DNA from: Lunatimonas salinarum
GTDB taxonomy: Bacteria; Bacteroidota; Bacteroidia; Cytophagales; Cyclobacteriaceae
Length of the DNA: 64,000 nt
Reading direction: 5' to 3'
Assembly (NCBI RefSeq): GCF_017811155.1
Contig: NZ_JACVCV010000006.1
Location: 186,001 to 250,000, forward strand
Shown in pieces: positions 1 through 64,000 of this stretch (the first letter of the stretch is position 1; every line of letters starts with the position of its first letter). The notes beneath the pieces were generated by a model, which did not search any database, had not been told where the DNA came from, and saw only the letters and a program-made list of their open reading frames with translations. The translations under genes were made by a program, and so were the position numbers.

Positions 1-26
1 AGTCAATAAGCGCACTGTTTCTTTAG
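1..26 (+). CDS. prs: ribose-phosphate pyrophosphokinase, C-terminal end only
   Basis: The first 26 bases read, in the third frame, as SISALFL and a stop at 24-26. Ribose-phosphate pyrophosphokinases commonly end in a short motif of this kind (for example SVSYLFS in Bacillus), and prs stands directly before the L25 gene and pth in Bacteroidota. Only seven residues are visible, so the call rests on this ending plus gene order. The enzyme makes PRPP for nucleotide, His and Trp synthesis. Confidence 0.5.
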
Positions 27-69
27 AAAAAAAGAGAAAATTATTTTACACAATTATAGCTTAATATTT

Positions 70-651
70 ATGAAATCAATTGAGATTATAGGGTTTAAAA
101 GAGCAAATCTCGACGGCAGAGAACTTACCCAAATCAGGGAAGAGGGAAATGTTCCCTGTGTAGTGTATGGTCCAGGTATCAAAGAGCAGATACACTTTTA
201 CGCTCCTATTATTTTGTTCAGAGATTTGATCTACACCCCAGAGGTGCACATGGTTGATTTGAACATTGAAGGTACCAAAATAAAGGCGGTATTGAAAGAA
301 AGCCAATATCACCCGGTAAGTGAAATGATTCTTCATGCTGACTTCTTGGCTTACAGCGAAGACAAGCCTATCAAAATGGAAATACCGGTGACCATCACAG
401 GATCTTCGCCTGGTATTATGAAAGGTGGTAAATTGGAAATAAAAACCAGAACTCTCACCGTAAAAGGTCTTGCAAAGGATCTGCCGGATAATATACCGGT
501 AGACATCTCTTCGTTGGATTTAGGTAAGTCCTCCAAGGTAGGCGATTTGAAGGGTGAGAATTTTGAGATTTTAACCAGCCCTAACGTAACCATCGTAACC
601 ATCGGAATTCCAAGGGCGCTCAGAGGCAAAAAGGCCGGAGACGAGTCTTAA
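70..651 (+). CDS. rplY: 50S ribosomal protein L25 (long, CTC/TL5 form)
   Basis: A 193-residue L25 protein, the 5S rRNA-binding protein of the large ribosomal subunit. Residues about 5-95 form the L25 domain and about 100-180 the beta-rich C-terminal TL5/CTC domain, so this is the long form rather than the roughly 95-residue enterobacterial form. The ATG at 70 follows the probable prs stop by about 44 bases, and a terminator hairpin follows the stop. It sits in the prs-rplY-pth arrangement usual for the phylum, although pth is separated here by a repeat element. Confident from family resemblance and context. Confidence 0.93.
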   Translation: MKSIEIIGFKRANLDGRELTQIREEGNVPCVVYGPGIKEQIHFYAPIILFRDLIYTPEVHMVDLNIEGTKIKAVLKESQYHPVSEMILHADFLAYSEDKPIKMEIPVTITGSSPGIMKGGKLEIKTRTLTVKGLAKDLPDNIPVDISSLDLGKSSKVGDLKGENFEILTSPNVTIVTIGIPRALRGKKAGDES

Positions 652-675
652 TTTACTAGCGGTAAAATCAAATTC

Positions 676-708
676 AATCCTGTTTCTTTACGGAGGCAGG
701 ATTTTTTT
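676..708 (+). terminator. rho-independent terminator after rplY
   Basis: The arm AATCCTG (676-682) pairs with CAGGATT (697-703) and is followed by a run of T to 708. It lies 25 bases after the rplY stop and would separate rplY from pth. Confidence 0.7.
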
Positions 709-725
709 GTTATTCCCCCGTATAG

Positions 726-859
726 GAAAAATCAATTATAGACACATGAAATCGAGCACGACGTACCCGTCACACACTGGGATGCCCCGATAGCTATCGG
801 GGCAACCATGCGAGATTCCATGTGTGACCTTTGAAAAATCAATTATAGACACATGAAAT
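726..859 (+). repeat. palindromic repeat element flanked by 27-bp direct repeats, copy A
   Basis: A perfect 27-bp direct repeat (726-752 and 833-859) brackets a core of about 80 bp. The repeat contains AATTATAGACACATGAAAT, and the right copy includes the ATG of pth. Inside are nested inverted repeats: GTCACACA (769-776) against TGTGTGAC (821-828), and the perfect 20-bp palindrome GCCCCGATAGCTATCGGGGC (784-803). A second copy lies at 38561-38675, also just upstream of a start codon. The blocks shared by both copies are the roughly 30-bp left end (AATTATAGACACATGAAATC then GAGCACGACG), TGCGAGATTCCAT, and TGACC. The left repeat also carries an ATG that opens a short frame starting MKSSTT. It resembles a REP/MITE-type intergenic element; I do not recognise its family. 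Confidence 0.75.
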
Positions 860-1413
860 ACCTGGTAGCAGGGCTGGGAAACATTGGGCCTCAGTATGAA
901 TTAACGCGACATAATGTGGGATTCCTCACCCTAGATAGGCTAGCAGATGTTAAGGGGATCGCCTGGGAGTCAAACAGACTCGCTTTTACGAGTTTTTACA
1001 AGCACAAAGGAAGGCAGATTCATTTAATAAAACCTACCACCTATATGAACCTGAGCGGTAAGGCGATCAGCTATTGGCTAAAGGAGCTTAAAATTGACCT
1101 AAGCAACCTGCTAGTCATTGTGGACGATATTGCGCTTCCATTTGGTAAGCTTCGGATGCGCCCCAAAGGATCTTCCGCAGGGCACAACGGACTGAAAAAC
1201 ATCGAAGAAATCCTCGGAACCCAGTCTTATGCGAGGCTTAAATTCGGCATTGGGGATGATTTCCCGAAGGGCAGGCAAGTAGATTATGTGCTGGGAAGGT
1301 TGCCCGAACCCGAACTGGCCGAGCTTCCTTTTATAATGGATCGGGCTATTCAGATTACAGAATCCTTTTGTACCGTGGGGATTCAGCAGACGATGAACCA
1401 ATTTAATCAATGA
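853..1413 (+). CDS. pth: peptidyl-tRNA hydrolase
   Basis: This cytoplasmic enzyme releases peptides from peptidyl-tRNAs that drop off the ribosome. The 186-residue length fits the family. Visible family features are the N-terminal GLGN (7-10), the catalytic His20 in TRHNVGF, the DDIALPFGKLR segment near residue 92 and GHNGLKNIEE near residue 112. The start codon at 853 lies inside the right-hand direct repeat of the upstream palindromic element, so its 5' untranslated region is either part of that element or was duplicated by it. It follows rplY as usual for the phylum, but with its own upstream region after the rplY terminator. Confidence 0.95.
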   Translation: MKYLVAGLGNIGPQYELTRHNVGFLTLDRLADVKGIAWESNRLAFTSFYKHKGRQIHLIKPTTYMNLSGKAISYWLKELKIDLSNLLVIVDDIALPFGKLRMRPKGSSAGHNGLKNIEEILGTQSYARLKFGIGDDFPKGRQVDYVLGRLPEPELAELPFIMDRAIQITESFCTVGIQQTMNQFNQ

Positions 1414-1534
1414 TGCTTTCCGTTAGGAGTGGTCTTTATGTGCCTGTTGGACGGCAATGCATGCAGGATCCGAATGGCTCGTCAGGTCAGCAATTGATAG
1501 GAACCGCTTAAATTCTAATGATAATCGAAATCAT

Positions 1535-1828
1535 ATGACACTCATTAATCTTGGCATTCAAATTGTTCCAAAAGGCAAATCTTTGGACAGCTATGCACTG
1601 GTAGATAAGGCGATAGCCGTGATCCAAGCGTCTGGTATTAAACACACTGTGACGCCGTTTGAGACGGTTATGGAAGGGCCGCAGGAGAAATTGATGGCTA
1701 TCGCGAAGGAGGCCCAGAATGCCGTTTTCGAGGCCGGTGCGGAGGAAGTATTGATTTATTACCGCATGCAGATTCGCAAAGATTCCGATGTCACGATGGA
1801 TGAAAAAACAGCGAAGTTTCGGCAGTGA
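1535..1828 (+). CDS. thiamine-binding protein, MTH1187/YkoF-like (UPF0045)
   Basis: A 97-residue protein of the small ferredoxin-like MTH1187 family. Members bind thiamine or related pyrimidines and are cytoplasmic; the exact role is not settled. The conserved start NLGIQIVPKG and the segment TPFETVMEGP are visible. I chose the ATG at 1535 because the 26 residues of the longer frame from 1457 do not resemble the family, while MTLINLGIQ is a normal N terminus. It follows pth by 121 bp. No thiamine riboswitch is visible upstream. Confidence 0.8.
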   Translation: MTLINLGIQIVPKGKSLDSYALVDKAIAVIQASGIKHTVTPFETVMEGPQEKLMAIAKEAQNAVFEAGAEEVLIYYRMQIRKDSDVTMDEKTAKFRQ

Positions 1829-1903
1829 CTGCGCAATGTAATCAGGGCTACCTGAGCTCCATAGTAGGTGTAGCTGAGTCGAAAGATCCTCTGTCTATCC
1901 TTT

Positions 1904-2842
1904 TCAGGGACGGCCTATATGCACCAGCGCATCGCCGGCGTTGATCACAGGTTGGTTGTTCAGTCCTATGACAAAGCCATTTGCCATACTTTTTACCGGT
2001 ACCTTTACTTGTCCGTAAGGGTCTGATATTTTTGCCAATATTTGTCCTTTTTTTACCTGGTCACCTATGCTAACGGTAGGCATGAAGATTCCCGAAACGC
2101 GGGCTCTGAGCCAAGAGCTTTCTTGGAGCATCATGGAAGCTGCTACAGGGCCATCTTTTTCTATCATCTCTAGGTAGCGAAGGAGCCTGCGTGTACATTG
2201 TATGCCCTCCTCCACGGATTGGTTGTCCAGCCGCATAGATTCCCCTCCTTCAAAAACCAAGATGTGCTTTCCCATTTTGAAAGCCTCCTTTCTGAATGAG
2301 CGGTCAATGTGCGGAGAATTAAGAATAAAAGGGGCGCCAAATGCCTTGGCAAGTTCTAGACCCTTCGTGTCTTTAAAATCCACCCGAACCTGTGGGAAAT
2401 TACTCAGCATCCTTCCTCCAGTATGAAAGTCTATGCCAAAGTCGATCATCGGAATGATTTCTTCGGTCAAGATGTGTGCAATTTGAGAAGCAAGAGAGCC
2501 CTTATTGCTGCCAGGAAAGCTTCTGTTCAGGTCTCGGCCATCCGGAAACGTCCGTGAATTGCTTAAGAAACCATAAACATTTACCAAAGGAATAAAAATA
2601 AGTGATCCTCTGCTCAGTCGGAACAGATTTTCCTCCAGCATGCGCTTCACGGTGACCACCCCATTGATCTCATCGCCGTGTAATCCGCCACTGATCAATA
2701 CTACAGGGCCGTCGGTTTTTGCTCTTCGGATAAATACGGGCAGATCGATCAGTGTATGGGTAGGTAACCGGGCAATTGCAATATCAATGTTAATAGATTG
2801 TCCCGGGCGGATGCGCACGCCATTGATAATCATTTCCTTCAT
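1904..2842 (-). CDS. succinylglutamate desuccinylase/aspartoacylase family protein
   Basis: A 312-residue M14-like zinc deacylase. Zinc-binding residues can be read in GGLHGDE (His55, Glu58) and in the later FHTGG motif, with EGGES further on as a likely catalytic Glu region. The C-terminal part (about 245-312) looks like a small beta-rich, biotinyl-like domain, as in bacterial AstE/ASPA relatives. Such proteins often lie beside rimK in Bacteroidota, but no rimK is visible here, so the substrate is unknown. It is divergent from murB. A candidate -7 box lies at 2878-2885. Confidence 0.8.
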   Translation of the reverse strand: MKEMIINGVRIRPGQSINIDIAIARLPTHTLIDLPVFIRRAKTDGPVVLISGGLHGDEINGVVTVKRMLEENLFRLSRGSLIFIPLVNVYGFLSNSRTFPDGRDLNRSFPGSNKGSLASQIAHILTEEIIPMIDFGIDFHTGGRMLSNFPQVRVDFKDTKGLELAKAFGAPFILNSPHIDRSFRKEAFKMGKHILVFEGGESMRLDNQSVEEGIQCTRRLLRYLEMIEKDGPVAASMMLQESSWLRARVSGIFMPTVSIGDQVKKGQILAKISDPYGQVKVPVKSMANGFVIGLNNQPVINAGDALVHIGRP

Positions 2843-2877
2843 TTGACGTTGTAATGTTTTTTCGAGATATACTAATT

Positions 2878-2885
2878 CAAATATA
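2878..2885 (-). promoter_or_regulatory. candidate -7 box for the M14-like deacylase gene
   Basis: On the minus strand this reads TATATTTG, matching the Bacteroidetes TAnnTTTG box, 35 bases before the ATG. No TTG-like -33 element is visible at the usual spacing, so support is partial. Confidence 0.35.
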
Positions 2886-3076
2886 CCGGTATTGTGGGTA
2901 ACTAATTTGATTCAGAAGCATTATATCGCAAAGATCCTTTTTCCGAGTTAAGCGATGGGGGATGACTGTTAAGTGGGGCTTGGAAGTGACCCTATCCGAC
3001 ACCTAATCATTTTATGGTACAAAGAATTTCTATTTATGCTTTAAAAATCCGTAAAAACTGCCTTATTTCGTGCCTC

Positions 3077-4090
3077 ATGCAGATACAGGAAGATTTTTCG
3101 TTACGGCAGTTGAATACGTTTGGGCTGGATCAGTGTGCCCGTTTTTTTTCCGAGGTTTATTCAACTGAGGATCTTACCGAGGTACTTCGTTGGTGTGATG
3201 AACGGGCGATTCCAGTATGGGTCTTAGGCGGTGGAAGTAACGTGCTGCTGACAAGCGATCTAGAAGGGATGGTCATCAAGATAGGGATCAAGGGAAGGGA
3301 AGTGGTGGAAGAAACCGAAGACCATGTGTTGGTTAGGGTAGGAGCTGGTGAAAATTGGCATGAATTTGTCATGTTCGCCGTTGCAAAAGGTTGGGGAGGG
3401 GTAGAGAATTTGTCACTTATCCCGGGGACGGTAGGTGCTGCACCCATTCAAAACATTGGCGCATATGGTGTGGAGGTTAAGGATGTTTTTCATAGTTTAG
3501 AGGCCATAGACAAGAAAACTACCTCGTTGGTTTTTTTCGATTCCAAAGGATGTGCTTTTGGGTACAGGGATAGCTATTTTAAAGGGCAGGGAAAAAATCG
3601 ATACGTGATATGCTATGTGACTTTCAAATTGTCCAAGTCACCTGTATATAACCTCACTTATGGCAATGTGGAGGATATGCTGCACGAACTGGGGTATGTA
3701 GAACCTAGCCTGACGGCTGTGAGTGAGACGATTAGCTTTATCAGACGGCAGAAGCTACCAGATCCGTCTCGTATAGGAAATGCAGGGAGTTTTTTTAAGA
3801 ATCCAGTGGTTTCGTTAGCACAATATCAATCGCTGAAAGATAATCATCCCACTTTGCAGGGGTTTCCCACGAAGGATGGAATGAAAATTGCTGCTGCGTG
3901 GCTGATAGAGCACTGTGGGTGGAAGGGGAAGCGTTGGGGTACGGTAGGTGTCCACGATCGGCAGCCCTTGGTCCTTGTTAACTATGGTCAGGGGAGAGGG
4001 CAAGATATCGTGAACCTTAGCCAAGCCATCGCAAAGGCGGTGATGGAAAAATTTGGGGTACCATTGGAAGTAGAGGTAAACTTCTGGTAG
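3077..4090 (+). CDS. murB: UDP-N-acetylenolpyruvoylglucosamine reductase
   Basis: This FAD enzyme reduces UDP-GlcNAc-enolpyruvate to UDP-N-acetylmuramate, the second committed step of peptidoglycan synthesis in the cytoplasm. The protein has 337 residues. Family features include NTFG near the N terminus, the FAD-binding VLGGGSNVLL, the IPGTVGAAPIQNIGAYG block, and GNAGSFFKNP with the catalytic Ser and a late Glu region (EVEVNFW). It is the E. coli-like type with the extra C-terminal segment. I prefer the ATG at 3077 (MQIQEDFSLRQLNTFG) because the 21 residues of the longer frame are not family-like. It is convergent with the next gene, 4 bp apart. Confidence 0.95.
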   Translation: MQIQEDFSLRQLNTFGLDQCARFFSEVYSTEDLTEVLRWCDERAIPVWVLGGGSNVLLTSDLEGMVIKIGIKGREVVEETEDHVLVRVGAGENWHEFVMFAVAKGWGGVENLSLIPGTVGAAPIQNIGAYGVEVKDVFHSLEAIDKKTTSLVFFDSKGCAFGYRDSYFKGQGKNRYVICYVTFKLSKSPVYNLTYGNVEDMLHELGYVEPSLTAVSETISFIRRQKLPDPSRIGNAGSFFKNPVVSLAQYQSLKDNHPTLQGFPTKDGMKIAAAWLIEHCGWKGKRWGTVGVHDRQPLVLVNYGQGRGQDIVNLSQAIAKAVMEKFGVPLEVEVNFW

Positions 4091-4094
4091 AGCG

Positions 4095-4577
4095 CTAAAT
4101 AAGCGGATCCACTTTTTCCAATGGCTTGGCGTATTTCACGACATCAATACCAAATTTTTTTAAAAACTCGAGTCCCTCATCCTGAGGTAGCCCTTTATAC
4201 TCTGCGTATGAATACAAAAAAACCACTTTTTCGATACCCATAGAATAAATAATCCGGGCGCAAGGTAGACAGGGTGCCAATGTCACAAAAAGAGTGGAGC
4301 CCTCTACGGTGGCTTTATTCTTAACAGCGTACAAAATGGCATTTTGTTCGGCGTGCAATGCAAGTGAGCAGCTTCCTTTACTATCCCTGCTACAGCCCTC
4401 CTCAGGAAACTCTTCGTCGCAGTTGTGGGTCCCGGAAGGTGGGCCGTTGTATCCGATAGAAATAATCCGGGTATCCTTTACCAGTACCGCACCCACGTGC
4501 TTTTTGATGCAGTGGGAGCGTTTAGCCAAATTCACGGCTAATTCCATAAAAATATCTTCAAAGTCTGGGCGTTTCAT
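4095..4577 (-). CDS. dCMP deaminase family protein (zinc cytidine/deoxycytidylate deaminase fold)
   Basis: A 160-residue deaminase. The zinc site is visible as HAEQNAIL (His plus catalytic Glu) and PCLPCARII (two Cys). A second Cys/His-rich stretch (HNCDEEFPEEGC) is typical of dCMP deaminases and ComEB-like proteins. The expected reaction is dCMP to dUMP, feeding thymidylate synthesis. It is convergent with murB, and the 414 bp upstream hold no long gene. Substrate specificity cannot be proved from sequence. Confidence 0.85.
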   Translation of the reverse strand: MKRPDFEDIFMELAVNLAKRSHCIKKHVGAVLVKDTRIISIGYNGPPSGTHNCDEEFPEEGCSRDSKGSCSLALHAEQNAILYAVKNKATVEGSTLFVTLAPCLPCARIIYSMGIEKVVFLYSYAEYKGLPQDEGLEFLKKFGIDVVKYAKPLEKVDPLI

Positions 4578-4781
4578 GGATGGCTGCTTTATGATTTTCC
4601 TATTCGGATCTTACGATGGTATAAGGCATTGATTTTTAGTTTCAAAGCATCTTTGGGTATATCGAATCTATTCTGCTCCTAATCACCGTTTCGCTGGGTT
4701 TGTAAGAAGAGCCCTGCTGCTTTTAAACCGAAAATCGCAATTAATCCAGTCAAAAATAGCGCTAAATTCAGCAAAATTAAA

Positions 4782-4922
4782 ATGGAGAAGGATGGTACAT
4801 TGGGCTGCGTCCAGTGTTTTTACGGCAGCAGGTGGGATCTACCACCCAATAAGTTAAGAAAATGCGGGATGCTAGGAAAGACCTGCAACGCTTCGATCAA
4901 AAAAAAATATTGGATTCAATAG
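4782..4922 (+). CDS. possible small Cys-containing protein (46 aa), unknown
   Basis: An ATG at 4782 opens a 46-codon frame ending TAG at 4920-4922. The product begins MEKDGTLGCVQCFYGSRWDL and continues with a C-G-M-L-G-K-T-C segment, giving four Cys in two pairs, which could bind a metal. It has a Lys-rich tail. No family is recognised. It ends 20 bp before the candidate promoter of the receiver gene. No terminator follows, so it may be a chance frame. Confidence 0.3.
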   Translation: MEKDGTLGCVQCFYGSRWDLPPNKLRKCGMLGKTCNASIKKKYWIQ

Positions 4923-4941
4923 CAATTCAAAATTTAATAAT

Positions 4942-4949
4942 TATTTTTG
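4942..4949 (+). promoter_or_regulatory. candidate -7 box for the receiver-domain gene
   Basis: TATTTTTG matches TAnnTTTG, 42 bases before the ATG at 4992. No clear TTG stands at the usual 19-21 base spacing. Confidence 0.35.
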
Positions 4950-4991
4950 TACTTAATTAAATGCTTTTCAAAAACACCTTTTTGCAATTCA

Positions 4992-5366
4992 ATGGTCAAA
5001 ATTATCCTTATCGACGACGATCCCATAAGTACATTCGTCACTGAAAAGCTCATACATAAAAATATTAAGATTCCTTGCCAAATATTTACGTTTGACAATG
5101 CGAAAGATGCGCTAAGGGATGTTAATAAAATCAAGCCACATTATTTATTTTTGGACTTGAATATGCCTGAGATGACCGGTTGGGATTTTTTGGAGGTGTT
5201 TGACCCACAACACGAAGATCCTGAGATTTACATTTTGAGTAGTTCAGTAGATGAAAGGGACATCAACAAGGCCAATGAATACAAACAGGTAAAGAAGTAC
5301 CTTTCCAAGCCGCTCATCAAACAATACATCAAATCCATTTTTGGGAGTGGTGAAAAACCCGATTAA
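4992..5366 (+). CDS. single-domain response regulator (CheY-like receiver)
   Basis: A 124-residue protein that is one receiver domain only. The acidic pocket is visible in IDDDP near the start, the phospho-acceptor Asp lies in LFLDLNMPEMTGWDF, Ser/Thr in YILSSSVD, and Lys in YLSKPL. No output domain is present, so it probably works by protein contact as in a phosphorelay. No histidine kinase is adjacent; the nearest in the window is the hybrid kinase at 60-63 kb. The start at 4992 (MVKIILIDDD) is preferred over the upstream codon at 4947, which overlaps the promoter-like sequence. Confidence 0.88.
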   Translation: MVKIILIDDDPISTFVTEKLIHKNIKIPCQIFTFDNAKDALRDVNKIKPHYLFLDLNMPEMTGWDFLEVFDPQHEDPEIYILSSSVDERDINKANEYKQVKKYLSKPLIKQYIKSIFGSGEKPD

Positions 5367-5407
5367 TAGATAAAAATAGTTGCCTCTTCAAAACTCCTTT
5401 TCGTGAA

Positions 5408-5431
5408 TTCTGTTTTATTATTGAAACAGAA
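5408..5431. promoter_or_regulatory. inverted repeat upstream of the unknown 161-aa gene
   Basis: TTCTGTTT (5408-5415) and AAACAGAA (5424-5431) form an 8-bp inverted repeat with an 8-base spacer, ending 9 bases before the ATG at 5441. It could be an operator or a hairpin in the leader. No regulator is identified. Confidence 0.35.
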
Positions 5432-5440
5432 CTTTACGCC

Positions 5441-5926
5441 ATGGCTATACCTAATCCAAAATTAATTAGTAGCATTCGCAAAACCGCCCAGCGCCTCAAA
5501 AACGGAACTCCTTACCAATGGGGACACATGGGTGCCTGTAATTGTGGGAATTTAGCCCAGGAGCTCACTAGCCTGAGCAAGGGCGATATTCATCGCCTAG
5601 CCATGCAGGGTGTCGGCGATTGGAATGAACAGCTCCGAGACTATTGTCCCACGAGTGGCTTCCCGATGGACTTGATGATCAGTAAGTTGCTTGAGGCAGG
5701 ACTTTCGCTGGATGACCTCAGCGACCTTGAAGGGCTCTCTGATCCGGTTATTTTGGCAGAAATTCCTTCGGAGCGCCGTAAACAACTTTCCAAAAACAAC
5801 CGGAATGATGTCGTTCTATACATGGAAACATGGGCAAATTTGCTGGAACGGCAGTGGCTTGCGCTTCATGCCATTTCCGGTGAAAATTCGAAGGAAAAAA
5901 TAAATCAGTTTGTCGTATTGAGTTAA
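5441..5926 (+). CDS. conserved-looking protein of unknown function (161 aa)
   Basis: I believe this resembles a hypothetical protein common in Bacteroidota, but I cannot name a family. It is soluble, with no signal peptide or membrane segment. Residues 28-45 contain WGHMGACNCGNLAQELT, where the two close Cys residues stand out, and GDWNEQLRDYCPTSG follows near residue 70. The second half is helical and charged. It is followed by the acidic protein gene and the 46-residue membrane peptide on the same strand. Confidence 0.7.
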   Translation: MAIPNPKLISSIRKTAQRLKNGTPYQWGHMGACNCGNLAQELTSLSKGDIHRLAMQGVGDWNEQLRDYCPTSGFPMDLMISKLLEAGLSLDDLSDLEGLSDPVILAEIPSERRKQLSKNNRNDVVLYMETWANLLERQWLALHAISGENSKEKINQFVVLS

Positions 5927-5990
5927 TAAGTAATTTTTCATTACTTAGCGGGTGAAACAAGTACCTGCGCTAATTTTAACGAGAACTGAA

Positions 5991-6197
5991 ATGGAAGACT
6001 TCGACGACGATTTTGACGAATTTGATGATCAAGAAGATGAGTTCGCTGACGAATTTGATGACGAGATTTTTGATGAGGACGAAGATCACGGTCTAGAGGA
6101 CGACATCTTTACGGACTTTGACGATGACGATTTCGACGAATTAGAGGATGACTTTGATGACGGCGAAGAGGAAGAGGATGATGAAGATGATTTCTGA
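5991..6197 (+). CDS. extremely acidic Asp/Glu/Phe-rich protein (68 aa), unknown
   Basis: From the ATG at 5991 the product is 68 residues, of which I count 46 Asp or Glu and 11 Phe, with no Lys or Arg and a single His. Phe residues sit at intervals between acidic runs (DDFDDDFDEFDD style), and the protein ends in Phe. A GTG at 5952 would add 13 residues, but the ATG keeps the low-complexity character and is more likely. A terminator follows 42 bases after the stop. Acidic Phe-spaced tails occur in nucleic-acid-mimicking and chaperone-like proteins, but any role here is a guess. Confidence 0.65.
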   Translation: MEDFDDDFDEFDDQEDEFADEFDDEIFDEDEDHGLEDDIFTDFDDDDFDELEDDFDDGEEEEDDEDDF

Positions 6198-6238
6198 AAA
6201 GAATCCGAAATACCCTTCGGCTAGCTATTGAAAATTGT

Positions 6239-6275
6239 AAAGCAGGACCTTTAAACCGGCCTGCTTTCTTTGTTA
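6239..6275 (+). terminator. terminator after the acidic protein gene
   Basis: AAAGCAGG (6239-6246) pairs with CCTGCTTT (6260-6267), followed by the T-rich CTTTGTTAT. Confidence 0.7.
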
Positions 6276-6341
6276 TAAAGGAAGGCTGTGTTAACTTGCG
6301 AAAAAAATTAAATTTACCTCGAAAATCAAACCTTTCATGAT

Positions 6342-6482
6342 ATGCTGTTAGAAATTTTCAGTGCTCCAATAGCTTCCGGAGCTCAGTTGTTCTGGACAAT
6401 CGTTTGTATACTCGTAGGACTTGGTGCTGGATTGTCCGCCATAGACTTTAGAAGTACGCATTTTAAGAAGGAAGAGGATTAA
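6342..6482 (+). CDS. small single-span membrane protein (46 aa), unknown
   Basis: The ATG at 6342 opens a 46-codon frame ending TAA at 6480-6482. The product starts MLLEIFSAPIASGAQLFWTI, continues with a hydrophobic stretch (V-C-I-L-V-G-L-G-A-G-L-S-A) and ends in a charged tail (DFRSTHFKKEED). This gives one membrane span with a basic/acidic C-terminal tail. A 14-bp-stem terminator starts 29 bases after the stop, and the preceding gene has its own terminator, so the interval is a complete small transcription unit. I do not recognise a family. Confidence 0.6.
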   Translation: MLLEIFSAPIASGAQLFWTIVCILVGLGAGLSAIDFRSTHFKKEED

Positions 6483-6510
6483 ACTTCCTTTTAGTCCATT
6501 AATTTTAAGA

Positions 6511-6548
6511 AAAGGCTTTGGCAAGATGGTTTGCCAAAGCCTTTTTTT
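6511..6548. terminator. strong terminator, probably bidirectional
   Basis: A perfect 14-bp stem, AAAGGCTTTGGCAA (6511-6524) with TTGCCAAAGCCTTT (6531-6544), is followed by seven T. It ends the 46-residue peptide gene on the plus strand and overlaps the last codons of the convergent POT transporter gene. Confidence 0.85.
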
Positions 6549-8142
6549 ATTTAACCTCTCCCATAAGCTTGCGAATGGGAAAGCTAAGGAAAAAGAGCAG
6601 TATACCTGCGCCTGCAGTAATCCAAACGATACGTAAATACTGGTCGGGCATACTTTGCAATGCCTCCGCTGATCCTCCGCTGGTAGCCCCGGCAATTCTT
6701 CCTGCAATCAAGTTGCCCATTGCAATGGATAAGAACCACATCCCCATCAGCTGACCCGCATATTTTTCCGGGGCGAGTTTCGTCGTCAGGCTCAAACCAA
6801 CCGGGCTTAGGCTCAGTTCGCCAAAGGTATGGAACAAGTAAGTCAATATGAGCCAAGTGGGCGCTGCCATTTCACCAGAGGCTGCAACTTTGGCAGCAAA
6901 ATACATGATCAAAAATCCAATCGCCAAAGAGAGCAAGCCAAGCGCAAATTTCAAAGGTGAGCTAGGCTCGAGATTTTTACGGCCCAACCAAACCCACATA
7001 GCCCCGAAGAATGGAGCGAAAAGGATGATGAACATTGAATTTATAGACTGAAAGTATCCTGTAGGGATCTCCATACCGAATGCGCTGCGGTCTGTAAAAC
7101 GTTCCGCAAACAGATTCAGTGAAGAGCCTGCTTGTTCAAATCCAGACCAAAACAAGGCGGTGAAAACAAATAGAATCGCTATAACCCCCACTTTCTTTTT
7201 GTCCACTACAGATAGGCCTCCGAATAGGACCAAATATCCAAAATAGAGTAATGCGACTATCAGAATAATGTTGTTGGATGCAGCTGCTACTTTTGGGGCA
7301 TCGATGGAGAAAACTCCTCCAAAAAGCAAAAGCAACACAAAAAGTAACATTCCCACGATAGCCGACGACCAACGGGTTAAATTTCGTTTGATGGCCAATT
7401 CTTCGGCGGTTCTGGCCTGAGGTGCCTCGCCTACGCCGGCTAAGTGGTGTCCTGTGACTCGATATTGAACCAAACCCAGTAACATGCCAAAACCGGCCAA
7501 GCCAAAACCTAAATGCCAGTCATAGACGGCCAATGTGCTGCACGCAATGGGGGCTATTAGCGCCCCAAGATTAATTCCCATGTAGAAAATGGAGAATCCG
7601 GCATCCCTTTTGGAGCTGCCCTCTGGGTAAAGCTTGCCTACAATTGAACTGATGTTGGGTTTGAGCAGCCCGGTTCCCATTACGATAAGTACCAATCCAG
7701 CGTAGAATGAGTATAAGTCTAATCCGGTGAGTGCATTTTTGGAGGCCGTTCCTCCTTGAATAAGGTGAACCACACCTGGTAGTGCCATGGTAAAATGGCC
7801 CAGTGTGATGATGATTCCTCCATACCAAACGGCCTTCTTTAATCCAAAAAGCCGGTCTGCAAACCAACCACCGGGAAGGGCAAACAAATAAACACCCATG
7901 GTATACAACCCGTAGATAGCTCCTGAGGTGACGTCATCCATGCCCAAGCCGCCATTAACCAAGGGTGCGGTCATGAACAAGATCAGGAGCGCCCTCATTC
8001 CGTAATAGCTGAACCTCTCCCACATCTCTGTGAAAAATAAGGTCATCAGCCCTTTCGGATGTCCAAATAATTGCGGGCCTTCTACCTTAAGTGTCTGATC
8101 CGGAATAGCATGCTTGCCAAATGCAGAGTCTTTCTTTTCCAA
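6547..8142 (-). CDS. POT/PTR family proton-dependent peptide transporter
   Basis: A 531-residue inner-membrane symporter of the POT (PTR2) branch of the major facilitator superfamily, importing di- and tripeptides with protons. The signature FFTEMWERFSYYGMRALL lies near the N terminus, followed by about 12-14 membrane helices and the second PTR2 motif (FSIFYMGINLGALIAP). The only start found gives TTG at 8142; the sequence just inside it is family-like, so TTG is probably used. It is convergent with the small membrane peptide gene and shares its terminator. Confidence 0.92.
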   Translation of the reverse strand: MEKKDSAFGKHAIPDQTLKVEGPQLFGHPKGLMTLFFTEMWERFSYYGMRALLILFMTAPLVNGGLGMDDVTSGAIYGLYTMGVYLFALPGGWFADRLFGLKKAVWYGGIIITLGHFTMALPGVVHLIQGGTASKNALTGLDLYSFYAGLVLIVMGTGLLKPNISSIVGKLYPEGSSKRDAGFSIFYMGINLGALIAPIACSTLAVYDWHLGFGLAGFGMLLGLVQYRVTGHHLAGVGEAPQARTAEELAIKRNLTRWSSAIVGMLLFVLLLLFGGVFSIDAPKVAAASNNIILIVALLYFGYLVLFGGLSVVDKKKVGVIAILFVFTALFWSGFEQAGSSLNLFAERFTDRSAFGMEIPTGYFQSINSMFIILFAPFFGAMWVWLGRKNLEPSSPLKFALGLLSLAIGFLIMYFAAKVAASGEMAAPTWLILTYLFHTFGELSLSPVGLSLTTKLAPEKYAGQLMGMWFLSIAMGNLIAGRIAGATSGGSAEALQSMPDQYLRIVWITAGAGILLFFLSFPIRKLMGEVK

Positions 8143-8453
8143 TGGAATAAAATTTGTGTCAGAAGATCTAGTTTGTTTACTAACTACTTTGTCTGGGGTT
8201 CAGGGATTATGCAGCGTGGTACCGCATGGGTCACTGGCACTCTCCTAGAACCAAGTAGTTCGGGTTTCAATTACAATTATACACCAATTTCTGATTTTCC
8301 ATTTCACCAGGCTTGATAATTCCGGACCAAATCCAGATAAATGATTAATTTTGCCAAAATAAGCTGAAAGAAATACCGCCGATGACGTTCATCAACGCAA
8401 AGATGGCGCCTTGGTTGGGATGCTGACTTATCTTCAAAAACAATCAATAACAC
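8143..8453. other. 311-bp divergent intergenic region
   Basis: It lies between the POT transporter and the cyclophilin gene. Apart from a candidate -7 box for the cyclophilin gene (8346-8353) I see no structured RNA or credible small gene. Confidence 0.5.
8346..8353 (+). promoter_or_regulatory. candidate -7 box for the cyclophilin gene
   Basis: TAATTTTG matches TAnnTTTG about 100 bases before the ATG. A TTG lies at 8313-8315, but the spacing (30) is too long for a normal -33 element. Confidence 0.3.
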
Positions 8454-8888
8454 ATGCGAACAGGAGAAATACATACCGCCAAAGGGGTGATGAAAGTGAG
8501 CTTTTACGACGAAGATGCCCCTAATACCGTGGAAAATTTCGTAAAGCTATCTAAGGAAGGTTTCTATGATGGGCTGACCTTTCACCGGGTCATTCCCAAC
8601 TTTGTAATTCAGGGAGGCTGTCCCATTGGAAATGGTGCCGGTGGGCCAGGTTACACAATCAAATGTGAGCTGAACGGTGAATTGCAATACCACGATAGAG
8701 GGGTTCTTTCCATGGCCCATGCTGGGCGAAATACCGGAGGATCGCAATTTTTCATTTGTCATAGCAGGGATAATACCAGTCATTTGGATCGAAATCATAC
8801 CTGCTTTGGTAAAGTTACCGAGGGGCTAGAGGTCATCGATGCTATTCGGGCGGGAGATAAAATCGAGAAAATCGTGATAAACGAATAA
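8454..8888 (+). CDS. cyclophilin-type peptidyl-prolyl cis-trans isomerase
   Basis: A 144-residue, single-domain cyclophilin without signal peptide, so cytoplasmic. It catalyses cis-trans isomerisation of Xaa-Pro bonds. Core motifs are present: [13 protein letters not shown] with the catalytic Arg, [15 protein letters not shown], and [12 protein letters not shown]. The length fits the small bacterial cyclophilins. It is convergent with the nucleoside transporter gene, with a hairpin between them. Confidence 0.93.
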
Positions 8889-8898
8889 GTGCTAGGAT

Positions 8899-8935
8899 TA
8901 GGTGCCTCTTACAAGCGTATAGGGAGAGGCACCTA
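8899..8935. terminator. hairpin between convergent genes
   Basis: TAGGTGCCTCT (8899-8909) pairs perfectly with AGAGGCACCTA (8925-8935), an 11-bp stem just after the cyclophilin stop and before the nucleoside transporter stop. No good T-run follows on either strand, so it may stabilise 3' ends rather than act as a classical terminator. Confidence 0.5.
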
Positions 8936-8941
8936 GTCCCA

Positions 8942-10225
8942 TTAAAACAGTGCGCCTGCAATGGTGGCAGTCATCAAACAGGCTAGCGTAGCGGCAAGGA
9001 GTGCCCGCATGCCGAGTTTGGATAGGTTGCCTTGTTGATTGGGAGCGATGCTTCCAATTCCGCCTACTTGTATAGCGATGGAAGAAAAATTGGAAAATCC
9101 GCATAGTGCGTAGGTGGCAATGGTGACGGCGCGCTCCGAAAGCATGTTTGCCTCCTTCATTTCGGCTAAACCCAGGTAAGCTACAAATTCATTGATGACC
9201 GTTTTCTGACCTAAAAGAGAACCTACCGGTAACGTTTCGTGCCAATCCACACCAATTACCCAGGCAAATATTCTGAAAAGTTGCCCTAGTAGATACTCTA
9301 GGGATAATCCCTTGAATTGGCCTTGAGTGGACTCGATAATCCATGGGTTGATGCCAGTGAGCTCTCCTGCCACCTCCAGCAAGAGGTAATTTACTGCAGC
9401 AATCACTGCTATAAACGCCAACAACATCGCTCCTACATTCAATGCGAGCTTGAGTCCTTCTGAGGCGCCTCTCGACATGGCATCTATCAGGTTTACGTCT
9501 GTGTTTTCCGCATTGATTACCAATTTATCATTTACCCCTTCCCGGTTTATTTCGGGGAGGATGATTTTTGCCATTACAATCGCGGCTGGCGCATTCATAA
9601 TGGAAGCTCCCAAGAGATAGGTAGCAAAACGACTCTGTTCTTCGGGACTGTCTCCTCCTAGAAAGGCGACATAACCTGCCAGTACGCCTCCGGCAATGGT
9701 AGCCATTCCCCCTGTCATTAGGCACATCAGCTCCGACCGAGTCATGGTCGGTATGAATGGTCTGACCAATAAAGGCGCTTCTGTCTGACCTAAAAAGATA
9801 TTTCCGGCGGCAGAGAGACTCTCCGCACCGGAAAGTCTCATCGTCCGGGACATGACCCACGCAATCCCAAAAACAACTTTCTGGAGAATGCCTAAATAAT
9901 AAAGGCCCGCTGATACGGTAGAAAAGAAAACAATGGTAGGGAGTACCTTAAAGGCGAAAATGAACCCAAAGCTGTCTGTAGCCAAATCTCCAAAAAGAAA
10001 CGTGGCTCCATCTTCTGAAAAACCCAAAAACCGTACGAATATCCTACTTACCGCAGCAAACAGGTTCGCTACAAAAGGTACCTTGGTAATTAGGAATCCA
10101 AAAATAAGCTGTAATGAAACCCCTATAAGCACAAGTCTCCAATCAACAGATTTCTTATTGACAGAAAACAGGGCTGCAACACCCAATAGCACGGCAATCC
10201 CTAGTAGTCCTCTGATATATTCCAT
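8942..10225 (-). CDS. concentrative nucleoside transporter (NupC/CNT family)
   Basis: A 427-residue inner-membrane transporter importing nucleosides with cations. The Nucleos_tra2 core carries the gate-like motifs VMSRTMRLSGAESLSAAGNIFLGQTEAPLLVRPF and MNAPAAIVMAKIILPE, and GFSNFSSIAIQVGGIG lies near the C terminus. There are several membrane helices throughout. It stands downstream of etfB-etfA-DUF151 on the same strand, an order seen in other Bacteroidota, although 97 bp separate it from the DUF151 gene. Confidence 0.92.
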   Translation of the reverse strand: MEYIRGLLGIAVLLGVAALFSVNKKSVDWRLVLIGVSLQLIFGFLITKVPFVANLFAAVSRIFVRFLGFSEDGATFLFGDLATDSFGFIFAFKVLPTIVFFSTVSAGLYYLGILQKVVFGIAWVMSRTMRLSGAESLSAAGNIFLGQTEAPLLVRPFIPTMTRSELMCLMTGGMATIAGGVLAGYVAFLGGDSPEEQSRFATYLLGASIMNAPAAIVMAKIILPEINREGVNDKLVINAENTDVNLIDAMSRGASEGLKLALNVGAMLLAFIAVIAAVNYLLLEVAGELTGINPWIIESTQGQFKGLSLEYLLGQLFRIFAWVIGVDWHETLPVGSLLGQKTVINEFVAYLGLAEMKEANMLSERAVTIATYALCGFSNFSSIAIQVGGIGSIAPNQQGNLSKLGMRALLAATLACLMTATIAGALF

Positions 10226-10322
10226 ATGTTAGAGCAGAAGCGCTTTGAGTAAGTGTGTAAGCACCATCTGTTTTATTAATTTAGGCGCTTCATCATGCTA
10301 AATGAGTACCATGCAAAGTGAA

Positions 10323-10919
10323 TCAGTTTCTTCGGTTGATTTCGTCCCTAAGCCGGGCCGCTTTTTCATAATCCTCATTTTGAATGGCCTTTTCAAGGAG
10401 TTGGTTTAACTTTTCAAGTGAATAGTCCTTGAGGCTAGGTTCCTTTTTTTTCGTAGAGGGGATGTCCCTCTCTTCAGTGGCTTTTCCCCCGGTACTTTCA
10501 TTGGTTTCAGCCTCCTCGATGCCCGCTTCTTCCATTACGGGTAGGGAACAATATACTGGTGCGCCAAAGCGTACGGCGATGGCTACTGCGTCAGACGGTC
10601 TGGCATCAATTTCAACACGCTTGTAGGGCCCCTGACATACGATTTTGGCATAAAATACTCCCTCTCGCATGTCAGAAATCAGGATATACTCCACGGTAAA
10701 GTCAAAATGCTTTGAGAACGATTTGACCAGATCATGCGTCATGGGGCGGTTGGGCGTAATCTTTTCCAACTCAATGGCAATCGCTTGGGCTTCGAACATC
10801 CCGATGATTATCGGAAGCCTTCGCCTACCATCCAGTTCGCCAAGAACCAGCGTAAATGATCCAGATTGGGAATGACTTGCCGTGAGGCCAATTATTTCTA
10901 ACTCTATTGCGTTTTCCAC
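10323..10919 (-). CDS. bifunctional nuclease family protein (DUF151) with C-terminal UvrB/UvrC motif
   Basis: A 198-residue protein with an N-terminal DUF151 domain (about 1-135; SGSFTLVLGELDGRRRLPIIIGMFEAQAI and DARPSDAVAIAVRFGAPVY) and, after a charged linker, a UVR motif at about 165-198 (LEKLNQLLEKAIQNEDYEKAARLRDEI). DUF151 proteins are described as having nuclease activity on DNA and RNA, and the UVR motif suggests protein contacts. The start codon is GTG at 10919, only 6 bases after the etfA stop, so it is co-transcribed with etfBA. The link to electron transfer is gene order only. Confidence 0.88.
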   Translation of the reverse strand: MENAIELEIIGLTASHSQSGSFTLVLGELDGRRRLPIIIGMFEAQAIAIELEKITPNRPMTHDLVKSFSKHFDFTVEYILISDMREGVFYAKIVCQGPYKRVEIDARPSDAVAIAVRFGAPVYCSLPVMEEAGIEEAETNESTGGKATEERDIPSTKKKEPSLKDYSLEKLNQLLEKAIQNEDYEKAARLRDEINRRN

Positions 10920-10925
10920 AGGCGT

Positions 10926-11891
10926 TTATTTTTGTGCCCTAATGGCTTCCGTCAATTTTGGAAGAACTTCAAAGGCATCTCCAACGATTCCGTAATCTGC
11001 AGCTTTAAAGAAGGGCGCATCCGGATCTTTATTAATAACCAAAATGTTTTTTGAGGAGTTGACACCTGCTAGGTGCTGAATAGCACCAGATATGCCAACC
11101 GCAATGTATAGGGTCGGTGACACTTTCACTCCTGTTTGCCCCACATGTTCGTGATGAGGCCTCCAGTCCATGTCTGAAACCGGCTTGGAACATCCAGTAG
11201 CGGCGCCTAGTGATTTGGCCAGGTCTTCGATCAATCCCCAGTTTTCGGGACCTTTGAGCCCTCTTCCCCCTGACACGACAATGTCTGCCTCGGGGAGGGA
11301 GATCTCACCGGTAGCCTTGTCCGTTCCAGTGATTTTAACGTTGAAATCTGAATCGTCTAGTACCGCTTCGAAAGATTGAACGTCAATCTTCCCATCTACT
11401 TGCAATGTTTCCACCGTGTTTTTTCGGATAGCCAAAATTTTGTTTTTGGTGGTCACTTCGCTGACGGCGAAGGCCTTGCCAGTGTAGATGCTCCGTTTCA
11501 CACAGAATCCACTTTCAAGCGTAGGCAATTCAATTACATTTGACACCAGGCCTGCGCGTAGTCTTACAGACAATCTAGCGGCTACAGCATCACCCAAGGA
11601 GGATTTTGCCAGTACCAAAACATTGGCAGTGGTAGCCTCATATGCCTGCGCGATTGCTTTTGCATGTGCTTGTATGATTCCAGCGTTTAGGCGGGCATCA
11701 TTTACGTGAAGGGCATGCTCCGCACCAGCTTGGGCTACGCTGTCCCACTCGCCGGCGGCGAAAGTTCCTAGGCCAATTGCTTTGACCTCTGTCTGCAATA
11801 AGTCGGCTAATTTTCTTCCGTAGGAGATTGCTTCTAAGGATGACTTCTTGATGATTCCTTCTTCCTGTTCTATATAAACCAGTACTGCCAT
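10926..11891 (-). CDS. etfA: electron transfer flavoprotein, alpha subunit
   Basis: A 321-residue alpha subunit of the heterodimeric FAD/AMP flavoprotein that takes electrons from acyl-CoA and related dehydrogenases. The C-terminal FAD domain carries VVSGGRGLKGPENWGLIEDLAK, the STQTG-like GQTGVKVSP, AVGISGAIQHLAG and INKDPDAPFFKAADYGIVGD. It lies 12 bp downstream of etfB and 6 bp upstream of the DUF151 gene, so the three form an operon. Confidence 0.96.
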   Translation of the reverse strand: MAVLVYIEQEEGIIKKSSLEAISYGRKLADLLQTEVKAIGLGTFAAGEWDSVAQAGAEHALHVNDARLNAGIIQAHAKAIAQAYEATTANVLVLAKSSLGDAVAARLSVRLRAGLVSNVIELPTLESGFCVKRSIYTGKAFAVSEVTTKNKILAIRKNTVETLQVDGKIDVQSFEAVLDDSDFNVKITGTDKATGEISLPEADIVVSGGRGLKGPENWGLIEDLAKSLGAATGCSKPVSDMDWRPHHEHVGQTGVKVSPTLYIAVGISGAIQHLAGVNSSKNILVINKDPDAPFFKAADYGIVGDAFEVLPKLTEAIRAQK

Positions 11892-11903
11892 TCTATCAGT
11901 CTA

Positions 11904-12641
11904 TTAAAGTACCTTCGCTTCGTTTTTCAATAAATTCACCAGTTCTTCCACGTTGTCCTTGTCGATCAACTTCACCGCTCCTTTGGCCGGTGGTAGGGAG
12001 TAGGAGAGGGTTTTGGTTCCCGTCTCTGCTGTTATCGGTTGGATGGCATTCAATGGTTTCGTTCTAGCTGACATAATTCCCCGCATATTGGGTATTTTCC
12101 ATTCGGCGATGGGCTCTTGGCAGCCAGCTACAAAAGGAAGTTCAAGTTCCAAATGTTCTTTGCCGCCTTCGATTTCTCTTACCAGTTTCGCGCGGGATCC
12201 TTCCAGTTCCAGCTTCATTACTGGAGATATCGAGGGTATTCCTAATAGCTCACCCACCATGCCATGTACCATCCCTCCGTTGAAGTCGATCGACTCTCTA
12301 CCCATTAAAATCAAGTCAAATGTTTGTTCTTTCACCACATGTGCAATTTGCTGCGCGACAAAAAAAGCATCCGAAGGTGCGGCATTTATTCGGATTGCCT
12401 CGTCTGCGCCGATAGCCAGTGCTTTGCGGAGCGTAGGGTCTGTTTCTGCTTCGCCTACATTTAGCACGGTTAGTTTGCCCCCTGTCTGATCCCGCAGCTC
12501 TACCGCCCTCGCCAAGGCGTAGTCGTCATAGGGGCCTATTACAAACTGTACACCTGATTTATCTAATATGGTATTGTTTTCCGCAAATTGTATCCGGGAT
12601 GTGGTGTCCGGCACATGGGTAATACAAACGAGAATTTTCAT
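11904..12641 (-). CDS. etfB: electron transfer flavoprotein, beta subunit
   Basis: A 245-residue beta subunit that binds AMP and partners EtfA. MKILVCITHVPDT starts the protein; the family signature VREIEGGKEHLELELPFV and the preceding LMGRESIDFNGGMVHGMVGELLG are visible. The ATG at 12641 is preferred to the TTG two codons upstream. It is the first gene of etfB-etfA-DUF151 and is divergent from a small TPR gene with only 70 bp between them, so both promoters must overlap there. Confidence 0.96.
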   Translation of the reverse strand: MKILVCITHVPDTTSRIQFAENNTILDKSGVQFVIGPYDDYALARAVELRDQTGGKLTVLNVGEAETDPTLRKALAIGADEAIRINAAPSDAFFVAQQIAHVVKEQTFDLILMGRESIDFNGGMVHGMVGELLGIPSISPVMKLELEGSRAKLVREIEGGKEHLELELPFVAGCQEPIAEWKIPNMRGIMSARTKPLNAIQPITAETGTKTLSYSLPPAKGAVKLIDKDNVEELVNLLKNEAKVL

Positions 12642-12711
12642 GTTCAAAATTTATTACTTTCTTTAAATTTCGTGAATTTAGCGAATACGAAGCTAATTCA
12701 AAAAAAGAATC

Positions 12712-13041
12712 ATGGCCAATTTAAACCGCATTGAGCAACTGCTCCGATTTGTAAAAGAGGATCCTTCTGACCCCTTTAACTTTTACGCACTAGCGTTGGA
12801 ATACCAGAATGATCACAAAAAACAGGCAAAAGAATATTTTAAATTGCTTTTGGATCAGTTTCCGGAATACCTGCCCACTTATTTTCATGCTGCCATGTTT
12901 TTCACCGAATTGGGAGAATTGGAACAGGCAGCGCAAATATATAAAAAAGGAATCAGCTTGGCTCAAAACCAACAAAATCATCACGCCGAGCGGGAATTAA
13001 AAAGCGCTTACCTGAACTTTCAGCTTGAACACGAAGACTGA
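12712..13041 (+). CDS. small TPR-like protein (109 aa)
   Basis: A 109-residue soluble protein with tetratricopeptide-like helices: ALALEYQNDHKKQAKEYFKLLLDQFP and AMFFTELGELEQAAQIYKKGISLA. No signal peptide. TPR proteins mediate protein contacts; no partner is evident. It is divergent from etfB and convergent with dnaB. Confidence 0.8.
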   Translation: MANLNRIEQLLRFVKEDPSDPFNFYALALEYQNDHKKQAKEYFKLLLDQFPEYLPTYFHAAMFFTELGELEQAAQIYKKGISLAQNQQNHHAERELKSAYLNFQLEHED

Positions 13042-13104
13042 AGCCCCGACCTTAGCTGAGGGGGATGCACTTGCGAGGCCATGGAATAGCCCTAAACGCT
13101 ATTG

Positions 13105-14712
13105 TTAGAATGGCGCGGGATCGTTGTTGCCAAACCCAGCGGCAAAATCATCCCCATCTCCGTCCGAGGTGGGCATCCCGGGACCGTTTGCTTTACTGCC
13201 CATACGGATCATATTGCCCTGATCAAAATCAGACCCTCCGGCCCGGCTTGGAAATCTGTTTCCATATAATGCGTCCTGAGGCATATAAGGGGTGTTCAGG
13301 TCTAAGTCTGTAAATTTGGTGTATTTACCGATAAATCGGAGTTTTACATTTTCGAGCGCGCCATTTCGGTGCTTGGCAATAATCACTTCTCCTACACCGG
13401 CCGTGCTGTTGCCATCTTCATCTTCGGTGATTCCATAGTACTCAGGGCGATACAAAAACATAACAATATCGGCATCCTGTTCTATCGCTCCGGATTCCCT
13501 AAGGTCAGAGAGTTGAGGACGCTTATCCCCCCCACGGGTCTCTACCGCTCTAGAAAGCTGGGACAGCGCGATCACTGGCACGCTCAATTCTTTTGCGATT
13601 TTCTTCAGCGCGCGCGAGATGCTGGATATTTCTTGCTCCCGATTTCCTGAGCCTCCATTCCCGCCTTTACTGTCCCCGGACATCAATTGAAGGTAATCGA
13701 TTACGATAAGTTGAATATCATTTTGGGCCTTTAGCCGCCGGCATTTAGCACGCAATTCCAAGATAGAAAGAGCGGGGGTATCGTCGACAAATAAGGGCGA
13801 GGTAGAAAGTTTGCTGGTCTTATGAATCAGTTGCTGCCATTCATAATCCGCCAGGTTGCCTTTTTTGATTTTTTCCGAATCCAGCTCTGCTTCCGATGAG
13901 ATCAATCGGTTGACCAGCTGCACGGAGGACATTTCCAATGAGAAAATAGCAACAGGACGGTTGTGGTCTACCGCAGCATTTCGGAGTACGGAAAGCACGA
14001 AGGCTGTTTTTCCCATAGCGGGACGGGCCGCAATTATCACTAGATCTGATTTTTGCCACCCTGCTGTCACCCGATCGAGAGCCGTAAAACCACTCGGTAC
14101 ACCGGTCAACCCATCTTTTTGGCCTTTTTTGCTCTCCAACTCTTCGATCGCTTCCCGCATGATGGAACGCATATCGGCATAATTCTTTTTTATGTTTGTC
14201 TCCGATAGCTCAAAAAGTGACTGCTCCATCTTATCTAGCAACTCAAAGACATCGGTCGTGTCCTCAAATGCTTCACGCTGAATGTCAGAAGCGATTTTGA
14301 TCATATTGCGCTTCATAGCCTGTTCGGTCACAATCCGCGCATGGTATTCAATGTTTGCTGCTGAAGAGACTCGGCTGGTCAAATCGGTTACGTGGAAGGC
14401 CCCGCCCGCGAGTTCCAACTTGCCGTTTTTTCGGAGCTGGTTGGTTACGGTGAGAATGTCGATGGGCTCGCCCTCGTTAAACAGGTCAAGAATGGCTTCG
14501 TAGATGACTTTATGGGAGTCTTTGTAAAAGCTGTCTGGGGAAAGGATGTCCACGACGGCGGTAAGCGCATCCTTCTCTAGCATCAATGCCCCCAAAACCG
14601 CCTCCTCTAAATCCACTGCTTGTGGAGGAAGTTTTCCCAGTGCCGCTCCCGGATCAGGTACTCTACGCCTCACAAGGGATCGCTCTCCTTTACTCAAATT
14701 ACTTTCTGCCAT
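13105..14712 (-). CDS. dnaB: replicative DNA helicase
   Basis: A 535-residue hexameric helicase of the replication fork. The N-terminal primase-binding domain (PPQAVDLEEAVLGALMLEKDAL, about 27-130) is followed by the RecA-like helicase domain with Walker A AARPAMGKTAF, Walker B IVIDYLQLM and QLSRAVE. The C-terminal tail is Gly/Asp-rich and ends in NNDPAPF. The ATG at 14712 lies only 5 bases from a TAnnTTTG box, so the message could be leaderless. Three DnaA-box-like sites lie 43-73 bp upstream of the start. No intein is present. Confidence 0.96.
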   Translation of the reverse strand: MAESNLSKGERSLVRRRVPDPGAALGKLPPQAVDLEEAVLGALMLEKDALTAVVDILSPDSFYKDSHKVIYEAILDLFNEGEPIDILTVTNQLRKNGKLELAGGAFHVTDLTSRVSSAANIEYHARIVTEQAMKRNMIKIASDIQREAFEDTTDVFELLDKMEQSLFELSETNIKKNYADMRSIMREAIEELESKKGQKDGLTGVPSGFTALDRVTAGWQKSDLVIIAARPAMGKTAFVLSVLRNAAVDHNRPVAIFSLEMSSVQLVNRLISSEAELDSEKIKKGNLADYEWQQLIHKTSKLSTSPLFVDDTPALSILELRAKCRRLKAQNDIQLIVIDYLQLMSGDSKGGNGGSGNREQEISSISRALKKIAKELSVPVIALSQLSRAVETRGGDKRPQLSDLRESGAIEQDADIVMFLYRPEYYGITEDEDGNSTAGVGEVIIAKHRNGALENVKLRFIGKYTKFTDLDLNTPYMPQDALYGNRFPSRAGGSDFDQGNMIRMGSKANGPGMPTSDGDGDDFAAGFGNNDPAPF

Positions 14713-14717
14713 AAGAA

Positions 14718-14725
14718 CAAATGTA
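14718..14725 (-). promoter_or_regulatory. candidate -7 box of dnaB, possibly giving a leaderless message
   Basis: On the minus strand TACATTTG is followed by five bases and then the dnaB ATG, so transcription would begin at or next to the start codon. No clear -33 TTG is visible. Confidence 0.4.
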
Positions 14726-14754
14726 CCTGCTTTACACGAAAGGTTTTAAACATT

Positions 14755-14785
14755 TTATACACCCACTTATCCACAGTTATCCAAA
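14755..14785 (+). promoter_or_regulatory. cluster of three DnaA-box-like sites upstream of dnaB
   Basis: TTATACACC (14755-14763), TTATCCACA (14767-14775) and TTATCCAAA (14777-14785) stand in the same orientation with starts 12 and 10 bases apart. The middle site is a perfect match to the DnaA consensus TTATNCACA, and the others differ at one position. They lie just upstream of the candidate dnaB promoter, where DnaA could control helicase expression. Confidence 0.6.
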
Positions 14786-15089
14786 TCCGATCCAAATTGC
14801 TCATCGATAGCTGATTAAACAGGCATGGGAATATTTCCTGCCGGGTCACCTGACCGAAAATCATTTTTCAGACCGAAAGGAGCGTGTAACATCGGCAACC
14901 TAAATGTAAGCGTTCACTATCACAACGGTTTGTACTTGGGTTTCATTCCTTGGTTTCAAAAAAATAGTCCCCAAGGTAACACGGTAGGTATACGTAAAAG
15001 TCCACGCAAAAATCCTATATTTGTATAAAAATATGTCAACATGGCCGCGACGGTAAAAAAAGGCCGCTATTTTAATCATACGTACGTTC
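14786..15089. other. rest of the divergent dnaB/exonuclease intergenic region
   Basis: Apart from the DnaA-like boxes and a candidate -7 box for the exonuclease gene I see no gene. A short frame at 15042 and a longer one at 14825-15028 look like chance frames. Confidence 0.5.
15016..15023 (+). promoter_or_regulatory. candidate -7 box for the exonuclease gene
   Basis: TATATTTG matches TAnnTTTG, 66 bases before the ATG at 15090. No TTG is present at -33 spacing. Confidence 0.35.
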
Positions 15090-15899
15090 ATGGAACTAAA
15101 CCTAAGATCACCACTGGCATTTTTCGATTTGGAAGCTACCGGTATCAACATCTCCTCGGACCGAATTGTGGAAATTTCCATCCTTAAATTATTCCCTGAT
15201 GGAACCAAGGAGACAAAGACGAGTCGAATTAACCCCACTATTCCGATTCCTCAGGAAGCGTCCCTGATTCACGGTATCTATGATGAGGATGTAAGGCATG
15301 CGCCAAAATTTAAAGATATTGCCAGTGAATTGTTCCAGTTTTTTGAGGGGGCTGACCTGGCAGGGTTTAATGTGTTGAAATTTGATATCCCGTTACTGGT
15401 GGAAGAGTTTTTAAGAGCGGGCTTGGATTTTGATATCGAAAGGCGAAATCTGCTGGATTCTCAGAAAATATTTCATCTAATGGAAAAACGAAACCTGGCG
15501 GCTGCATACAAGTTCTATTGTGGTAAAAGTTTGGAAAATGCGCACAGCGCTGAGGCGGATACGGTTGCATCTTACGAAGTGTTTAAGGCACAGATTGCCC
15601 GTTATCAAGGGGAAGCAGTCGAGGATCTTCAAGGAAACTTGTTGGGCACCATGGAAAACGATATGCGTAAGCTGCACAACCTACTCAACGAAAAGATGGT
15701 AGATTTAGCCGGACGATTTATCTTCAACGACAAAGGAGAGGAGGTCTTTAATTTCGGTAAGTTGAAGGGCAAAACCATTGAACAGGTCTTGGTGGAAGAG
15801 CCGGGTTATTACGATTGGATGATGAAAGGCGATTTTCCCCTTGATACCAAACGCAAGTTTACCCAAGTAAGGTTGAGAAGTTTCAATAAAAGGCATTAG
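15090..15899 (+). CDS. DnaQ-like (DEDD) 3'-5' exonuclease
   Basis: A 269-residue protein with an exonuclease domain at about 8-175. DEDD residues are visible in FFDLEATG (Asp, Glu), GFNVLKFDIPLL (Asp) and HSAEADTVASYEVF (His, Asp). The C-terminal part (FGKLKGKTIEQVLVEEPGYYDWMMKGDFP) is the extension typical of the Bacteroidota version. It probably proofreads or trims DNA or RNA ends. A candidate -7 box lies 66 bases upstream, and a hairpin follows the stop. Confidence 0.88.
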   Translation: MELNLRSPLAFFDLEATGINISSDRIVEISILKLFPDGTKETKTSRINPTIPIPQEASLIHGIYDEDVRHAPKFKDIASELFQFFEGADLAGFNVLKFDIPLLVEEFLRAGLDFDIERRNLLDSQKIFHLMEKRNLAAAYKFYCGKSLENAHSAEADTVASYEVFKAQIARYQGEAVEDLQGNLLGTMENDMRKLHNLLNEKMVDLAGRFIFNDKGEEVFNFGKLKGKTIEQVLVEEPGYYDWMMKGDFPLDTKRKFTQVRLRSFNKRH

Positions 15900-15927
15900 C
15901 CAAAGCAAGGTATATGCCTTGCTTTGG
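15900..15927. terminator. hairpin after the exonuclease gene
   Basis: CCAAAGCAAGG (15900-15910) pairs perfectly with CCTTGCTTTGG (15917-15927) immediately after the stop codon, between convergent genes. The T-run is weak. Confidence 0.6.
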
Positions 15928-15942
15928 TCTTCATGAAGCTAC

Positions 15943-16746
15943 CTAGCGCTTGTTTTTTTCGTAAAGGGCGCTGGCCTCTGCCATTTGTTCGTTCAGTCGG
16001 TCTATCCGACGGTCAGGTCCGGGGTGGGTGGAAAGAAATTCCGGAACATCCGCTCTATCCGCTCCTGCGTTCATTCGCTCCCAAAATTTGGGGGCCTCTC
16101 GTGGATCATACCCCGCTATGGACATGAATATCAAGCCAAGCTTGTCTGCCTCTAACTCTTGGTCTCGCGAAAACTTCAACATACCGACCTGACCCCCGTA
16201 TCCTATGGCCTGTAAAAATATCGTTTGGGTCAACGATGGGTTTTCCCCCATAGCCATTTGTACTCCCCCCAGCAGACCGTTTGCTACCAAGCCCTGTGAC
16301 ATCCGTTCTCTTGCGTGATTTGCAATAGCATGGGCTACCTCGTGGCCCATCACAACCGCCACACCGGTTTCGTCCCGGCAAATTGGCATGATACCAGTAT
16401 AGAAGGCTACCTTGCCTCCAGGCATACACCAGGCGTTTACCTGTTCGCTTTCTATTAGATTAAATTCCCATGAAAAACCTTCTGTGATTCCTTGGTAGTT
16501 ATTGTCTTTAAGGTACTGTTCTACCGCAGAAGCAATCCTTCTGCCTACGTTTACCACCTTTTGCCCGTCAGGTGTGTTGGTGACAATTTTACTATCTTTG
16601 ATCACGGTGGAATACTGATCATACGACAGTGGCAAGATCTCACTGTTTCCTACTATACTGAGCTGCCTTCGGCCGGTTAAAGGGACTGTCGCACATCCGT
16701 ACACCATCAATCCCAGAAAAAAAAGGGCAATAATTTTCTTATACAT
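15943..16746 (-). CDS. M48 family metalloprotease, lipoprotein
   Basis: A 267-residue zinc protease. The N terminus is a lipoprotein signal (FFLGLMVYGCA, Cys at about 18), so it is anchored at the cell envelope. The zinc motif is GHEVAHAIANH, with the downstream Glu ligand in EADKLGLIFMSIAGYDP, and the STHPGPDRRIDRL ending is typical. Such proteins (BepA/LoiP-like) help quality control of outer-membrane proteins. It is convergent with the exonuclease gene. Confidence 0.92.
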   Translation of the reverse strand: MYKKIIALFFLGLMVYGCATVPLTGRRQLSIVGNSEILPLSYDQYSTVIKDSKIVTNTPDGQKVVNVGRRIASAVEQYLKDNNYQGITEGFSWEFNLIESEQVNAWCMPGGKVAFYTGIMPICRDETGVAVVMGHEVAHAIANHARERMSQGLVANGLLGGVQMAMGENPSLTQTIFLQAIGYGGQVGMLKFSRDQELEADKLGLIFMSIAGYDPREAPKFWERMNAGADRADVPEFLSTHPGPDRRIDRLNEQMAEASALYEKNKR

Positions 16747-16945
16747 ACTTCATCCATTAATCTGAAAGCAAATTACCAAAAAAAATGCCAGATTGGGTGA
16801 ATGTTGCCTAGATTTGTCTTCTAAATAAAAACGGGGTAGGGAATTCGGATCTTCCAACTACCCTCGGTGGAACCTTAATCCAAAAGTATAACCCTTAGGA
16901 GTTGTATATGCCGGGAAACCAGCTTGTGGACCTAATATTGAAATC

Positions 16946-17437
16946 ATGACAAGGAAGCAGGAGAAATTCATCAAGGATATGCTAAATCCTTTGAAATTTA
17001 AATGGTTTGTTCTCACGAAGTTGCCTTCGATATGGTTTTGGGGTGTGAAAATTACAGACCTGACAAGCAAGCGGTGTGAGTTGTCGATTCCTTTTCGGTG
17101 GAGTACCAAAAACCCCTTTCGCTCGATATACTTTGCCGCACTATCCGGTGCGGGAGAATTGGCCTCTGGAATACTGTGCATGTACCACCTATCGGGAGTG
17201 GGGTCTTTTTCCATGTTGGTAACCGGGTTTGAAGCTCAGTTTCACAAAAAGGCAGATCAAACCACTCGGTTTTTTTGCGAAGATGGAGAAAGTCTGAAAG
17301 CCATGCTGAAAACACTACAGAAGCCGGGTCAAACAGGCACCCTCACCATGCATGTAAAAGGGGTTACGGAGGAGGGTGTCCATGTGGCGACATTTCACCT
17401 GACATGGTCTTTTAAGAAGCGGGAGAATCCGTCATAG
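16946..17437 (+). CDS. DUF4442 domain protein (hotdog-fold thioesterase-like)
   Basis: A 163-residue cytoplasmic protein matching the DUF4442 pattern: N-terminal helix (LNPLKFKWFVLTKLPSIWFWGVKITDL), then the central helix segment NPFRSIYFAALSGAGELASGILCMYHL and beta strands. This group belongs to the hotdog superfamily, often acyl-CoA thioesterases, but activity is unproved. It converges on trxA with 2 bp between stops. Confidence 0.8.
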   Translation: MTRKQEKFIKDMLNPLKFKWFVLTKLPSIWFWGVKITDLTSKRCELSIPFRWSTKNPFRSIYFAALSGAGELASGILCMYHLSGVGSFSMLVTGFEAQFHKKADQTTRFFCEDGESLKAMLKTLQKPGQTGTLTMHVKGVTEEGVHVATFHLTWSFKKRENPS

Positions 17438-17439
17438 GA

Positions 17440-17757
17440 TTACGCGTTTTCGTGTACGAATTGATCTACCACTTTTGCCAGTTGATGCGCCGGAACCACA
17501 CCGGACTGTCTCCAGAGTATTTTTCCTTTGTGAAATAATATCAGGGTAGGCACGCCTCTCACCTGGTACTTGTTGGCCGCCATGGGGTTTTTGTCTACAT
17601 CTACTTTTACAATTTTTACCCTATCTCCCACTCGTTGGGCGGTTTCCTGCAATATCGGCTGCATCATCTGACAAGGGCCACACCATACTGCAAAAAAATC
17701 TACCAATATAGGGGTGTCCCCCATTACCAATTCTGAGAAACTTTTCGCTTTAGACAT
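17440..17757 (-). CDS. trxA: thioredoxin
   Basis: A 105-residue thioredoxin with the active site WCGPCQ (near residue 26), the cis-Pro in VRGVPTLILF, and FFAVWCGP before the redox Cys pair. It reduces disulfides in the cytoplasm with thioredoxin reductase. A TAGTTTTG box lies 24 bases upstream of the ATG. It converges with the DUF4442 gene. Confidence 0.93.
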   Translation of the reverse strand: MSKAKSFSELVMGDTPILVDFFAVWCGPCQMMQPILQETAQRVGDRVKIVKVDVDKNPMAANKYQVRGVPTLILFHKGKILWRQSGVVPAHQLAKVVDQFVHENA

Positions 17758-17781
17758 TTTTTGTGTTATTTGATTTCATTG

Positions 17782-17789
17782 CAAAACTA
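17782..17789 (-). promoter_or_regulatory. candidate -7 box for trxA
   Basis: On the minus strand TAGTTTTG matches TAnnTTTG. A TTTG lies 16 bases further upstream (17806-17809), slightly short of the usual 19-21 spacing. Confidence 0.45.
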
Positions 17790-17829
17790 CGGGATGAAAT
17801 GGACTCAAATCAGTAATGTTTATCACACA

Positions 17830-18354
17830 TCACGCGGACAGGTATTGCCTAAAAAGAAGCAGGTGGTGCTGCATATGTCCACATATGATGTAATATAATG
17901 CCCTCACGGATATGGGGTGGCCGTCCACGGTTCCGGTAAGAGTTAGCTGCTCATCGTTCAGGCCATCCAAAAAAAAGCGGAGGAGGTTTCGATTAAGAGC
18001 AATCGCATTTAGGTTAGAATGAAATACTTCCAAGCCTATAAAATTACCACTGGCCACGTACAAGTCCTGGTCAAAGCCAGGTAATGCTATGCCAGGTTCC
18101 CGGGTGATTGACAGTATTCGGTAATGCATGATTTTTTCGGTATCCAGCAGGTGCCCGATCGCTTCATTATAAGTCCACTTTCCTTTCGCCATCGGTTTAT
18201 CCACGTTTTCGGCATCCAACGCCTCTAAGACCTCTTCTAGTAGAAAGCTCTGTATGGATAGCCGCTCCCGTATGGAAAAACCTTCCATGTGATCCATGTA
18301 CCCTTGGTAAAAAGGGTTGTATTCGCCTGGATTAGGTCTGATTAATGCGGACAT
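17830..18354 (-). CDS. DinB superfamily protein
   Basis: A 174-residue four-helix protein of the DinB/YfiT fold. Metal-type His residues appear in YNEAIGHLLDTEK and at the C-terminal GHMQHHLLLFRQ. These proteins often act as metal-dependent thiol transferases or hydrolases with bacillithiol-like cofactors, but no substrate can be named. No signal peptide, unlike the second DinB-type gene at 28.3 kb. It is divergent from the M3 peptidase gene, with their start codons about 50 bp apart. Confidence 0.8.
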   Translation of the reverse strand: MSALIRPNPGEYNPFYQGYMDHMEGFSIRERLSIQSFLLEEVLEALDAENVDKPMAKGKWTYNEAIGHLLDTEKIMHYRILSITREPGIALPGFDQDLYVASGNFIGLEVFHSNLNAIALNRNLLRFFLDGLNDEQLTLTGTVDGHPISVRALYYIICGHMQHHLLLFRQYLSA

Positions 18355-18370
18355 GCTCTTTTTATTTTGT

Positions 18371-18378
18371 TATTTTTG
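18371..18378 (+). promoter_or_regulatory. candidate -7 box for the M3 peptidase gene
   Basis: TATTTTTG matches TAnnTTTG, 28 bases before the ATG at 18407. This position also favours that start over the codon at 18317, which lies upstream of the box. No -33 TTG is seen. Confidence 0.4.
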
Positions 18379-18406
18379 TGAGACTGATACAAAGCTACCT
18401 AAAGAT

Positions 18407-20446
18407 ATGATAAATCCATTGTTGGAAATATTTCAAACACCATTCCAAACGCCACCTTTTGGTCAGATTAAAGACGAACATTTTTTGCCTGCTGTAATGG
18501 AGGCCATCCGTGAGGCGAAGGAGGAAATTAGTCAAATAAAATCCCAAGATCATCCCAACTTTGAAAATACGATTGAGGCATTGGAGTCTGCCGGTAGTCG
18601 GTTGGCTCAGGTTTCCGCCATCTTTTTCAATCTCAATGCCGCCGAGACCACCGATGCGATTCAGCAGATTGCCAAGGAAATATCACCCCTCCTTTCCGAA
18701 TACGGCAACGACATCCTACTGGATGAAGCGCTTTTTGAGAAAGTAGAAGCCGTTTATAGGCAAAGGGCTACGTTGGAGCTGGATGAGGAGCAGGCGACAC
18801 TGCTTGAAAAGACCTTCAAGTCATTTATTCGAAATGGTGCGAAGCTTTCCGCCACGGAAAAGGTTCGGCTTCGAGAAATCGATCAGGCGCTCTCGAAAAT
18901 GGGGTTACAATTTGGAGAAAACGTTTTGAAGGAAACCAATAGGTACGAATTGGTGATCGAACACGAGGAAGACTTGAAGGGCTTGCCGGCCAACATTATT
19001 GAAGCGGCGGCACAGACCGCAATAGAAAGGGACAAGGAGGGCAAATGGATCTTTACACTCGCCTTCCCGAGCTATGTTCCATTTATGACCTATTCCGAAA
19101 ACAGGGGATTGAGAAGGGAGTTGTTTCTCGCCTATAATACCAAATGCTGCAAAGGAGATGAATTGGATAACCGAGGCATCATCCAATCGATCATCCGGCT
19201 TAAGAACGAGCGGGCAAAATTGCTTGGCTACCCAAGCTACGCCGACTTTGTGTTGGAGGAACGCATGGCCTCAGGGCCGGAGCAGGTGCTTGCTTTTTTG
19301 CATGAACTGCTCGAAAAATCAAAACCCAAAGCAGAGGAGGAAGTGAAGGAGCTTGCGCAATTTGCCCAAGAGCTGGACGGACTTGAGCAGTTGGAGAAAT
19401 GGGATTTTGCTTATTATGCGGAGAAGCTCAAAAAGCAGAAATTTGAGGTGGACGATGAATTGCTCAAGCCTTACTTTGAGTTGGAAAATACGGTGAGAGG
19501 TGTTTTTGCCACGGCCAATAGGCTGTTTGGGCTTGTATTTGAAAAGAACGAAGCCATTCCGGTTTATCACCCAGAGGTAAATGCCTACCAGGTTAAGGAT
19601 CTCACGGGAAATCATGTAGCCGTATTATATACCGATTTTTACCCTCGGGCGGGAAAGCGAAATGGAGCATGGATGACCTCCTATCGAGGGCAGCGAAAAA
19701 CTGCCACCGGCGATCAGAGGCCGTTTGTCTCCATTGTTTGTAATTTTTCCCGTCCTACCAAAACCAAGCCTTCTTTACTTACCTTCAACGAGGTGACCAC
19801 CCTTTTTCATGAGTTTGGGCACGCGTTGCACGGGATGTTGGCCAATGGAAAATATGAGTCCTTGTCAGGTACCAGTGTTTTCTGGGATTTTGTGGAGTTA
19901 CCCTCCCAGATATTTGAAAACTGGTGCTATGAACGTGAATGCCTAGACCTTTTTGCTACCCATTATGAGACAGGAGAGAAAATCCCCGATAGCCTAATTG
20001 AACGGCTTAAACTGGCGGCTAATTTCCATCAGGGCTATCAGACAGTAAGGCAAATCAGTTTTGGTTTATTGGATATGGCCTATCATAGCTCTTCTCCCAA
20101 TGACCTGATTGATATTGTGGCGTTCGAAAAAAGCAGCATGGCGAAGACTGAACTGCTCCCGGCTGTGGCGGAAACCCTGATGAGTACCTCCTTTTCGCAT
20201 ATATTTCAAGGTGGCTATGCAGCAGGATACTATAGCTATAAGTGGGCTGAGGTATTGGATGCAGATGCATTCGAGCTTTTTGTGGAAAAGGGAATATTTG
20301 ACCCTGAGACTGCCTCTGCCTTCAAGGAGCACATTTTGGGTGCTGGAGGTAGGATCCACCCTACCATTCTTTACCGTAGGTTTAGAGGGAGAGATCCCAA
20401 GCCGGAGGCATTGCTTCGGCGGGCGGGTTTATTGGCGACTTCGTAA
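18407..20446 (+). CDS. M3 family metallopeptidase (oligopeptidase A / dipeptidyl carboxypeptidase type)
   Basis: A 679-residue zinc peptidase degrading oligopeptides. The zinc motif HEFGHALHG is at about 468-476, with the third ligand in the helix FVELPSQIFENW. The remaining length is the helical N-terminal half and the substrate-binding C terminus (GGYAAGYYSYKWAEVLDADAF). There is no signal peptide from the chosen start, so it is probably cytoplasmic, completing breakdown of peptides such as those imported by the POT transporter. The ATG at 18407 (MINPLLEIFQTPFQTPPF) gives a normal family N terminus. Confidence 0.93.
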   Translation: MINPLLEIFQTPFQTPPFGQIKDEHFLPAVMEAIREAKEEISQIKSQDHPNFENTIEALESAGSRLAQVSAIFFNLNAAETTDAIQQIAKEISPLLSEYGNDILLDEALFEKVEAVYRQRATLELDEEQATLLEKTFKSFIRNGAKLSATEKVRLREIDQALSKMGLQFGENVLKETNRYELVIEHEEDLKGLPANIIEAAAQTAIERDKEGKWIFTLAFPSYVPFMTYSENRGLRRELFLAYNTKCCKGDELDNRGIIQSIIRLKNERAKLLGYPSYADFVLEERMASGPEQVLAFLHELLEKSKPKAEEEVKELAQFAQELDGLEQLEKWDFAYYAEKLKKQKFEVDDELLKPYFELENTVRGVFATANRLFGLVFEKNEAIPVYHPEVNAYQVKDLTGNHVAVLYTDFYPRAGKRNGAWMTSYRGQRKTATGDQRPFVSIVCNFSRPTKTKPSLLTFNEVTTLFHEFGHALHGMLANGKYESLSGTSVFWDFVELPSQIFENWCYERECLDLFATHYETGEKIPDSLIERLKLAANFHQGYQTVRQISFGLLDMAYHSSSPNDLIDIVAFEKSSMAKTELLPAVAETLMSTSFSHIFQGGYAAGYYSYKWAEVLDADAFELFVEKGIFDPETASAFKEHILGAGGRIHPTILYRRFRGRDPKPEALLRRAGLLATS

Positions 20447-20471
20447 AAAAAGGGGCATTATACGTGCCCCT
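20444..20471 (-). terminator. terminator oriented for the minus strand
   Basis: AGGGGCA (20451-20457) pairs with TGCCCCT (20465-20471). On the minus strand the hairpin is followed by seven U (plus-strand AAAAAAA at 20444-20450), while the plus-strand side lacks a T-run. It therefore fits a minus-strand transcript coming from upstream, where the only candidate gene is the tiny membrane peptide at 20553-20633. Confidence 0.6.
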
Positions 20472-20552
20472 AAAAATTTATTTCCAAAAACACGATTAAC
20501 AGGCTTTAAAAGGTTAGGGAAACAAATACAGATTTATTAGATCGTCCGTGCG

Positions 20553-20633
20553 CTATATGATGATAATTCCTATTATCACCAACCATACAATCGCTGTGAC
20601 TGCGATTAGAAGGGTAAACTGTTTATCTTTCAT
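20553..20633 (-). CDS. possible 26-residue single-span membrane peptide
   Basis: On the minus strand an ATG at 20633 opens a 26-codon frame: a short basic head MKDKQF, then an unbroken hydrophobic run (TLLIAVTAIVWLVIIGIIII) to a TAG stop. This composition is typical of membrane microproteins. A minus-oriented terminator lies about 80 bases downstream, and the next gene upstream (CDF transporter) ends 330 bp away on the same strand. No family is recognised. Confidence 0.45.
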   Translation of the reverse strand: MKDKQFTLLIAVTAIVWLVIIGIIII

Positions 20634-20963
20634 GGCGTTCAACTGTTAGGGTTTTACCATTTATTTGTGGTTAAGTTAAGAAAATAATATGTGAAAAGCA
20701 ATTTTATGCTTAATATTATTGGGTTTGGTTTAATTTAAACAATATATAATTTTTCAAAGAAGCCTGTTTAAATGATTGTTTGATTTAAAAATGATTTATA
20801 ATGGGGTTATTTTTTGAAAATATTTTAAAATAAATTCGGATTTATGAAAAAGAATTAAATCAGCTATTTGGGGAGTGGTTTCAATTGATAATGAGCATTT
20901 TGTACAAAAGTGGGTAGGAGAAATCGTGTATGAAATCAGATTCGCTCATTCTCGATAAACCAT
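20634..20963. other. AT-rich intergenic region
   Basis: About 330 bp of strongly AT-rich sequence between the tiny membrane peptide frame and the CDF transporter. No gene, RNA motif or full promoter match was found. Confidence 0.5.
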
Positions 20964-22010
20964 TTATGATTTTGCTGAATTTGGAATTGCCGAAGTAAGC
21001 TCATGGTAGTGTTTTTGGTTTTTGGCCATATTTTGTTCGTCCCACTTGATTCGCTTGGATTTAGGGAATTTGCGCACAGGACAGGCATTGATCTGACAAT
21101 AATTGCAGCAGGATTCCGGGATGCATGGGTCTGCATGGACAAAAACTTCCACGTACCCGGGGAGGTTTTCCTCTAACACTTCTTCAACCCGATGGACTTC
21201 GTCGTGAACCTTGACCAAATCGAAATAATAGGGTAGCGTGAGGTGTAAATCTATGTGGCTGTCCCCGCCATATTGCTGTACCCGCATATTGTGGATGTCT
21301 ATCCAATTGTCCTTTCGGTGCCTGTTTAGGACTTTTACCACCATCCCCAGTGCCATGGGGTCTTTCTCATCCATCAGCCCTCCAACAGAACGACGCACCA
21401 GCTTATAACCATTATAGATAATATAGCCGGCGAAAAGCAGCGAAAAAACACTATCCAGAAAGTAAAGGTCCGTGAAATAGATTACAGCAATGCCCAAGAT
21501 AAGGACAAAACTGCTGATGGCATCGGTAGTAAGATGTTTTCCGTCGGCAGTTAAGGTGATGCTATTCAGGCTTTTTCCTTTATTCTGCAGCAAATTTCCC
21601 AGCGCACCATTTATCACTCCCGAAACTCCAACCAACACCATCCCGATAGGAAGCGCGTAGAGCGGTTCAGGAAAGAAAAGGGTATAGATGGCTTGATAGA
21701 TAATAAATACACCTGCTAATACGATAAGGATTCCCTCAATACCTGCACTGAAAAATTCGATCTTTCCGTGACCGTATGGATGATTGCTGTCCTTGGGCAG
21801 TGAACTGAGGTAAATGCTGTACATTGCAAAGCAAGACGCTACTACATTGACGATGCTTTCCAGGGCATCTGTTAAAATGGCCGTTGATCCTGTGACATAG
21901 TAGGAGTAAAATTTTAAGATCATCAATCCCACGCTTACCACGAGAGATAGCATGATCAGCCGCCATTTTTCTTTGTTCACCCGAATTGTATTTATATCGC
22001 AATAAGCCAA
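20964..22010 (-). CDS. cation diffusion facilitator (CDF) transporter with Cys-rich tail
   Basis: A 348-residue inner-membrane metal exporter. The six-helix core carries TGSTAILTDALESIVNV (Asp of the metal site) and HPYGHGKIEF, and TADGKHLTTDAISS is the second site. The cytoplasmic domain follows (about 210-300). The tail is unusual: about residues 293-345 contain DPCIPESCCNYCQINACPVRKFP, a Cys cluster that could bind metal. The first possible start is TTG at 22010; GTG at 21980 is another option. Confidence 0.88.
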   Translation of the reverse strand: MAYCDINTIRVNKEKWRLIMLSLVVSVGLMILKFYSYYVTGSTAILTDALESIVNVVASCFAMYSIYLSSLPKDSNHPYGHGKIEFFSAGIEGILIVLAGVFIIYQAIYTLFFPEPLYALPIGMVLVGVSGVINGALGNLLQNKGKSLNSITLTADGKHLTTDAISSFVLILGIAVIYFTDLYFLDSVFSLLFAGYIIYNGYKLVRRSVGGLMDEKDPMALGMVVKVLNRHRKDNWIDIHNMRVQQYGGDSHIDLHLTLPYYFDLVKVHDEVHRVEEVLEENLPGYVEVFVHADPCIPESCCNYCQINACPVRKFPKSKRIKWDEQNMAKNQKHYHELTSAIPNSAKS

Positions 22011-22256
22011 AAATAGGAAAAATCACCTACATTAAGAAACCATAAGGTAAATCGCCCTCGCTCTCAAATAAGGAACCAAACCGAATGGAGTCAGCCCTAG
22101 AATGTATCCTTCAAGTATTCTAAGTAGGAGTGCAGTTCTTTTTTTCGACTTGCTTGGCATTACATTTGGTAAAAAAAAGTGTATTGTCAGTATTTATGAT
22201 TATCTTTTAGTTGGAAAATAGTTGACAGTGGTTCTTACCGTTTATTCAAAGCTAAG

Positions 22257-23315
22257 ATGAAGCAATCTTATATTCCCAGCTACTTACAAGTGCTTTCTAT
22301 CCTTTTGTTGATTATCGTCATCGTTTTTATCATGATTCTGGGACGAAGTCTCCTGATTCCACTTGCTATCGGCGGTTACATCGCGATGCTGATGATTCCT
22401 GTCTGTAATTGGATGGAAACTAAGAAAGTACCCCGAACGCTCAGTGCGGTAATTGCACTTTTGAGTTCAATTACAGCTATCATTGGTTTGATTGTTCTGG
22501 TGATCTTGCAGGTAAGGAGCTTTTCTAAGGACTTTGAAGATGTGACGGATCGATTAAATAATTATTTGGCCGAAGTGGATCGATTTGCAACGGAAACGTT
22601 TGGTGCCGATTTAGGTGTTCGGCAAGGGGTAGACAAGACTCAACTGTTTGAACTCCTGGAGTCAAATAGCGAAACCGTATCAAATTTCCTCCTAGGTACC
22701 ATCGGATCGCTTTCTGGCGTCGTTTTGGTGCCTGTTTTTATTTTCTTTATGCTTATTTATAGGGACCATTTGGCCGAATTTATTGCGCGGATATTTTCCG
22801 AGCACGATGGGGAGGAAGTGAAGGCCAACATAAGCTCGCTGCGTAAGGTGGTGCAGTACTATATTTTAGGCGTGCTGAAGGTAATGGCCATCTTGGCAGT
22901 GCTGAATACTTCTGCGCTTTACGCCATTGGGGTGAAGCATGCGTTGTTTTTTGGCTTGTTTGCCGCCTTATTGAATATCATACCTTATTTGGGGCCATTC
23001 TTGGGGTCTATTTTGCCCTTTATTTTTGCCTTTTTGACGATGGATGGCTTGTTATATCCTTTTGCGGTGCTAGTGTCATTTGTCGTGATACAGTTGATAG
23101 AAAGCAATGTGCTTACTCCCAAGATTGTTGGAAGCAACGTCAACTTAAATGCGCTTGTGACCTTTGTGGGGTTATTGGTGGGCGGAGCCATTTGGGGAGT
23201 AGCCGGTATGATCCTGATCATCCCAACTTTAGCTATAATGAAGCGTATTTTCGAGCTCAAGGACAGCACCAAACCTTATTCTTTTTTGTTAGGAGAGGAC
23301 AATCAAACGAATTAG
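22257..23315 (+). CDS. AI-2E family transporter
   Basis: A 352-residue membrane protein of the AI-2E (PerM/TqsA) family, with an N-terminal pair of helices, a long extramembrane segment (about 80-150) and the C-terminal helix block ending in PKIVGSNVNLNALVTFVGLLVGGAIWGVAGMILIIP, the family hallmark. Members export small molecules or ions; substrates differ widely. The TPR lipoprotein gene follows after 7 bp, so they are probably one operon. TACATTTG at 22161-22168 is a possible -7 box. Confidence 0.88.
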   Translation: MKQSYIPSYLQVLSILLLIIVIVFIMILGRSLLIPLAIGGYIAMLMIPVCNWMETKKVPRTLSAVIALLSSITAIIGLIVLVILQVRSFSKDFEDVTDRLNNYLAEVDRFATETFGADLGVRQGVDKTQLFELLESNSETVSNFLLGTIGSLSGVVLVPVFIFFMLIYRDHLAEFIARIFSEHDGEEVKANISSLRKVVQYYILGVLKVMAILAVLNTSALYAIGVKHALFFGLFAALLNIIPYLGPFLGSILPFIFAFLTMDGLLYPFAVLVSFVVIQLIESNVLTPKIVGSNVNLNALVTFVGLLVGGAIWGVAGMILIIPTLAIMKRIFELKDSTKPYSFLLGEDNQTN

Positions 23316-23322
23316 TGTCATC

Positions 23323-24258
23323 ATGTACCTCACCAAAACACCTCATTTGTTCTGGGTTGCCCTAATCCTCGCTTCGGCTTTCTCCTGTGATACAGCAGAA
23401 AGTAAAAAGGGTCGTTTTTTATTGAAGGGAAATGCAAAGTTACAGGACGGAGACACACAGGGTGCTATACAGTTTTATGAGGAAGCCATTCGGGTAGATG
23501 ATGCCTACGCGGAGGCCTACTATAATAGGGGGATCGCTTACCTACGGTTGGCAAATCCGGAAAGGGCCATCAGTGATTTTTCGCGGGCATTAGCCATTGA
23601 TCCTTCGTATGACGAGGCTTTGTATCAAAAGGCACTTGCCCACCTGGATTTTGGGGAGAACTACAAAGCACTTGAAGGAGCCAAAAGGCTTACCCAAACG
23701 GAAGCTTTTGCGTCAAAGGGTTTTTTCGTGCTTGGACTAACCTACACCGAGCTTAACGCATACGATTCAGCGCTTAGCGCTTTTGAAAGTGCGTTGACCC
23801 TGGAGCCCGATAACTCAGACTTGTGGGTAAATAGGGCCACTATCAGATATTATCAAGGAGAGCACGAAAAAGCCTTGGAGGACGTAGAAACTTCGCTAAA
23901 ATTAAACGATAGGGAAGCAAATGCTTACAATTTGGAGGCGTTGATCCGATTTGAACAAAAGGAATACGGAATAGCCTTGGAAAAAATAGAAAAAGCCATT
24001 TTGTTAAATCCCAATCAACCTTATTTTTATAACAACCGAGGGCTGTTTCGCCTGTACAGCAACGAATTGGAGGCTGGTTTATCGGATATTAACTACAGCT
24101 TAACTCTCGATCCTACCAATCTTTATGCACTCCGAAATAAAGGAATCTATTATTTCCTAAGTGGGGATAATGCATTGGCAGCTCAATACCTACAAGAGGT
24201 CGCATCAAAAAATAATTCCTTGCCTTTATTGGCGGAATACTTGGAAAAGGTACGTTAG
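23323..24258 (+). CDS. TPR-repeat lipoprotein
   Basis: A 311-residue protein. A lipoprotein signal is visible (ALILASAFSCDTAES, Cys near 22), then about seven TPR units with the usual pattern (AEAYYNRGIAYLRLANPERAISDFSRALAIDPS; AYNLEALIRFEQKEYGIALEKIEKAILLNP). It should sit at the cell envelope and act as a protein-interaction scaffold. It is 7 bp downstream of the AI-2E transporter. Its stop overlaps the end of the convergent DUF4174 gene by 4 bp. Confidence 0.85.
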   Translation: MYLTKTPHLFWVALILASAFSCDTAESKKGRFLLKGNAKLQDGDTQGAIQFYEEAIRVDDAYAEAYYNRGIAYLRLANPERAISDFSRALAIDPSYDEALYQKALAHLDFGENYKALEGAKRLTQTEAFASKGFFVLGLTYTELNAYDSALSAFESALTLEPDNSDLWVNRATIRYYQGEHEKALEDVETSLKLNDREANAYNLEALIRFEQKEYGIALEKIEKAILLNPNQPYFYNNRGLFRLYSNELEAGLSDINYSLTLDPTNLYALRNKGIYYFLSGDNALAAQYLQEVASKNNSLPLLAEYLEKVR

Positions 24259-24683
24259 GGGCGTTTTCTTTCTTGGAGTTCCCTAGCCCGCATCGGCATA
24301 GCGTCAATGATACCAAAGAGCTCTTCCCAGTTTGGGCCATCGCCTTCCTGGCGAACCTTCGTTCCACCGTCTTTTCCAATCAGCACCCAACATACATTTT
24401 TACTTCCAAGTCTATATTTTTTTTTCAACGATACTTCATAGGCAGGATCGAACCTGTGCGTTGAGTTTGTCAATAGGCTGTCTTGAAATACAAAATACAA
24501 CAAGTCTCGTTCTTCAAATTCCATGCGGAGACTATCCGTAATCTCCCAATCCAGCGCCAAAGGCTGCTCGGCATCCGGAAAGACAAGAAGCACCCTGTTT
24601 TTCCACCTTAAATCCTCCAACGTAATTGTTTCGGCATAAAACATACCCAATAGAACGACCCAAAATGCATTATTCATCACCAT
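24255..24683 (-). CDS. DUF4174 domain protein, exported
   Basis: A 142-residue protein from the ATG at 24683 (another ATG two codons on). The first 18 or so residues (MNNAFWVVLLGMFYAE) look like a signal peptide. The remainder matches DUF4174, a thioredoxin-like domain without a visible Cys pair: ITLEDLRWKNRVLLVFPD and CWVLIGKDGGTKVRQEG. The longer frame up to 24782 adds 33 residues that lack family character. Function unknown. Confidence 0.75.
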   Translation of the reverse strand: MVMNNAFWVVLLGMFYAETITLEDLRWKNRVLLVFPDAEQPLALDWEITDSLRMEFEERDLLYFVFQDSLLTNSTHRFDPAYEVSLKKKYRLGSKNVCWVLIGKDGGTKVRQEGDGPNWEELFGIIDAMPMRARELQERKRP

Positions 24684-24883
24684 TTTAACGGACTGATACC
24701 CAGTTATTATAACAAGGAACGCTTGACAAAGTTCATGAATGGTACTATTCGGTGGAAATATTTTTTGAAAATGGCATGCCAAATACGTAGTAACCTAACC
24801 ATGACATAAAACCAATCCTTAATTTCACATCGGTTCGCCGATTAGCATCCTGGATGGATAAAGGTATGGCATAGAAGAGGGTT

Positions 24884-26944
24884 TTAGCTGATGACCGAAC
24901 CAGGCTTGACATGCCGATGGGGTTGCAGCAGCTTCAGGCTTCCATCCGCATCCTCTGCCATCAAGATCATTCCCTCAGAATCAATGCCAACCATTTTTCG
25001 AGGTGCAAGGTTAAGAAGCATTACAACCTGCTTGCCGATTAGCTCTTCCGGTGAAAAATGCTCCGCTACCCCGCTTAATACGGTACGCCTTCCTAAGCCG
25101 GTTTCTACTGTTAGCTTCAGTAACTTTTTGGATTTTTTGACCGGTTCTGCTTCTAGCACTTGTACAATGCGCATGTCCAGCTTCACAAAATCATCGTATA
25201 CAATGATTTCTTTCATAGGGACTGCTTGTGCTGCTTCCACTTCGTTTTTACGCTTGGTGTTCAATAGCTTCTCTATCTGCGCATCGATGGCATCATCCTC
25301 CACCTTCTCAAATAATAGTCCAGGATCACTCAGTGCCTGACCGGAAGGCAATAGGTCTTGCCTTCCAGCATCTTTCCACTTGGCATCCGCCAAATCCATA
25401 GCCTCCCTAAGTTTGGCAGCCGTGAAAGGCAAAAATGGCTCCGAAACAACGGCCAATGACGCTGCAATCTGTAAGGCCACATTCAGGATAGTACCGGTAC
25501 GTACTTCATCCTTTTTGATCTCCTTCCAGGGTTCCATCTCTGCCAGGTATTTATTGCCGAGACGGGCTAGGTCCATCACGAAACTTAAAGCTTCTCTAAA
25601 GCGAAAGCGCTCCAATGATTGACTGATGCGCCGCGGAAACTCCGCCATTTCCTGCAATACCTCGAGATCGTAGGAAGACAGTGCTCCCGGATGGGGGATC
25701 TTTCCCTCAAAGTATTTATGCGTGAGGACTACAGCTCGGTTCACGAAGTTTCCGTATATGGCCACCAACTCGGAGTTGTTTCTGGCTTGGAAGTCTTTCC
25801 ACGTAAAATCATTATCCTTGGTCTCTGGGGCATTGGCAGTCAACACGTACCGAAGCACGTCTTGTTTGCCAGGGAAATCCGCCAAATACTCGTGCAGCCA
25901 AACAGCCCAGTTTCTCGAAGTAGAAATCTTGTCTCCTTCCAGGTTTAAAAATTCGTTGGCCGGAACATTTTCAGGGATGATAAAATCTCCATGGGTTTTT
26001 AAAATGGCCGGAAAAGTGATGCAGTGGAAGACGATGTTGTCTTTGCCAATAAAATGAACCAGCTTGGTTTCTTTGTCCTTCCAATAGGGTTCCCAATCAA
26101 TTCCCTTCTCCCGGGCCCACTCTTTGGTAGAGGAAATATATCCTATAGGCGCATCAAACCACACATAGAGCACCTTTCCCGCGGCTTCCGGCAGTGGGAC
26201 AGGAATACCCCAGTCCATATCTCGGGTCATGGATCTGGGTTGTAAGCCATCCCCCGCTTCCAGCCAACTGCGACATTGTCCAAGCACGTTGTTTTTCCAA
26301 TCATCCTTATGGTCTTCGAGGATCCACTTTTTCAAAAAACCAGCGTACCTGCCAAGGTCCAGAAACCAATGTTTGGTTTCTTTCAAAATGGGGGAATTGC
26401 CACTTAATTTTGATTTGGGATTTATCAGCTCGGTAGGACTTAGCGAGGAACCGCATTTTTCACATTGATCTCCATAGGCCTTTTCGTAGCCACACTTGGG
26501 GCAGGTGCCTTCTATGTACCTGTCTGCTAAAAATTGGCCCGCCTCTTCGTCAAAATATTGTTCGGTTTGTTGTTCTACAAACTCTCCCTTATCGTAAAGA
26601 TCTTTGAATAGTTGTCCGGCGGTTTCGTGGTGAATCGCCGCCGAAGTACGGGAATAATGGTTAAAGCTAATCCCAAATTCCTGAAAGCTGGCCTTCATCA
26701 GTTCGTGGTAGCGATCCACGATTTCTTGCGGACTTACTCCCTCATTTTTAGCCTTGATAGTTATCGCTACGCCATGTTCATCGGATCCGCATACATAGGC
26801 CACGTCGCGGTCCATGGATCGTAAGTAACGTACGTAAATATCGGAAGGGATATAACACCCTGCCAAATGTCCGATATGGAGGGGCCCATTGGCATATGGC
26901 AGGGCGGAGGTAACGGTATACCGTTTAAATTTTTTCTCGCTCAT
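24884..26944 (-). CDS. metG: methionyl-tRNA synthetase
   Basis: A 686-residue class I synthetase charging tRNA-Met. HIGH motif in [15 protein letters not shown]-type loop as [10 protein letters not shown], zinc-knuckle Cys in [18 protein letters not shown], and a C-terminal EMAP-II-like tRNA-binding domain (about 585-686; [25 protein letters not shown]). The ATG at 26944 is chosen because a perfect TATCTTTG box ends 6 bases upstream and overlaps the alternative TTG at 26953, which suggests a leaderless message. Confidence 0.96.
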
Positions 26945-26950
26945 AGGGCA

Positions 26951-26958
26951 CAAAGATA
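26951..26958 (-). promoter_or_regulatory. candidate -7 box of metG (leaderless promoter)
   Basis: On the minus strand TATCTTTG is followed by TGCCCT and then the metG ATG at 26944. The expected start of transcription falls on the start codon. No -33 TTG was found. Confidence 0.45.
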
Positions 26959-27003
26959 GGTAAAAATGGTTTTTCCACTTACCCCGTTGTTACCTTTTTC
27001 GCC

Positions 27004-28299
27004 TTAGTCATCGATCGCTGCGCCCATCATTTGCTTAAACTTCCATCCGGTTTGATCCCCGGTTCCTCCTTGTGTCTGCTTCAGGATAACGCCTATCAAT
27101 CCTTCTTTTGGATCGGCAAAATATTGGGTATTGAAATAGCCTCCCCAATTAAAAGTTCCTTCACTGAGGTCGCCACCACGGCCCTGTCCCTTTTCGGTGA
27201 GCACGCCAAACGCCAACCCATAATGGGCATTTCCTCCGCCATAGAGATCACCCGCATGGTTGGCCATGATGATAGCGACCGTGTTTCGGCTGAGGATTCG
27301 TACCCCGTTCAGTTCTCCGCCATTTAGGTACATTTGCAGGAAGGTAGCATAATCTTTTGCAGTACTCGAGAGACCTGCTCCGCCGGAGAAGAATCGTTTC
27401 GCTCCTTCTTTGGGATAATTCACATTATAAAAGGTGTTCGGATAGTTTTTCCACACGCCATCCACTCGGTGGTGAATGGCGACGAGGCGATTTGCCTTGT
27501 TTTCCGGTAAATAAAACCACGTATCCTGCATTCCGAGTGGGTCAAACAGCCGCTCCCGTAGAAACTGGTCAAAAGGCATACCTGAAACCACCTCCACGAG
27601 GTAGCCCAATACATCCAACCCCATGCTGTAAGTGTATTTTTCTCCCGGGTCATGATGCAGCGGAAGTTTGGCAAGCTTCATGACCACATCCTTGATTGAC
27701 ACATCTTCGGTGCTAAACAAATCGGTGGTTCCTGCCTTGGCATAAAGCATCTTCATCCGCTCATCGCCGTCGATAACTCCGTAACCCAATCCGGATGTAT
27801 GGGTCAAGAGATGGCGTATGGTAATTTCCCGACTGGCTGGACGCGCGGTAAAACTGGTGTCAGCATAGCGGAAGTTTTGAAGCACCTGTGGATTCTTAAA
27901 TTCCGGAATAAACTTAGACACGGGGTCATCTAGTCGGAACTTGCCCTCTTCCCATAACATCATGACAGCGGTAGCAGTGATCGCTTTGCTTTGAGAGGCA
28001 ATGCGAAAAATATCGTCCTTTTTCAATGCCCTGCCCGATGCCACATCAGCTGAGCCATAGGCCTGATGGTAGACTATCTTTCCATTACGGGCGATTAATG
28101 CCACCACGCCCGGTATGTCGCCGTTGTCCACCGACTGCTTTAACATGGCATCTATGCGCTGAATTCGTGCCGGGGACATGCCCACACTCGCCGGACTGCC
28201 ATCCGAGAGTGGTAGGGACTTCTTATTTGTGGCAGTCTGAGCACCGGAAAAATGAACTTGAGCCAGCAGGCAGGCTACCAGCAAGATGGATCTAAACAT
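27004..28299 (-). CDS. serine hydrolase (beta-lactamase / D-Ala-D-Ala carboxypeptidase fold), exported
   Basis: A 431-residue protein of the class C beta-lactamase-like family. A signal peptide is visible (MFRSILLVACLLAQVHFSGA) from the ATG at 28299, so it is periplasmic or secreted. The SxxK motif is SQSK in IASQSKAITATAVMML, the YxN-like motif is YSMGLDVLGY, and HLLTHTSGLGYG is typical. The substrate is unknown: peptidoglycan peptides, esters or D-amino-acid peptides are all possible. It precedes a secreted DinB-like gene on the same strand. Confidence 0.88.
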   Translation of the reverse strand: MFRSILLVACLLAQVHFSGAQTATNKKSLPLSDGSPASVGMSPARIQRIDAMLKQSVDNGDIPGVVALIARNGKIVYHQAYGSADVASGRALKKDDIFRIASQSKAITATAVMMLWEEGKFRLDDPVSKFIPEFKNPQVLQNFRYADTSFTARPASREITIRHLLTHTSGLGYGVIDGDERMKMLYAKAGTTDLFSTEDVSIKDVVMKLAKLPLHHDPGEKYTYSMGLDVLGYLVEVVSGMPFDQFLRERLFDPLGMQDTWFYLPENKANRLVAIHHRVDGVWKNYPNTFYNVNYPKEGAKRFFSGGAGLSSTAKDYATFLQMYLNGGELNGVRILSRNTVAIIMANHAGDLYGGGNAHYGLAFGVLTEKGQGRGGDLSEGTFNWGGYFNTQYFADPKEGLIGVILKQTQGGTGDQTGWKFKQMMGAAIDD

Positions 28300-28337
28300 A
28301 CTTTTTGGGTTTTTGAGGAAATGCAATTTATATAGAT

Positions 28338-28874
28338 TTATTGGTAAAGGATATAATTCGGTGGTTTGATGCCATTCATACGCAAATACACGACCAACTG
28401 ACCTCGGTGGTGGGCAATGTGATCGGCGGCTAGTAACAGAAACTGCCGACCGGTACGGCGAAGCTGTCCGTATTGATTGATTTCTCCCAGTCGGCTCGGG
28501 TCAAATTGGGCAATGTGTCCCGCTGCCTTATCCATTTCTTTTTCCAGCACCTCGATGATCTCCTTTTTTGTCATACCTCCAGCCTGGTAATCTTTTGTCC
28601 GGTAGGGCGTATTCAGGCCCTCAAATCGGCTGAATATGTGCCATTCCACCGTTACCGCGATGTGCATAAGCTGTTCAGCAAAGGACATTTCATCCGGAGT
28701 GGGGCGAAAGTCATAGTGTTCTTCCGGCAATGCCTCGGCTATGGTCAGCATGTACCGCTTAGATCCTTCCCATCGCTCTAGGAACTCCTTCATAAAAGGG
28801 TCTGATTGAGCCTGCAAATGAGAAGCGGCCAATAAGGCGACCGCTAGAAGAAAGGTTTTTGTTTTCCACTTCAT
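28338..28874 (-). CDS. DinB family protein with signal peptide
   Basis: A 178-residue exported protein (MKWKTKTFLLAVALLAASHLQA is a signal peptide). Metal-type His residues: MHIAVTVEWHI, and DHIAHHRGQLVVYLR near the C terminus. It is upstream of the serine hydrolase on the same strand, about 38 bp apart, so they are likely co-transcribed. Enzymatic role unknown; exported DinB-fold proteins are common in Bacteroidota. Confidence 0.8.
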   Translation of the reverse strand: MKWKTKTFLLAVALLAASHLQAQSDPFMKEFLERWEGSKRYMLTIAEALPEEHYDFRPTPDEMSFAEQLMHIAVTVEWHIFSRFEGLNTPYRTKDYQAGGMTKKEIIEVLEKEMDKAAGHIAQFDPSRLGEINQYGQLRRTGRQFLLLAADHIAHHRGQLVVYLRMNGIKPPNYILYQ

Positions 28875-28952
28875 AGGTGATTGGTGCTTTGGGAAATTTG
28901 GCTAATTTTAACGAATATAAAATTTAAAACCCTGTTAAAGTAATCATTTATT

Positions 28953-29789
28953 ATGAAGCCACATATGTTCAAAACGTTATTTTCCGTAATATTTTGCTTA
29001 GCAAGCTTTATGGCCCAAGCCCAAAGCAGTATCCCAGAAGATTGGAAACTAGGCAGTCAGGCATACACCTTTCGGCTGTTTAGCTTTGAAGAGGCCCTCG
29101 AAAAATTGAACAGCATAGGAGTGAAGTATGTGGAGCTTTATCCGGGGCAAAAGATCTCCAAGACCGGTGAGGCTACTACGGCCTTTACGGCAAGCGTACA
29201 AGAGCTGAACCTCATAAAATCCCTGCTTGCCAAATACGACATACAAGCTGTCGCCTATGGAGTAGTTAGTCCCAACGACGAGGATTGGCCCAAAGTATTC
29301 GCCTTTGCAAAGGCGTTGGGCATTGAAGTGATCACCACCGAGCCGCGAGCCAATCAGCTAGACCTAGTGGAAAAACTCTGCGAAGAACACCAGATCAAAG
29401 TGGCCCTGCATAATCACCCCGTGCCTTCCTTCTATTGGCATCCGGAGGTTCCGGCCAGATTGTTGGAAGGGAGAAGTCCCCTTATGGGCGTGTGTGCCGA
29501 CATTGGCCACTGGATAAGGTCTGGCGTAGACCCCATTGATGCCCTGCAACGATTAGAAGGCCGTATCCACAGCCTCCACATGAAGGATCTAAATGCCCGT
29601 GGCGTGCGATCGGCCCACGATGTGCCTTGGGGAACCGGGACCTGCAATGTGGCAGGCGTCCTTCACGAGCTCCATCGGCAGGGATTTAAAGGGGTCTTCT
29701 CCGCAGAGTACGAACATAATTGGGAAAACAGCCTGCCGGAAGTAAAGGAAAGCATGGAGTATTTCAAGCGGGTTTCTGCGCAATTTTAG
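28953..29789 (+). CDS. sugar phosphate isomerase/epimerase family protein (TIM barrel), exported
   Basis: A 278-residue AP-endonuclease-2-type TIM barrel with a signal peptide (MFKTLFSVIFCLASFMAQAQ). Metal-site style residues occur in KVALHNHPVPS, GVCADIGHWIRSG and IHSLHMKDL. Related proteins isomerise sugars or cyclitols; the exported form is frequent in this phylum in carbohydrate-use regions. It is divergent from the DinB gene and precedes the amidase. Exact substrate unknown. Confidence 0.83.
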   Translation: MKPHMFKTLFSVIFCLASFMAQAQSSIPEDWKLGSQAYTFRLFSFEEALEKLNSIGVKYVELYPGQKISKTGEATTAFTASVQELNLIKSLLAKYDIQAVAYGVVSPNDEDWPKVFAFAKALGIEVITTEPRANQLDLVEKLCEEHQIKVALHNHPVPSFYWHPEVPARLLEGRSPLMGVCADIGHWIRSGVDPIDALQRLEGRIHSLHMKDLNARGVRSAHDVPWGTGTCNVAGVLHELHRQGFKGVFSAEYEHNWENSLPEVKESMEYFKRVSAQF

Positions 29790-29839
29790 CCTGCATTTAT
29801 TGACGAATAAGTTTGGGTTTACGTCATAACGAATACACC

Positions 29840-31477
29840 ATGCACAACCAAAACACTACAAAATTGCCATCAAACCACCGGTATTTTGGCTCACCTATTT
29901 TCTTAATGCTTACCCTTGCAATGCTCATTACCTGGGGGGCGTGCCAGCCAAAGGATCCTCAGGTAGCGAATGCCTATGAAGCGGATTCATTCCCCTATTT
30001 GGAATGGGGGATAGCTGATTTTCAAGCAAAATACGATGATGGTAGCCTATCTATTGAGGAAGTAGTCCGTGCGTACCTGGCACGTATCGAGCAGCTCGAT
30101 CAAAACGGCCCCGAGCTTCGTTCTGTGTTGGAAGTCAATCCGGATGCGTTGGATATCGCCCGACAATTAGATCAAATGCGCGGGCAAGGAGAGAAAAGGG
30201 GAGTCTTGCATGGTATCCCCGTTTTGCTGAAAGACAACATTGACACCCATGACGGGATGCATACCACCGCAGGTTCTAGGGCACTGGAAGGTTCCAAGCC
30301 ATTGCAGGATAGTCGTGTGGCGAAAAAGCTACGGGAAGCCGGGGCAGTAATTATCGGTAAGGCCAATCTGAGTGAATGGGCAAATTTTCGTGGGCAACTA
30401 TCCAGCAGCGGGTGGAGTGGGCTGGGAGGGCAAACTAAAAATCCTTACATACTTGACCGGAATCCCTGTGGGAGTAGTTCCGGGTCTGGAGTAGCCATTT
30501 CCGCAAACCTCGCCGTAATGGCGGTCGGTACAGAAACCAACGGGTCCATCGTATGCCCTTCTACTGCCAACGGAATTGTGGGCATCAAACCGACCGTAGG
30601 CTTGATCTCTAGGTCCGGTATCATACCCATTTCCTATACCCAAGACACACCCGGCCCAATGACCCGAACGGTGAGGGATGCCGCCATCAGCTTGGGTGCC
30701 ATGGTGGGGCTGGACCCCGCCGATCACAAAACCAGCGACAGTGATGGCAGATACCTGACCGACTATACTCCATTCTTAAAGGCCGATGGTCTGAAAGGAA
30801 AGAAAATCGGCTGGATGAAATCAACCGCTGGAATCAACTACAAAGTGGATCAGCTTATGGAAGAAGCCATCGCGTTTATGAAGGAACAGGGAGCTGAAAT
30901 TATTCCGCTACAGGAAATATCGCCTCCCGGAACCGGATCCTATTCTTTCGAGGTAATGCTCTATGAATACAAAGACGGGCTGAATAAGTATTTTAGCTCC
31001 TTGGGTCCGGACGCAAAGATAAAAAGCCTAGAGGAGCTAATTGAGTTCAACAAGCAGGATCCCATAGAACTGGCCCATTATAATCAACACTACCTAGAAC
31101 TTGCCTTGGAAAAAGGAGATTTGAACAGCCCTCAGTATCTGGAGGCATTGAACAAACTCCGTGAAAACAGTCAGGACAACGGTATAGACAAAGCCCTGAA
31201 AGAACACGGCTTGGATGCCATCATCGCACCTACCGGAAGTCCTGCATGGAAAACGGACTGGACCAACGGGGATTATTACCATCTCGGAAGTTCCTCACCC
31301 GCAGCACATGCCGGGTACCCCAGTATTACGGTACCCATGGGTATGATTGATGAGCTTCCGGTAGGAATTTCCTTTTTCAGCACCGCATGGTCCGAGCCGG
31401 TATTGATAGAGTTGGCCTACGCCTTTGAACAAGGTACAAAGGCCAGAAGAGTCCCTAAATTTCTTGCTCCCAAGTAG
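29840..31477 (+). CDS. amidase-signature family amidase, lipoprotein
   Basis: A 545-residue protein. A lipoprotein signal is visible (LTLAMLITWGACQ). The Ser-cisSer-Lys triad regions are PVLLKDNIDT (Lys) and NPCGSSSGSGVAISANLAVMAVGTETNGSIVCPS (both Ser), as in amidase-signature enzymes. It hydrolyses an unknown amide at the envelope. The ATG at 29840 is preferred to the TTG at 29813. It follows the isomerase gene on the same strand. Confidence 0.9.
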   Translation: MHNQNTTKLPSNHRYFGSPIFLMLTLAMLITWGACQPKDPQVANAYEADSFPYLEWGIADFQAKYDDGSLSIEEVVRAYLARIEQLDQNGPELRSVLEVNPDALDIARQLDQMRGQGEKRGVLHGIPVLLKDNIDTHDGMHTTAGSRALEGSKPLQDSRVAKKLREAGAVIIGKANLSEWANFRGQLSSSGWSGLGGQTKNPYILDRNPCGSSSGSGVAISANLAVMAVGTETNGSIVCPSTANGIVGIKPTVGLISRSGIIPISYTQDTPGPMTRTVRDAAISLGAMVGLDPADHKTSDSDGRYLTDYTPFLKADGLKGKKIGWMKSTAGINYKVDQLMEEAIAFMKEQGAEIIPLQEISPPGTGSYSFEVMLYEYKDGLNKYFSSLGPDAKIKSLEELIEFNKQDPIELAHYNQHYLELALEKGDLNSPQYLEALNKLRENSQDNGIDKALKEHGLDAIIAPTGSPAWKTDWTNGDYYHLGSSSPAAHAGYPSITVPMGMIDELPVGISFFSTAWSEPVLIELAYAFEQGTKARRVPKFLAPK

Positions 31478-31589
31478 TCGTCTTTTCCCCTAATGGGTTT
31501 TGCATTCCCATCGGTGGCTTTAAACGCCGTCTCCTGTGCCATGAAACCAATGATCTGCCGTTCCGTCAGTTACCGTTGTCCGTTTCCGT

Positions 31590-32765
31590 CTACCTGGACT
31601 TTATTAGTGCCTGTTCTATGTCCTGTATTATATCATCGACGTGTTCCAGCCCTACCGATAGGCGAACCAGGCCGTTTAGGATGCCCACCCGCTCTCGTTC
31701 CTCTTCGGTCAGCTTGCTGTGAGTGGTAGAGGCGGGATGCGTGATGATGCTGCGACTGTCGCCCAGATTGGCCGTTACCGTGATCATTTTCAGGTGGTCA
31801 ATAAAACGTTTTGCTCGCTGAAGGCCTCCTTTCAACGTCAAGGTAATGATTCCGCCTCCGTGTTTCATTTGCTTTTTCGCCAAGTGATATTGCGGGTGCG
31901 AAGGTAAAAATGGGTACTTAACGAATTCAATATCGGTACTTTCTTGGAAGTAGGTTGCTACTTTCAATGCATTTTCGCAGTGCCGATCCATACGAACCGC
32001 CAAGGTCTCCATACTTTTGGCCAGTACCCAAGCATTAAAGGGTGAGAGGGAAGGTCCGGTATGCCGCATAAAAAACTGGACCTCATCGATGTATTTCTTC
32101 TGACCTAAAATCAACCCTCCCAGAACCCTACCCTGTCCGTCGATAAACTTGGTTGCACTGTGGGTCACAATGTGTGCACCCCACTTGGCCGGCTGCTGTA
32201 GGTAAGGGGTAGCGAAACAATTGTCTACCACCAGAATCAGCTTGTGGGCGTTTGCCATGGCTGCGATGTACGCGAGGTCAATGATTTCTAATCCTGGGTT
32301 GGAAGGGGTCTCGATGAACAGCATCTTGGTATTGGGCTGGATCAGCTCCTCCCAGCGTGCGATGTCTTTGATGTCCCCGTAGGTATGTGATATACCCCAT
32401 TTGGGAAAGACACGGGTAAGCAGTTGGTGCGTGGATCCGAACAGAGACCGCGACGCGAGAATATGGTCCCCTTGGGACAAGAGTGCTGCCATGCTGCCAA
32501 ACATAGCCGCCATGCCCGAGGCAGTGGTGAGGCCCGATTCGGTGCCTTCTGCCGCACACACCTTGGCTATCAGGTCACTCGTGTTCGGGTTGGCATAGCG
32601 GGAATAGATGTTTCCGGGGATTTCGTCGGCAAACATCTGCCGGGCCTGTTCCGCAGAATCGAACACAAAACTGGAACTGAGGTAAATAGGAGACGAGTGC
32701 TCGCGCTGGTCAGAAGCAGATTCGGTAATTCGTACGGCTTGGGTCTCGAAATTTTTATACGACAT
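31590..32765 (-). CDS. metZ: O-succinyl/O-acetylhomoserine sulfhydrylase (Cys/Met metabolism PLP enzyme)
   Basis: A 391-residue PLP enzyme of the trans-sulfuration family. The PLP Lys lies in THSATKFIDGQGRVLGG; the N-terminal block SSSFVFDSAEQARQMFADEIPGNIYSRYANPN and NLGDSRSIITHPASTTH are typical. It makes homocysteine from an activated homoserine and sulfide. MetZ-type assignment fits the ETQAVR and SRYANPN segments, but cystathionine gamma-synthase is the main alternative. A SAM riboswitch lies 130 bases upstream, which supports a role in methionine synthesis. The ATG at 32765 is chosen over the longer frame. Confidence 0.88.
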   Translation of the reverse strand: MSYKNFETQAVRITESASDQREHSSPIYLSSSFVFDSAEQARQMFADEIPGNIYSRYANPNTSDLIAKVCAAEGTESGLTTASGMAAMFGSMAALLSQGDHILASRSLFGSTHQLLTRVFPKWGISHTYGDIKDIARWEELIQPNTKMLFIETPSNPGLEIIDLAYIAAMANAHKLILVVDNCFATPYLQQPAKWGAHIVTHSATKFIDGQGRVLGGLILGQKKYIDEVQFFMRHTGPSLSPFNAWVLAKSMETLAVRMDRHCENALKVATYFQESTDIEFVKYPFLPSHPQYHLAKKQMKHGGGIITLTLKGGLQRAKRFIDHLKMITVTANLGDSRSIITHPASTTHSKLTEEERERVGILNGLVRLSVGLEHVDDIIQDIEQALIKSR

Positions 32766-32790
32766 GGTAAATTTTAGTTTTGACGAAGGG

Positions 32791-32843
32791 ATGGAGGTTG
32801 AACTGGCAAAGCAAGTCACGCGAAAAAAACAACGCCAGTACAA
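32791..32843 (-). promoter_or_regulatory. possible expression platform between the SAM riboswitch and metZ
   Basis: On the minus strand TCACGCG and CGCGTGA can pair around a 21-base loop containing a run of seven T. A shorter ACGC/GCGT hairpin just before the T-run would give a weak terminator. The mutually exclusive pairing suggests how the aptamer could control metZ, but this is inference. Coordinates are approximate. Confidence 0.35.
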
Positions 32844-32894
32844 ACGCGTGATTGATAAAGAAAATGCCGGAAATTTGCTGGGTCATATAGTCTA

Positions 32895-32993
32895 ATTTAT
32901 CGTTCCCTTTCGGGCAGGTATTGGCACCTTTCCGCAAAAGGAAGGTTGCCAGAGGTTCAAAGAGCCTGTTCTCTCCCCTCTTCTGTATAAATC
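32895..32993 (-). ncRNA. SAM riboswitch (SAM-I / S-box) upstream of metZ
   Basis: On the minus strand the S-box core is readable: CTTTGAACCTCTGGCAACC, then AAGGTGCCAATACCTGCCC, then the tetraloop stem CCC-GAAA-GGG and AACGATAAA. The P1 stem closes with ATTTAT (32988-32993) pairing to ATAAAT (32895-32900). The spacing to metZ is about 130 bases. SAM binding would turn metZ off when methionine is plentiful. Confidence 0.88.
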
Positions 32994-33261
32994 AGTTGCC
33001 TGAAGTGTGCCACAAAGTAAATGTAGCGAAATTGGAAATCCAAATGGTGGGCTTAAATAGGTTGGAAAACTGATTGGGTTTTGGTTTCGCTTTTCTTTAG
33101 TGTAAATTTTGATTGTCAAAAAGCCATATTTACCAAACCAACTAGATGGCCAATGATGTTATGTTTACCTAAGACATTTTGGAGTCATGCCAAACCCTGT
33201 GGTCTTGGTTTCAACTCTATCTGAATTATCTTACAAAATCTTCAAACGTACCCGATGCCTT
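32994..33261. other. divergent intergenic sequence beyond the riboswitch
   Basis: AT-rich region between the SAM riboswitch and the DUF2461 gene; it must hold both promoters. No complete TTG-N19-21-TAnnTTTG match is seen. Confidence 0.4.
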
Positions 33262-33942
33262 ATGGAAAGTCCTTTGATACCCTTTTTACGAGATCTTGCA
33301 GAAAACAACCACAAAGAATGGATGGATGGTCATAGGGGGCGCTATCTACATGCCAAGGAGTTTTTTTTGATGGAGGTAGCCGAATTACTGCAGGGTATGC
33401 TTGCATTCGAACCGTTGCTTGAATCTTTGAAGCCCAAAGATTGTGTTTTTCGGCAAAATCGGGACATCCGGTTTTCTGCGGACAAGCGACCTTATAAAAC
33501 AAATATGGCAGCTTATTTCGCGGTGGGAGGAAAGAAAAGTTTGGGTCCCGGCTATTACCTACACGTGGAGCCCGGGCGCAGTTTTTTGGCCTGTGGGGTT
33601 TGGATGCCGCCTGCAGACACCTTAAAGCGTATTCGACAGGAAATCGACTATTCAGGTGCGGAATTGTATCAACTGCTACAGCACCCCACGGTCAAGGGGT
33701 ATTTCAATGGATTGGAAGGGGATCAACTCAAAACCAGTCCCCGCGACTATCCCGCAGATCATCCCTACATCGACTACCTGCGGCATAAGAGCTTTATTCT
33801 TTCGAAGCCACTTACCGATGATCAAGTGACTAATGGGGTGTACAAGATGCTCGCATTGCAGGCTTTTGAGCGTGCTAAGCCTTTTAGCGATTTCCTTTCC
33901 CGAGCATTGGAGGAGGTGGAGGACGGAAGTGGACTAATCTAA
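33262..33942 (+). CDS. DUF2461 domain protein
   Basis: A 226-residue cytoplasmic protein of the DUF2461 (TIGR02453) family, recognised by FLRDLAENNHKEWM at the N terminus and RFSADKRPYKTNMAAYF in the middle. Function is unknown for the family. The ATG at 33262 matches the usual N terminus; the frame from 33187 adds 25 unlikely residues. It converges with the HAD gene. Confidence 0.85.
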   Translation: MESPLIPFLRDLAENNHKEWMDGHRGRYLHAKEFFLMEVAELLQGMLAFEPLLESLKPKDCVFRQNRDIRFSADKRPYKTNMAAYFAVGGKKSLGPGYYLHVEPGRSFLACGVWMPPADTLKRIRQEIDYSGAELYQLLQHPTVKGYFNGLEGDQLKTSPRDYPADHPYIDYLRHKSFILSKPLTDDQVTNGVYKMLALQAFERAKPFSDFLSRALEEVEDGSGLI

Positions 33943-33982
33943 GGGTAAAATACCCTAAAACCATTGTTGGAGAAAGGGTACG

Positions 33983-34807
33983 TTACAACAAAAACGACTC
34001 GATCGCAATAGCTACGCCATCGGCTTTGTTGCTAGCAGTCAGGTGTTTTGCTACCGCCTTTACTTCATCGCGTGCATTCTCCACCGCTACGCCGAACCCA
34101 ACACCGGAAATCAACTCCACATCGTTGAAGTTGTCGCCAAAGGCCATTACCTCTTCCATGCTGAAATCAAACTTGTTCTGTAACAATAGGGCCAATGCGC
34201 TGGCTTTTGAGATTTGTTTAGGAGCAATCTCTATGTAGGTATCCTTTGATCGGTATAGGTGTAATTCGGTTCCTAAAAGCTCTTCTAAACGTTTGTAAAG
34301 GTACTGTATTTCAACTTCCTCTCCCATGCACATCACCTTGTGGGCACCGCTATTGGATTTTTCCCATATATCCAAAACCTCTTTACCTGATTTTAGGATG
34401 GATTTTACTTTGGTGACAGTTTCTTCTTTTTCTGTCCAGCGATCGGCCTTAGGGGCATACCAATCATCTGCAGAGTAGAAGCTCACATGAATGGAGGTGT
34501 TTTCCGTCAGCTTCAAAATTTCTTTGCAATGTAGAAGAGATATGTAAGTGGAATCAATCGGTAGCATCTGTTTGGATTCCTGATCCCATGCCAGTAGGTA
34601 TCCTCCGTTATAGCAGATCAATGGCTGATAAGGCCTGCCCAATTCCTCGAGCAAGTGGGTCATTGCGGAGGGCATGCGAGAGGAGGCCAAGATTACCGGG
34701 AAGTCCTTTGGTAATTGGGAAAAGGCCGCTTTGGTTCTAAGTGAAAGTTGGCGATTCTTATCTAACAATGTCCCGTCTATGTCGGTACAAATAGCCTGTA
34801 TATTCAT
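33983..34807 (-). CDS. HAD-superfamily phosphatase (Cof type)
   Basis: A 274-residue Cof/YidA-like phosphatase. Motif I is CTDIDGTLLDKN, motif II is VILASSR, the Lys region is QISKASALALLL, and motif IV is VMAFGDNFNDVELI. A large cap domain lies at about 80-190. Such enzymes dephosphorylate sugar phosphates or flavin/PLP precursors; the substrate cannot be named. The ATG at 34807 gives the standard N terminus. Confidence 0.9.
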   Translation of the reverse strand: MNIQAICTDIDGTLLDKNRQLSLRTKAAFSQLPKDFPVILASSRMPSAMTHLLEELGRPYQPLICYNGGYLLAWDQESKQMLPIDSTYISLLHCKEILKLTENTSIHVSFYSADDWYAPKADRWTEKEETVTKVKSILKSGKEVLDIWEKSNSGAHKVMCMGEEVEIQYLYKRLEELLGTELHLYRSKDTYIEIAPKQISKASALALLLQNKFDFSMEEVMAFGDNFNDVELISGVGFGVAVENARDEVKAVAKHLTASNKADGVAIAIESFLL

Positions 34808-34896
34808 GGAATAGGTGGTGCAGCGTGACTGGACAAAATTACCAAAGGCGGTAGGGTTTGCCAAGCCATGTCAATGATTAATGGAGTTTATTTGCT

Positions 34897-35046
34897 TTAG
34901 GGGAGCCTTCCGGCTTTTTTCAGTGCCTCGTGGATAATCCACTCCAGCTGACCATTGGTACTACGGAATTCGTCCGAAGCCCATTTTTCTACAGCCTTCA
35001 TCATCTGCTCGTCTATCCGTAGTGCAAAGGGTTTCTTATTCGGCAT
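34897..35046 (-). CDS. Arc-type ribbon-helix-helix DNA-binding protein (49 aa)
   Basis: Starting at the ATG at 35046 the product is 49 residues: MPNKKPFALRIDEQMMKAVE followed by a helix-turn-helix-like pair (RSTNGQLEWIIHEALKKAG). The FALRI beta strand plus two helices match Arc/MetJ-type ribbon-helix-helix proteins, which bind short operators as dimers. It overlaps the end of the upstream membrane gene by 11 bp, so it is the last gene of the SPFH operon. It could regulate this operon or couple membrane state to DNA. Confidence 0.82.
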   Translation of the reverse strand: MPNKKPFALRIDEQMMKAVEKWASDEFRSTNGQLEWIIHEALKKAGRLP

Positions 35047-35533
35047 TTCGCTGAAGTTTTTGCTGGTTGAACCACTGAATAGCCCCAAGAGCGGCTTCGG
35101 GTTGTTGGGTGCCTAACAAGAATTGTTTCTTTTTGGTTTTTACCATTATCCCATGGTTTCCACCCGTATTGTACACCCAATACTGGAAATTTGTTCGGAT
35201 CCCCCAACCCCCGAACTTGCGAAGGGAATTGTACCTTATCAATGAAAGGCTCTCTATGTCTTCCAGGGGATAAGTCCTTTCGGCCAGCAAGGGGAAGTAG
35301 CGAAACCTTAGGTGTCGTTCGTCTATCTTCACATCCAGCTCAATTACAAACAATAGCACAGCCACTGAGATCAATACGAAGACCGCAACCAAAGCTCCCT
35401 GCCAGTCGTTGAGATCCTCCTGCAGCGTGGTCTGTGCCAAGATCCATAACGCCACCACTGCGGTAAGAAAGATGGTTAGGCAGATCCATAAATCTTTGAA
35501 TTTTTGGGTTTCCTTGAATATCGTTTTGCTCAT
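35036..35533 (-). CDS. membrane protein with PH-like domain, second of a pair (165 aa)
   Basis: A 165-residue protein: two membrane spans at about 15-32 and 46-64 (FLTAVVALWILAQ; ALVAVFVLISVAVLLFVI) and then a soluble domain with alternating beta strands (LDVKIDERHLRFRYFPLLAERTYPLEDIESLSLIRYN), like the bacterial PH-type domains. It resembles the 164-residue neighbour in layout, so the two probably arose by duplication. It is translated with 4-bp overlap after its neighbour and overlaps the RHH gene. Function unknown. Confidence 0.7.
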   Translation of the reverse strand: MSKTIFKETQKFKDLWICLTIFLTAVVALWILAQTTLQEDLNDWQGALVAVFVLISVAVLLFVIELDVKIDERHLRFRYFPLLAERTYPLEDIESLSLIRYNSLRKFGGWGIRTNFQYWVYNTGGNHGIMVKTKKKQFLLGTQQPEAALGAIQWFNQQKLQRNAE

Positions 35534-36024
35534 GATTTATCCTGCTCTACTTGCCATACTTCGATTAACTGCTGTAAGTCCCGATGTCGGTGAGTACTGA
35601 AAATTAGTGTTTTAGGGGTGCTCCATCGCTGGATTTCCAATACATGGTCACTAAAGAAAATATAAGCCGTTCGGGTTTTGCTGATCCGTACGCCCACACC
35701 TCCATAGTCCATCAACCCCGCTGATTTTTTTACTGTAACGGAGCGGATATCTGAAAGGGGGATTTTCTTCCAAGTGTAAAGGAAAGGTGGGTTTCGAAAG
35801 GAAATGCCCGTTTCATCAGCCCGAAGCTCCAGCGAGATACTTAATACAAAGAAGAAGGTGACCGCCAAGATCCCAAAAACCACGAGCAGCACTTTCCACC
35901 CTTCATCGCCAAGATTTCCGGTAAAATGAAGGGTCGTGAGTAGGATGAGTGTGGGTGCTTCCAGCATAATCATGCCCCACATCAGTATGCTTCCCATAAA
36001 GTTTTGCCGCTCGTTTACCACCAT
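35530..36024 (-). CDS. membrane protein with PH-like domain, first of a pair (164 aa)
   Basis: Two membrane spans (ILMWGMIMLEAPTLILLTTL and VLLVVFGILAVTFFFVLSI) followed by a beta-rich domain (LELRADETGISFRNPPFLYTWKKIPLSDIRSVTVKK). It shares the layout of the next gene: charged N terminus, two spans, then a domain with the order strand-turn-strand. It sits 4 bp after SPFH and overlaps the next gene by 4 bp, indicating tight coupling. Function unknown. Confidence 0.7.
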   Translation of the reverse strand: MVVNERQNFMGSILMWGMIMLEAPTLILLTTLHFTGNLGDEGWKVLLVVFGILAVTFFFVLSISLELRADETGISFRNPPFLYTWKKIPLSDIRSVTVKKSAGLMDYGGVGVRISKTRTAYIFFSDHVLEIQRWSTPKTLIFSTHRHRDLQQLIEVWQVEQDKS

Positions 36025-36028
36025 GATC

Positions 36029-36877
36029 CTAGTTGTTTAGGGTTCCTACGTTCAATACCGGACTTGCCGAACGGTCTGAACACAGCACCACCATCAAATT
36101 GCTCACCATGGCTGCTTTCTTGTCCTCCTCAAAATCCATAATCCCTTTTAGCTTGAGGTCTTCTAGGGCCATTTCTACCATTCCTACTGCACCATCCACG
36201 ATTTTGCGCCGCGCAGCCACTATCGCAGTGGCTTGTTGCCGCTGTAGCATCGCAGAGGCTATTTCTGATGAATAGGCAAGATGGGAAATCCGCGCCTCTA
36301 TCACCTTAATGCCGGCGTGATTAAGCCGCTCTGATATCTCCTCTTCGAGTGAATGGTTGACTTCTTCTACGCCTGACCTTAAGGTGATTTCTGCATTTTC
36401 AGCTTCAAAGTCATCATAGGGATATTTTCCTGCCATTTTTCGTACCGCTGCGTCAGTCTGAAGGTGTACAAAGTTTTCGTAGTCTTCTACATCGAATGTT
36501 GCACGGAACGTATCCTCCACCTGCCAAACCACGATGGTACCCACCATGACAGGGTTACCGATTTTATCGTTCACTTTTAGAGGTTTGTTTTCAAAGTTTC
36601 TCACACGAAGCGATATCTTTTGCTTTATCATGAAAGGATTCACCCAAAAGAATCCATTTGCTTTCACGGTCCCCTTGTATGCGCCAAACAAAATCAAAAC
36701 AACTGCCTTATTGGGCTGAAGCGTAAAGAACCCGGGAAGTAAAAGGAGGGTGCTTATTGTACAAATAATGCCTACAGGTGGAATTTTGTAGACAAAGGAA
36801 AGTACAGAGCAGGTGGCTAGGAGGAAGGTACTTACCAAAACGGTATAGCCGGAGGAGGGAGTGACGATTTTTTCCAT
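36029..36877 (-). CDS. SPFH/band 7 domain protein
   Basis: A 282-residue membrane protein with two N-terminal spans (TVLVSTFLLATCSVLSFVY; PVGIICTISTLLLLPGFF), then an SPFH/band-7 domain at about 55-230 (AVVLILFGAYKGTVKANGFFWVNPFM; AGIKVIEARISHLAYSSEIASAMLQRQQATAIVAARRKIVDGAVGMVEMAL). The band-7 fold makes oligomeric membrane scaffolds that can shelter proteases. First gene of a four-gene operon (SPFH, two PH-like membrane proteins, RHH). Confidence 0.88.
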   Translation of the reverse strand: MEKIVTPSSGYTVLVSTFLLATCSVLSFVYKIPPVGIICTISTLLLLPGFFTLQPNKAVVLILFGAYKGTVKANGFFWVNPFMIKQKISLRVRNFENKPLKVNDKIGNPVMVGTIVVWQVEDTFRATFDVEDYENFVHLQTDAAVRKMAGKYPYDDFEAENAEITLRSGVEEVNHSLEEEISERLNHAGIKVIEARISHLAYSSEIASAMLQRQQATAIVAARRKIVDGAVGMVEMALEDLKLKGIMDFEEDKKAAMVSNLMVVLCSDRSASPVLNVGTLNN

Positions 36878-36893
36878 TTTTATCTATTATTTT

Positions 36894-36912
36894 TTGATAT
36901 CAATATGATATA
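36894..36912. promoter_or_regulatory. candidate operator upstream of the SPFH operon
   Basis: TTGATATCAA (36894-36903) is a perfect 10-bp palindrome, and ATCAATATGAT (36899-36909) is a second inverted repeat overlapping it. It lies about 17 bases upstream of the SPFH start codon. The operon ends in an Arc-type DNA-binding gene, whose family uses short operators; autoregulation is an inference. Confidence 0.35.
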
Positions 36913-37170
36913 CGTTTGATGTTGAAATAAAGTTTTGTATTCCCTGTTTTTTTCTGATTGAATTTCAGGAAAATCAATGGAATTGTAAGGTCGGTTGTAG
37001 GCCATTAACGACCCGTGGTGACTTTAACTCGGGGAGTGCGTTTTCTTTGTTCGAAGGCTACTAAATTTCAAAAAGTTATCTGATGATTTTTTCGAACAGG
37101 TAAAGTAGGTTTTAGCGGACACTGAAGGCTGCAGGAAAAAGGGAAAATCGCGGAAAGTTAGAACCCTTGA
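36913..37170. other. intergenic region between SPFH operon and isoprenoid-like gene
   Basis: No gene, terminator or RNA recognised in these roughly 260 bp. Confidence 0.4.
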
Positions 37171-38085
37171 TCACGAAATGTTTTGCAGGTAGGTATTGAT
37201 AGCTTCCTTTTCTTTGATGGTAACTTTTATTCGTTCGTGCACGATTCTCTCAAATAGTGGAAGGTTCATAGGCTTGACTGTGGAGAGGCACTCATCGAAG
37301 GCCTCAAGGGCTTCATCGTACAATGCTGTAGCAATGCCGCTAAGGTAAATCAGTTTATGCAGTTCTTCTGCGGTAAACAGGCGTTTGTCCAGGTTTTCGT
37401 TTTCCAAGTATTCGGATAGGTGAACCCAGGCGTAGTTTTTTAAACCAAGAGTAGTGTCAGAGGTGAATCCGATGATTTCATTGGGGATGTTAAATCCAAT
37501 GGTAAAATAAAAGAGGGCCTCGCGAAGGTAGTAATAGTTGGTTTTTGCCTTTTCATTTGTAAGGTGAAATAAGGCGTCTAGGGGCAAATAAAGTAGGGAA
37601 TACTTGAATTTCAGCAGTTCATGATAGGCGGCCTGATTCCATGCCTTTTTACCGGTTTTTTTCACGGAACTCAACGAGACTTCATGAAAGTGGTCTCTTA
37701 ATCGTTCTTGGAACTTATTCCAAAAGCGTGATTTTGCAGGGATCACCTCATTCAAAAGTTGTTGGGAAGCACTGATTGCGAGGATGCTGTCACATAGCGG
37801 TGATTTGATTTCAGAACCTGTCATCTGTAGATCCAAAATTGGGTCAAGTAGGTATATACCCATGGCTCCTAAAAAAATGGCGGTACTTATGGTGATTTGA
37901 TCCTCCTCATCAATTTCTCCAAATGCAGGAGATAGTGAGTAGCAAAGTGGTATGAGGTAATCCCTTTGGTGCTGAGGCAATTCTTCGTTCAAGATGCGCT
38001 CACGCAGCGGGTTGGGTAGCTCTAGGGATTGTATCCTTGAGTACACTACTTGATTGAGCGTTTGAAGTTGCTGTTTGGTGTTCAT
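37171..38085 (-). CDS. all-helical protein, possible class I isoprenoid-synthase fold
   Basis: A 304-residue soluble helical protein. The segment GAMGIYLLDPILDLQ (near residue 75) resembles the Asp-rich metal-binding motif of polyprenyl/terpene synthases, though it is DxxxD rather than DDxxD. NIPNEIIGFTSDT near residue 202 could be the second metal site. These are weak matches, so function is open. The ATG at 38085 (MNTKQQLQTLNQ) is preferred to TTG at 38100. It is divergent from the 32-residue peptide gene at 38381. Confidence 0.5.
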   Translation of the reverse strand: MNTKQQLQTLNQVVYSRIQSLELPNPLRERILNEELPQHQRDYLIPLCYSLSPAFGEIDEEDQITISTAIFLGAMGIYLLDPILDLQMTGSEIKSPLCDSILAISASQQLLNEVIPAKSRFWNKFQERLRDHFHEVSLSSVKKTGKKAWNQAAYHELLKFKYSLLYLPLDALFHLTNEKAKTNYYYLREALFYFTIGFNIPNEIIGFTSDTTLGLKNYAWVHLSEYLENENLDKRLFTAEELHKLIYLSGIATALYDEALEAFDECLSTVKPMNLPLFERIVHERIKVTIKEKEAINTYLQNIS

Positions 38086-38380
38086 GGAAAAAAAGAACAA
38101 TTGGATTTCCTCAGTTATTCAAGTGAATCCTTTTTATTAATGATTTTGTCGCAGGTTACAAATGGTAGAAAATTCAATTAGGTAATTTTTTACGGGTCAA
38201 ATCTCCGCAGCCAGCTTACACTATTTAGATAAGAGCTTTATCCAAACCCAGTTATATACATGATCTTTTTACGAGGGAAAAGTTAATTAAATTGGTTTTT
38301 AATTTCAATTTTATGCGGTTAAATTTTTACCTTTTCATGTGAGATAAAATTTTTTTAATTTGAAATGCATTTATTTATAG

Positions 38381-38479
38381 ATGTATGATAATTATCGTGG
38401 GTTGATGAAAGGAGACAAAGGCAAAAGCGGAGGTGGGGCTGAACTTGCTGGCCCGGAAGTCAGGCAAGCAATGGGTTGA
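38381..38479 (+). CDS. 32-residue peptide gene with its own terminator, unknown
   Basis: An ATG at 38381 opens a 32-codon frame ending TGA at 38477-38479. The product begins MYDNYRGLMKGDKGKSGGGA and ends with ELAGPEVRQAMG: hydrophilic, Gly/Lys-rich in the middle, with no Cys and no signal peptide. A perfect 8-bp-stem terminator begins within the stop codon, which argues that this is a real short transcript. It is divergent from the possible isoprenoid-fold gene at 38085. I recognise no homologue. Confidence 0.55.
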   Translation: MYDNYRGLMKGDKGKSGGGAELAGPEVRQAMG

Positions 38480-38509
38480 ATAGGGTGTGATTTACTCCCT
38501 ATTCTTTTT
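38478..38509 (+). terminator. terminator of the 32-residue peptide gene
   Basis: GAATAGGG (38478-38485) pairs with CCCTATTC (38497-38504), followed by five T. The 5' arm starts in the TGA stop codon. Confidence 0.75.
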
Positions 38510-38560
38510 GCTTGTTATTAAGCTATTTAATGGGTAATTTGGATGTTCCGCCCATTTAGG

Positions 38561-38675
38561 GACAAATTATAGACACATGAAATCGAGCACGACGCAAGCG
38601 ACACACGGAGGAACGATTGTAATACGTGCGAGATTCCATCTGACCGCTTAAAGACAAATTATAAACAGATGAAAA
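38561..38675 (+). repeat. palindromic repeat element with flanking direct repeats, copy B
   Basis: The left repeat (GACAAATTATAGACACATGA from 38561) and right repeat (GACAAATTATAAACAGATGA from 38653) differ at two positions and lie 92 bp apart; the right one contains the ATG of the next gene. The core shares with copy A (726-859) the block GAAATCGAGCACGACG, TGCGAGATTCCAT and TGACC, but lacks the 20-bp GC palindrome. The ATG in the left repeat opens a 24-codon frame beginning MKSSTTQATHGG. See the finding on this element. Confidence 0.7.
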
Positions 38676-39139
38676 TCAACATAAACGGAAAGGAACATAC
38701 CGTTAACGTGGCTGGAAATCCCATGCTATTGGAAGTTATTCGGGAGCAATTAAACCTCACAGGTACCAAATATGGATGTGGTGAAGCTGTTTGTGGTGCC
38801 TGTAAGGTTATGATTAATGGGAATTCTGTGCCAAGCTGCATTACGCCGGCTGTATCTGCACAGGGCAAAAATGTGGTAACCATTGAAGGATTAGCTTTTG
38901 ATGGTGAACTACATCCGGTGCAGCAGGCCTTTCTCGAGGTTGATCCTTTTCAGTGCGGGTACTGTGCGTCGGGAATGACGGTCACTGCCGCTGCATTTTT
39001 GGAGCGAAATCCATCACCAAGTAAAGAAGAAATTGTGGATGCCATGAACGGGAATATTTGCCGTTGCTGCACCTATCCTCAGCTCGTGGAGGCGATTTTT
39101 CAAGCGGGTAAGAAAATGGACTTAATCAAAAATCGATAA
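38669..39139 (+). CDS. molybdenum hydroxylase small subunit, (2Fe-2S)-binding
   Basis: A 156-residue iron-sulfur subunit of the xanthine oxidase family. The N-terminal plant-type ferredoxin domain contains GCGEAVCGACKVMI and a later Cys (VPSC), binding one [2Fe-2S]; the C-terminal helical domain contains QCGYCASGM and NICRCCTYPQ for the second. It passes electrons from the molybdenum site. The start codon is within the right repeat of the upstream element. It is followed, after one base, by the large subunit gene. Confidence 0.92.
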   Translation: MKININGKEHTVNVAGNPMLLEVIREQLNLTGTKYGCGEAVCGACKVMINGNSVPSCITPAVSAQGKNVVTIEGLAFDGELHPVQQAFLEVDPFQCGYCASGMTVTAAAFLERNPSPSKEEIVDAMNGNICRCCTYPQLVEAIFQAGKKMDLIKNR

Positions 39140-39140
39140 G

Positions 39141-41273
39141 ATGAAGAACGGGACAGCGAAACCTCCCCATTTATATCCGGAGCAAAACGAGCGGTGTGAA
39201 ATTGAATTCAAGCAGCAGCCCATCAGCAGACGCCGATTTTTTAAGCGAATGGGTCTAGGGATAGCTTCCTTTGTGGTGGCATCGGATATTATTTCTGCGC
39301 ATGCTGCTGATTTTTTAGGTTTTCAGGTAGGCGAAGACAGCATCGCTGCGTGGATACATGTGAATGAAGAGGGAAAGATTACTGTGATGACTGGAAAGGT
39401 AGAGGTAGGACAAAACATTCGCACGTCTTTGGCACAAGCTGTGGCGGAAGAATTGTATGTTTCGATGGAGGATGTCCATTTGATCATGGGGGATACCCAG
39501 TTGACTCCCTACGATAGGGGAACATACGGTAGCTTAACCACCCCTCAGATGGCTCCGATCCTGCGAAAAGCAGCTGCATCCATCCGTGAGATGTTGAAGG
39601 AAGTGGCAGCCTCTGATTGGTCGATATCCAAGGAAATGCTTCGGTTAGCGCAGGGTATCGTATACCATCCCACCAATGGAACCCAACTCTGCTACGCAGC
39701 ATTGGCTAAAGGTCAAAGGCTGTTGAAGCCTGTAAATCAAAACGTAGCACTTGTTCCTGCTACTGAATGGCAGATTGCCGGTAAATCCATTCCAAAGGTA
39801 GGTGGTGCTTTGTTTATTACCGGCAAGCACCGCTATGTTTCCGATATGGTATTACCGGATATGCAATATGGCAAGGTGCTACGTGCCCCGTCTTATGGGG
39901 CTAAGCTGATTGCTGTCAACACAGAAAAGGCAGCGGCATTACCCGGTGTCAGAGTAGTTAGGGAAGGCGATTTTGTAGCCGTTACGGCTCCCGATAGCCA
40001 GACCGCTACCTTGGCCTTGGCGTTGATCGAATCGGAGTGGGAAAAAACAGCGCAGGTGTCCAGGGATGGTCTTTTTACCCATTTGAAAGCTTCTGCACGT
40101 GACACAAAAGCTCCAGCGGATAAGGTGAAAGCGGCCTTGGACTCGGGAGTCAAGAAAATGGAGTGTAAATTTTTGGTCGACTACATCGCTCACGTACCAC
40201 TTGAGCCAAGGGCTGGGTTAGCTGAATGGAAGGGAGACGCGGTCACTGTATGGACAGGTACGCAGCGTCCTTTTGGGGTGCAGGAAGAGCTTCAGCGTGC
40301 CTTTGGTATGCCCAAAGAAAAAATACGGGTGATCATGCCCGATACAGGCTCAGGATATGGCGGAAAACATACCGGCGAGGCGGGCATAGAGGCAGCCCGA
40401 CTGGCCAAGGCGATTGGTCGACCGGTAAAGGTGATCTGGACCAGGGAAGAAGAATTCAAGTGGGCCTATGTGCGGCCTGCAGGAGTGATTGAAGTTTCCT
40501 CGGCCTCGGATCAGAATGGAAGTCTCGTGGCATGGGAAATGTATAATTATAATTCTGGAGGAGCAGGAATCGAAATCCCCTATGATGTGGCAGCGAAGCA
40601 TCACCAGTATATCCCTTCCGATACGCCTCTGAGACAAGGTTCGTATCGGGCGCTGGCATCAACAGCGAATATTTTTGCGATTGAGTCGCAGGTGAACGAT
40701 CATGCAGTCGAGTTTGGAATTGATCCATTAGCGTTCCGGGAGCAGCATCTTTCAAACGAGCGCTTACTCACGGCACTTCGTGCCTCGGCAAAGAAGTTTG
40801 GGTGGGGCAAGGCAAAGTCTCCCGGTACTGGTTTTGGTATCGCTTGTGGTACTGTTAAAGGGGGGTACGTGGGAACTTGCGCAGAAGTACAAGTCGACGC
40901 AAACAGTGGAGAGGTTTCCGTAAAACGGTTGGTGGTTTCTTTTGAATGCGGAGCAATTATCAACCCCCGGCATTTGGAGGGGCAGGTTATAGGCTGTGTG
41001 CTGCAGGGCTTAGGTGGGGCATTGTTTGAGGCCGTGGATTTTAAAGATGGAGAGGTGTTAAACCCGTTTCTTTCCACTTATCGGGTGCCCCGGTTTCGGG
41101 ATGTGCCGGCCATTGAAGTGGTTTTAATAAACCGCAAAGACCTGCCATCCGCGGGGGCGGGGGAGGCACCGATAGTGGGGGTCGCACCTGCTATCCGCAA
41201 TGCCATTTACGACGCATCTGGTGTGAGATTATATAGCCTTCCTTTGGTGCCAGGAGGAAGGCTGAATGTGTAA
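39141..41273 (+). CDS. molybdenum hydroxylase large subunit, Tat-exported (IorB/aldehyde-oxidase type)
   Basis: A 710-residue molybdopterin-binding subunit. A twin-arginine signal is visible near residue 28 (SRRRFFKRMGLGIASFVVA), so the holoenzyme is exported to the periplasm. Mo-cofactor regions include GSGYGGKHTGEAGIEAARLA, GSYRALASTANIFAIE and GAGEAPIVGVAPAIRNAI with the catalytic Glu. No FAD subunit gene is present, as in isoquinoline-1-oxidoreductase-type enzymes that pass electrons to a cytochrome. The substrate (aldehyde or N-heterocycle) is unknown. No cofactor-loading (XdhC-like) gene is in the window. Confidence 0.9.
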   Translation: MKNGTAKPPHLYPEQNERCEIEFKQQPISRRRFFKRMGLGIASFVVASDIISAHAADFLGFQVGEDSIAAWIHVNEEGKITVMTGKVEVGQNIRTSLAQAVAEELYVSMEDVHLIMGDTQLTPYDRGTYGSLTTPQMAPILRKAAASIREMLKEVAASDWSISKEMLRLAQGIVYHPTNGTQLCYAALAKGQRLLKPVNQNVALVPATEWQIAGKSIPKVGGALFITGKHRYVSDMVLPDMQYGKVLRAPSYGAKLIAVNTEKAAALPGVRVVREGDFVAVTAPDSQTATLALALIESEWEKTAQVSRDGLFTHLKASARDTKAPADKVKAALDSGVKKMECKFLVDYIAHVPLEPRAGLAEWKGDAVTVWTGTQRPFGVQEELQRAFGMPKEKIRVIMPDTGSGYGGKHTGEAGIEAARLAKAIGRPVKVIWTREEEFKWAYVRPAGVIEVSSASDQNGSLVAWEMYNYNSGGAGIEIPYDVAAKHHQYIPSDTPLRQGSYRALASTANIFAIESQVNDHAVEFGIDPLAFREQHLSNERLLTALRASAKKFGWGKAKSPGTGFGIACGTVKGGYVGTCAEVQVDANSGEVSVKRLVVSFECGAIINPRHLEGQVIGCVLQGLGGALFEAVDFKDGEVLNPFLSTYRVPRFRDVPAIEVVLINRKDLPSAGAGEAPIVGVAPAIRNAIYDASGVRLYSLPLVPGGRLNV

Positions 41274-41343
41274 ACGGTCTAGCCGGCTTTTTTGCAATGC
41301 TATATTGGGGTAACCCAAACGATTTTTTGATTAAGGTGTTTTT

Positions 41344-43479
41344 CTAATTTATGACAAGTTCATCTACCATGATCCAGCCTTGTTGTCCTTTTGCTCCATG
41401 CCATTCGGGAAGTTTGGCGATAGGGTGTGCAACCAATTTGAGGAATTTGGTGTCCTCTGATTGAAAAGGAATAGGAACCCTGGTCAGCATACCTGGATCC
41501 TCTTTTTTGGGTTGGCTTGGGCGATGTTTTGTTTCCAACTTCCACTCATCCGCGTCGCCTTTTTTGGACCAAATTTCAATTTCCTGTGGAGGGAACATCC
41601 AACCACCGCTGTTATACCAGATAGATAGGGCCATATCTGATATGGGAGTGGGTTCCTCGAATTCCATTTCAACCTCCAAAGGTGTGAAACGAAACCCTAA
41701 CCAATTGAGGTTCCAAGAATCTTTTACCGCTTTGTTTCCATCAAAAAGGCTACTGGCACCATCTCCTTTGTATCGGTCTGCGGGAGGGTATTTTAAGGTA
41801 TAGTTCTTGGGGCTTTTTGCAGATTGGATAAATTCCGCAGAAGTAGGATCACTACCCGTCCATCCGGGGGCAAATGCCCTCGCCTTTAGCGTTAGATTTT
41901 CGGTAATCTCCAATGGGCCCTGGTAGAGGATGTGGTTGCTACTGTCCGGTTCTGTGCCATCGAGGGTGTAAAAAATACTCGTTCCTTGGATGGGATGCTG
42001 GATTTTCACTTCCATTTTATCTTTGAAAAACGCACGATCGAATTTAATGACTGGAGGATTTAGCTGGTAAACAGTGCCGTCATCTTTGTAACCGGTCTCA
42101 ATGGTTGTGTTGGGGAGAGCTGATTTTAGCGACTGAAGCTGCGCATCTTCCAAACCGGTGTTCCATATATACAGATGGGTTAGTTTTTTCAGCTCGGAAA
42201 GGTGTGTAATGGCTGCTTCATCCAGCGCATTTCCAGAGAGAGAAAGCAGCCGTAACTGTTCCAATTCTTTTAGGCTTTTGATACCCTCTCCGGAGATATC
42301 TGTAAAATTCAGAAATAAGCGTTCCAAGTTAGGGAAATTTCCAAGTATGGCCATATCCTCATCTTTCAAAGGCATGTTGTTAAGATTGATGGAGACGGTT
42401 TGCTGATAGATATCTTTGAGTTCGGACAATGACTGCGGATCAAAAACAGATCGACCAAAGTAACTAACTGATAAAGCAGGCGAATCCATTCCCAACGCTT
42501 GAACCTTTCGGTAGAAGTTATTGAGCCCTTTGACGGTATTGGCATCAGCTGCCTTAAAATCGTAGGACTTGGCATTGGTAAACTTAGTTGCTGCCAATAG
42601 AAAAATAGAACTGGTATCGCTATAGGCCACTAATTTACGGTCAAGGTCTGAGCCATTGGCGATCCAAGCTTCCAATAGCGCTATTTCTTCTTCGGATAGT
42701 TGTGGTTTGCCTTTTGGGGGCATATGCTCCTCATCTTCAAGAGGAAGTAAAATCCGCTGCACAAGCAGGCTGCCTTGCGGGTCGTTTTCTACGAAGGCAG
42801 GGCCGGAGTCTCCTCCCCGTTGCAGTAATTCAGGCTTGTCCATTCGTAGCCCTCCTTTTTGCTTAGAAGCTTTGTGGCAACTCACGCATTTTTGTTCCAA
42901 GATAGGCATCACCACGTGGGCGAAAACCTCTGCATCCTCCAGTGCCACCAAGGGGGCCTCCGAAGCAAGTGGAGCTGTGACAAAGCCCTCTCCATGGGTA
43001 ATGGAGGCACCTAGGTGACCAGATACCAACAAGCTTACTCCGATTACCCCCATGCCGGCTTTTTGCCAAACAGGGAAAGGTTGGTGCAGGTACGTATATA
43101 ATAGAGATGCAAGCCAGAAGACTGCCAATCCGGACCATTTATGCCAGAGTAATTGTTCTTGGTCATATCCCGGCTCATGGGACAAAAACAGCCCAGCGAT
43201 TACGGTAAATGCCGTGGTGAGACATCCAAGTAACAGTAGGTTTTCTCCGTATTCCAATCCGTCTTCTTTGGTTTTGGCCCAATGGGGAACTAAAAGTAGA
43301 ACCAGTGCGAGCAGTAGGATGACGATCGGAAAATGAAGCAATAAGGGATGCAACCGGCCAAAGACATGTAACCAATCAGGAATAGCCAGTCTGCCCTCGG
43401 CAAAAACCAACACCAAAACAAACGCATGGGCGGCAAACAGCACCTGTCCAGCGATTGTTTTCCATTTTTCTGTAATCAT
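41344..43479 (-). CDS. planctomycete-type cytochrome domain membrane protein with C-terminal sugar-binding-like domains
   Basis: A 711-residue protein. The N terminus holds about five membrane helices resembling DUF2231 (LHPLLLHFPIVILLLALVLLL). The heme-binding motif CVSCHK lies at about 197-202, in a planctomycete-type cytochrome domain ending MPPKGKPQLSEEEIALLEAWI. Then come leucine-rich-like repeats (about 380-450), a beta-hexosaminidase C-terminal-like domain (TSIFYTLDGTEPDSS) and a discoidin-like C-terminal module. It is the third gene of the operon with DUF1501 and DUF1549/DUF1553 proteins. It is convergent with the molybdenum hydroxylase. Confidence 0.82.
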   Translation of the reverse strand: MITEKWKTIAGQVLFAAHAFVLVLVFAEGRLAIPDWLHVFGRLHPLLLHFPIVILLLALVLLLVPHWAKTKEDGLEYGENLLLLGCLTTAFTVIAGLFLSHEPGYDQEQLLWHKWSGLAVFWLASLLYTYLHQPFPVWQKAGMGVIGVSLLVSGHLGASITHGEGFVTAPLASEAPLVALEDAEVFAHVVMPILEQKCVSCHKASKQKGGLRMDKPELLQRGGDSGPAFVENDPQGSLLVQRILLPLEDEEHMPPKGKPQLSEEEIALLEAWIANGSDLDRKLVAYSDTSSIFLLAATKFTNAKSYDFKAADANTVKGLNNFYRKVQALGMDSPALSVSYFGRSVFDPQSLSELKDIYQQTVSINLNNMPLKDEDMAILGNFPNLERLFLNFTDISGEGIKSLKELEQLRLLSLSGNALDEAAITHLSELKKLTHLYIWNTGLEDAQLQSLKSALPNTTIETGYKDDGTVYQLNPPVIKFDRAFFKDKMEVKIQHPIQGTSIFYTLDGTEPDSSNHILYQGPLEITENLTLKARAFAPGWTGSDPTSAEFIQSAKSPKNYTLKYPPADRYKGDGASSLFDGNKAVKDSWNLNWLGFRFTPLEVEMEFEEPTPISDMALSIWYNSGGWMFPPQEIEIWSKKGDADEWKLETKHRPSQPKKEDPGMLTRVPIPFQSEDTKFLKLVAHPIAKLPEWHGAKGQQGWIMVDELVIN

Positions 43480-43511
43480 AAAATAACGGTTATTGAGGGT
43501 TTTCCTGTTAG

Positions 43512-44969
43512 TTAGGCAATGATGTCGTTTACCAGATGTCCATGAACGTCGGTTAGCCTATAGCGTCTGCCCTGATGTTTAAAGGTGAGTCTTTCGTGGT
43601 CCACTCCCAACAAGTGCAGCATGGTCGCGTGGAAGTCATGCACATGAACCGGATCCTTAACAATGTTGTATCCAAATTCATCGGTTTCGCCATAGACAAT
43701 GCCCGGTTTTACACCACCGCCGGCCATCCACACAGAAAACGCCCTAGGGTGGTGATCACGGCCATAGTTTTCCGCAGAGAAGCGCCCTTGGCAATAGTTG
43801 GTTCGGCCAAATTCTCCGCCCCAAATTACCAGTGTTTCATCGAGAAGACCTCGCTGCTTCAGGTCTGTAATTAATGCGGCAGAAGCTTGGTCGGTGTCAA
43901 GCGCTTGTCCGGCCATCTCACTCGGAAGGTTGCCATGTTGATCCCATCCCTGATGGTAGATTTGAACAAACCTAACACCGTTTTCAGACAGTTTCCTGGC
44001 AAGCAGGCAGTTAGCTGCATAAGTTCCCGGAACCAGGCACTCCGGACCATATAGTTTGACAATGCTATCAGGTTCCTTGGTTAAGTCGGTTACTTCAGGT
44101 ACCGCTGTCTGCATACGGTAGGCCATTTCGTATTGCTGGATTTTCGTATTTATCTCCGGATCACCAAAGGACTCGTAGTTCATTTGGTTTAGTTGCGCCA
44201 GCTTATCCAACATTCTTCGGCGGTCTTCTTTGGACATGCCCTCCGGATCGGCCAAGTAAAGGACAGGCTGCTCTCCACTGGAAAACTGCACGCCCTGGTG
44301 TACTGAATCTAAGAAGCCATTTGTCCAAAGCTTGGAGTACACCCCTTGCCCATTTCCTTTGCCACGGCTCAGGAGTACGCAGAAGCTGGGTAAATTGTTG
44401 TTGTCACTACCCAGTCCGTAACTCAGCCAAGCCCCCATACTGGGGCGGTTACCCACTTGCGCCCCTGTTTGAAAAAAGGTAAGTGCTGGATCGTGATTGA
44501 TAGCCTCGGTGTGCATGGAGCGAATGATGCAAAGATCATCCACAATTTTGGATGTGTAAGGGAATAGGTCGCTAACCCAGGCACCGGCTTGTCCATACTG
44601 CTTGAATTTAGGGTACGAACCTACCAATGGGAAGGAGGCTTGCCCGGAGGTCATTCCCGTAAGGCGTTGCCCCTGACGGATGGAGTCAGGAAGTTCTTCC
44701 CCCATTCGCTGGTTAAGCGTAGGTTTATAGTCAAAGGATTCCAACTGGGATGGTGCTCCGTTCTGGAATAAGTAGATCACTCGTTTAGCTTTGGGGGCAA
44801 AGTGCGGCACGTTTGCCAGAATTCGATCGGTATCCAACTGGGAGCTGCCCTTAAACAGATCAGGTATCAATAGAGAGCCCAACGCCAAACTACCCAATCC
44901 AACGCTCGCTTTGGATAGGAATTTTCGTCTATTTTCGTTTAATCCGCCTTCTAATCGTTCTTTTTCCAT
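43512..44969 (-). CDS. DUF1501 family protein, Tat signal
   Basis: A 485-residue member of DUF1501, a sulfatase/alkaline-phosphatase-like family. A twin-arginine signal is present (NENRRKFLSKASVGLGSLALGSL). Family motifs: IYLFQNGAPSQLESFDYKP, IIRSMHTEAINHDPALTFFQTG, and WDQHGNLPSE, with VIWGGEFGRTNYCQGRF and GRDHHPRAFSVWMAGGGVKPG near the C terminus. It follows the DUF1549/DUF1553 gene by a single base and is followed by the cytochrome-domain gene after 32 bp. The biological role of DUF1501 is unsettled. Confidence 0.9.
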   Translation of the reverse strand: MEKERLEGGLNENRRKFLSKASVGLGSLALGSLLIPDLFKGSSQLDTDRILANVPHFAPKAKRVIYLFQNGAPSQLESFDYKPTLNQRMGEELPDSIRQGQRLTGMTSGQASFPLVGSYPKFKQYGQAGAWVSDLFPYTSKIVDDLCIIRSMHTEAINHDPALTFFQTGAQVGNRPSMGAWLSYGLGSDNNNLPSFCVLLSRGKGNGQGVYSKLWTNGFLDSVHQGVQFSSGEQPVLYLADPEGMSKEDRRRMLDKLAQLNQMNYESFGDPEINTKIQQYEMAYRMQTAVPEVTDLTKEPDSIVKLYGPECLVPGTYAANCLLARKLSENGVRFVQIYHQGWDQHGNLPSEMAGQALDTDQASAALITDLKQRGLLDETLVIWGGEFGRTNYCQGRFSAENYGRDHHPRAFSVWMAGGGVKPGIVYGETDEFGYNIVKDPVHVHDFHATMLHLLGVDHERLTFKHQGRRYRLTDVHGHLVNDIIA

Positions 44970-44970
44970 T

Positions 44971-47289
44971 TTAGGTCCTTGTTATTGCTTCTTCCAAATT
45001 ATATAGGGCAACTACCACTTGCATTAGGGCTGCGGTCTCAGGTTTGCTCATTTCTTCTTTTATTGGATAGTCTCCAATACTTACTAAAGGTGTTATATCG
45101 TCAGGCCGTTCCGTAAATCGCACAAATTCTTCTTGGTAAAAACCCATCAGCAGTTCCATTTCCTGTTCATGGGGCGGTCTACTAAGAATTCGGGTAAAGG
45201 CTTCGGTGATCGCAGCATCCTCTTTATTATCGTGGCTTTGTACCAGAGAGTAGGCAAGCACGCGGGATGCTTCCAGTACCAGCGGGTCATTCAGCATCGC
45301 CAAGGCCTGTAGGGGTGTATTGGTCCTGCCTCTGCTTACCTCACAAAGATCCCGGTTACTCCCGTCAAAAATGATCGGTTTGGGTGGGGGAGAGGTCAGT
45401 TTGATAAAGGTGTACAAGCCTCTTCGGTACAATGCATCACCTTTGTCCTGTCGATAGACGGCCAACTCTCCCCTTCCGGAAGTAGATGCCTCCCACAATC
45501 CGGCCGGTTGGTAGGGTTTTACACTAGGTCCTCCGATTTTGCGGTTTAGCAGGCCACTACTTGCCAACACGATGTCACGGATATGTTCCGCATTTAGGCG
45601 GATGCGGGGTGACCAAGATAAATACTGGTTTTCAGGGTCGATTTCCAGTTTTTTAGGGGTCACTTCTGCAGATTGCTGATAGGTAGCCGAGCTTACCACC
45701 TTTTTTATTAAGCCTTTTATATCCCATTCGCTATCCCGAAAGTCCACTGCTAGCCAGTCCAATAACTCGGGGTGGGAAGGAAGGTCTCCCTGCATACCAA
45801 AGTCTCCCGCAGATTTGACGATGCCCACACCGAATAATTCTTGCCATATTAGATTGACAAAAACGCGGGCAGTGAGAGGGTTCTGCTCGTCAAAGGTCCA
45901 TTGTGCCAAGCCAAGGCGGTTTTTCGGCAGTTTCTCGTCAAATGGAAGTACAGCTACAGGTGTAGATGGGGTAACAGGCCGACTGGGTGCGTCGTAAAGA
46001 CCCCGATCCAAAATGTAGGTAGTCCGAAGCGTATCTTTAAAATCCTCCATCACGGAGACCATGATTCTGCTGGTGTCGCCGTGGTTTACAAAACCCAACA
46101 CATCTTCCAGGTCATCCTGCTCTATCCACATAATAGGTGTCTTGGCTGGTTTGGATCTGCTTACATCCCCCTCGTATCCCTTTTCGGGGGTATTGTTAAA
46201 GAATGCGTACATGCTAAAGTAATCCTCTTGGGAAATGGGATCGTACTTGTGGTCGTGGCACTGTGCACATTCGGCTGATAAGCCCAGTATCGCTTTGGTG
46301 AAGGTATTGGTCTTGTCCACAATATACTCGACGCGGTATTCTTCCTCAATAACCCCGCCTTCCTCGGTGTATTTGTGGTTTCGGTTAAATGCAGTGGCGA
46401 GAATGGTTTCTTTATTGGCATCGGGAAGCAAATCACCTGCAAGTTGCCAAGTGATAAACTGGTCGTAAGGAATGTTTTTATTGAACGCGTGTATCACCCA
46501 GTCCCGGTAGGGCCATTGGGTGCGGATATTGTCGTCCTGATAACCATACGAGTCTGAGTAGCGGGAAATATCCATCCACAGTACAGCCATTCGTTCTCCA
46601 AAAGCAGGGTCTGACAACAGCCGGTCAATTACCTTTTCGGTGGCGTCCGGACTGTCATCGCTAAGATATTCTTGAATAAGATCTAGCGAAGGGGGTAATC
46701 CCGTCAAGTCAAGGCTTAACCGTTTTAGCAGGTGGGCTTTCTGTGCAGGCTGATTAGGAGTCAGGCCAACCGATTCCATTTTAGAGGCAATGAAATAATC
46801 AATTTCATTTTTTGTCCATTCTTTGTTTTTAACAGAAGGAAGGCTTCGTTTTTCCGGCAGAACAAATGCCCAATGTGGTTCGTATTTTGCGCCCTGTGCA
46901 ATCCACTTTGTCAGAATTTCTTTTTCTTCCTCTGTGAGTTTTAGGTTTGACTCAGGAGGTGGCATTATTTCGTTTGGGTCATCGGAGTAAAGCCGGTTGA
47001 CCACTTCAGATTCTTTTGCTTTGCCAGGTACAATGGCATGTGCATTCGGGTTTTCCTTTAACGCAGCATATGCGCCTTCTTCGGTATCCAATCTAAGTCC
47101 CGCCTCCCGGGTATTGGGGTCAGGCCCGTGACAGGCAAAGCAGTTATCAGAAAGTATGGGGCGTACATGAAAGTTATAACTTAGCTGGTCACTTTCTTGA
47201 AGGTTTCCGGCCTTATCCGAATTTGACGGGTTACAGGCAGAAACGGCAACAGCAAGAAATAATACTAAATAGATTAACTGTTTGGGCAT
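44971..47289 (-). CDS. planctomycete-type cytochrome, DUF1549 and DUF1553 domain lipoprotein
   Basis: A 772-residue protein starting with a lipoprotein signal (LFLAVAVSACNPSN). The PSCyt1 domain has CFACHGPDPNTREAGLRLDTEEGAYAAL and MPPPESNLKLTEEEKEIL. DUF1549 follows (WTKNEIDYFIASKMESVGL, LSLDLTGLPPS) with a second CxxCH, CAQCHDHKYDPI, and then DUF1553 (LTARVFVNLIWQELFGVGIVKSAGDFG; RGRTNTPLQALAMLNDP). It is the first gene of the operon. In planctomycetes these partners are encoded beside DUF1501; their role is not established, but a heme-linked envelope oxidation is suggested. Confidence 0.9.
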   Translation of the reverse strand: MPKQLIYLVLFLAVAVSACNPSNSDKAGNLQESDQLSYNFHVRPILSDNCFACHGPDPNTREAGLRLDTEEGAYAALKENPNAHAIVPGKAKESEVVNRLYSDDPNEIMPPPESNLKLTEEEKEILTKWIAQGAKYEPHWAFVLPEKRSLPSVKNKEWTKNEIDYFIASKMESVGLTPNQPAQKAHLLKRLSLDLTGLPPSLDLIQEYLSDDSPDATEKVIDRLLSDPAFGERMAVLWMDISRYSDSYGYQDDNIRTQWPYRDWVIHAFNKNIPYDQFITWQLAGDLLPDANKETILATAFNRNHKYTEEGGVIEEEYRVEYIVDKTNTFTKAILGLSAECAQCHDHKYDPISQEDYFSMYAFFNNTPEKGYEGDVSRSKPAKTPIMWIEQDDLEDVLGFVNHGDTSRIMVSVMEDFKDTLRTTYILDRGLYDAPSRPVTPSTPVAVLPFDEKLPKNRLGLAQWTFDEQNPLTARVFVNLIWQELFGVGIVKSAGDFGMQGDLPSHPELLDWLAVDFRDSEWDIKGLIKKVVSSATYQQSAEVTPKKLEIDPENQYLSWSPRIRLNAEHIRDIVLASSGLLNRKIGGPSVKPYQPAGLWEASTSGRGELAVYRQDKGDALYRRGLYTFIKLTSPPPKPIIFDGSNRDLCEVSRGRTNTPLQALAMLNDPLVLEASRVLAYSLVQSHDNKEDAAITEAFTRILSRPPHEQEMELLMGFYQEEFVRFTERPDDITPLVSIGDYPIKEEMSKPETAALMQVVVALYNLEEAITRT

Positions 47290-47470
47290 TTTCGGGACTG
47301 AGTGAGTTTATTTATCGAAACCCTAAAATGAGCAAATTTGGGTGAAATAGCAAGCGTTTTTTTATATACGGAAAATGTTGGGATCTAGCAGCGTCAAGTA
47401 GAGAAATGGCTAAAATTGGAATGGCGGCGCTTGCTGAAATCAGCAAACGTAGCAAGGATGGGAAAAAGAA

Positions 47471-47496
47471 AGGCTGCCAAACAGCAGCCTCTTTTT
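47471..47496. terminator. terminator after accC
   Basis: AGGCTGC (47471-47477) pairs with GCAGCCT (47484-47490). Read on the minus strand the hairpin is followed by TTTCTTTTT, closing the accC transcript; the plus-strand side also has a T-run. Confidence 0.75.
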
Positions 47497-47498
47497 GA

Positions 47499-48854
47499 TT
47501 AGTTGGTCTTTTTTACTTTTGAGAAGTCGAAGGTTTCCAGAAACTTGGTCGTAAAGTTGCCCGCCTTGAATTCCTTGTCTTCCAATAGCGCCAAGTGGAA
47601 AGGAATGGTGGTTTTAATGCCATCAATTACAAACTCTTCCAACGCCCGTTTCATCCGAACAATTACTTCCTCTCGTGACTGACCGCTCACGATGAGTTTG
47701 GCGATCATGGAATCGTAATTTGGGGGGATGACGTAGCCGGCGTATACGTGGCTGTCTATTCGCACACCCCTCCCGCCAGGTAGATGGAGGTTGACGATTT
47801 TACCGGGGCTAGGTCGGAAGTTGTTGGCGGGGTCTTCTGCGTTGATCCGACATTCCATGGCGTATAATTTCGGATAGTAGTTTTTCCCACTTATCGGTTC
47901 ACCAGCAGCTACCTTTATCTGTTCTTTGATCAGGTCAAAGTCAGTGACTTCTTCTGTTATAGGGTGTTCGACCTGAATACGGGTATTCATTTCCATGAAG
48001 TAGAAATTGCGGTGCTTGTCTACCAAGAATTCAATGGTACCTGCACCCTCGTATGCAATCGCCTCCGCGCCTTTGATAGCTGCTTTACCCATCATGTCCC
48101 TTAGTTCGTCCGTAATAAAGGGGGAAGGGGTTTCTTCTACGAGTTTTTGGTGTCGGCGCTGTATGGAACAATCTCTTTCGGAGAGGTGGCAGGCACGTCC
48201 TTTAGAATCACCGATAACCTGTATTTCAATGTGCCGAGGTTCTTCTACGAATTTTTCCAGATAGAGTCCATCATTTCCAAAGGCTGCAGCGGACTCCTGC
48301 CTCGCATCATCCCACGCCTTTTTGAACTCACTTGCTTGCTTTACGATCCGCATGCCTCGTCCCCCTCCACCGGCTGTGGCCTTTAGGATGATTGGGTAGC
48401 CGATTTCCTCGGCCACCTGAAGGCCCTGCTCCAAGTCCTGCAACAAGCCATCAGATCCCGGTATAGTAGGAACTCCTGCTTCTGCCATGGTGGCTTTGGC
48501 AGTAGCCTTGTCTCCCATTTTGTTGATCATCTCGGGGCTTGCTCCGATGAACTTGATGTTATATTCTTCGCATATCCTCGAAAATTCCGCGTTTTCGGAT
48601 AAAAAACCATATCCCGGATGAATGGCATCTGCATTGGTAATCTCTGCCGCGGCAATGATGCGGGGAATATTCAGGTAAGAATCCCTGCTTGGCGCAGAAC
48701 CAATACAAACGGCTTCATCTGCAAAGCGGACGTGCAGACTGTCTTTGTCTGCGGTAGAGTAAACAGCCACTGTTTTGATCCCCATCTCTTTGCAGGTACG
48801 AATGATCCTGAGTGCTATTTCTCCTCTGTTGGCTACTAATATTTTTTTAAACAC
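47499..48854 (-). CDS. accC: acetyl-CoA carboxylase, biotin carboxylase subunit
   Basis: A 451-residue ATP-dependent biotin carboxylase, the first half-reaction of fatty-acid synthesis. The ATP-grasp domain carries [14 protein letters not shown], and the active-site region [22 protein letters not shown] is present. The start codon is GTG at 48854 ([16 protein letters not shown]). It is the last gene of fabH-efp-accB-accC. Confidence 0.96.
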
Positions 48855-48882
48855 GTTTTTTTAAATTCAGGTTTTCAATCGT

Positions 48883-49350
48883 TTAACCAGCAGTGTCTAC
48901 TAAAAACAGGGGCTGGTCAAACTCGACAGGGGACGCATTTTCGACCAATACTTTGACGATTTTTCCGGACACTTCTGAATCAATTTCGTTGAAAAGTTTC
49001 ATCGCTTCGATGATACATACGGTATGACCCGCTTGGATGGTGTCACCTACATTCACAAAGGAGGGCGAATCAGGGTTTGGAGTTCGGTAGAAGGTTCCGA
49101 TCATGGGTGATTTGATCTCTACCAAGGTTCCCGATACAGCAGGTGTCTCCTGGCTCGGAACAACGGGGGTCGGCGCCGAAGCAACGGCTACCGGGACTGC
49201 CGGCGCAGGTGAGACTTCCGGGGTCTTTAAGGCACTTGGCTCTACACTCTTTTTGACCGACAGCTTGAATTCATCTGTCTCAATCTTCACCTCAGCGAGT
49301 CCTGACTGTGATATGAAATCAATCAATTCTTGTATCTCTTTCGCTTTCAT
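48883..49350 (-). CDS. accB: acetyl-CoA carboxylase, biotin carboxyl carrier protein
   Basis: A 155-residue BCCP. The C-terminal biotinyl domain carries EAMKLFNEI, with the biotinylated Lys; the N-terminal helix and a Pro/Ala-rich linker (residues 36-70) precede it. It lies 28 bp upstream of accC. Confidence 0.95.
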
Positions 49351-49466
49351 ATGTTATCGTTTTATGCCCAAACAACACCCTTTAAGGGATTACTGTAGGC
49401 GTGCTTATTGTTTCAGATGATTGGTATAACCTTGAAATTTAGTAAAAAATAACAAAGTTTGGGCAA

Positions 49467-50030
49467 TTATTTCACTCTTTCTGAGTAAGAACCGTCGCGG
49501 GTATCAACTTTAATCATGGTGTCCTGCTCTACAAAAAGTGGCACCATGACCACTGCACCGGTTTCCAATGTAGCCGGCTTTAAGGCATTAGTCGCAGTGT
49601 CGCCCCTTATGCCAGGCTCGGTATAGGTGATCATCAATTCTACAAAGGGGGGCAATTCCACGCCCAGAGGCTTTTCGGTTTCCGCATGAATAAGGATGTC
49701 TGCCAGCTGTCCTTCTTTCAACAACTGTGGCCTTTCGATCAGTGATTCTTCGATGGGGATTTGTTCGAAGGTATTCATGTCCATGAAATGGTAGCCCATG
49801 TCGTCAGCGTAGATGAATTGGTGGGGTCTTTTCTCCACCCTTGCGGTCGTTACTTTTTCACCGGCGCTGAAGGTCTTTTCCAACACTTTGCCCGATGTTA
49901 GGCTTTTCATCTTTGTCCGAACAAAAGCTGGGCCTTTGCCTGGTTTGACGTGCTGGAACTCTACGATGCTAACGATGTCATTGTTGAATTCCAAGCACAG
50001 ACCATTTTTGAAGTCTGCGGTACTTGCCAT
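49467..50030 (-). CDS. efp: elongation factor P
   Basis: A 187-residue translation factor that relieves stalling at polyproline stretches. The N-terminal KOW-like domain has QHVKPGKGPAFVRTKM, in which the loop Lys is the usual modification site; the OB domains follow (PPFVELMITYTEPGIRGDTATNALKPATLETGAVVMVPLF). Located between fabH and accB, as in many Bacteroidota. Confidence 0.95.
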   Translation of the reverse strand: MASTADFKNGLCLEFNNDIVSIVEFQHVKPGKGPAFVRTKMKSLTSGKVLEKTFSAGEKVTTARVEKRPHQFIYADDMGYHFMDMNTFEQIPIEESLIERPQLLKEGQLADILIHAETEKPLGVELPPFVELMITYTEPGIRGDTATNALKPATLETGAVVMVPLFVEQDTMIKVDTRDGSYSERVK

Positions 50031-50059
50031 CTTTTATGTTGATTTTATGTTGATTCTCG

Positions 50060-51058
50060 TTAATTTGGATCGTAGCCCCATTTTAGGTAAATGGCGCCCC
50101 AAGTAAAGCCTCCTCCGAATGCAGCCAATATCAGGTTGTCGCCTTTTCCCAGCTGGGATTCGTAATCCCAAAGGCAGAGTGGGATGGTACCCGCGGTAGT
50201 ATTTCCGTATTTCTCGATGTTTAACATCACTTTTTCTGGACCCACTCCCATGCGGTTTGCGGTGGCATCGATGATTCTTTTGTTGGCTTGATGGGGGACA
50301 AGCCAGGATATGTCGTCTCCTGTCAGGTGGTTTTTTGCCATGATTTTGGCGCTGACGTCAGCCATATTGGTTACGGCAAACTTAAAGACGGTTGAGCCCT
50401 CTTGATAGATGTAATGCTCTTTGTTGGCGATGGTCTCCAAACTTGCCGGATGTAGGCTTCCCCCGCCTCGCATGTGGAGGAAGTCCGCTCCTTTACCATC
50501 CGAGTGCAACATGGAGTCCATTACCCCCAGTTCCTCTTCGGTAGGTTCTAATAAGACAGCGCCACCACCGTCACCGAAAATAATGCACGTAGAGCGGTCC
50601 TCGTAGTTTACGATCGAGGACATTTTATCGGCCCCGATCACGATGACTTTTTTGTGCATCCCGGTTTCTATAAACTGACTCCCAAGGGTGAGGGCGTATA
50701 AGAACCCGGAGCAAGCTGCGGAGATGTCAAATCCATAACTATTGGAAGCGCCAACGTTGGCGGCTATCAGATTGGCTGTGGACGGGAAAAACATATCTGG
50801 AGTAACCGTCGCACAGATAATGAGTTCTATATCTTCGGCCCGTGTATTCGTCTTTTCGAGAAGTCCCTTTACCGCTTCAGTACCTATAACCGATGTGCCT
50901 TGGTTTTCACCCTTTAAAATTCTCCTTTCCTTGATGCCGGTCCTGGAGGTGATCCATTCATCGTTGGTGTCTACCATGGTTTCCAGTTCTTGGTTGGTTA
51001 GCACATACTCTGGAACCCATCCTTGTACTCCGGTTATTACCGCTCTGATTTTCTTCAT
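50060..51058 (-). CDS. fabH: beta-ketoacyl-ACP synthase III
   Basis: A 332-residue KAS III that starts fatty-acid chains from acyl-CoA and malonyl-ACP. The catalytic Cys lies in [13 protein letters not shown], the His in VPHQANKRI, and the Asn in [14 protein letters not shown]. First gene of fabH-efp-accB-accC. A full promoter match lies 131 bp upstream. Confidence 0.96.
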
Positions 51059-51324
51059 TGATTGATTAAACGACTGTTGAAATTTAAGATCACGATGCGG
51101 TGGTTTATTTCTGCTTTTTTGCCCCTTTTACCTGATCCTACGTGTGGTTTTTGTTTCGTTTCTCAAAAACTATCGATGAAACGGACTGGCAAAAATATTT
51201 AAAATGTCCCTCTCCACCAAAGATTTTTGAAGTTAAGGCTAATAAAATGACCGAAACCGGTGATAGCCAAAAATTGGATTTGACCCGCAGCAGCTCATAG
51301 GGCAGGACACTATGCACCAATAAA
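51059..51324. other. fabH leader and upstream sequence
   Basis: Apart from the promoter, about 130 bases of fabH leader with no recognised structure and 100 bases between promoter and terminator; no gene seen. Confidence 0.45.
51190..51221 (-). promoter_or_regulatory. promoter of the fabH-efp-accB-accC operon
   Basis: On the minus strand TTTG (51218-51221), a 20-base spacer and TATTTTTG (51190-51197) give a full match to the Bacteroidetes -33/-7 consensus. The leader to the fabH ATG is about 125 bases. Confidence 0.7.
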
Positions 51325-51363
51325 AAAAGAGCATCCTTTTAGATAAAAGATGCTCTTTTCTTT
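51322..51363. terminator. terminator between leuA and the fabH promoter
   Basis: AAAAGAGCATC (51325-51335) pairs with GATGCTCTTTT (51349-51359), with additional TTTT/AAAA pairing inside. T-rich sequence on both strands; it terminates leuA. Confidence 0.8.
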
Positions 51364-51386
51364 GCCGGACAATTAAATGTCCCTTT

Positions 51387-52559
51387 CTAGGCTTCTTGCT
51401 TTTGCGCTACGGTGGATTCTACCATAATATTCCTCAGATCATCGTCACTGATTTCTTTCTTGAGATCCGCTAGGTCCAAAAATGACTCGTAAATACCGTC
51501 TAGTTCAAGTTTTGTAACGGGATATCCTATCTTGTGTAGCCTATATGCCAATGCAGCACGCCCGCTCCGAGCGGTAAGTACGATGGTGGATTCATCCACC
51601 CCGACATCTAGGGGATCGATGATTTCGTAGGTCTCCCGATGTTTAATTACACCATCTTGGTGAATGCCGGAAGAATGTGCGAAGGCGTTGGAGCCCACGA
51701 TGGCTTTGTTGGGCTGTACCTGCATACCCATACGTTCAGATACCAAACGGCTTATTGGATTGAGCAGTCTGGTGTTAATTCGGTTGGAGACATTCAGTCG
51801 TGGGTGCTGTTTCATAATCATGGTGACCTCCTCCAAGGAGGTGTTGCCGGCTCGCTCACCTATCCCATTAATGGTACACTCTATCTGCCGGGCCCCATTC
51901 ATCACGGCCGAAATGGCGTTTGCGGTGGCCAATCCAAGGTCATTGTGACAGTGGGCAGATATGACTACGTTTTCGATACCCTTCACATGGTCTACCAAAT
52001 ACTTTATTTTAGCTCCATATTCATCGGGCAGACAGTATCCAGTAGTGTCCGGTATGTTTAATACAGTGGCTCCTGCTTTGATTACGGCTTCACAGACCCT
52101 CGCCAAGTATTCGTTGTCTGTTCGGCCGGCGTCCTCTGCATAAAATTCCACATCTTCCACGTGCTTTTTGGCGTGGGCTACGGCATCCACTGCCCATTGC
52201 AAGATGCCTTCTTGGGTGCTTCTGAATTTGTATTTGATATGATGGTCAGAGGTGCCTATTCCGGTATGAATTCGGGGTCTCTTGGCAAATTTCAGGGCTT
52301 CCGCCGCTACTTCGATGTCTTTTTTTACACCTCGTGACAGACCACACACAATGGGCTCCGTAACTGCCTTGCTGATTTCTATTACCGACTTGAAGTCTCC
52401 CGGGCTAGAGATAGGGAATCCTGCCTCGATGACATCTACACCAAGCTCTTCGAGACGCTGGGCAATCTCAATTTTTTGTGGCGTGTTAAGCTTACATCCG
52501 GGGACCTGCTCCCCGTCTCTTAGGGTGGTATCAAAAATCAAAACGTGTCCTTTATCCAT
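51387..52559 (-). CDS. leuA: 2-isopropylmalate synthase, short form
   Basis: A 390-residue DRE-TIM enzyme joining acetyl-CoA and 2-oxoisovalerate at the start of leucine synthesis. Motifs: [55 protein letters not shown]. It ends soon after the catalytic and first subdomain (about 390), without the C-terminal leucine-binding regulatory domain of the roughly 510-residue enzymes, so leucine feedback is probably lost or works differently. The rest of the leu genes are not in the window. It stands between the fabH operon and the unknown 519-residue gene. Homocitrate or citramalate synthase are alternatives, less likely by motif. Confidence 0.88.
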
Positions 52560-52700
52560 AATGTACGTTGGTTTTCTAAAATCTAAGTTAAATCCTTGCG
52601 CACGGAACGAAAATTAGCCTATCTTTAATGTTCCGATATCCAAAGAGGCTTGTTTTCTGTTTAAATTATTGAAAATCAGTGTTTTGAATATGTGTAGAAT

Positions 52701-54260
52701 ATGATATCCAACTCCAAGAAAGATTTTCTGTTTGAGCTGATAAAAAATCTTTCCCCGGCCGAAAAGCGAAGCTTTAAGCTGTTTGCCAAACGGATGGAGG
52801 CAAATGAGAACGCAAAGTTTGTGCAACTTTTTGACGTGATGGACAAGATGTCCCATTACGATGAAGCATTACTCTTTAAGAAGGTCCCGGTGGCCAAGAA
52901 GCAGCTGGCCAATCTGAAGTCTCACTTGTATAAGCAAATTCTGGTTAGTTTACGGTTGATCTATTCGGATCGGAATGTCGAACTGCACCTAAATGAGCAG
53001 ATTGATTTTGCGCGAATTTTGTATTCCAAGGGGCTTTATATGCAGAGCTTAAAGGTATTGGACAAGGCAAAGCATGTGGCTAATAGGTATTTTTTGGACA
53101 CCTTGGTCCTACGTATTGTGGAGTTGGAAAAGGTGATCGAGTCCCAGCACATCACACGGAGTATGCAAGACCGTGCAGAGACATTGAGTGCGCAGGCCGC
53201 CGAGATGTCCGGACAGATCGCACGGAAAAATGCGTTCAGCAACCTTTCGCTACAATTATATGGGCTTTACCTAAAAACGGGATACGTTAAGGATGCAGAG
53301 GACCGAAATAGAATAGAGGCGTTTTATGCAGCCAACATGCCACAGTATGATATTCAGGAGTTGGGATTCTATGAAAAACTCTACCTCTACCAAGCACAGG
53401 TTTGGTTTTATCACATCGTGCAGGATTTCCCCCTATGTTACCGTGCAGCGCAGCGCTGGGTGGATCTTTTTGAGGAGTTCCCAGAGATGCGCAAAGTGGC
53501 CACCGGCAACTACTTAAAGGCTTATCATTACCTGCTGGATACCCTTTTTTACCTCGGGTATTACGAGCGCTTTACCGAGGTGCTGAAAAAATTTGAGGAA
53601 AACCTACGCTCTCCGGACTTCCAGTTGGATGAAAACGGATCTGTACTCGCATTTCTTTATTTCTATACCAATGCCTTGAATATCCGATTTATGCGGGGAG
53701 AGTTTTCTGCGGGCATTGAAGCCATTATGCCGGCTTTTAAAAAGGAGTTCTTGGCGCTGCAAAACAAACTCGACCTGCATCATCAGGCGGTTTTGAACTA
53801 TAAAGTGGCTTGCCTTTATTTTGGTGCCGGCGAAAATCAAGAGGCAATCGCCTACCTGGATGAGGTGATTCAGCACACAGGTGCTGGTTTAAGTGAGGAC
53901 TTACAGTGTTTTGCCCATATCCTGAAACTGATTGCGAGTTACGAGGCCGGTCTTGATGAAAACCTAGATCAACAAATTAGAAATGTATATAAGGTGCTTA
54001 TAAAAATGGATGACCTTCACCAAGTGCAAAAAGAGATGATGGCCTTTATCCGTCAGCTGGGACAAATATACGATTATCAGCTGAAGGCAGCATTCGTGGC
54101 GTTGAGGGAGCGTTTAAAACCCTTTGAGCAGCACCCCTACGAAAAACGTGCGTTTTTGTACTTAGATATCATCTCTTGGTTGGAAAGCAAAATCGAAAAC
54201 CGGTCGGTTCAGGAGATTATTCAGGAAAAATTCCTGGAAAAACTGGAATTGGAAAAGTGA
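52701..54260 (+). CDS. helical TPR-like protein of unknown function (519 aa)
   Basis: A 519-residue soluble protein with no signal peptide and a repetitive helical pattern (ILVSLRLIYSDRNVELHLNEQIDFARILYSKGLYMQSLKVLDKAKHVANRYF), resembling TPR arrays. I believe similar unnamed proteins occur in other Bacteroidota. It is divergent from leuA and convergent with rpmF. A terminator follows. Confidence 0.7.
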   Translation: MISNSKKDFLFELIKNLSPAEKRSFKLFAKRMEANENAKFVQLFDVMDKMSHYDEALLFKKVPVAKKQLANLKSHLYKQILVSLRLIYSDRNVELHLNEQIDFARILYSKGLYMQSLKVLDKAKHVANRYFLDTLVLRIVELEKVIESQHITRSMQDRAETLSAQAAEMSGQIARKNAFSNLSLQLYGLYLKTGYVKDAEDRNRIEAFYAANMPQYDIQELGFYEKLYLYQAQVWFYHIVQDFPLCYRAAQRWVDLFEEFPEMRKVATGNYLKAYHYLLDTLFYLGYYERFTEVLKKFEENLRSPDFQLDENGSVLAFLYFYTNALNIRFMRGEFSAGIEAIMPAFKKEFLALQNKLDLHHQAVLNYKVACLYFGAGENQEAIAYLDEVIQHTGAGLSEDLQCFAHILKLIASYEAGLDENLDQQIRNVYKVLIKMDDLHQVQKEMMAFIRQLGQIYDYQLKAAFVALRERLKPFEQHPYEKRAFLYLDIISWLESKIENRSVQEIIQEKFLEKLELEK

Positions 54261-54300
54261 TCATGCCGGTAAGGTTGCTGGCAGGTTAGCACCCAAACAC

Positions 54301-54335
54301 AAAAAACCAACCTGAGTACAGGTTGGCTGTTTGCT
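54301..54335. terminator. bidirectional terminator
   Basis: CCAACCTG (54307-54314) pairs with CAGGTTGG (54319-54326). T-rich CTGTTTGCTTTT follows on the plus strand and TTTTTT on the minus strand, ending both the 519-residue gene and rpmF. Confidence 0.8.
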
Positions 54336-54360
54336 TTTATAAAGGAACAAGGAGCGACTA

Positions 54361-54552
54361 TTATGCCAACACCTCTTTTTCCATGATCACTTGTCCCTTG
54401 TAGTATAACTTTCCATCTAGCCAAAAAGCTCTATGCCGCAAGTGGGTTTCACCAGTGGTTGGGCATTGTGACAATCCAGGAGCATTCAGTTTGTAGTGTG
54501 TCCTTCTCTTATCTCTTCTGGTTTTCGAAATTTTCCGTTTAGGATGTGCCAT
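54361..54552 (-). CDS. rpmF: 50S ribosomal protein L32
   Basis: A 63-residue bL32. [22 protein letters not shown] is the typical N terminus. The central segment has a single Cys ([10 protein letters not shown]) instead of the four-Cys zinc knuckle, so this is a zinc-free form. It lies 17 bp after the DUF177 gene. Confidence 0.95.
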
Positions 54553-54569
54553 TTCTCAGTTATGGTTAA

Positions 54570-55115
54570 TTATTCGTTATGCTTTAATTTTTTCAATTCC
54601 TCCCAAAGTGGATTATTGGCAGGTTTCAATTCTTCGTCTGACTCTTCTGCCGCGCTACTGTATACCATTGTTCCCTCGCTATCTTCGTCATCGAAGGCTT
54701 CATCTTGGTATCTGGGATGTAGCCGTTTGGCTGGAACAGACAGCAAGATAAACTCGTAAATAAACTGGGCTACATTGATTTGGGCAGTTTCGTTGGTAAT
54801 GAGATAGATCTCCTCATTCAACTCGCCCTCCTCAGGCCCATACTTGTACAGGATGCGCTCGCGGATGTTTAAAGGTTGATCGTATTCGTCTAAACTACGA
54901 TCACAGGTCAAAACTACCGTCCCGTTTATCTCAAACCACGCCTCGATTACACCAGCCTGTTTTTTTAAGACAACGTTGGCCTTCAGCTTTCCATCTGATA
55001 CAACGTCATTACCGGCGAAGTGTCCAAAGAAATCGTTTCCGATCTCAAAAGGGAAAACATGCTCTCCTTCTTTTAGGCGAATGATATCAATGTCAAAATT
55101 CTTTAAGAATTTCAC
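54570..55115 (-). CDS. DUF177 (YceD) family protein
   Basis: A 181-residue YceD-like protein. The family segment VVLTCDRSLDEYDQPL is visible, and the C terminus has the acidic, low-complexity tail. YceD is implicated in 23S rRNA/large-subunit maturation in other bacteria. It starts with GTG at 55115, and a TAAATTTG box lies 30 bases upstream. Operon with rpmF. Confidence 0.85.
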   Translation of the reverse strand: MKFLKNFDIDIIRLKEGEHVFPFEIGNDFFGHFAGNDVVSDGKLKANVVLKKQAGVIEAWFEINGTVVLTCDRSLDEYDQPLNIRERILYKYGPEEGELNEEIYLITNETAQINVAQFIYEFILLSVPAKRLHPRYQDEAFDDEDSEGTMVYSSAAEESDEELKPANNPLWEELKKLKHNE

Positions 55116-55144
55116 TTTTCCCTCCTTTTCCTAAATTAAGATCG

Positions 55145-55152
55145 CAAATTTA
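55145..55152 (-). promoter_or_regulatory. candidate -7 box for DUF177-rpmF
   Basis: On the minus strand TAAATTTG, 30 bases from the start codon. No TTG is present at -33 spacing. Confidence 0.35.
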
Positions 55153-55183
55153 GAAATTTATTTTCGATAAAAAAAAGCGTTGA

Positions 55184-56212
55184 TTAAATATTTGAGCTAT
55201 CGATCCCCTCTTGTTTTTGTTTGAGGATTTCGCACGCTTGGAAGATGGCAGTCCGCATCGATCCCTCATTCGCCAAATTCTTTCCGGCAATGTCGTAGGC
55301 AGTCCCATGGTCCGGACTGGTGCGCACGGCGGGTAGCCCTGCCGTGAAGTTTACACCGGTTTCAAATGAAATGGTTTTAAAGGGGATCAGACCTTGATCA
55401 TGGTACATGGCAAGCACGGCATCAAACTTTTTGTAATGCATCATACCAAAGAAGCCATCAGAAGGGAATGGGCCAAACACCAACGAACCCTTATCCTTGA
55501 ACTCCTTTACTATCGGTTCAATGATTTCCTGTTCTTCGACTCCAAGCAACCCATCTTCGCCCGCATGAGGGTTTAGCCCTAAAACAGCTATCCGAGGCTT
55601 GGCAATTCCAAAGTCATCTTTAAGCGACTTCATCATCAGCTTAATTTTTTCGCGAATGTTAGCTGTAGTCAATAGGCCGTTAACCTCTCGGAGGGGGATG
55701 TGAGAAGTGACCAAACCCACCCGCATGTCATCGGAAACCATAAACATGAGGCTCTTTTCCACCCCGAAAGCCTCTGATAGAAACTCAGTATGTCCAATAA
55801 ACTGGTTTTCGGGGGTGTGGATGTTGTTCTTATTGAGTGGAGCGGTCACTAGTGCATCGATGTGTCCGTTTTTTAGATCATCGGTGGCTTGGCTTAGCGC
55901 AGCAAAAGCCATTTTGCCTGCGTCTACTGTCTGCACACCTGGAAGTATCTCGGGGCAGTCCGGTACCACATTGATGACGTTTACCTTTTTGTGATGTACC
56001 TCTTCGATGTTTCGGATCTGCATGAAGTTAAATTCTTCCAGTCCTAAAGCCTTTTTGTAGAAACTAAGCGCTTTCCCATGTCCATAGATCACAGGGGTGA
56101 TTAATTTATGTAGTCGGTTATCCTGTAATGCCTTCATCGTGACTTCTGCACCAATTCCGTTGATGTCTCCGATACTGATTCCTATTACCGGCTTGTTTTT
56201 TCGAACGTTCAT
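55184..56212 (-). CDS. pdxA: 4-hydroxythreonine-4-phosphate dehydrogenase
   Basis: A 342-residue NAD enzyme of pyridoxal phosphate synthesis. Metal and substrate-binding residues lie in NKNNIHTPENQFIGHTEFL, MYHDQGLIPFKTISFETGVNFTAGLP and TSPDHGTAYDIAGK. It stands upstream of DUF177-rpmF on the same strand, as in other Bacteroidota. Confidence 0.95.
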   Translation of the reverse strand: MNVRKNKPVIGISIGDINGIGAEVTMKALQDNRLHKLITPVIYGHGKALSFYKKALGLEEFNFMQIRNIEEVHHKKVNVINVVPDCPEILPGVQTVDAGKMAFAALSQATDDLKNGHIDALVTAPLNKNNIHTPENQFIGHTEFLSEAFGVEKSLMFMVSDDMRVGLVTSHIPLREVNGLLTTANIREKIKLMMKSLKDDFGIAKPRIAVLGLNPHAGEDGLLGVEEQEIIEPIVKEFKDKGSLVFGPFPSDGFFGMMHYKKFDAVLAMYHDQGLIPFKTISFETGVNFTAGLPAVRTSPDHGTAYDIAGKNLANEGSMRTAIFQACEILKQKQEGIDSSNI

Positions 56213-56398
56213 AGAGTTTATTATGCGCTGATATAAATGTCCGCCGCCTGCGACGAACGGAGTGCAAGTTAGTAAAATATTGGTATTTACGAAGCCCTAG
56301 CTCATAGAGTCAGACTATACAGCGATGGGGCCTACCAAGAAGATGGTAGATTTGGTGGATAGTAGCCAATCGCCTGTGGTCATTCAGTAATATTATTT

Positions 56399-56406
56399 TA
56401 CTTTTG
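56399..56406 (+). promoter_or_regulatory. candidate -7 box for rsmA
   Basis: TACTTTTG matches TAnnTTTG, 27 bases before the ATG at 56434. No -33 TTG was found. Confidence 0.35.
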
Positions 56407-56433
56407 GATATCGGTACGGAAAAAACGCACAAC

Positions 56434-57219
56434 ATGGACAAAGTAAGGGCAAAGAAGCACTTGGGACAGCACTTTCTCAAAGATTTGCGGATAGCTGAAC
56501 AGATTGCGAAGGCTGTTACCGGTCATCACGGAGCCAAGGCCGTGCTAGAGATCGGTCCTGGGATGGGCGTGCTTACGGATTTTCTTCTTACGGGTGGCTG
56601 GGACCTACACCTTGTTGAAATAGATGAGGAGTCGGTTGCCTACCTGCGCGAAAAATACCCTGCGCTAATCGGTCGCATCATCCATGCAGACTATCTGAAG
56701 ACACCGGTTAGAGACCTATTGCCCGAGCCGTATGTGGTGGCAGGTAATTTTCCCTACAACATCTCTTCACAGATTTTCTTCAAGGTGCTTGAAGAGCGTG
56801 AGCGGGTAAGTGAAGTAGTCGGTATGCTGCAAAAGGAAGTGGCGGAGCGCATTGCGTCAAAAAGTGGGAATAAGACCTACGGGATCCTAAGCGTCTTATT
56901 GCAGGCGTTTTACGACGTGGAGTACCTATTTGATGTGCCACCCCATGTGTTTGATCCACCGCCAAAGGTAAATAGTGCCGTCATTCGCCTTAGGCGCAAT
57001 GAAGTTTCTACATTGGGGTGTGACGAAAAGTTGTTTTTCCGGGTGGTAAAGCAGGCCTTTAGCACCCGTAGAAAAACGCTTCGAAATGCGCTCAAAAGTA
57101 TGGGGGTAGGCGAAGATTTTGGCCGGGATCCCCTGCTGGACCTAAGAGCGGAGCAATTGGGTGTGCCGGAGTTTATTTACTTAACCAATAACCTACAAGC
57201 CTCTTGGAACCAATCCTGA
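56434..57219 (+). CDS. rsmA: 16S rRNA dimethyladenosine transferase
   Basis: A 261-residue SAM methyltransferase that dimethylates two adjacent adenines near the 3' end of 16S rRNA. Motif I is VLEIGPGMGVLT, the catalytic segment is VAGNFPYNISSQIFF, and KKHLGQHFLKD is the family N terminus. The ATG at 56434 is chosen because the ten extra residues of the longer frame are not conserved in type and overlap the promoter-like box. The mgtE frame overlaps its last codons. Confidence 0.95.
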   Translation: MDKVRAKKHLGQHFLKDLRIAEQIAKAVTGHHGAKAVLEIGPGMGVLTDFLLTGGWDLHLVEIDEESVAYLREKYPALIGRIIHADYLKTPVRDLLPEPYVVAGNFPYNISSQIFFKVLEERERVSEVVGMLQKEVAERIASKSGNKTYGILSVLLQAFYDVEYLFDVPPHVFDPPPKVNSAVIRLRRNEVSTLGCDEKLFFRVVKQAFSTRRKTLRNALKSMGVGEDFGRDPLLDLRAEQLGVPEFIYLTNNLQASWNQS

Positions 57220-58571
57220 AATTTGAGCTTTCAAAAGAATATCTAGAAAGGCTCCGTGAAAGCATAGAGAGCGAGGATGAAGCCTTCATCAAAGCCTCCA
57301 TGGAGGACGCTATCAAGGCAGACATCGCAGCCATTTTGGACGAATTATCCATGGAAGAGGCTCTTTTTGTGCTTAGAGCCCTTGACCCTGCGGTTGCCGC
57401 GGATATTTTGATCGAGATTGATGAGGACTCTCAGTACAAGGTCATCAAGACGATGGCACCTTCCGAGTTGGCGGTGATGATTGATCAAATGGAGTCTGAT
57501 GATGCGGTGGACGTATTAAATCAGCTATTGGTCAAAGATAGGGAAGAAGTAATCGGCCACTTGGAGAAAAAGGATAAGACACTCCATATCATGGAGCTCC
57601 TTCGGTATGATGATGATAGTGCGGGTGGATTGATGGCCAAAGAATTTATCAAAGCCAATCAAAACTGGACCGTCGTACAGACCATTGATGAGATCAGACG
57701 CCAAGCAGAGAATGTCGACAAGATCTATTCGATCTACGTGGTAGACAACAAGGAAAAACTGATGGGTAGGGTGGCACTTAAGAAGATCATTCTGGCGGCG
57801 TCTGAGACTAAAATCGCGGATCTATACGATGAAAACATTATTTCAGTACCTACCCACATGGAAGGAGAGGAGGTGGCCGAGATAATGCGGAAATACGACC
57901 TGGAGGCGGTGCCCGTGGTGAATGTAAAGGATAAATTAGTCGGACGTATCACCGTAGATGATATTTTGGATTTATTGCGGGAGCAGGCAGAGGAGGATAT
58001 TCAAGCAATGACCGGGATTTCCGATGATGTGGTAGAGTCCGATTCGGTGTATCGCCTTTCCAAAGCCCGTTTACCTTGGCTGCTGATCGGGATGGTAGGA
58101 GGCTTATTGGGTGCTGGATTTATCGGCTTTTTCGAAGAGGGACTGAGTGCGGTGACCGCATTGGCTTTCTTTATTCCACTGATCACGGCTACAGGTGGAA
58201 ATGTGGGTATTCAGTCTTCTACGCTGGTAGTGCAGTCCTTGGCTGCTAAGTCGGTTTTTGAAGAAAGCGTTACCAAGCGGTTTATCAAGGTGCTGGTAGT
58301 GGCGGTGTTGAACGGTATCGTGTTGGCAACGTTCGTATTGGTCACGGTGGTATTGCTATACGGTCAGCCGTTGAAGTTTGGGTTAGTGGTCGCTATCGCA
58401 TTGTTTTCGGTGGTCTTATTGGCTTCTTTTATGGGTACGCTGACACCGATCGTACTAGATAAAATGGGGATAAATCCAGCCATGGCTTCGGGTCCATTCA
58501 TCACTACTGCCAATGACTTATTGGGCTTGGCCGTTTATTTTTTCGTCGCTATGTTATTGTTGAATGTATGA
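57204..58571 (+). CDS. mgtE: magnesium transporter
   Basis: A 455-residue MgtE channel/transporter. The N domain (about 5-125), two CBS domains (about 135-255) and a C-terminal five-helix membrane domain with PLITATGGNVGIQSSTLVVQSLA are visible. Cytosolic Mg2+ regulates it through the acidic N/CBS interfaces. The best start is TTG at 57204, overlapping rsmA by 16 bp; the N domain would be incomplete from the next ATG. Confidence 0.93.
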   Translation: MEPILKFELSKEYLERLRESIESEDEAFIKASMEDAIKADIAAILDELSMEEALFVLRALDPAVAADILIEIDEDSQYKVIKTMAPSELAVMIDQMESDDAVDVLNQLLVKDREEVIGHLEKKDKTLHIMELLRYDDDSAGGLMAKEFIKANQNWTVVQTIDEIRRQAENVDKIYSIYVVDNKEKLMGRVALKKIILAASETKIADLYDENIISVPTHMEGEEVAEIMRKYDLEAVPVVNVKDKLVGRITVDDILDLLREQAEEDIQAMTGISDDVVESDSVYRLSKARLPWLLIGMVGGLLGAGFIGFFEEGLSAVTALAFFIPLITATGGNVGIQSSTLVVQSLAAKSVFEESVTKRFIKVLVVAVLNGIVLATFVLVTVVLLYGQPLKFGLVVAIALFSVVLLASFMGTLTPIVLDKMGINPAMASGPFITTANDLLGLAVYFFVAMLLLNV

Positions 58572-59521
58572 AAAAGCTGGGAATGACTGTTTTAATTATT
58601 GATCAAATGCATCCAAGTATCGTGCCCTTATTGGAAGCAGAGGGGTTCGGCGTAGACTACAGGCCGGATATCTCCCGCGGGGAGCTTTTGGCATGTATAG
58701 GTGCATACGACGGCTTGGTGATCCGCTCCAAGACACCCATCGATCGAGAAGTATTGGTGGGTGCCAAAAAACTTCGTTTTGTTGCTCGGGCCGGAGCTGG
58801 CTTGGATAATATTGACTTGGAGTTTTTAGAGCAAAATGGAATAGCCTTGTATCATGCGCCGGAAGGAAACAGGGACGCCGTGGCAGAGCACGCTATAGGA
58901 ATGATCTTAATGTTGTTTAACAAACTGGGGCAGGCTGATTTTCAGGTACGTAATGGTATCTGGGATCGAGAGGGCAACAGGGGGGAGGAGCTGTCCGGCA
59001 AGACCGTAGGGATTTTTGGCTACGGAAATATGGGCAAATCGTTTGCCAAGCGACTCAGGGGGTTTGATGTCAATGTATTGGCATTTGATAAATACCTATC
59101 CGGCTACGGGGATGAGTGGGTGGAGGAGGCTACTTTTGAACAAATACAGCGCGATGCCGATATATTAAGTATTCACGTGCCTCTCACTTCAGAGACCCGT
59201 AACTACTTCACCATCGAGCGCTTGGAGCGGTTTCGTAAGCCGTTTTATCTCGTCAATACGGCTAGGGGAGAGGTTATTGGCTTTGACACGTTAAATGAGG
59301 CTTTATCCAGAAAAATTCTGAAAGGAGCCCTGCTGGATGTGCTGGAAAACGAACGTTTGCAGGCATTGAGCACGGCACAGAAAATTTCGTTTCAGCAGTT
59401 GACTGAGCGCAAAAATGTCCTGTTTTCCCCGCATGTGGCTGGCTGGACCAACGAATCTTATCTCAAAATCAATCAGGTACTTGTGAAGAAAATATCGGGC
59501 AAATGGACGGATCTTGGATGA
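58568..59521 (+). CDS. D-2-hydroxyacid dehydrogenase (phosphoglycerate dehydrogenase-like)
   Basis: A 317-residue NAD-dependent dehydrogenase. The Rossmann motif is GIFGYGNMGKSFAKRL; Arg lies in NTARGEV, Glu in DVLENERL, and His in SPHVAGWT. There is no ACT domain, so it is the short form. It could be SerA or another hydroxyacid dehydrogenase; no serC or serB is adjacent. Its ATG overlaps the mgtE stop by 4 bp, completing a rsmA-mgtE-dehydrogenase operon. Confidence 0.88.
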   Translation: MKKLGMTVLIIDQMHPSIVPLLEAEGFGVDYRPDISRGELLACIGAYDGLVIRSKTPIDREVLVGAKKLRFVARAGAGLDNIDLEFLEQNGIALYHAPEGNRDAVAEHAIGMILMLFNKLGQADFQVRNGIWDREGNRGEELSGKTVGIFGYGNMGKSFAKRLRGFDVNVLAFDKYLSGYGDEWVEEATFEQIQRDADILSIHVPLTSETRNYFTIERLERFRKPFYLVNTARGEVIGFDTLNEALSRKILKGALLDVLENERLQALSTAQKISFQQLTERKNVLFSPHVAGWTNESYLKINQVLVKKISGKWTDLG

Positions 59522-59541
59522 TCAAATTTTGGACGCTTACG

Positions 59542-59572
59542 TTGTGAATTAATATTGGATCCTATATCTTTG
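59542..59572 (+). promoter_or_regulatory. promoter of greA
   Basis: TTG (59542-59544), a 20-base spacer and TATCTTTG (59565-59572) match the Bacteroidetes -33/-7 consensus in full. It is the best promoter in the window, about 85 bases before the greA ATG. Confidence 0.8.
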
Positions 59573-59584
59573 CATCACTAACAT

Positions 59585-59614
59585 ATGAAGAGGATAAAAG
59601 AAACGGTCTCGTAG
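59585..59614 (+). CDS. possible leader peptide upstream of greA (9 codons)
   Basis: ATG at 59585 with nine codons reading MKRIKETVS and a TAG at 59612-59614. The frame overlaps the 5' arm of the leader hairpin, so ribosome movement would open it. No amino acid is strongly repeated. Confidence 0.3.
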   Translation: MKRIKETVS

Positions 59615-59637
59615 CTGAGACCGTTATTTTATTTATT
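59602..59637 (+). terminator. terminator-like hairpin in the greA leader
   Basis: AACGGTCTC (59602-59610) pairs perfectly with GAGACCGTT (59617-59625), followed by ATTTTATTTATT. It lies between the greA promoter and its start codon, so it would act as an attenuator or yield a short leader RNA. GraL-type leader RNAs of E. coli greA are a precedent. Confidence 0.65.
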
Positions 59638-59658
59638 GGGAGTTAATAAAAAGGTATC

Positions 59659-60135
59659 ATGGGAAATATACAGTATTACACCGAAGAGGGTCTCAAGAAA
59701 CTCAAAGATGAGCTTCATGAATTAAAGACGAAGGGCCGTGCCGACATTGCAAGACAGATTGCAGAGGCCAGGGATAAAGGGGACCTGAGTGAAAATGCTG
59801 AATACGATGCAGCCAAAGATGCACAGGGACATTTGGAGTTGAAGATCGCAAAGTTGGAAGGTGTAATCGGAAATGCGCGTGTCCTGGACAACTCGAAATT
59901 AGACACTTCCAAGGTGGGTATATTGAGTACGGTCAAGATTAAAAATATCAAGAATGGCATGACGGTCTCCTACACGTTGGTGTCAGAGGAAGAAGCTGAC
60001 TTGAAGGCAAATAAAATCTCCCTAGCCTCCCCGTTTGGAAAAGGGCTTTTAGGAAAGAAACAAGGAGAGATTGCTGAAATCAAAGCCCCAGCGGGGATCT
60101 TGAAATTCGAGATTTTGGAGATTTCCCATGAATAG
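59659..60135 (+). CDS. greA: transcription elongation factor GreA
   Basis: A 158-residue GreA that rescues backtracked RNA polymerase by stimulating transcript cleavage. The N-terminal coiled coil (about 1-75; acidic tip DKGDLSENAEYDAAKD) and C-terminal FKBP-like domain (SPFGKGLLGKKQGEI) are both present. Its leader contains a promoter, a mini frame and a hairpin. Confidence 0.95.
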   Translation: MGNIQYYTEEGLKKLKDELHELKTKGRADIARQIAEARDKGDLSENAEYDAAKDAQGHLELKIAKLEGVIGNARVLDNSKLDTSKVGILSTVKIKNIKNGMTVSYTLVSEEEADLKANKISLASPFGKGLLGKKQGEIAEIKAPAGILKFEILEISHE

Positions 60136-60150
60136 GTATGCGTGGGGGAG

Positions 60151-63100
60151 TTACTCCCTTGAGGCGATTGTCAGTTTTTGTTCGATTTTGCTTTTTAGGT
60201 CATGAAACGATGCTAGTGTTTTTTTTGCCGCAGCAAGAATTAGGACATGGCTTTCCTGCTTTTCCATCTCTCTGACCTCGCTGGCAAATCGGTACAAATA
60301 CAAACTTTCGGACAGTCCTCTGAGCTTATGAAGTAGATTTTGACTTTTCTGTTCATAATTCGCGCTTGGGCTTGCCAGTTTTTGCAGGATTTGTTCGATT
60401 TCGATAAAACCCTGGTCCAAAATGCTTTTGAGGAGGTCCTTGTCTCCAGATAAGATGCGCAGCAGTGCATCGTAGTCAAATTCCATGTCGGAAGAAGGTC
60501 GGTTCTGAAATTTCTCCTTTTGGATCAACTCCTGCACGAGATCCAGTATTTTTTGTTTTTCCAGAGGTTTGGTCATAAAGTAGTTCATCCCAGCGGCCAA
60601 GCAGGCTTCTTTTTCGCTCAGAAGAGCTCCTGCTGTGAGGGCGATGATGGGAACCGGGGAGCCGGTGGGTTCTTCTAGCTTACGGATTTCCTTTGTGGCT
60701 TGATATCCATCTTTTAGGGGCATTTGCACATCCATGAATATCAAATTGGGAGAGTGCAATATAAAGGAATCAACGGCTTCCTGTCCATTTTGCGCCTCTA
60801 TTACCTGACAGGAAGGAAAATGTGACCGCAGAATTGTTTTTATCAAAATCATATTCAAAGGCACATCTTCGGCGACCAATATCTTCAGCAAGTCCTCTGC
60901 ATGGGAGTCGGCAAAGTGGTCGGTCGAGGGGGATTCCTGGGGAGTCGTTATTTTATCATCAGCTAGACTTAAGAGGCAATTGAATAACTCGGAAATTTTA
61001 GCGGGTTTGATCAGCTTGGCATCGATTTGCAACTCCTGGTATCGCTTATCCAATTGCACTTCATCTACGGAGCTGTACAGTAATATTTTTGGTTTTTTTG
61101 CGGTTGACTTTGCAAAAATCTTTTTTGCCTCAGCAATAGTAGTAAGCCCATCCATAAAGGGCATTTGAAAGTCGACAATCAACACATCGAATTCTTCTCC
61201 CTGATTAAGTAATTGGAGTGCACTTAGCCCGTTGTCTACTTCCACAGTTGTGATTTCCCAATGAGCAAGGACGTCCCTCAGGATTCTTCGGTTGTTGGTA
61301 TTGTCGTCTATCAACAAGATCTTCTTTATGCTGGAAAATTCCTTCACTGAAGCCTTATCTTCGGGCAAAAACGGCATCTTTAAGGTGAAATAGAAGGTGG
61401 AACCTTTGCCGAGTTCACTTTCCAAATGGATGGCCGACCCCATCTTCTCGGCAAGCATCTGAGAGATTACCAGCCCGAGTCCTGTGCCACCGAAATTTCG
61501 AGTGGTAGAGGAATCGGCCTGCGAAAATGATTTAAAGAGCTTTTCCTGCTGTTCTTTCGATATACCGATTCCTGTATCTCTTACCGAAAACGTGTAAAAT
61601 CCCCATGTAGGGGCTTCCTTGTCGACTTCAAAGGAAACGGTTAGTTCAACCTCGCCCTTTTTGGTAAATTTGATTGCATTACTCAGTAAGTTTACCAATA
61701 TCTGTTTTAATCGAATGGGATCCACTATCATCAACCTCGGAATATCAACCTGTATGTTTAGGAGGAATTCGAGGTTTTTGGTGGAGGTATTAAATTTGAC
61801 AATGTCTGCCGTCTGTTCGATTAGTTCAATAATATCCGTTTCAATTTCCTCTAGTTCCAATTTTCCAGCTTCAATTTTTGAGAAATCCAGGATATCATTG
61901 ATTATGCCCAGTAGGGAATAGGCTGAGGAATTGGCGCTCTGCACGTATTGTCGTTGAACATCGGATAGGGTAGTGTTCAGGAGAAGGTCTGTAAATCCGA
62001 TCACACCGTTCAGCGGTGTGCGAATCTCATGACTCATATTAGCCAAAAATTCAGATTTCGCTCGGCTGGATTTTTCCGCTTCTTCTTTTGCCTTTATCAT
62101 GGAACGCTCAAGGGCACTCTTTGTGTCCAAGTTTATCAACATCTCAGCGAAAATCTTCAGAAGGTTTTTTTCGGCGTCTTGAAGGCGGTGCACCTCATGT
62201 ACCCAGTCAAACCCAACAAAGCCCGATAATTCGCTACCGCGAATCATTGGTATTGTGATCAGGGTTTTTATTCCTTGAGGCTCTATGATTGCTTTTAGTG
62301 GTTTATCGTCCAATAAATCGATGTTAGGCACCTCAAATGCTTGGTTGCGTTTATGTTGGTTAACCCAATTGGGAATCAAATCCAAAGGGACATTTTGGAG
62401 ATTGTCAATCTCCGGAGTAACGCCTTCTTCACACCATTCGTAGGTATTGGAAAGTGTATTCTCCAAAAAATCATATTTAAATACGTATCCGCGGTCTGCC
62501 TTCACAAACTTGGATATTCTGGAAAGGGATTGTTTTATGGTATGGGATAAGTCCTTGATATTTGTATTGATGTAGGTAGACGAAATATCAATCATGAGGG
62601 TTTGCAATTCGATTTGTTTTTTAATCTCCTCCCTGACTAATTGCTCTTCGGTGATATCTTGCGTCAGGCCGGCAAATTTATCTGGATGATTTTCTTCCTG
62701 AATCAACAAGATCTTTATTTTAACCCATTTGAATCTTCTTCCTTTTAAGTGTATTTTTCCGGTAAACTCTCCTTCCTTTCCAGTTTTTAATACGGTTTCG
62801 CTTATGTTGCCCAGCGCTATTTTGTCTTTTTTCGAGAAAAAGCCTAATGCTTCTTCAATGCTTACAGACGTATCTACCGGAAGTTCATGGATTTTGTAAA
62901 GGCCTTTGCTCCATTTTAGTTCTTTGGTTTCTAAATCTAGCTCCCAAGAGCCCATGTCTGCCATTTTCATGGCCCTTGTCAAAAAAATATTGGTATGTAC
63001 CAGTTCTTCTTGTATCTTTTTTCGTTCGGAGATATCTCTTGAAGTGGCTACTATATAGCCCTGATTATCAATCCATAGGTATTTGACCGTTACTTCAACC

Positions 63101-63387
63101 GGAAATTTATCCCCGGTTACTTGGTTTACATTGGTGCCTTCTATCACCATGGAAGGAATCTGCTTCAACTCCTTTACATGGGCCGACCAAACAGATCTGT
63201 CCATAAATATCTCTTCGAAGTCCCAGACATAGTACTTGTGTACCTCCTCAGGTCTTATGCCAAGTCGCTTGGATGCTTCTTTATTTACATAAAAAAGGTT
63301 ACCATTTTCCAAGGCAACCTGCGTGGCATCGGATGTGTGGTCCAATAGGTGCTGGAGAAGTGTTAAATTTTCCTTGTTAGGTAACAT
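60151..63387 (-). CDS. hybrid sensor histidine kinase with two receivers and Hpt domain
   Basis: A 1078-residue multidomain kinase. In order: PAS (about 10-125), second PAS/PAC (about 140-255), GAF (about 260-420), HisKA with phospho-acceptor His453 (ANMSHEIRTP), HATPase_c (GTGLGLVISQM), receiver 1 with Asp739 (VLIVDFQMPF), receiver 2 with Asp886 (LIFMDVQMP) and an Hpt domain with His1020 (LLHKLRG). No membrane span is visible, so it senses internal signals; the PAS domain suggests a redox, light or ligand input. A complete His-Asp-His relay can run inside this protein. A separate receiver protein is at 5 kb; no partner is adjacent. Confidence 0.92.
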   Translation of the reverse strand: MLPNKENLTLLQHLLDHTSDATQVALENGNLFYVNKEASKRLGIRPEEVHKYYVWDFEEIFMDRSVWSAHVKELKQIPSMVIEGTNVNQVTGDKFPVEVTVKYLWIDNQGYIVATSRDISERKKIQEELVHTNIFLTRAMKMADMGSWELDLETKELKWSKGLYKIHELPVDTSVSIEEALGFFSKKDKIALGNISETVLKTGKEGEFTGKIHLKGRRFKWVKIKILLIQEENHPDKFAGLTQDITEEQLVREEIKKQIELQTLMIDISSTYINTNIKDLSHTIKQSLSRISKFVKADRGYVFKYDFLENTLSNTYEWCEEGVTPEIDNLQNVPLDLIPNWVNQHKRNQAFEVPNIDLLDDKPLKAIIEPQGIKTLITIPMIRGSELSGFVGFDWVHEVHRLQDAEKNLLKIFAEMLINLDTKSALERSMIKAKEEAEKSSRAKSEFLANMSHEIRTPLNGVIGFTDLLLNTTLSDVQRQYVQSANSSAYSLLGIINDILDFSKIEAGKLELEEIETDIIELIEQTADIVKFNTSTKNLEFLLNIQVDIPRLMIVDPIRLKQILVNLLSNAIKFTKKGEVELTVSFEVDKEAPTWGFYTFSVRDTGIGISKEQQEKLFKSFSQADSSTTRNFGGTGLGLVISQMLAEKMGSAIHLESELGKGSTFYFTLKMPFLPEDKASVKEFSSIKKILLIDDNTNNRRILRDVLAHWEITTVEVDNGLSALQLLNQGEEFDVLIVDFQMPFMDGLTTIAEAKKIFAKSTAKKPKILLYSSVDEVQLDKRYQELQIDAKLIKPAKISELFNCLLSLADDKITTPQESPSTDHFADSHAEDLLKILVAEDVPLNMILIKTILRSHFPSCQVIEAQNGQEAVDSFILHSPNLIFMDVQMPLKDGYQATKEIRKLEEPTGSPVPIIALTAGALLSEKEACLAAGMNYFMTKPLEKQKILDLVQELIQKEKFQNRPSSDMEFDYDALLRILSGDKDLLKSILDQGFIEIEQILQKLASPSANYEQKSQNLLHKLRGLSESLYLYRFASEVREMEKQESHVLILAAAKKTLASFHDLKSKIEQKLTIASRE

Positions 63388-63650
63388 AGACTTGACTTGG
63401 TCTGTATCGCAAAAATTAATTTGGTTAGCTGCTGTTAAGCAATATACTTTAGAATTCTTGATTGGAACATCTTTGGAGTGCCTATTTTTTTAAAGCTGCG
63501 TTATTTTTACGTTAGATCAAATCGACAGAATGGATTTTTCATGCACTCATTAGCTGACTTGGTGCAGACTTAAACCGACTCTGAAAAAAAGTCAAACTGC
63601 CGCAATATTTCCGTACCTTTGCTTCCTGTGAACTTATATACTTTCACCCT
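63388..63650. other. intergenic region between hybrid kinase and HIT gene
   Basis: AT-rich divergent region; the plus-strand box for the HIT gene is listed. No RNA gene recognised. Confidence 0.4.
63614..63621 (+). promoter_or_regulatory. candidate -7 box for the HIT gene
   Basis: TACCTTTG matches TAnnTTTG, 29 bases before the ATG at 63651. No TTG is present at -33 spacing. Confidence 0.4.
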
Positions 63651-64000
63651 ATGGCTTCCATCTTTACTAAGATTATTAACCGGGAAATTCCGGGCTATAT
63701 CGTCGCTGAGGACGACCGAAACATTGCTTTTTTGGATATCATGCCCTTGGTTAAAGGGCATCTGCTTGTTGTTCCGAAGGTGGAAGTAGATTATATTTTC
63801 GATTTGGAGGAACAGGATTATGCGGACCTGATGCGGTTTGCCAAGAAGGTGGCAATTGCGCAGGAAAAAGTAATCAACTGTACCCGAATCGGGGTGGCGG
63901 TAATTGGTTTAGAGGTGCCTCATGTCCATATTCACTTGGTGCCACTCAGAACGATGGCTGATATAGATTTTTCACGGCCTAAACTAAAACTTGATGCAGA
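63651..64000 (+). CDS. HIT family protein (histidine triad), truncated by window end
   Basis: The frame begins MASIFTKIINREIPGYIVAE and runs off the right edge after about 116 residues. The histidine triad HVHIHLVP is visible. It is an HinT-type nucleotide hydrolase/transferase acting on AMP-conjugates, cytoplasmic. The missing part is probably short, since bacterial HIT proteins are 105-140 residues. Confidence 0.92.
   Translation, partial: MASIFTKIINREIPGYIVAEDDRNIAFLDIMPLVKGHLLVVPKVEVDYIFDLEEQDYADLMRFAKKVAIAQEKVINCTRIGVAVIGLEVPHVHIHLVPLRTMADIDFSRPKLKLDA

Follow-up and report, generated by a model that had tools for sequence, protein, structure and literature searches.

The palindromic repeat present in two copies in the window (the whole 64,000-nucleotide stretch of DNA analysed here) belongs to a large family of short units that enter host DNA at NTGA, most often ATGA, and that in the majority of cases open the gene behind them. 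We regard them as short, non-autonomous mobile elements of the single-strand (IS200/IS605-like) kind whose tie to start codons comes mainly from the ATGA target, a reading to which we give a probability of roughly 0.7. The original prediction of a repeat element lying in the sense of the gene holds in every case, and the observation is confirmed and much larger than the two copies first noted.

Direct reading bears out the two predicted copies with their shared blocks and flanking repeats. The 27-bp direct repeat of copy A lies at 726-752 and 833-859 and is 100% identical, and the corresponding pair of copy B lies at 38557-38583 and 38649-38675. Block D2, common to both copies, is 42 nt long and 90% identical, and an exact 20-mer together with its one-mismatch copy occurs three times in the window compared with none in 100 shuffles. 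A covariance model (R1), built from 75 units and run over the window, returns exactly two units. The features are as follows.

726-745, plus strand: leader module GAAAAATCAATTATAGACAC to the left of copy A, identical to 833-852.
746-749, plus strand: left ATGA, the host target tetranucleotide and original pth start site, from the pth loci of relatives and filled/empty pairs.
746-793, plus strand: upstream frame of 15 codons, MKSSTTYPSHTGMPR and a stop, opened by the left ATG (direct sequence reading).
750-856, plus strand: element unit copy A (AATCGAGC ... CACATGA), boundaries from filled/empty pairs; model R1 match 746-858, 84.3 bits, E 1.9e-15.
783-804, plus strand: nested 22-bp palindrome TGCCCCGATAGCTATCGGGGCA of copy A, an optional insert present in many other units and absent from copy B.
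807-821, plus strand: right arm of stem A (CATGCGAGATTCCAT), pairing with 746-760 (covariation and fold).
819-824, plus strand: guide CATGTG of copy A, pairing with CACATG at 850-855 (N-N' covariation).
833-852, plus strand: A-rich, element-borne pth leader, not found before pth in 28 element-free relatives.
850-856, plus strand: right end CACATGA with the pth start codon (853-855), the sole usable pth start.
853-1413, plus strand: pth, peptidyl-tRNA hydrolase (PF01195, E 1.1e-60).
38557-38576, plus strand: left leader remnant before copy B (direct reading and repeat comparison).
38577-38580, plus strand: left ATGA of copy B, target side (direct reading and left-flank comparison).
38577-38651, plus strand: upstream frame of copy B, 24 codons, with its stop 17 nt before the gene start.
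38581-38672, plus strand: element unit copy B; model R1 match 38577-38674, 111.8 bits, E 3e-21.
38637-38642, plus strand: guide CATCTG of copy B, pairing with CAGATG at 38666-38671 (covariation and fold).
38666-38672, plus strand: right end CAGATGA with the start codon of the 2Fe-2S subunit (38669).
38669-39139, plus strand: 2Fe-2S iron-sulfur subunit gene of a molybdenum hydroxylase (PF01799, PF00111).

As had been claimed, the right repeat of each copy carries the ATG of the next gene (pth at 853, the 2Fe-2S subunit at 38669), the left ATG begins an MKSSTT... frame that runs for 15 codons in copy A and 24 in copy B, and the GC palindrome seen at 783-804 is missing from copy B. The left ATG had been called a decoy; it does open a short upstream frame, but it marks the place where the gene originally started. 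Tandem arrays elsewhere suggest that the module at 726-745 is what remains of the right end of an adjacent unit, since deleted, that lay upstream; in a pth copy from the same genus (L245) a native-looking left flank directly abuts ATGAAATCGAG. No Rfam family scores above the gathering threshold at either copy. Elsewhere in the window a SAM riboswitch (RF00162, 73.7 bits) lies at 32894-32993 on the minus strand.

Units were sought with strict patterns and with the covariance model. A genome-wide search with the left block, which the original prediction had proposed, finds 33 copies at three or fewer mismatches and none with a reversed-pattern control, and pattern searches find 59 occurrences of the right hairpin arm and 123 of the leader plus ATGAAA module. 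Model R1 has 69 matches in the 1.12 Mb fetched besides the two in the window, and the family numbers at least 71 units in the 22% of the genome examined. The model also matches 62 of 118 genomes of the same GTDB family, often in multiple copies (per-genome counts from about 35 upward are given as at least that number), and 25 of 119 genomes sampled across class Bacteroidia outside that family. Carriers named by an exact-pattern scan are Algoriphagus, Lunatimonas, Lunatibacter, Cyclobacterium and Pleomorphovibrio. The plasmid and phage records searched hold no match to the element, and in a literature search, which is weak evidence of absence, such an element is not described and its motifs match unrelated papers only.

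A unit, measured from left ATG to right ATG, is mostly 88-92 bp long and extends up to about 130 bp with nested palindromes, and its layout in this family is ATGA/AATCGAGCAYGACG-nnnn-CGTCACACA..GGGATGATTAT..CATGCGAGATTCCATNTGACC-(A-rich)-AATTATARACANATGA/AA. Single units and head-to-tail arrays both occur, the latter with a common ATGAAA joint, and some units carry extra palindromes (CCCCGATAGCTATCGGGG, CCTGCCTGCCGGTAGGCAGG and CCCGATAAACCGGGACA) at fixed places. Nested palindromes (CCCCGATAGCTATCGGGG; CCTGCCTGCCGGTAGGCAGG; CCCGATAAACCGGGACAAG) are found in many units of this genome, for example at window 783-804, L037 and L073, and may be either separate small repeats or hairpin extensions. 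Sister subfamilies with other stems (ATGAAATGCCC..GGGCATTCCAT; ATGAAATACCC..GGGTATGCCAT) are present in Cyclobacteriaceae (L163, L191, L205, L097) and sit in mixed arrays with the main type, and some units of distant families measure only about 50-60 nt (L330, L335). A conserved upstream peptide was considered and rejected: the differences in the alignment are structural as well as non-synonymous, TAG can stand at codon 7, and the upstream frame of distant families is often only M-K-stop (ATGAAATAG).

Comparison of filled with empty sites shows a clean insertion, in which host NTGA is followed by the element (AATCGAGC...CANATGA) and then by host AA..., without target-site duplication. The joined flanks align to the empty site in L182/L151 (95% identity), in L085 of this genome with L303 of the same genus (88%), and in L050/L309, and L202/L034 is a further filled/empty pair. 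The most informative cases are those in which the host does not offer ATGA. In L161/L187 the empty site reads TTGAAA, with the left junction TTGAAATCG and the right end CAGATGAAA; in L063 (from this genome) and L202 the host reads AGGAAT/AGGAAA within transposase genes and the right ends read ATGAA; and in L045/L311 a TTG-start gene, the one in this genome, now starts with an ATG supplied by the element. It follows from these TTGA and AGGA exceptions that the left NTGA is host target, that the right ATGA is element-borne and that nothing is duplicated, and the earlier proposal that the element supplies the translation start is upheld by the element-borne ATG at the right end of each of them. 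The target is the motif and not the start codon, as insertions inside dead transposase genes show; one of these, in L202, interrupts a RAYT gene in mid-sequence, at an ATGAAA, and further insertions lie at intergenic ATGAAA sites.

Both stems are supported by strong compensatory change. The N of the guide CATNTG is Watson-Crick complementary to the N' of CANATG in 139 of 155 units (C-G 72, G-C 53, A-T 14), whereas the base before the left ATG is unrelated to N (19 of 74 matched). Stem C is paired in 96.7% of alignment cells, none of 500 shuffles reaches any of the measures, and RNAalifold recovers stems A and C unprompted; the ATG/CAT pairing at the left end is nearly invariant. Two right-end ATT variants carry the guide AAT (L187, L202) and neither is at a gene start, so that pairing there is not kept for translation. 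In other families of Bacteroidia the stem letters are wholly different yet complementary (AATAGCC/GGCGTATT, AACGAGCC/GGCGAGTT, AATGAGCC/GGCGAATT and AATAGCT/AGCTATT), with changes on both sides in all eight stem-A pairs and values that 0 of 500 shuffles reach, in an alignment that was fitted to the model and thus leans towards it.

Tabulation of the frame to the next start, also proposed originally, shows that an ORF of 60 aa or longer is started in frame by 101 of the 142 distinct last units, compared with 0/142 and 10/142 in the other two frames. The figure is 42 of 57 in this genome and 28 of 39 in distant genomes, where the other frames give 0/39 and 4/39. The original prediction had set a tie to start codons against placement at random positions; about 28% of last units do lie at non-start sites, with no gene start, but the target motif there is still the same. 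By a simple custom ORF caller, 50% of the ATGAAA sites outside coding interiors are start-like compared with 74% of the elements in this genome (42/57, P = 5e-4). Target preference together with loss of harmful insertions accounts for most of the tie, since genes here start with ATGAAA more often than with any other sequence and insertions within genes are usually lost, so that most surviving copies stand on start codons. A longer target, selection, or a quicker disappearance of copies between genes may lie behind the residual excess (74% versus 50%).

The pth locus offers the closest view of these events. The gene was found in 59 of 60 family genomes, is single-copy in this genome and nearly all relatives, and was read with its flanks at 30 loci. 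In the 28 loci without the element, the pth start reads ATGAA[AG] and immediately follows a native leader, mostly about 30 nt behind the terminator of the L25 gene, and these 28 also lack the AATTATAGACAC leader, in agreement with the earlier suggestion that the shared leader arrived with the element. Another genome of the genus (G002) has one unit at the same ATGAAAT of pth, immediately behind a leader that looks native. At copy A the reading frame of pth is closed upstream by a TGA at 832-834 and the protein has its GLGN motif from residue 7 onward, so the only usable pth start is the element-borne ATG, which we infer must work because pth is single-copy. We note that pth-like starts carry different units in three genomes, at L151 (Algoriphagus hitonicola), at L245 (G002) and at window 746-858, and the pth start site has probably been hit or rewritten more than once.

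The element leader has features that bear on translation. Relative to the new start, the upstream frame of 70 of 95 gene-starting units ends at -4 (the TGA of ATGA), +4 or +17 nt, distances at which translation could be coupled or re-initiated. Within the leader, A is invariant at -6, -8, -11 and -12, and for -6, -11 and -12 this base is reported or expected to promote initiation in Bacteroidetes. However, in 153 of 155 units position -3 is a C, which is a stem-C base, where the favoured base is A (PMC6847099), and good translation from the element ATG is not assured.

These features suggest a particular course of events. The element would be recognised as a folded single strand, with stem A joining the left end to TTCCAT and the guide CATNTG pairing with CANATG at the right cleavage site, as in IS200/IS605 transposons, and it inserts 3' of NTGA, strongly ATGA and usually followed by AA. 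Since the element ends in CANATGA, the sequence on its right again reads ATGA, giving host-ATGA, element and ATGA-host in succession. The old start codon then opens a short upstream frame, usually stopping within 20 nt of the new start, and translation of the gene would rely on the A-rich leader and the ATG that the element brings. IS200/IS605 transposons follow four rules, namely a left target tetranucleotide, a right-end look-alike, no duplication, and guide-to-cleavage-site pairing (PMC6006769), and it is on the sharing of these four that we propose single-strand transposition by an HUH-type enzyme acting in trans.

Comparison with known systems brings out both likenesses and departures. 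As in IS200/IS605 elements (TnpA Y1, HUH; e.g. IS608) and their derivatives, insertion is 3' of a short target without duplication, the element-borne terminal tetranucleotide resembles the target even at TTGA or AGGA sites, and there are subterminal stems with right-end guide-to-cleavage-site pairing (139/155; 0/500 shuffles). Unlike them, the element is only about 50-130 bp, has no transposase gene in cis or cognate ends beside one, has a target that coincides with gene start codons, and carries a usable start codon; unlike IS608 in particular, it lacks a canonical subterminal hairpin with a 5' tetranucleotide foot, and its hairpin layout differs. It is a short non-autonomous mobile repeat as MITEs are, but it makes no target duplication and its two ends do not form terminal inverted repeats. 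Small repeats tolerated in or next to genes are also seen in the Rickettsia palindromic elements (RPE) and the enterobacterial RU. RPEs lie in frame within reading frames, whereas the element described here sits exactly at the start codon and replaces it. RU elements can enter coding regions (PMC2759123).

Of the other readings to be weighed, the one originally put forward, in which a 27-bp target duplication encloses a palindromic element, is refuted by the empty sites and we give it next to no credence. It was suggested by the 27/27 identity in copy A, but the 27-bp sequence is absent from all 28 element-free pth relatives, the left flanks of 139 distinct first units mostly have only NTGAAA in common, TTGA and AGGA hosts still receive a right-end ATGA where the junctions share only NTGA, and the right end does not copy the host target as a MITE/DDE-type duplication would. 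The same right-end module closes every unit in tandem arrays, and the 27-bp repeats are the element's own right-end modules. We consider it very improbable that the units are instead a cis-acting regulatory RNA, an upstream frame with a start-hiding hairpin that was duplicated and kept for translation control. Sense orientation before genes, a covarying stem that includes the start codon, and the frequent endings of upstream frames close to the gene start are all consistent with such a role; against it stand the 89 unrelated protein clusters downstream among 101 proteins, the roughly 28% of copies without a gene, intact stems inside dead transposase genes and with non-start ATT ends, the bare M-K-stop of many distant upstream frames, the native leaders that form the left flanks of first units, and the lack of an Rfam match above cut-off. 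Insertion directed to translation starts themselves, for example because initiation regions expose DNA or form R-loops, or because the target is a longer start-like sequence and not ATGAAA alone, is unlikely although less so; it would explain why 74% of elements are at starts when 50% is expected from tolerated ATGAAA sites, and the A-rich flanks of first units fit it, but copies also occur in RAYT coding parts and at intergenic ATGAAA, and the excess is less than two-fold and could be explained by loss or decay of intergenic copies.

A slightly better, though still doubtful, case can be made for mobilisation of a REP/REPIN-type repeat by a RAYT (Y1) transposase that is resident in the genome and belongs to Quentin subclass 1.2 or 2.6. 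Genes of these subclasses are present, subclass 2.6 of Bacteroidetes is reported with atypical, dispersed secondary structures (PMC6006769), several insertions are within RAYT genes, and the element is, like REP/REPIN, short, structured, multicopy, extragenic, and single or tandem. However, the aligned units lack the GTAG/GGAG foot of a 20-40 nt hairpin, are directional and tied to ATGA targets, and do not flank the Y1 genes examined. Among about 60 Y1_Tnp loci in about 40 genomes there is no cognate element copy; model R1 matches lie beside only two, neither looks cognate and the proximity is by chance, and the Y1 gene flanks that were read carry other, different palindromes. Resident Y1 proteins with the motif Y---Q--HH resemble subclass 1.2, which is generally without known or typical ends (PMC6006769), and are mobiliser candidates only. 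Subclass-1.2-type Y1 genes (L031, L276, L285, L286, L287) are each surrounded by their own palindrome arrays. A long autonomous version was also considered, but none of 259 left blocks belongs to a long element with a gene inside, and the 36 without a close right end are chance matches in other bacteria, contig ends or decayed copies. HEARO RNA was found in 0 of 7 genomes, with control genomes likewise silent.

Elements lie repeatedly inside RAYT/Y1 genes or their remnants, above the small share of the genome that these occupy: in L202 on the minus strand at 4340 and 3906, in L063 at 7171 and 8235 (contig C89 of this genome), and at G168:C42:47682-47936, with the element at 47857-47952. This excess could reflect either neutral dead sequence or a functional link. 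A RAYT coding stretch (L034, L035), CAATTTTGGACACATGAAA / CAATTTTGGACACACGAAA, resembles the right end CAATTATAGACACATGAAA with about three differences in 19, which could be chance or a hint of origin.

We return to the preferred reading, that of a known kind of entity, probably single-strand mobile DNA in short non-autonomous form, in an unusual start-codon niche. Whereas a mobile element usually spares its host by settling in intergenic DNA, a tRNA gene or the region behind a terminator, this one takes the place of the start codon itself, that of pth included. A broader proposition, which we advance tentatively and at a little under even odds, is that these are class-wide single-strand transposon parasites specialised on start codons as a safe harbour, in which the guide CATNTG would set the ATGA end by pairing, and the leader, start codon and nearby upstream-frame stops would keep the genes that are hit, even essential ones, translated. 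The family may represent a small guide-directed system of single-strand transposition, and across Bacteroidia genomes its insertions have altered the 5' leaders of genes along with their start codons, with consequences for the annotation of start sites and for the evolution of expression (TTG to ATG).
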